The notes under the pieces: generated by a model
The model's database searches: none
What the model was told of the DNA's origin: nothing
The model's input: only the letters and a program-made list of their open reading frames with translations
Program-made: the position numbers and the translations under genes
Assembly (NCBI GenBank): GCA_009845505.1
Contig: VXZL01000472.1
Location: 1-13,697, forward strand
Reading direction: 5' to 3'
DNA from: Candidatus Poribacteria bacterium
GTDB taxonomy: Bacteria > Poribacteria > WGA-4E > WGA-3G
Length of the DNA stretch: 13,697 nucleotides
Shown: in pieces, positions 1 through 13,697 of the stretch
Layout: each line of letters begins with the position of its first letter
Numbering within the stretch: the stretch's first letter is position 1

Positions 1-77
1 GCTGAAAAATAGCCAACCTTTTAAGAGGAATTATCAATTAGAATTGGTATTAGTTAGTCGGAGGCACTGTTTGCTGA

Positions 78-83
78 AGAGGA
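78..83 (+). promoter_or_regulatory. Ribosome binding site deciding the start of the first gene
   Basis: AGAGGA with a 5-base spacer to the ATG at 89. It is the reason for preferring 89 over the upstream in-frame TTG at 44. Confidence 0.55.
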
Positions 84-88
84 TTACT

Positions 89-430
89 ATGACTGAAGAA
101 CAAAGATCCATCTTCGATCTTGCAGAATCACTGACCGATATAGCACGATCAGACGCGTTGCAAAGTGTCTCAGGATGGCGATGGACAGTATTCGGTGTGA
201 TTCTCGGTATTGTGCCTGCTATTAATGTCATCCTATTGGGTGTATTCACCGTTATTGTAAGTGTCTTGACCCCCAACATAGATTTGTCATCGTCGAAACG
301 ATTGGCGTTTTATTTCCAAAATCCGGCGTGCTATACAGCAGAATACCGAAAAACAGCAAAAAGGTTGCGGTGCATGCGGACGCTCTATGGATGGCTTGCT
401 GGTGTTATTATTTTAAATTTCTTCTTTTGA
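89..430 (+). CDS. Small membrane protein of unknown function (113 aa)
   Basis: I do not recognise the family. The 113-residue product has a soluble N-terminus of about 30 residues. A long hydrophobic stretch follows at about residues 32-61 (enough for one long or two short membrane segments with a Pro-Ala turn near 43), then a basic cytoplasmic-looking section at 70-97. A second hydrophobic segment at 99-113 runs to the very C-terminus. The ATG at 89 was chosen because an AGAGGA ribosome binding site lies 5 bases upstream. The frame is open back to the window edge, and a TTG at 44 would add 15 residues, but those look non-coding (basic, unlike a signal peptide). It lies 19 bases upstream of the DUF202 gene, so the two are probably co-transcribed, and both are small membrane proteins. 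Existence as a gene is likely; function is unknown. Confidence 0.65.
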   Translation: MTEEQRSIFDLAESLTDIARSDALQSVSGWRWTVFGVILGIVPAINVILLGVFTVIVSVLTPNIDLSSSKRLAFYFQNPACYTAEYRKTAKRLRCMRTLYGWLAGVIILNFFF

Positions 431-449
431 CGGGGAAAGAGAGACACGA

Positions 450-776
450 ATGGTAGATGAATCGAGACCTTATACAGGTTTAGAAGACCAGCTTATCTTA
501 CGAGATCATCTCGCTGCGGATCGGACTATCCTCGCAAATGAGCGGACTTTCCTCGCGTATATCCGTACGGCGTTGACGCTGTTCGTGGCAGGTTTATCCT
601 TCGTACATCTCAAGATATTCGATTCACACATTGTTGAGGTGATTGGTGTTATTTTCATTTTATTGGGCATTGTTACCTTTTTTCTTGGACTCGTGAGATA
701 CAAGCGGATGCAGGGACTGATTCGTAAAATTAAACAAGAAGAACTGAAAGCATTAGAGGAAAAGAATTCACCATGA
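450..776 (+). CDS. DUF202 family membrane protein (YidH-like), 108 aa
   Basis: The signature of the DUF202 family is visible: LANERTFLAYIRTAL at residues 28-42, leading straight into the first membrane segment (about 38-55). A second membrane segment lies at about 62-82. The C-terminal tail (84-108) is strongly charged with lysines and glutamates and probably lies in the cytoplasm. The family is widespread in bacteria and its biochemical role is not established. A GGGGAAAGAG ribosome binding site precedes the ATG. The stop codon overlaps the ATG of the following dehydrogenase (ATGA at 773-776), so the two are translationally coupled. The length fits the family. The family call is firm; no function can be assigned from sequence. 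Confidence 0.88.
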   Translation: MVDESRPYTGLEDQLILRDHLAADRTILANERTFLAYIRTALTLFVAGLSFVHLKIFDSHIVEVIGVIFILLGIVTFFLGLVRYKRMQGLIRKIKQEELKALEEKNSP

Positions 777-1798
777 GAATAAGAGAAGTTGTTGTAACCG
801 GTCAGAACCAAGTCGAACTACAAACTGCCGATATAGACGCACCAAAGCTCGCTGCCAACGAGCTCCTGATAGACACGGAATATACGTTTATCAGTAGCGG
901 AACGGAACTTGCGAACTACACCGGCAGAGAACCGAAGGTTTTTCAAAAAGGTGAATGGTGTGAATATCCGTGGCGTTCCGGCTATGCGAATGTCGGCATC
1001 GTCCGTGAAGTGGGTGCCGGTGTTACCCGTGCTGCACCGGGGGATCGGGTTTTTACTTACGGACGGCACGCTTCGACAATTTCCTATTCACAGGACCGGT
1101 TGGTCGCGCCTGTCAAGCAAGCCATGGATCCGGCTGTCGTTGCGGCATCTCGGATGGCGGGTGTTGCTATGACTGCGATTGTTGTCGGTGAAATTGGTGC
1201 GAATCCATGGGTTGTTGTTTTTGGATTAGGACTCGTTGGGAATTTGGCATCGCAGATGTTTCGGATTCACGGGTGCCGTGTTATTGGTGTAGACCCGGTA
1301 GCGGAGAGACGCAAACTTGCCGAGCGGTGTGGGCTTGAATGGACTGTCGGCGGTAGTGCTGACGAAGCACAAGCGGAGATTCAGGAGATTACGGACGGTG
1401 ATCTCGGCAATATTACCGTTGATGCTGTCGGGCATAGTGCCGTCGTTATGCAGGCACTTAAGGCAACGGCTAATCACGGGCAAATCATCATCCTCGGTTC
1501 ACCGCGTGTTAGGGTCGATGGCAATCTAACGGAACTGCTCTCCAACACGCATTTGCGGTGGATTACTATTCGTGGTGCATTAGAATGGTGCGTTCCGATG
1601 TATCCTGACATCGGCAACCGGACTTCTCAATGGAGTAAGCAGCAAACCATTTTTGACTGGATGGCACGTGGGCAGCTGCACGTTGCGCCACTAATCTCTC
1701 ACCGACTCAAACCGGAGCAAATTAAGCAGGCTTACGACGGCCTCCTCAATGAACCGAATATATATACAGGGGTTGTTTTAGATTGGACCTCGGACTAA
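773..1798 (+). CDS. Medium-chain dehydrogenase/reductase without zinc ligands (341 aa)
   Basis: A two-domain medium-chain dehydrogenase/reductase: a GroES-like N-terminal half (about 1-120) and a Rossmann domain with GLGLVG at 151-156. An aspartate at 174 (VIGVDP) at the end of the second strand usually favours NAD(H) over NADP(H). The catalytic zinc ligands of classical alcohol dehydrogenases are absent: SSGTEL (41-46) stands where Cys-Gly-x-Asp is expected, and SGYANVG (69-75) stands where Gly-His-Glu is expected. The four-cysteine structural zinc lobe is also missing. These motifs resemble the branch that includes bacteriochlorophyllide a dehydrogenase BchC and many unnamed relatives, but nothing here suggests chlorophyll synthesis. 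It is probably a soluble NAD-dependent oxidoreductase; the substrate is unknown. Its ATG overlaps the DUF202 stop by 4 bases, and the WD40 gene follows after 24 bases, consistent with one transcript. Confidence 0.87.
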   Translation: MRIREVVVTGQNQVELQTADIDAPKLAANELLIDTEYTFISSGTELANYTGREPKVFQKGEWCEYPWRSGYANVGIVREVGAGVTRAAPGDRVFTYGRHASTISYSQDRLVAPVKQAMDPAVVAASRMAGVAMTAIVVGEIGANPWVVVFGLGLVGNLASQMFRIHGCRVIGVDPVAERRKLAERCGLEWTVGGSADEAQAEIQEITDGDLGNITVDAVGHSAVVMQALKATANHGQIIILGSPRVRVDGNLTELLSNTHLRWITIRGALEWCVPMYPDIGNRTSQWSKQQTIFDWMARGQLHVAPLISHRLKPEQIKQAYDGLLNEPNIYTGVVLDWTSD

Positions 1799-1822
1799 AT
1801 TGGTAATCAGGAGAGGAATATT

Positions 1823-2713
1823 ATGGGAAAAACAGCACTGTTCCAGAACTGCATCCAATCTGAATTGCCGCCAGGACTCAAGTCAAGGCTGGATAAGAGG
1901 CAAGTGACAGATATGGCGTTCTCACCCGATGGCACGCGACTCGCTGCCGGTGGCGATGGACGTATCTGGATATACGACGTGGCAAGTGGCGCGCAATTCG
2001 CGATGCTTTCAGGCTATACAGAAAACATCCGCGCATTGGCGTTTGCGCCGAATAACACGCTACTTGCCAGTGGAAGCGAAGACAATACACTCCGACTCTG
2101 GGATACTGCCACGGCGCGTGAAGTATTGACACTTGCTGGGGATTCCAATTTAGTGCAGGCATTGGCGGCTTCGTCACCTGATGGTGTACCGCTACCGAGT
2201 TGGGACCCACGGACAGAGAGGCTCCTTGCTACCTCTAATGAAAATCCTGGGCGTGTGAGAAGTTTAGCCTTTTCACCCGACGGCACAACCCTCGCAAGCG
2301 GTAGTGCCGATGGGCGGATACGATTGTGGGAAGTGGAGACGGGCGCAATCTTGACATCTTTCTCAGTGCATGATGGACTCGTCTTGGCTTTGGCGTTTTC
2401 CGCCAATGGTGAAATTCTCGCAAGTGGCAGTTCGGATACACTCGTTCGGTTGTGGGATTTAGACAGCCATCGTTTGCTCGCCACCTTGAGAGCGCACACT
2501 GATTCAATCAGTGCATTAGCGTTTTCTAATAATGGTGAAATTCTCGCAAGTGGCGGGCGGGATCGCTACCTACAATTATGGGATGCGCATACCAAAGAGC
2601 TTCTGTCAACATTTCCGGTCCAGGAAGGTGTTATTCGGGAGTTAACATTTTCACCGGATGGTGAGAAACTTATGTGTGCGACCCGTGAAGGTTTCCTGCT
2701 TATAAGGGAGTGA
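1823..2713 (+). CDS. WD40 repeat protein, single beta-propeller (296 aa)
   Basis: WD40 repeats fill almost the whole protein. Strand motifs of the type hydrophobic-x-x-LAFSPDG, followed by LASGS.D..(I/L)RLW(D/E), recur about every 42 residues: VTDMAFSPDG, IRALAFAPNN, VRSLAFSPDG, VLALAFSANG, ISALAFSNNG and IRELTFSPDG. Between the second and third clear blades lies a degenerate one (VQALAASSPDG...LLATSN). With it the count is seven, the usual number for a closed propeller. The last blade lacks a terminal WD and may be completed by the N-terminal strand. No signal peptide, membrane segment or fused catalytic domain is seen, so it is probably a cytoplasmic interaction scaffold. A GGAGAGGA ribosome binding site precedes the ATG. 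Start-to-stop it is intact, and it ends 24 bases before the convergent operon. Partner proteins are unknown. Confidence 0.92.
   Translation: MGKTALFQNCIQSELPPGLKSRLDKRQVTDMAFSPDGTRLAAGGDGRIWIYDVASGAQFAMLSGYTENIRALAFAPNNTLLASGSEDNTLRLWDTATAREVLTLAGDSNLVQALAASSPDGVPLPSWDPRTERLLATSNENPGRVRSLAFSPDGTTLASGSADGRIRLWEVETGAILTSFSVHDGLVLALAFSANGEILASGSSDTLVRLWDLDSHRLLATLRAHTDSISALAFSNNGEILASGGRDRYLQLWDAHTKELLSTFPVQEGVIRELTFSPDGEKLMCATREGFLLIRE
2405..2554 (+). repeat. 24-bp direct repeat between adjacent WD40 blades
   Basis: An identical 24-base stretch occurs at 2405-2428 and 2531-2554. The spacing is 126 bases, exactly 42 codons or one blade. Both encode NGEILASG. Such identity at the nucleotide level, beside more diverged blades, suggests a fairly recent blade duplication or gene conversion. 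Confidence 0.7.
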
Positions 2714-2724
2714 CATATACACAC

Positions 2725-2757
2725 GGTAGGCGAGGTTTCATGAGGATTCGGCTATCC
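2725..2757. other. Imperfect hairpin in the convergent junction, sharing one arm with a distant terminator
   Basis: GGTAG+CGA (2725-2729, 2731-2733) can pair with TCG+CTA+CC (2748-2750, 2752-2754, 2756-2757), with one G-G mismatch and one bulged T. The structure straddles the stop codon of the minus-strand transglutaminase gene (2738-2740) and starts 12 bases after the WD40 stop. The first 15 bases (2725-2739) are identical to the left arm of the terminator hairpin at 12389-12403. No long T-run follows on either strand, so termination activity is uncertain. This and the bases beside it are all that separates the two convergent operons. Confidence 0.35.
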
Positions 2758-3625
2758 GTTCACAATCTACTGCCACAGTTAATTCATGCGTGCCGCTGCC
2801 AAAGACAACCCCCTTGAGCGGTGTTACGTCCGCATAGTCTCTCCCCCAAGCTACAGTAATATGTCGATCTGTCGGTATTTGGTTATTTGTTGGATCGAAA
2901 TCTATCCAACCGAATTGCGGAAGATAAACAGAAAACCAGGCATGAGAAGCATCAGCACCCGCTAACGGTTTTTGGTCAGTTGGTGGGTCTGTCTCAATGT
3001 AGCCGCTCACGTAACGCGCAGCGAGTCCTACAGCACGAAGGCATCCAATACCGAGGTGCGCAAAGTCTTGGCAGACCCCACGACGGTGCTTTAAGACATC
3101 TACGAGCGGCGTAGCAATTGTCGTGAAGCCCGGATCATAGGTGAAGTCAGTATAGAGACGAGCGGTTAAATCTTCAACGGCTTCGAGGAGTGGTCGTCCA
3201 TTGGTGAACGATTTTTCAGCGTAAGCATGGAGGTCAGGCATCACTGGAACCATTGAGGACTTGAGGATGTACTGACGCATCTCCAGAATTTCTGGATCTA
3301 AATCCGTGTGTAACTGCCGACGCGCCTCTTCCCAAGATAGGTGTTCCGCGAAATCTCGTTGTTGTTCTCTGCCTTTGACATCTACATGACTGGTAACTGT
3401 TATGGTGAGTTGGTTGTGGGGCTGCTGGATTGTGAAGTAGTAGACGGTGTTTCCGAAAAAGTCTTTGCGTTCTCGACACTCCTTCGGTTCAGGTTCAACG
3501 GTGAATTGGCTGTCGCTGCACTCCTGATAGGCGAAGTTGCGCGGGGTCAGGCGTGCTTCGTTGTAACAGAGGTTCACCGGATGGGTATAACTGTATTCAG
3601 TTTTATGCGTAATTTGATAGTTCAT
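2738..3625 (-). CDS. Transglutaminase-like (papain-fold) protein, last gene of the amidoligase operon (295 aa)
   Basis: A bacterial transglutaminase-like N-terminal beta domain (about 1-90) precedes a transglutaminase core. The catalytic triad is visible: Cys185 in RRGVCQDFAHL, His228 in ASHAWFSVY and Asp244 in IDFDPTNN. In bacteria this fold mostly acts as an amide or peptide hydrolase or an acyl-transferase rather than a cross-linker. In this gene neighbourhood it is predicted to trim or remove a peptide or amino-acid adduct made by the ATP-grasp and glutamine-synthetase-like partners. There is no signal peptide or membrane segment, so it is probably cytoplasmic. Length is normal for the family. 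It is the fifth and last gene of the operon, 43 bases after the 906-aa gene. No Shine-Dalgarno sequence is seen: the space is filled by a three-copy 14-bp tandem repeat. Family call firm, role inferred from context. Confidence 0.9.
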   Translation of the reverse strand: MNYQITHKTEYSYTHPVNLCYNEARLTPRNFAYQECSDSQFTVEPEPKECRERKDFFGNTVYYFTIQQPHNQLTITVTSHVDVKGREQQRDFAEHLSWEEARRQLHTDLDPEILEMRQYILKSSMVPVMPDLHAYAEKSFTNGRPLLEAVEDLTARLYTDFTYDPGFTTIATPLVDVLKHRRGVCQDFAHLGIGCLRAVGLAARYVSGYIETDPPTDQKPLAGADASHAWFSVYLPQFGWIDFDPTNNQIPTDRHITVAWGRDYADVTPLKGVVFGSGTHELTVAVDCERIAESS

Positions 3626-3627
3626 GT

Positions 3628-3669
3628 GAATAGCGAACCGCGAATAGCGAACCGCGAATAGCGAACCGC
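3628..3669. repeat. Perfect 14-bp tandem repeat, three copies, between two operon genes
   Basis: The unit GAATAGCGAACCGC (plus strand) is repeated three times without mismatch at 3628-3641, 3642-3655 and 3656-3669. On the minus strand it fills almost the whole leader between the TAG of the 906-aa gene (3669-3671) and the ATG of the transglutaminase gene (3623-3625). It touches the stop codon at one end and lies 2 bases from the start codon at the other. Each unit can form only a tiny GCG-GTT-CGC hairpin. Copy number could vary between strains and change translation of the downstream gene; that is inference. Confidence 0.9.
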
Positions 3670-6389
3670 TAATTGCTATCTGTTGTAGTTAGCTGCTGCG
3701 GTCTCTGGACATGACTGAAGTAGGTTTGCGTCAGTACGTCAGAAATGTCAACCAATATTTGTGCGAGCCGAACGAGGAGTTTTTCTAACCCTCTCCGTTG
3801 TGTTGTGTGTTCTGAGTGTTCAGCGAGGTCCATCGTATTAGAAAGCTGCAGCTGCGTGAGAGCCTCAAGAGTAAGTTGTTCTTCCTCACTAAGCCGGTAA
3901 CCGAGTTTTTCTCTTGGTAGCGCACGGATTTGTTCTTCAAGTCGTTTGAGTTGATAGAGAAGCGAGCGCGGATTTTCATCATCAAGAAGCAATAACTCAA
4001 GAACTGTCGGAAAGTGAAGTGCCGAACGGTATCGACTCCGATAAGTAATCAGACTTTCGGTGGCAGCGAGGACAGATTCAAGCAGCAGATCTTCAATCCA
4101 CTCATCTTTCACAGCAACAAGACTCGAACGACACAGCACGATGAGAAGGAGTGCCCGTTCAATACGCCGTCCGATATCCAAACTAATCCAACCGATTGTC
4201 TGCGTCATGCTTTCAGCGTTCAACCCACTCAGGGCTGAGAGAAAGATCATGAGTTGATCGAGCGAAGCCAATTCCGCTTCTTGTAACACAAGGTCTGTTA
4301 GTATCTGTGCGCTTGTGTCTCGGTCTTCGGGAATGCTTTTTTCGAGCGTTGTGCATAGATTTTCAATGCCGTTCATTACGCGCCATGTATCCGTCGACCA
4401 CCGGTCCCGGACTGCGTACGCCGCACTTACGAGTGCCTGAAGCGTTGACACTAAACTCCCGCTATTTTCTGTATTGAGCATGATCGAAAGGATCTCGTTT
4501 CCTAACGACTGTTCACTGTTGTTGGCGAAATTCGGGTGAGAGGAGGTTAAGCCGGTTAAGGAACGGAGCATGCTGCGGAGGTAAGTGAGTTCGGAGACTT
4601 CTCTGGCATCTTCGCCCAAGGTTTCAGTAAGGCGTTGGGAGGGTGACACCCGTCCTAAGCGCGAAGTTTCTAAACCCATCTTGCCCATTTTCGCTTTATC
4701 GAGCATAATCCGAAGTAGCCGCGCTTGCCCCTCAGCGCGTTCTGCATAGCGTCCGACCCAGAATAGGTTTTCAGCGGCGCGACTCGATAGTCCGACAGAC
4801 GCGCTCGCGGTTTGTATGCGTCCGGTTCGCTGTTGCCATAAACTGATGTGGGGTTCTGGTTCAGGCGCGAGGACCCAAGTATCTTTACTAACGCCACCAT
4901 CTCGAATCGAAATTGTCAGTTCCGCTTTTTCACCTGCACATCGCGTGAGTCCGCCCGGCATCACGGCGTATCCCTCTTTTTCCCGAAATAAAAAGTTACG
5001 CAGAATCGCGCGCCGCGGTTCGAGTTTACCGTCAATCAGGGAAGGTGTCGTAGAGAGATGGACATGCTCCTGCCCGACATAGAGATGCGGTTCAGCGTTA
5101 ATTCGATCACGGAGTGCGTCGAGTTCAACACTACTGAGTTTCATTCCAAACAAGGAGCGTCCGCCACGTTGACGATGGATCGGTTTGATGACCAATTTTC
5201 TAAGGTTCGTTAACACATACGCTTGTTGTTTGGGGTGTCCGCACCACCACGTAGCAACAGAGGGGAGTCGTAGGTCTTCACCTATTAGCCGTTTTGAGAT
5301 ATTTGGTAGAAACGGCATCAAACCCGGATTTTCCAAAACGCCGCTGCCCGGAGGATTTATCACAATTACATTTCCCCGTCGAATGACTTCCAGCAATCCA
5401 GCAACACCGAGTCGTGAATCTTGTCGGAGTTCCAACGGGTCACAGAAGGTATCATCCACCCTGCGCAGAATAATATCAACGGGCCGTAAGCCGTCAATTG
5501 ATTTCAACCAGACCCGTCCGTCCCACACCGTCAAATCATCACCTTGCACCAAAGTGTAGCCGAGGTAACTCGCGAGGTAGGCGTGCTCAAAATAAGTTTC
5601 ATTAAGTGGACCAGGCGTTAGCACGACAACGTGTGGGTTGTCTATCTGGCGCGAGGCAATACGTGTGGCGTTTTCCAGTTGCCCGCGTTGATATTGTAAG
5701 GGCATGTCCAGTATACTGTTCTGTAGTGAACGAAAAAAGAAGGAGAGTCGATGAACACCGACTTCGCCGAAAAGATGGGGTAGTGCGCGGGCAAGCGCGG
5801 TTCGGTTTTCCAGTGCGTAGCCTGCCCCCGATGGTGCCTGTGTGCGATCACTGAGTACCCACATTTTACCATCCGGTCCTCTCGCTAAATCGGCGGCGTA
5901 ATTCAAGAGAAACGGAAGTCCAGGGGCAGTAAGCCCGGCACATGCCCGTAGGAAACCCGCATGGGCATAGACCACTTCTGGTGGTATCAATCCCTCCTTA
6001 ATTAAAGTGCGTTCCCCGTAGAGATCCATCAAAATTAGGTTTAGGAGTTCCGCACGTTGTCTGAGTCCAACAGAGATGGTCTCCCAGTCAGCATTCGAGA
6101 TAATGAGCGGAATGGGATCCAACGCCCACGGGCGATGTCCGTGTTGTTCGCCGTGTACCACATAAGTGACCCCATTCTCACGAAGCAGACGTTGGACCTC
6201 TTCGTGCCGAGATTCCATCTCCGTGAGTCCGAGGGTGTCGAGTGCCTGCATGAAGGTGTGCCAGTGTGGATTGATGGATTTATCTCGGTTTAGCATCTCA
6301 TCAATCTGTTCACCGTGAGGAGCATCGGCGCGTTTCGTGCTATAACTGCCCTTAATCACCTTCCAATTTGTTGTGTCTGTTCGTTGCAT
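3669..6389 (-). CDS. Circularly permuted ATP-grasp protein fused to a C-terminal alpha-E domain (906 aa)
   Basis: Residues about 30-520 are a circularly permuted type-2 ATP-grasp unit (former DUF404/DUF407). It has an APSGAGYALENR block (185-196), VVVLTPGPLNETYFEHAYL (254-272), VINPPGSGVLENP (343-355), MPGGLTR (477-483) and GGVSKDTWVL (498-507). Residues about 533-890 are an alpha-E helical domain with its ER signatures at 550-551 (RYAERAEG) and 744-745 (GRRIERAL). Compared with the 480-aa paralogue in the same operon, the supposed ATP/metal motifs are changed: SDRTQAPSG instead of EDNLGCPSG, and IKPIHRQRGGRSLFG instead of VKEANQSGGYGM. This may be a diverged ligase or a non-catalytic partner. 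The ATG at 6389 is kept because the upstream HGEQIDEML stretch matches where the family normally begins. A start at Met32 would cut it, and neither start has a clear ribosome binding site. Fourth gene of the operon. Confidence 0.9.
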   Translation of the reverse strand: MQRTDTTNWKVIKGSYSTKRADAPHGEQIDEMLNRDKSINPHWHTFMQALDTLGLTEMESRHEEVQRLLRENGVTYVVHGEQHGHRPWALDPIPLIISNADWETISVGLRQRAELLNLILMDLYGERTLIKEGLIPPEVVYAHAGFLRACAGLTAPGLPFLLNYAADLARGPDGKMWVLSDRTQAPSGAGYALENRTALARALPHLFGEVGVHRLSFFFRSLQNSILDMPLQYQRGQLENATRIASRQIDNPHVVVLTPGPLNETYFEHAYLASYLGYTLVQGDDLTVWDGRVWLKSIDGLRPVDIILRRVDDTFCDPLELRQDSRLGVAGLLEVIRRGNVIVINPPGSGVLENPGLMPFLPNISKRLIGEDLRLPSVATWWCGHPKQQAYVLTNLRKLVIKPIHRQRGGRSLFGMKLSSVELDALRDRINAEPHLYVGQEHVHLSTTPSLIDGKLEPRRAILRNFLFREKEGYAVMPGGLTRCAGEKAELTISIRDGGVSKDTWVLAPEPEPHISLWQQRTGRIQTASASVGLSSRAAENLFWVGRYAERAEGQARLLRIMLDKAKMGKMGLETSRLGRVSPSQRLTETLGEDAREVSELTYLRSMLRSLTGLTSSHPNFANNSEQSLGNEILSIMLNTENSGSLVSTLQALVSAAYAVRDRWSTDTWRVMNGIENLCTTLEKSIPEDRDTSAQILTDLVLQEAELASLDQLMIFLSALSGLNAESMTQTIGWISLDIGRRIERALLLIVLCRSSLVAVKDEWIEDLLLESVLAATESLITYRSRYRSALHFPTVLELLLLDDENPRSLLYQLKRLEEQIRALPREKLGYRLSEEEQLTLEALTQLQLSNTMDLAEHSEHTTQRRGLEKLLVRLAQILVDISDVLTQTYFSHVQRPQQLTTTDSN

Positions 6390-6460
6390 CTTGTTTTCTG
6401 CTTAGTTTAGATAGGTGTTGACGACTTTCCCACGGCTAAAAACCAATCGCTAACCACCAT
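6390..6460 (-). other. 71-base operon gap without recognisable signal
   Basis: This is the widest gap inside the five-gene operon, between the DUF2126 fusion and the 906-aa gene. I see no Shine-Dalgarno sequence in front of the ATG at 6389 (the preceding bases are A-rich), no convincing hairpin with a T-run and no properly spaced -35/-10 pair. The sequence TTAGCGATTGG on the minus strand loosely recalls the 14-bp repeat unit at the next junction (TTAGCGGTTCG), which may be chance. Confidence 0.3.
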
Positions 6461-9400
6461 TCAACCTGAAGAAGTCCTACGAAGATCCAATGTATACGGA
6501 TATTCAGCGTTTGTCTCTTCTGGCGGCACAGCCATCGGACCCGGAAACGTGCCTTCCGTCAGAAAGTATCCAGTGGTTGTTCCCGACGGTTGCGGTTGAA
6601 TAACGCCCGGTGTGTGTCCATCTGCGCCAAAACGACTTGTCCGGCGCCCCTCTGCTTCGTAAGCGTTAACTGGGAAAGTATCGTAATGTCTTCCACCCGG
6701 ATGTGAGACGTGATAGGTACAACCGCCGATTGCCCTACCGTTCCATGTGTCGATGATGTCAAATACGAGTGGAGAATGTATACCGATCGTCGGGTGCAAT
6801 GCTGATGGCGGTTGCCACGCTCGGTAACGGACCCCGCCAACGTATTCTCCGTGCGTTCCCGTATTGTGGAGAATTAAACGCCGTCCGTTGCATGTAACAA
6901 TATATCGCGAGTCCGTCAGTCCACGGACCTTCACCTGCACCCGTTCAACAGAAGAATCGACGAAACGAGAGGTCCCTGCCCGTGTCACTTCCTCACCTAA
7001 CACGTGCCACGGTTCAATTGCCATCCGTAATTCCAGTTCAATATCTTGGACGTTTACAACTCCCAATTTTGGGAATCGGAATTCAAAGAACGGGTCAAGC
7101 CACGTCATCTCAAATGGATACCCCGCTTCTTGAAGTTCGCTAACCACTTCTTGTATATCGGCGCGAACGTAGTGGTGGAGCATAAATCGGTCATGTAATT
7201 CCGTACCCCAGCGCACGAGTCTACCTTTATAGGGGGTCTTCCAAAATTTGGCGATGAGTGTCCGAATCAGAAGCATCTGAACGATGCTCATCCGTGCGTG
7301 TGGTGGCATCTCAAAAGCGCGCATCTCCAATAATCCAAGCCGTCCGCTCGCTGCGTCTGGCGAGTAGAGTTTATCAATGCAGAACTCGGCACGATGCGTG
7401 TTCCCTGTAAGGTCTACCATGAGGTGTCGCAGCAACCGGTCAATTAGCCAAGCCGGTGTCTCTTCCGTTTCACCGTTGGATGCTTCGGGTATCTGCTCAA
7501 AAGCGACCTCAAGTTCATAAAGTTGCTCATCGCGACCCTCGTCTACACGCGGTGCCTGACTCGTCGGACCGATGAAAGTGCTGGAGAAGAGATACGATAA
7601 ACCCGGGTGGTGCTGCCAATATGTGACGAGACTCCGTAACAGATCGGGTCGTCGTAAGAGTGGGCTATCAGCAGGCGTCCGACCGCCGACGATAATGTGG
7701 TTACCGCCACCGGTGCCGGTGTGTCTGCCGTCTAACATGAATTTCTCAGCACTCAGTCCTGCCAATCGTGCTTGCGCGTAAAGCGTTGTGGTGTTGTGGA
7801 CGAGTTCGTTCCAATTTTCTGCAGGGTGGATGTTTACCTCAATCACGCCCGGATCGGGTGTCACACTCAACGACTGAATTCGCCAATCGTGCGGGACCTC
7901 ATAGCCTTCGATAATCACCGGCATATTTAGGGCTTCAGCGGTTGCTTCCGTCGCTTCAAGGAGTCCCAAGTAGTGTTCTAAATGCGTTAGCGGCGGCATA
8001 AATATGTGCAATCGCCCGTCACGCGGTTCAACGCAGAGTGCCGTTTGAAAAATCGTCTCTTCTTCCTCGTCTTTCGGCATTGGTATGCTTTGTGAGTTTG
8101 TTTGCACCGATGCGTCTAAATGCTTCTCGCGTGGTTCAAAAGGATCGCGCTCATAGACCTCTTCTCGCTCTTCAGGCGGCACCCACTCCATCGATTCCAA
8201 AGGTAGACGGAGTCCTATCGGTGAATCGCCGGGAATTAAGAACATGCGTCCATTCTTGAAGTTCCACACACAGCTTTCCCACTTCTCCTCTGCAAGATTC
8301 CATCGTATCGGTAACGCGTAGCCAATCGGTTCACCGAGGGTTTCTGTTTGTAGCAGCTCGGCGAGTCGATGGCGTTCGGATGCTTCTTTAAAGTCAAAGT
8401 CGAGTGGATCAATATTGGTAGGAAGTCTGTCCTCTGTCCAGAGAAAAAAGAGGGCATCTTCATAAGCCGGTATCATTGAGTCTGGTGTAATTTTCAATAG
8501 TTCCGTAAGGTGGCGCGTCCATCTTTCAGCCTCTTGGACACCGAACCCATAATCCTTGTGAGGTTCAGTGAGCAGTTTGTCGTTCTTCCAGACAGGCACC
8601 CCGTCTTTCCGCCAAAAGCAGCCGAACTTCCAACGCGGTAACGGTTCACCCGGATACCACTTCCCCTGTCCGTGATAGAGGGCACCCCCGGGTCCGAAAC
8701 TATCCCGCAAGCGTCGCAAGAGTCCTGCGCCTAACGCTCTTTTTTTTCGGCTGTCCGCTTCCGTGTCCCATTCTGGACTCTCTGTATCGTCAATGGATAC
8801 GAAGGTAGGTTCGCCTCCCATTGTCAACCGAATGTCGTGCTGGATTATATCTGCGTCCACTTGTTGACCGAGGGCATTAATATCTGCCCACTGTGTTTCC
8901 GTATAGGGTTTTGTCACGCGCGGGTCTTCGTGGATACGTTGGACGGTGTTGGTATAAGTAAATTCTGTTTCGCACGGGTCTGTATAGCCGGTAACGGGGG
9001 CAGCGCTCACTGGATCGGCTACGCACGCTAACGGAATATGACCCTCACCGGCAAGTAAACCCGATGTTGGATCCAGCCCTATCCACCCTGCGCCGGGGGC
9101 GTAGACTTCACACCACGCATGTAGGTCGGTAAAGTCTTGCGGCGGACCGGTGGGTCCATCAACAGGTTTCTGATCAGCGACGAGTTGGACGAGGTAACCT
9201 GAAACGAAACGAGCCGCTAAACCGAGATGCCGTAAAATCTGAACGAGGAGCCACCCTGTATCTCGACAGGAGCCAATCTGTTTTTCTAACGTCTCCTCAC
9301 AAGACTGCACGCCGGGTTCCATGCGGATTGTGTATTTTATCTTTTGCGAGAGCGACCTGTTGATGTCAACGAGAAAGTCAATGAGTTTCTCCTGCGTCCG

Positions 9401-9805
9401 AGGAATATCTGCCAGTAGTGCTGTAAGGAGGGGGCCGTTTTCTTTGATTTCAAGAAAAGGCGTTAGTTCTTCTTTAAGTTGTGCTTCATAGTCAAACGGG
9501 TAGTGCTCAGCATTCGATTCGAGGAAAAAATCGAACGGGTTGATAACGGTCATATCCGCCACAAGGTCTACTTCAATAGACAGGGCACGCGTGGGTTCGA
9601 GGAAAACGACGCGCGCTTGGTAATTCCCGAACGGGTCTTGCTGCCAGTTGATGAAGTGATTCTCCGGTTCAATCTTGAGCGAGTAGGCTTCAATCGGTGT
9701 ACGGCAGTGGACTGCAGGTCTCAATCGAAAAACATGTGGAGACAAATTAACAAGCCTGTCGTAACGATAGAGTGATTTGTGGTTGATAGCGACACGGATT
9801 GCCAT
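6461..9805 (-). CDS. Transglutaminase-DUF2126 fusion, putative glutamine-synthetase-like amidoligase (1114 aa)
   Basis: Residues about 1-90 form the bacterial transglutaminase N-terminal beta domain. Residues about 150-260 form the transglutaminase core with triad Cys180 (IGSCRDTGW), His229 (DLHAWCEVY) and Asp245 (IGLDPTSG). From about residue 320 to the end lies a DUF2126 region, listed in domain databases as a putative amidoligase and predicted to have a glutamine-synthetase-like fold. Visible motifs include LTMGGEPTFVS (327-337), IEVNIHPAENW (655-665), the glycine-rich HTGTGGGNHIIVGG (695-708), NTHRAEF (802-808) and LLEMRAFEMPPH (825-836). About 1100 residues is the usual size for this fusion. 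One polypeptide therefore joins a predicted amide-bond-making and an amide-bond-breaking domain. The ATG has an AGGAAGGAG site 10 bases upstream and follows the alpha-E stop by 30 bases. Third gene of the operon; no export signal. Confidence 0.93.
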   Translation of the reverse strand: MAIRVAINHKSLYRYDRLVNLSPHVFRLRPAVHCRTPIEAYSLKIEPENHFINWQQDPFGNYQARVVFLEPTRALSIEVDLVADMTVINPFDFFLESNAEHYPFDYEAQLKEELTPFLEIKENGPLLTALLADIPRTQEKLIDFLVDINRSLSQKIKYTIRMEPGVQSCEETLEKQIGSCRDTGWLLVQILRHLGLAARFVSGYLVQLVADQKPVDGPTGPPQDFTDLHAWCEVYAPGAGWIGLDPTSGLLAGEGHIPLACVADPVSAAPVTGYTDPCETEFTYTNTVQRIHEDPRVTKPYTETQWADINALGQQVDADIIQHDIRLTMGGEPTFVSIDDTESPEWDTEADSRKKRALGAGLLRRLRDSFGPGGALYHGQGKWYPGEPLPRWKFGCFWRKDGVPVWKNDKLLTEPHKDYGFGVQEAERWTRHLTELLKITPDSMIPAYEDALFFLWTEDRLPTNIDPLDFDFKEASERHRLAELLQTETLGEPIGYALPIRWNLAEEKWESCVWNFKNGRMFLIPGDSPIGLRLPLESMEWVPPEEREEVYERDPFEPREKHLDASVQTNSQSIPMPKDEEEETIFQTALCVEPRDGRLHIFMPPLTHLEHYLGLLEATEATAEALNMPVIIEGYEVPHDWRIQSLSVTPDPGVIEVNIHPAENWNELVHNTTTLYAQARLAGLSAEKFMLDGRHTGTGGGNHIIVGGRTPADSPLLRRPDLLRSLVTYWQHHPGLSYLFSSTFIGPTSQAPRVDEGRDEQLYELEVAFEQIPEASNGETEETPAWLIDRLLRHLMVDLTGNTHRAEFCIDKLYSPDAASGRLGLLEMRAFEMPPHARMSIVQMLLIRTLIAKFWKTPYKGRLVRWGTELHDRFMLHHYVRADIQEVVSELQEAGYPFEMTWLDPFFEFRFPKLGVVNVQDIELELRMAIEPWHVLGEEVTRAGTSRFVDSSVERVQVKVRGLTDSRYIVTCNGRRLILHNTGTHGEYVGGVRYRAWQPPSALHPTIGIHSPLVFDIIDTWNGRAIGGCTYHVSHPGGRHYDTFPVNAYEAEGRRTSRFGADGHTPGVIQPQPSGTTTGYFLTEGTFPGPMAVPPEETNAEYPYTLDLRRTSSG

Positions 9806-9815
9806 ATCTGTCGTG

Positions 9816-9824
9816 CTCCTTCCT
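9816..9824 (-). promoter_or_regulatory. Ribosome binding site of the DUF2126 fusion gene
   Basis: AGGAAGGAG on the minus strand, 10 bases before the ATG at 9805. It fixes the start and contrasts with the two following operon genes, which lack such a site. Confidence 0.7.
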
Positions 9825-9835
9825 GCAAACTTCCC

Positions 9836-10819
9836 CTACAATAGCGGCTGTTCCTCAGTAGCAGATTGTCCGTTGACAGGTCGCAAGGCGAAGAAGGTCT
9901 TGTGGATATCTTCACCGACTAAGTTGAGCTTGGTTTGGAATGCGTCCAGAAACTCGTGCAAACCGCTGGATAGCACCTGTTTGACTTGGGCGTACGCAAA
10001 TTCTGCTCGGAGCTGCCCCAACCGCTGCTCTGCTGAATTGGAGAACGTTTCCAACGGGGTTCCAGAGATGGCGTGCAATGATTCTTCTGCCTTGGAGAGA
10101 CAATAGAGCACTGAGCGCGGAAATTCACGGTCTAACAAGAGAAAAGCAACAACATCGTCTGGGGAGATGAGTCCGTAAGTACGGCGGTACATCTCGAAAC
10201 CGCTGGCGGAGTGGAGCAAAGCCCCCCACTGAATATCGTCGAATGGGGTGTTCACATCCCAGATAGATGGCAGTAGGATAAAATATTTAACGTCAACGAT
10301 TCTTGATGTTTTATCAGCACGCTCAATAAGCCGTCCCAATTGACTGAAATGCCATCCTTCGCTATGCGACATGATATTATCTGTTAGTCCCATAAAGAGA
10401 TGCGATGCGAGTTTGATTTCTCTGAAGAACTCATGCGGTTCTGCCATTGCCCATTTTTCCGAAGTGTTGGTGACTAACAGATAGGCATCGTTTAACTGTT
10501 CCCACATCTCCGATGAGATATTTTCCCGTATTGACCGAGCGTTTTCACGCCCAGCCCGCAGGCAAGAGACGATTGAATTCGGATTTTCAGTGTCAAATGC
10601 CAGAAATCTAATCACCGCTTCGCGGGAGGCATCGCCGTAGCGTTCAGCAAACACCTCGTCGTCGCCTGTCGTGGCAACGAGCGGTTCCCACTGTGCTTGT
10701 ATACCGACTGGCATGTCGAGAATAAGGTGCAAGTTGACGTCAACAAATCGGGCAACGTTTTCGGCGCGTTCGATATAGCGGCTCATCCAATAAATTGATT
10801 CTGCGACGCGACTGAGCAT
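9836..10819 (-). CDS. Alpha-E domain protein, stand-alone (327 aa)
   Basis: The whole protein is one alpha-E domain (former DUF403), an all-helical family named for a conserved Glu-Arg motif. That motif is seen at 17-18 (SRYIERAENVARF) and again at 166-167 (GRLIERADKTSRI). The helical LDREFPRSVLYCL block near the C-terminal third is also typical. The family is almost always encoded beside circularly permuted ATP-grasp proteins and is thought to be their functional partner; its biochemical activity is not established. Its ribosome binding site GGAGGGAG overlaps the stop region of the upstream ATP-grasp gene (the gap is only 9 bases), so the two are translationally coupled and likely made in equal amounts. 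The same pair reappears fused in the 906-aa protein downstream, which supports a physical complex. No membrane segment. Confidence 0.93.
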   Translation of the reverse strand: MLSRVAESIYWMSRYIERAENVARFVDVNLHLILDMPVGIQAQWEPLVATTGDDEVFAERYGDASREAVIRFLAFDTENPNSIVSCLRAGRENARSIRENISSEMWEQLNDAYLLVTNTSEKWAMAEPHEFFREIKLASHLFMGLTDNIMSHSEGWHFSQLGRLIERADKTSRIVDVKYFILLPSIWDVNTPFDDIQWGALLHSASGFEMYRRTYGLISPDDVVAFLLLDREFPRSVLYCLSKAEESLHAISGTPLETFSNSAEQRLGQLRAEFAYAQVKQVLSSGLHEFLDAFQTKLNLVGEDIHKTFFALRPVNGQSATEEQPLL

Positions 10820-10821
10820 AG

Positions 10822-10829
10822 CTCCCTCC
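10822..10829 (-). promoter_or_regulatory. Ribosome binding site of the alpha-E gene, overlapping the previous stop
   Basis: GGAGGGAG on the minus strand lies just before the ATG at 10819, with the GGAGG core 5 bases away. It touches the TAG of the ATP-grasp gene (10829-10831), so ribosomes finishing that gene can restart directly. Confidence 0.7.
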
Positions 10830-12271
10830 TATTCTGGACCTGACAAGACCCACGTATCCTTACTACCGCCCCCTTGGGACGAGTTGACGACCAACGAGCC
10901 TTTCTTGAGAGCGACCCGCGTTAATCCGCCCGGTAGCACATAGATGTCTTCGCCGTAAAGGATAAATGGGCGCAGGTCAACGTGTCGTCCTTCGAGGTGG
11001 TCCTCAATAAGCACCGGGACGCGTGAAAGCGAGAGCGTCGGTTGCGCGATGTAGTTGCGCGGATTGTTTTTAATGCGGTCAGCAAACTCTTCCTGCTCTG
11101 CCCGAGTCGAGTGTGGACCAATCAGCATCCCATACCCGCCAGACTGGTTGGCTTCCTTCACAACGAGTTCGTCGAGATGCTCCAAAACGTATTTCCGATC
11201 TGAATCCTCCCAGCACATATAGGTCGGGACATTTGGGACGATAATATCTTCGCCGAGATAGTACTTGATAATCTCTGGTACGAACGAGCAGACAACTTTG
11301 TCGTCAGCGACACAGGTGCCGGGCGCATTGACGAGCGCGATGCGTCCGGCTTTGTAGACATCCATTAAACCCGGAACACCGAGCATTGATTCAGATTTGA
11401 AGGCTTTCGGGTCGAGAAAATCGTCGTTGATTCGCCGGTAGAGGACATCGACGCGTTCAAATCCTTTTGTGGTTCGAGCGTGAACGAACCCGTCCATCAC
11501 GACGAGATCGCGTCCCTCGACTAATTCGACCCCCATCTGTTGTGCGAGAAAGGAGTGCTCGAAGTACGCAGAATTATAGATACCTGGTGTAAGAAGGGCA
11601 ACTGTAGGGGACGGCACTCTATCGGTTACGAGGTAGCGAAGCATATTTAGCAGGTGACTCGGATAATCCTCCACAGGTTGAATCTGCGACATCCCGAAGA
11701 TCTGTGGAAACGTCCGTTTCATTAACTGCCGATTTTCCACCACATAAGAAACCCCGGATGGACAACCGAGGTTATCTTCCAAGACGTAGAATTGCCCATC
11801 GCTATCGCGCACTAAGTCTGTGCCAGTGATATGACACCAGATACCGCGTGGCGGGTCTAAACCGATGCACGGCTTCAGGTATCGTTCTGATGAAAGCACG
11901 ACATCTGAGGGAACAACCCCGTCTTTGAGGATTTTCTGGTCGTGATAAACGTCGTCGATGAATAGGTTGAGTGCGTGGATACGCTGTTTGAGCCCGCGTT
12001 CTATCCATTCCCATTCAGTGGCATCGATAATCCGTGGGATAAGATCAAAGGGAAAGATTTTTTCGATCCCTTGTTCATCAGCGTAGACATTGAAGGTTAT
12101 GCCCATCCGAAGCAAGGCGTATTCAGCGGCAATTTGACGACGATTGAGTTCGCCATCAGGAAAACTTTCAATCCGCTCCATCAACATCTGAGCGGCAGGA
12201 CGCGCACTCCCGTCTGGCGCGAACATCTCGTCATAGAATTCTTCAGTGTCGTATCCATCAAATCCTGTCAT
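10829..12271 (-). CDS. Circularly permuted type-2 ATP-grasp protein, first gene of the operon (480 aa)
   Basis: A full-length, single-domain member of the circularly permuted ATP-grasp family (former DUF404/DUF407, COG2308), predicted to activate a carboxylate as acyl-phosphate and form an amide bond. The N-terminus starts with the typical FYDEMF (12-17), followed by the FPFDLIPRII block (73-82). The presumed nucleotide and metal sites are well kept: VLEDNLGCPSGVSYVVENR (163-181), ALVNAPGT (312-319), VVKEANQSGGYGM (370-382), DLRPFILYG (432-440) and GGGSKDTWVL (467-476). It therefore looks like the catalytically competent copy, unlike the diverged paralogue later in the operon. The ATG at 12271 has a strong AGAGGAGG site 8 bases upstream. 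It leads a five-gene minus-strand operon running down to 2738. The substrate is unknown; peptide or amino-acid ligation is the comparative-genomics prediction. Confidence 0.94.
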   Translation of the reverse strand: MTGFDGYDTEEFYDEMFAPDGSARPAAQMLMERIESFPDGELNRRQIAAEYALLRMGITFNVYADEQGIEKIFPFDLIPRIIDATEWEWIERGLKQRIHALNLFIDDVYHDQKILKDGVVPSDVVLSSERYLKPCIGLDPPRGIWCHITGTDLVRDSDGQFYVLEDNLGCPSGVSYVVENRQLMKRTFPQIFGMSQIQPVEDYPSHLLNMLRYLVTDRVPSPTVALLTPGIYNSAYFEHSFLAQQMGVELVEGRDLVVMDGFVHARTTKGFERVDVLYRRINDDFLDPKAFKSESMLGVPGLMDVYKAGRIALVNAPGTCVADDKVVCSFVPEIIKYYLGEDIIVPNVPTYMCWEDSDRKYVLEHLDELVVKEANQSGGYGMLIGPHSTRAEQEEFADRIKNNPRNYIAQPTLSLSRVPVLIEDHLEGRHVDLRPFILYGEDIYVLPGGLTRVALKKGSLVVNSSQGGGSKDTWVLSGPE

Positions 12272-12279
12272 TGCAGGAG

Positions 12280-12287
12280 CCTCCTCT
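12280..12287 (-). promoter_or_regulatory. Strong ribosome binding site of the operon, embedded in a palindrome
   Basis: AGAGGAGG on the minus strand, 8 bases before the ATG at 12271. The GGAGG core is immediately followed by its own complement (AGGAG-C-CTCCT at 12275-12285 on the plus strand). A small hairpin, or pairing between two transcripts, could partly hide it. The site is clear; a regulatory effect is speculation. Confidence 0.6.
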
Positions 12288-12293
12288 ACCTTG

Positions 12294-12309
12294 ATGCTAC
12301 CTCAAGCAT
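12294..12309 (-). promoter_or_regulatory. Short inverted repeat in the operon leader
   Basis: ATGCT (12294-12298) and AGCAT (12305-12309) form a perfect 5-bp inverted repeat with a 6-base spacer. It lies between the candidate promoter and the ribosome binding site, so it could be a small leader hairpin or a protein site. It is short enough to be chance. Confidence 0.25.
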
Positions 12310-12326
12310 ATTATTTATCTGTGATT

Positions 12327-12356
12327 ATCCTATCACACTTTGGCGTATTTGTCCAA
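12327..12356 (-). promoter_or_regulatory. Candidate sigma-70-type promoter of the amidoligase operon
   Basis: Read on the minus strand: TTGGAC (12351-12356), an 18-base spacer, then TAGGAT (12327-12332) preceded by TG one base away, an extended -10 arrangement. Transcription would start near 12320, about 50 bases before the ATG and just downstream of the dioxygenase terminator. The -10 departs from consensus at two positions and the sigma factor of this organism is unknown, so this is a candidate only. Confidence 0.38.
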
Positions 12357-12381
12357 ACTTTAGTTATTGTCAGATTCTCTC

Positions 12382-12437
12382 AAAAATAGGTAGGCGAGGT
12401 TTCGTTTGGGAAACCCCCAAGCAAAAACACCTCGCCT
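12382..12437 (-). terminator. Rho-independent terminator of the dioxygenase gene
   Basis: On the minus strand AGGCGAGGT (12429-12437) pairs perfectly with ACCTCGCCT (12392-12400), and a TATTTTT run (12382-12388) follows 3 bases after the stem. The loop holds a second, nested 7-bp stem (12404-12410 with 12416-12422, one G-U pair), giving a two-storey hairpin. It begins 39 bases after the dioxygenase stop. No T-run follows on the plus strand, so it acts in one direction. It separates the dioxygenase transcript from the operon promoter. Confidence 0.72.
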
Positions 12438-12476
12438 GTCACAATGTATCAATAATCCTGAATTCACTGCCTGGAT

Positions 12477-13640
12477 TTAGACAGCCGTTTGAAAGGCTTC
12501 CCATGCGTCGCCCGCTGCTGCGGCTTGACGTTCCAACTCCGTACACCACCCGGCGACTTTCCCGGATTTAATCTGTCGGATATCAAAGCCAGCATATCTA
12601 TCCTCAAGCGTGTCTCCGAGTTTCTGGGTTTCTGCCCACCGGTCCCACGCTGTCTGCATCCAGGCGTGTGGCAGTGCCTCCCGGACGGCGGGATCGAGTT
12701 GCCACGCGCTTCGTGCATCCGCAACCGATGGCTCACCAGCAGGTTCACCTGACCATTTCGACCAACCGATTGAGAGTGTGTTACGCTCACGTTCAGGCAC
12801 AGTGTGTCCTGTGTGAATGTTGTTGCCATTGCGGATGAGTGCCTCTCCTGGCTTGAGCCGAATAGCGACCTGATCCGGCAACGGATCCTTCCCATTCCAA
12901 CTCGGTGTATATGGAACGCCTTGATCCTTCATCGCCTGTGGGAGTAGGACATCATGCTCAAACGGTGTGCGCCATCGGTGATGGCTCCCCGGAATCAGTT
13001 CGTGGCATTCGTCGTCCGTGAGTGCCAGAAACATGCTCACGCCGTTCCGTTCCTTAATTCGCTTTTCGTTGCTTTCTTGAATCTCTTTCCAGCGAATCCG
13101 TTCTACTTCTTCGGAATAGTCTTCAGGTGTGTTTCCTCGGATTTCCCGTTGTGAGAAATAACCTGCGCCGTCCCCCCACCATGTCACGTCTCTATGCCAA
13201 CTGGGTCCGTTTTCGTTCCGTCGAGGGTTTGCCCACAGCAACATACCACTAAATGCCATGTCCTCAGGTTGAAGCCCGTGACACCAAGATGCAACAAAGT
13301 CGAGGAAATCCGAAGAGCCGTGGAACTCGGCGAAACTCGACTCACCGAAAGCGGGATGGATAAGTCCTCGGATTGCCCACGGTTCATCTTCCGCGGCGCG
13401 GTGGACATAACCCTTTGAGCAGTCGATGGTGTCGTAGACGTTTTCCGGGGCAGTTGCCTCGGTAACACGCCGACCCGCCTCTCGAAGGATAGGAATCCAA
13501 GGGTTATCGACAAAGTCGTTGATAATAACAAAACCGTGCTCCTTCAGGTATGCCAACCTTTCAGGTGTGGCACCCGGAGCCGAAAGTTCAGGTTGGAAAT
13601 CTGCAAACGCTGTGGCGCGATAAGTCTTTTTTGTGCTCAT
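12477..13640 (-). CDS. Phytanoyl-CoA dioxygenase (PhyH) family Fe(II)/2-oxoglutarate oxygenase (387 aa)
   Basis: A double-stranded beta-helix oxygenase of the PhyH type that would hydroxylate a substrate using Fe(II), oxygen and 2-oxoglutarate. Visible landmarks are YLKEHGFVIINDFV (31-44) at the start of the fold, the metal pair His149/Asp151 in PSWHRDVTWW, IPGSHHRW (216-223) and GEALIRNGNNIHTGH (265-279). The latter supplies the distal metal histidine (276 or 279), with Arg284 or Arg286 to hold 2-oxoglutarate. About 125 residues separate the metal Asp from the distal His, more than in human PHYH. The extra length is a charged stretch at about 164-200. The C-terminal 90 residues are an extension I do not recognise. 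GGAGGAG (13646-13652) lies 5 bases before the ATG. It has its own terminator, so it is probably expressed separately from the amidoligase operon. Substrate unknown; PhyH members act on lipids, small metabolites and antibiotics. Confidence 0.9.
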   Translation of the reverse strand: MSTKKTYRATAFADFQPELSAPGATPERLAYLKEHGFVIINDFVDNPWIPILREAGRRVTEATAPENVYDTIDCSKGYVHRAAEDEPWAIRGLIHPAFGESSFAEFHGSSDFLDFVASWCHGLQPEDMAFSGMLLWANPRRNENGPSWHRDVTWWGDGAGYFSQREIRGNTPEDYSEEVERIRWKEIQESNEKRIKERNGVSMFLALTDDECHELIPGSHHRWRTPFEHDVLLPQAMKDQGVPYTPSWNGKDPLPDQVAIRLKPGEALIRNGNNIHTGHTVPERERNTLSIGWSKWSGEPAGEPSVADARSAWQLDPAVREALPHAWMQTAWDRWAETQKLGDTLEDRYAGFDIRQIKSGKVAGWCTELERQAAAAGDAWEAFQTAV

Positions 13641-13687
13641 TATAGCTCCTCCATGTTAGACAGGGACTTTGAACCAGCAACGACGCT

Positions 13688-13696
13688 ATTTTAGCA
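13688..13696 (-). promoter_or_regulatory. Candidate extended -10 element of the dioxygenase gene
   Basis: TGCTAAAAT on the minus strand at the right edge of the window matches the extended -10 pattern TGnTATAAT with one change. It lies about 48 bases before the ATG at 13640. The -35 region would be outside the window, so it cannot be tested here. Confidence 0.35.
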
Positions 13697-13697
13697 C

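Follow-up and report, generated by a model that had tools for sequence, protein, structure and literature searches.

Amide bonds are made and released by glutathionylspermidine synthetase/amidase, in which an ATP-dependent amide ligase and a cysteine amidase act on the same bond type, and the gamma-glutamylation of amines follows the same logic of conjugation and release. The locus described here is proposed to work likewise, though the amidase of glutathionylspermidine synthetase/amidase belongs to a different family. The domain set of this locus, including a glutamine synthetase (GS)-like ligase, was reportedly predicted by Iyer et al. in 2009 to form a peptide-tagging system. An initial annotation had cited this prediction, and the link holds, the prediction being cited as well in PMC6376114 and PMC5666114. 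The Anbu operon (P. putida PP_2685-2688 and Y. bercovieri) shares the ATP-grasp, alpha-E, and transglutaminase-like families and has a link to nitrogen limitation in the literature, but it includes Anbu, which was not found in the phylum of the present locus, whereas this locus adds DUF2126 and an ATP-grasp/alpha-E fusion. In Burkholderia cenocepacia, the I35_5080-83 cluster (PMC5491218) encodes DUF404/407, DUF403, transglutaminase-like, and large transglutaminase-like proteins, as does the present locus, and a second strain has the order ATP-grasp, alpha-E, a transglutaminase-containing frame, a DUF2126 protein, the fusion, and a further transglutaminase-containing frame, from which we infer that the large transglutaminase-like protein of I35_5080-83 is the DUF2126 protein. 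Rlo/RimK-type operons, which combine a RimK-akin ATP-grasp with an inactive transmembrane transglutaminase, were set aside as a different system (PMC12239564). No report of an activity or substrate for the gene set was found in the literature searched, in agreement with the initial annotation, which had considered the substrate unestablished, and the accessible portions of PMC8407117 and PMC8665760 add no further function.

Gene content and distribution of the operon

The window (the whole 13,697-nucleotide stretch analysed, from a Candidatus Poribacteria contig, with Candidatus Poribacteria also as its nearest named relatives) contains five minus-strand ORFs, here genes 1–5, at positions 10829–12271, 9836–10819, 6461–9805, 3669–6389, and 2738–3625 (480, 327, 1114, 906, and 295 aa). 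In transcription order their junctions measure 9, 30, 71, and 43 bases, with no gap inside the operon exceeding 71 bases, and the coordinates bear out the genes, order, and 9–71 base spacing of the initial annotation. The families it had named are likewise recovered by Pfam, with scores too high for chance assignments: CP_ATPgrasp_2 (550.8 bits) for gene 1, Alpha-E (352 bits) for gene 2, Transglut_core (57 bits) and DUF2126 (1309 bits) for gene 3, CP_ATPgrasp_2 (488 bits) and Alpha-E (217–220 bits) for gene 4, and Transglut_core (73 bits) with Bact_transglu_N for gene 5. Spacing and conservation suggest a single transcription unit, as had been proposed; a colinear, one-strand, single-copy set of all five families recurred in nine of the 82 loci fetched around DUF2126 genes. 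The nine include an Enterobacter roggenkampii plasmid, one locus (L065) in which two opposite-strand ORFs interrupt the gene row, and another (L071) in which the last gene is truncated by the contig end, while the remaining loci carry the genes in rearranged blocks.

With a stand-alone circularly permuted ATP-grasp, alpha-E, transglutaminase-DUF2126, ATP-grasp/alpha-E fusion, and transglutaminase in one cluster, the locus belongs to the DUF2126-type operons, an already known version of the ATP-grasp/alpha-E/transglutaminase system that occurs in many phyla and also on plasmids. It does not group with the Anbu operons, as no Anbu gene was present among the annotated ORFs of at least 100 aa in the window. 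Relatives are abundant in bacteria (at least 8000 matches in each of three protein searches), and the gene 3 protein shares 59 to 80% identity with relatives in many phyla. The genome of Synechococcus elongatus, a laboratory strain that served as a control, has matches to DUF2126, the circularly permuted ATP-grasp, and alpha-E. A known anti-phage defence system was rejected (no PADLOC model match at E 0.001 for the five proteins), as was a phage origin (no hit of the gene 3 protein to phage records at E 1e-10). The window had no Rfam match at gathering score and no tRNA.

Neighbouring genes were clustered for all 82 loci (1130 ORFs of at least 50 aa, with overlapping ORFs thinned and clusters in at least five loci listed). 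The clusters comprised Anbu, a ParA-like gene, a 421-aa gene, citrate synthase, kinases, and other genes, and the sole short family was a 127-aa, DksA-looking ORF in five loci at scattered offsets. The conserved small substrate gene envisaged in the initial annotation did not emerge, as none was shared across lineages among these ORFs, nor did any graspetide/RiPP precursor-like ORF.

Catalytic residues of the ligase and amidase domains

The E-x-N motif of ATP-grasp enzymes binds metal. In gene 1, a stand-alone circularly permuted type-2 ATP-grasp ligase, the motif is E165-D166-N167 (positions 11771–11779, minus strand) and is invariant in 39/39 stand-alone copies, all of which also keep the complete metal triad D152/E165/N167 and the loop G378/G379/Y380/G381. 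With the triad Asp, E-x-N, and glycine loop in place, gene 1 is predicted to encode an active ligase. Its only solved relative at E 0.01 is PDB 3n6x (570 bits), whose database label, putative glutathionylspermidine synthase, is an annotation and not a test. Gene 2, a stand-alone alpha-E protein, has an all-helical AlphaFold2 model (pLDDT 79.9) with no confident match in the PDB; alpha-E genes adjoin the ATP-grasp gene in 39/39 loci showing both, and gene 2 is probably the partner of gene 1.

Gene 4 fuses the same two domains, with alpha-E at positions 3717–4790 on the minus strand (PF04168, 220 bits), but its ATP-grasp part is a predicted pseudoenzyme. The residues at the triad positions are D167, S180, and R182, a set that departs from that of active ligases, and the degenerate metal site S180-D181-R182 (positions 5844–5852, minus strand) has Ser for Glu and Arg for Asn. 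Across the alignment, which covered stand-alone and fused sequences longer than 440 aa (fragments at or below this length, L041, L063, and L064, were excluded), the triad is complete in 0/51 fused copies compared to 39/39 stand-alone copies. At the N167 position (gene 1 numbering), 45 of the 51 fused copies have Arg and none has Asn; G378, Y380, and G381 are each retained in a single copy, and D432 and N463 in none. The tree has a single clean split between stand-alone and fused ATP-grasp domains (support, 1.0). For alpha-E, the alignment comprised stand-alone ORFs of 291–359 aa and fused ORFs of more than 820 aa. It is therefore very probable that the ATP-grasp domain of the fusion is catalytically dead, in which case the operon holds an intact ATP-grasp, a conserved pseudo-ATP-grasp, and a GS-fold ligase. 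No earlier report of the pseudo-ATP-grasp was found in a mostly open-access literature, a weak indication that the observation is apparently new.

Gene 3 joins a transglutaminase-like cysteine hydrolase domain (positions 9068–9790, minus strand), whose triad C180/H229/D245 occurs in 83/83 sequences, to a DUF2126 domain (positions 6479–8980, minus strand) in which E332, E656, N658, H703, R805, E807, E827, and R829 are invariant in the same number. We take E332, E656, H703, R805, E827, and R829 to be candidate GS catalytic residues, the GS-like motifs of DUF2126 presumably following the order found in GS. The DUF2126 model shares the GS catalytic-domain fold, including that of the amine ligases GmaS, naphthylamine GS, and GlnA, at approximately 8 to 13% identity over the structural match and with no preference for a GS type; on this modelled fold, DUF2126 is a predicted GS-fold ligase. 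In gene 5, a stand-alone transglutaminase-like protein and relative of PDB 3isr, the triad residue C185 is conserved in 60/61 sequences and H228 and D244 in all 61. The Cys-His-Asp triads place both genes among the transglutaminase-like cysteine hydrolases, which would cleave rather than form amides.

Leader sequences and the link to nitrogen

The operon leader (positions 12272–12476, minus strand) contains a weak sigma-70-like candidate at 12355–12327 (9/12). No sigma-54 -24/-12 site was found in the 205 and 350 bases scanned upstream, and no indication of sigma-54 (NtrC) control of this operon emerged, whereas the B. cenocepacia cluster is reported to depend on NtrC (PMC5491218). Besides the genes themselves and a 143-aa frame inside the upstream gene, operon-strand ORFs starting in or reaching into the leader are only 20 to 36 aa long. 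Among Proteobacteria, sigma-54-type sites occurred in 17/23 ATP-grasp leaders and 17/35 DUF2126 leaders compared to a background of 14/275, an enrichment whose significance is optimistic because the genomes are mutually related. Sites were not enriched in non-proteobacterial loci (2/40 compared to 4/159). Within the Poribacteria, only 12/39 leaders from related genomes had a site compared to 1.7 expected, one of them a 10-of-12 match located 39 bases from the start.

One nitrogen island holds a relative of the operon; no report of the A. caldus island was found in the literature searched. A link to nitrogen limitation has been published for the P. putida Anbu operon, which is not a DUF2126 operon, and a reporter for the PP_2685 promoter proved insensitive to nitrogen. 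According to PMC5666114, expression of Anbu and its operon was unchanged under various other conditions and the genes were non-essential without stress. Together, the proteobacterial sites, the published NtrC and nitrogen-limitation data, and the nitrogen island point to relatives of the operon being likely switched on in nitrogen scarcity, and a nitrogen role may extend to Poribacteria. Nitrogen scarcity in relatives is the strongest functional pointer and was absent from the initial annotation; it tells when the operon is used, not what it does.

Proposed function and alternative explanations

The computations show which genes the operon contains, which residues are conserved or missing, which genes co-occur, the GS-like fold of a model, and the enrichment of promoter sites in Proteobacteria. 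A reading with about an even chance of being correct is that of a cytosolic amide-ligase/amidase system that would serve under nitrogen limitation, with a small amine or non-ribosomal peptide as its probable substrate. Genes 1 and 2 would form one ligase unit, and gene 3 would supply a second, GS-fold ligase joined to a cysteine amidase, bringing amide formation and cleavage into one protein. Gene 4 would be an old copy of that first unit, fused and without catalytic activity, retained as a substrate-holding or regulatory subunit, and gene 5 a second amidase. In nitrogen scarcity, the system may conjugate, hold, and release nitrogen on its small amine or peptide, after the logic of glutathionylspermidine synthetase/amidase or amine gamma-glutamylation. 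The proteins may assemble in a complex, and a cytosolic location is suggested by the lack of obvious signal peptides by eye. The initial annotation had counted two kinds of amide-forming and two amide-cleaving domains in a conjugation-deconjugation cycle; catalytic residues are intact, those of the cysteine-hydrolase-like domains included, except in the fusion, for which an amide-forming role is not supported because the metal triad is complete in none of the 51 fused copies, and a cycle of ligation and cleavage may operate.

Under the scheme reportedly put forward by Iyer et al. in 2009, the same ligases would modify proteins with a peptide or amino acid, with the transglutaminase-like enzymes removing it and Anbu, where present, processing the tagged proteins. 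The hypothesis is repeated in both papers citing it, and Anbu lay in the fetched stretch of 20/82 loci, 18 of which have it no more than 120 bases from an operon gene. A genome-wide search of 50 of the 80 genomes, leaving aside 16 with Anbu in the locus and 14 without, found the gene in 27 of these other DUF2126 genomes, five only at 24 to 30% identity, using a query that also matches solved Anbu structures. Against this, the gene was not found in the other 23 or in any of 84 Poribacteria genomes, no encoded tag gene of at least 50 aa emerged from the 82 loci, and published tests of YbAnbu showed neither peptidase activity nor specific binding to the partners encoded in its operon. In addition, two gene pairs resembling the 20S proteasome lie close to PafA/Dop-like genes in the genome of the window (names assigned by reading), and protein tagging is considered rather unlikely.

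The two intact ligase types would also suit a pathway that makes a dedicated natural product or cofactor and has no tie to nitrogen economy, the nitrogen signal then being lineage-specific regulation, as the leaders without sigma-54 sites in the window and most non-proteobacterial loci might suggest; yet no precursor, transporter, or tailoring enzyme was shared across lineages in the neighbour clusters, and the broad distribution and gene 3 identities resemble core metabolism, making this explanation unlikely. For gene 4 only, and compatible with any of these readings, the fused ATP-grasp could be an active enzyme whose chemistry has changed, with a new site built from the Arg that replaced Asn and other group-specific residues. 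The fused copies do have their own signature, with N463 replaced by Ser in 44/51 and S465 by Gln in 39/51 in addition to the Arg, and they retain K372 in 46/51 and R279, R280, D283, and D287 in 49/51 to 51/51; because these are conserved, the domain is under selection and probably binds something. The losses in the triad, in the glycine loop, and at D432 and N463 make altered chemistry quite improbable.

For the amide-ligase/amidase system, a more specific and tentative proposal is that an ATP-grasp/alpha-E unit and its ancient fused dead copy, kept across phyla, are paired as living and dead ligase in an amide synthetase/amidase complex that responds to nitrogen, where the dead copy would bind substrate or act as a regulatory subunit. 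The candidate catalysts would be the stand-alone ATP-grasp with alpha-E and the DUF2126 protein, with the fusion as dead partner, and with the predicted live ligases and a likely induction condition in relatives the question becomes testable, a previously unseen amide being expected in cells starved of nitrogen. If true, the pairing would represent a bacterial pseudoenzyme partnership on an unmapped route of nitrogen metabolism.

Operon composition, distribution, and gene order

The five minus-strand open reading frames described in the initial annotation (2738–12271) were recovered at the same coordinates, with intergenic gaps of 9, 30, 71, and 43 bases, and Pfam returned the families named there: ATP-grasp (gene 1), alpha-E (gene 2), transglutaminase plus DUF2126 (gene 3, TG-DUF2126), ATP-grasp plus alpha-E (gene 4, the fusion), and transglutaminase (gene 5). 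It is close to certain that this gene set is a member of the known kind of DUF2126 operon. Each of the three operon proteins searched had at least 8000 relatives and, among the matches listed, the closest named relatives of the DUF2126 and alpha-E proteins were both Candidatus Poribacteria (98 and 93 per cent, respectively). Within the draft host genome (G000; 4.78 Mb, 691 contigs, 86 per cent complete), the CP ATP-grasp and the alpha-E are each present in two copies, all in the window operon and none elsewhere. Genes for a DUF202 protein, a zinc-type dehydrogenase, and a 296-aa WD40 repeat protein lie outside the operon on the plus strand (window 450–2713). Upstream of the operon, a 387-aa, weakly PhyH-like protein (12477–13640, minus strand; Pfam 20.7 bits, cut-off 22) had matches in 25 of the 40 upstream stretches from Poribacteria (for the ten matches listed, 89.6 to 95.1 per cent), and its position likely represents conserved synteny only.

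DUF2126 was detected in 43 of 84 Poribacteria genomes, from 3 of 21 genera. The whole gene 3 protein had matches in 41 of 72,556 plasmid records, with 80 per cent or more of the length covered in 25 and approximately the first quarter, the transglutaminase part, in the remainder; the same protein had no match in the phage records searched. An Enterobacter roggenkampii plasmid (NZ_CP116251.1, IncFII replicon) bears a complete five-gene operon flanked on both sides by insertion sequences, with arsC nearby, a setting that suggests horizontal movement of the operon. The label ‘IMP dehydrogenase’ on some public TG-DUF2126 records (P0100, P0115) looks like propagated misannotation.

Gene order was surveyed in 80 loci from named genomes, taken via an alignment led by a Desulfuromonas protein, and two plasmid loci (n = 82); the 80-locus sample favours close relatives because the best 80 of 576 were kept. 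By record titles, the 80 loci derive from Proteobacteria, Desulfuromonas relatives, Bacteroidota, Verrucomicrobia, Anaerolineae, Nitrospirota, Poribacteria, and others. The stand-alone ATP-grasp adjoined the stand-alone alpha-E in all 39 loci showing both, and the fusion adjoined a transglutaminase gene in 47 of 49 loci; the two exceptions are truncated by the end of a contig. The DUF2126 gene is attached to either block. All five genes were colinear without an extra copy in 9 of the 82 loci, and DUF2126 was the only one of the five families within the fetched stretch, sometimes short, of 21 loci. Alpha-E was matched in 80/80 genomes (G104 contributing no more than an 88-aa piece at the edge of a contig); by our own reading of the match rows, 75 possess a full stand-alone copy and, in 64, an open frame of at least 780 aa encodes a fused copy, with both kinds in 60 genomes (65 counting contig-edge pieces). 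Amongst the Poribacteria, alpha-E was matched in 43/43 genomes with DUF2126 and 7/41 without it, two of the seven being weak partial matches. In two Poribacteria genomes without a DUF2126 match (G027:C183 and G053:C65), stand-alone and fused alpha-E copies are very close together, an arrangement in which the intervening DUF2126 gene appears to be absent.

Two further neighbours were observed. In 14 proteobacterial loci, the gene for a 421-aa protein (L075:10147–11412) lies no farther than ~215 bases from an operon gene. This protein, possibly an accessory of the operon, had no match in Pfam, NCBIfam, or PDB, and its C-terminal part appears VOC/dioxygenase-like by eye. In five Bacteroidota loci (L101, L084, L089, L109, and L110), a gene for a zinc-ribbon and putative zinc metallopeptidase (Peptidase_Mx; L101:5172–6233) occurs at most ~610 bases away from an operon gene.

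The fused ATP-grasp domain

An alignment of 39 stand-alone and 51 fused ATP-grasp domains, window copies included, was compared using gene 1 numbering. Residues D152, E165, and N167, which we take to be the ATP-grasp metal site, were all present in 39/39 stand-alone copies, and the triad was complete in 0/51 fused copies, even with D accepted for E. Among the fused copies, the N167 position is occupied by R (45/51) or H (5/51), E165 is kept in 2/51, and D152 in 30/51; in the loop, G378, Y380, and G381 each persist in 1/51, and D432 and N463 persist in 0/51. Retained positions include K372 (46/51) and R279, R280, D283, and D287 (49 to 51 of 51), a pattern of conservation that implies selection on the fused domain and perhaps a retained ability to bind a ligand. 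Pfam scores alone mask this very probably dead twin because the fused domain still reaches 488 bits.

In FastTree phylogenies, a single split with support of 1.0 separated all stand-alone from all fused copies, both for ATP-grasp (39 and 51) and for alpha-E (34 and 49). The simplest reading of the trees and alignment would be one old duplication, followed by fusion and loss of catalysis. The conserved dead twin may have been mentioned previously (Iyer et al. 2009).

Anbu and proteasome genes

The related operon carries a gene for the peptidase Anbu. The Anbu query sequence matches solved Anbu structures and had no match to the Pfam proteasome model at E 0.001. Anbu was within the fetched stretch of 20/82 loci; its distance from an operon gene was under 120 bases or so close to that limit in 18, 1.1 kb in one, and 9.2 kb in one. 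A search of 50 DUF2126 genomes, set apart from 16 whose Anbu was already known, yielded matches in 27, of which five reached no more than 24 to 30 per cent identity; matches were found in 0/84 Poribacteria genomes. By sequence reading, G000 encodes HslV with HslU (contig C203), and the rest of its proteasome-family matches constitute two separate 20S proteasome alpha/beta-like gene pairs (contigs C136 and C443), each with a PafA/Dop-like gene adjoining or near, apparently a duplicated Pup-proteasome set.

Promoter pattern, nitrogen, and the proposed mechanism

Scoring for a 16-base -24/-12 (sigma-54) pattern (score ≥10 of 12) covered genes whose upstream space measured 80 bases or more. Within the Proteobacteria, the pattern preceded 17/23 ATP-grasp genes (shuffled-sequence expectation, 0.78) and 17/35 DUF2126 genes (0.62), compared to 1/32 other operon-family genes (0.96) and 14/275 background genes from the same loci (5.4); the P value for this enrichment (1e-13) is optimistic because many of the genomes are related. 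Sites were not enriched in non-proteobacterial loci (2/40 vs. 4/159). Among Poribacteria leaders with sequence, 12/39 possessed a site (~1.7 expected, from closely related genomes), of which nine were perfect and begin 115 to 141 bases ahead of the start codon. The leaders of the window and of a same-species genome had no -24/-12 site; a sigma-54 gene is present in G000. Among the leaders L122–L161, a single Poribacteria genus includes some with a perfect sigma-54 site and others with a TTGAC-type sequence in approximately the same place, a possible switch of promoter type.

In one case, a 28-kb stretch of the Acidithiobacillus caldus megaplasmid mpAca1.1 joins operon relatives (ATP-grasp, alpha-E, and the two DUF2126-protein domains as separate pieces ~1.4 kb apart) with nitrogen-assimilation genes (ntrC, glnL, glnA, amt, two PII genes, an APC permease, and an aliphatic amidase). 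The stretch also contains insertion sequences and two Anbu genes (one annotated peptidase, one hypothetical protein); a separate ATP-grasp/alpha-E fusion was not found in it. In published studies, Burkholderia cenocepacia I35_5080-83 were listed with fold changes of -6.0 to -9.4 upon ntrC mutation (PMC5491218), PP2685, PP2686, and PP2687 were raised in nitrogen-limited Pseudomonas putida cultures (PMC3325844), PP_2685 and PP_2688 were up on nitrate vs. ammonium, with the PP_2685 promoter alone nitrogen-agnostic in a reporter (PMC8050072), and marine metagenomes showed an association between DUF403/404/407 and urea domains (PMC3597751).

The mechanism proposed for the operon, to which we give about even odds, is a cytosolic amide ligase/amidase cycle, the substrate of which would be a small amine or non-ribosomal peptide and which would be in use under nitrogen shortage; the main rival is that the operon performs protein tagging. 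The finding is of an ordinary kind; two of its features merit specialist attention, namely the conserved, very probably dead twin and the promoter pattern.
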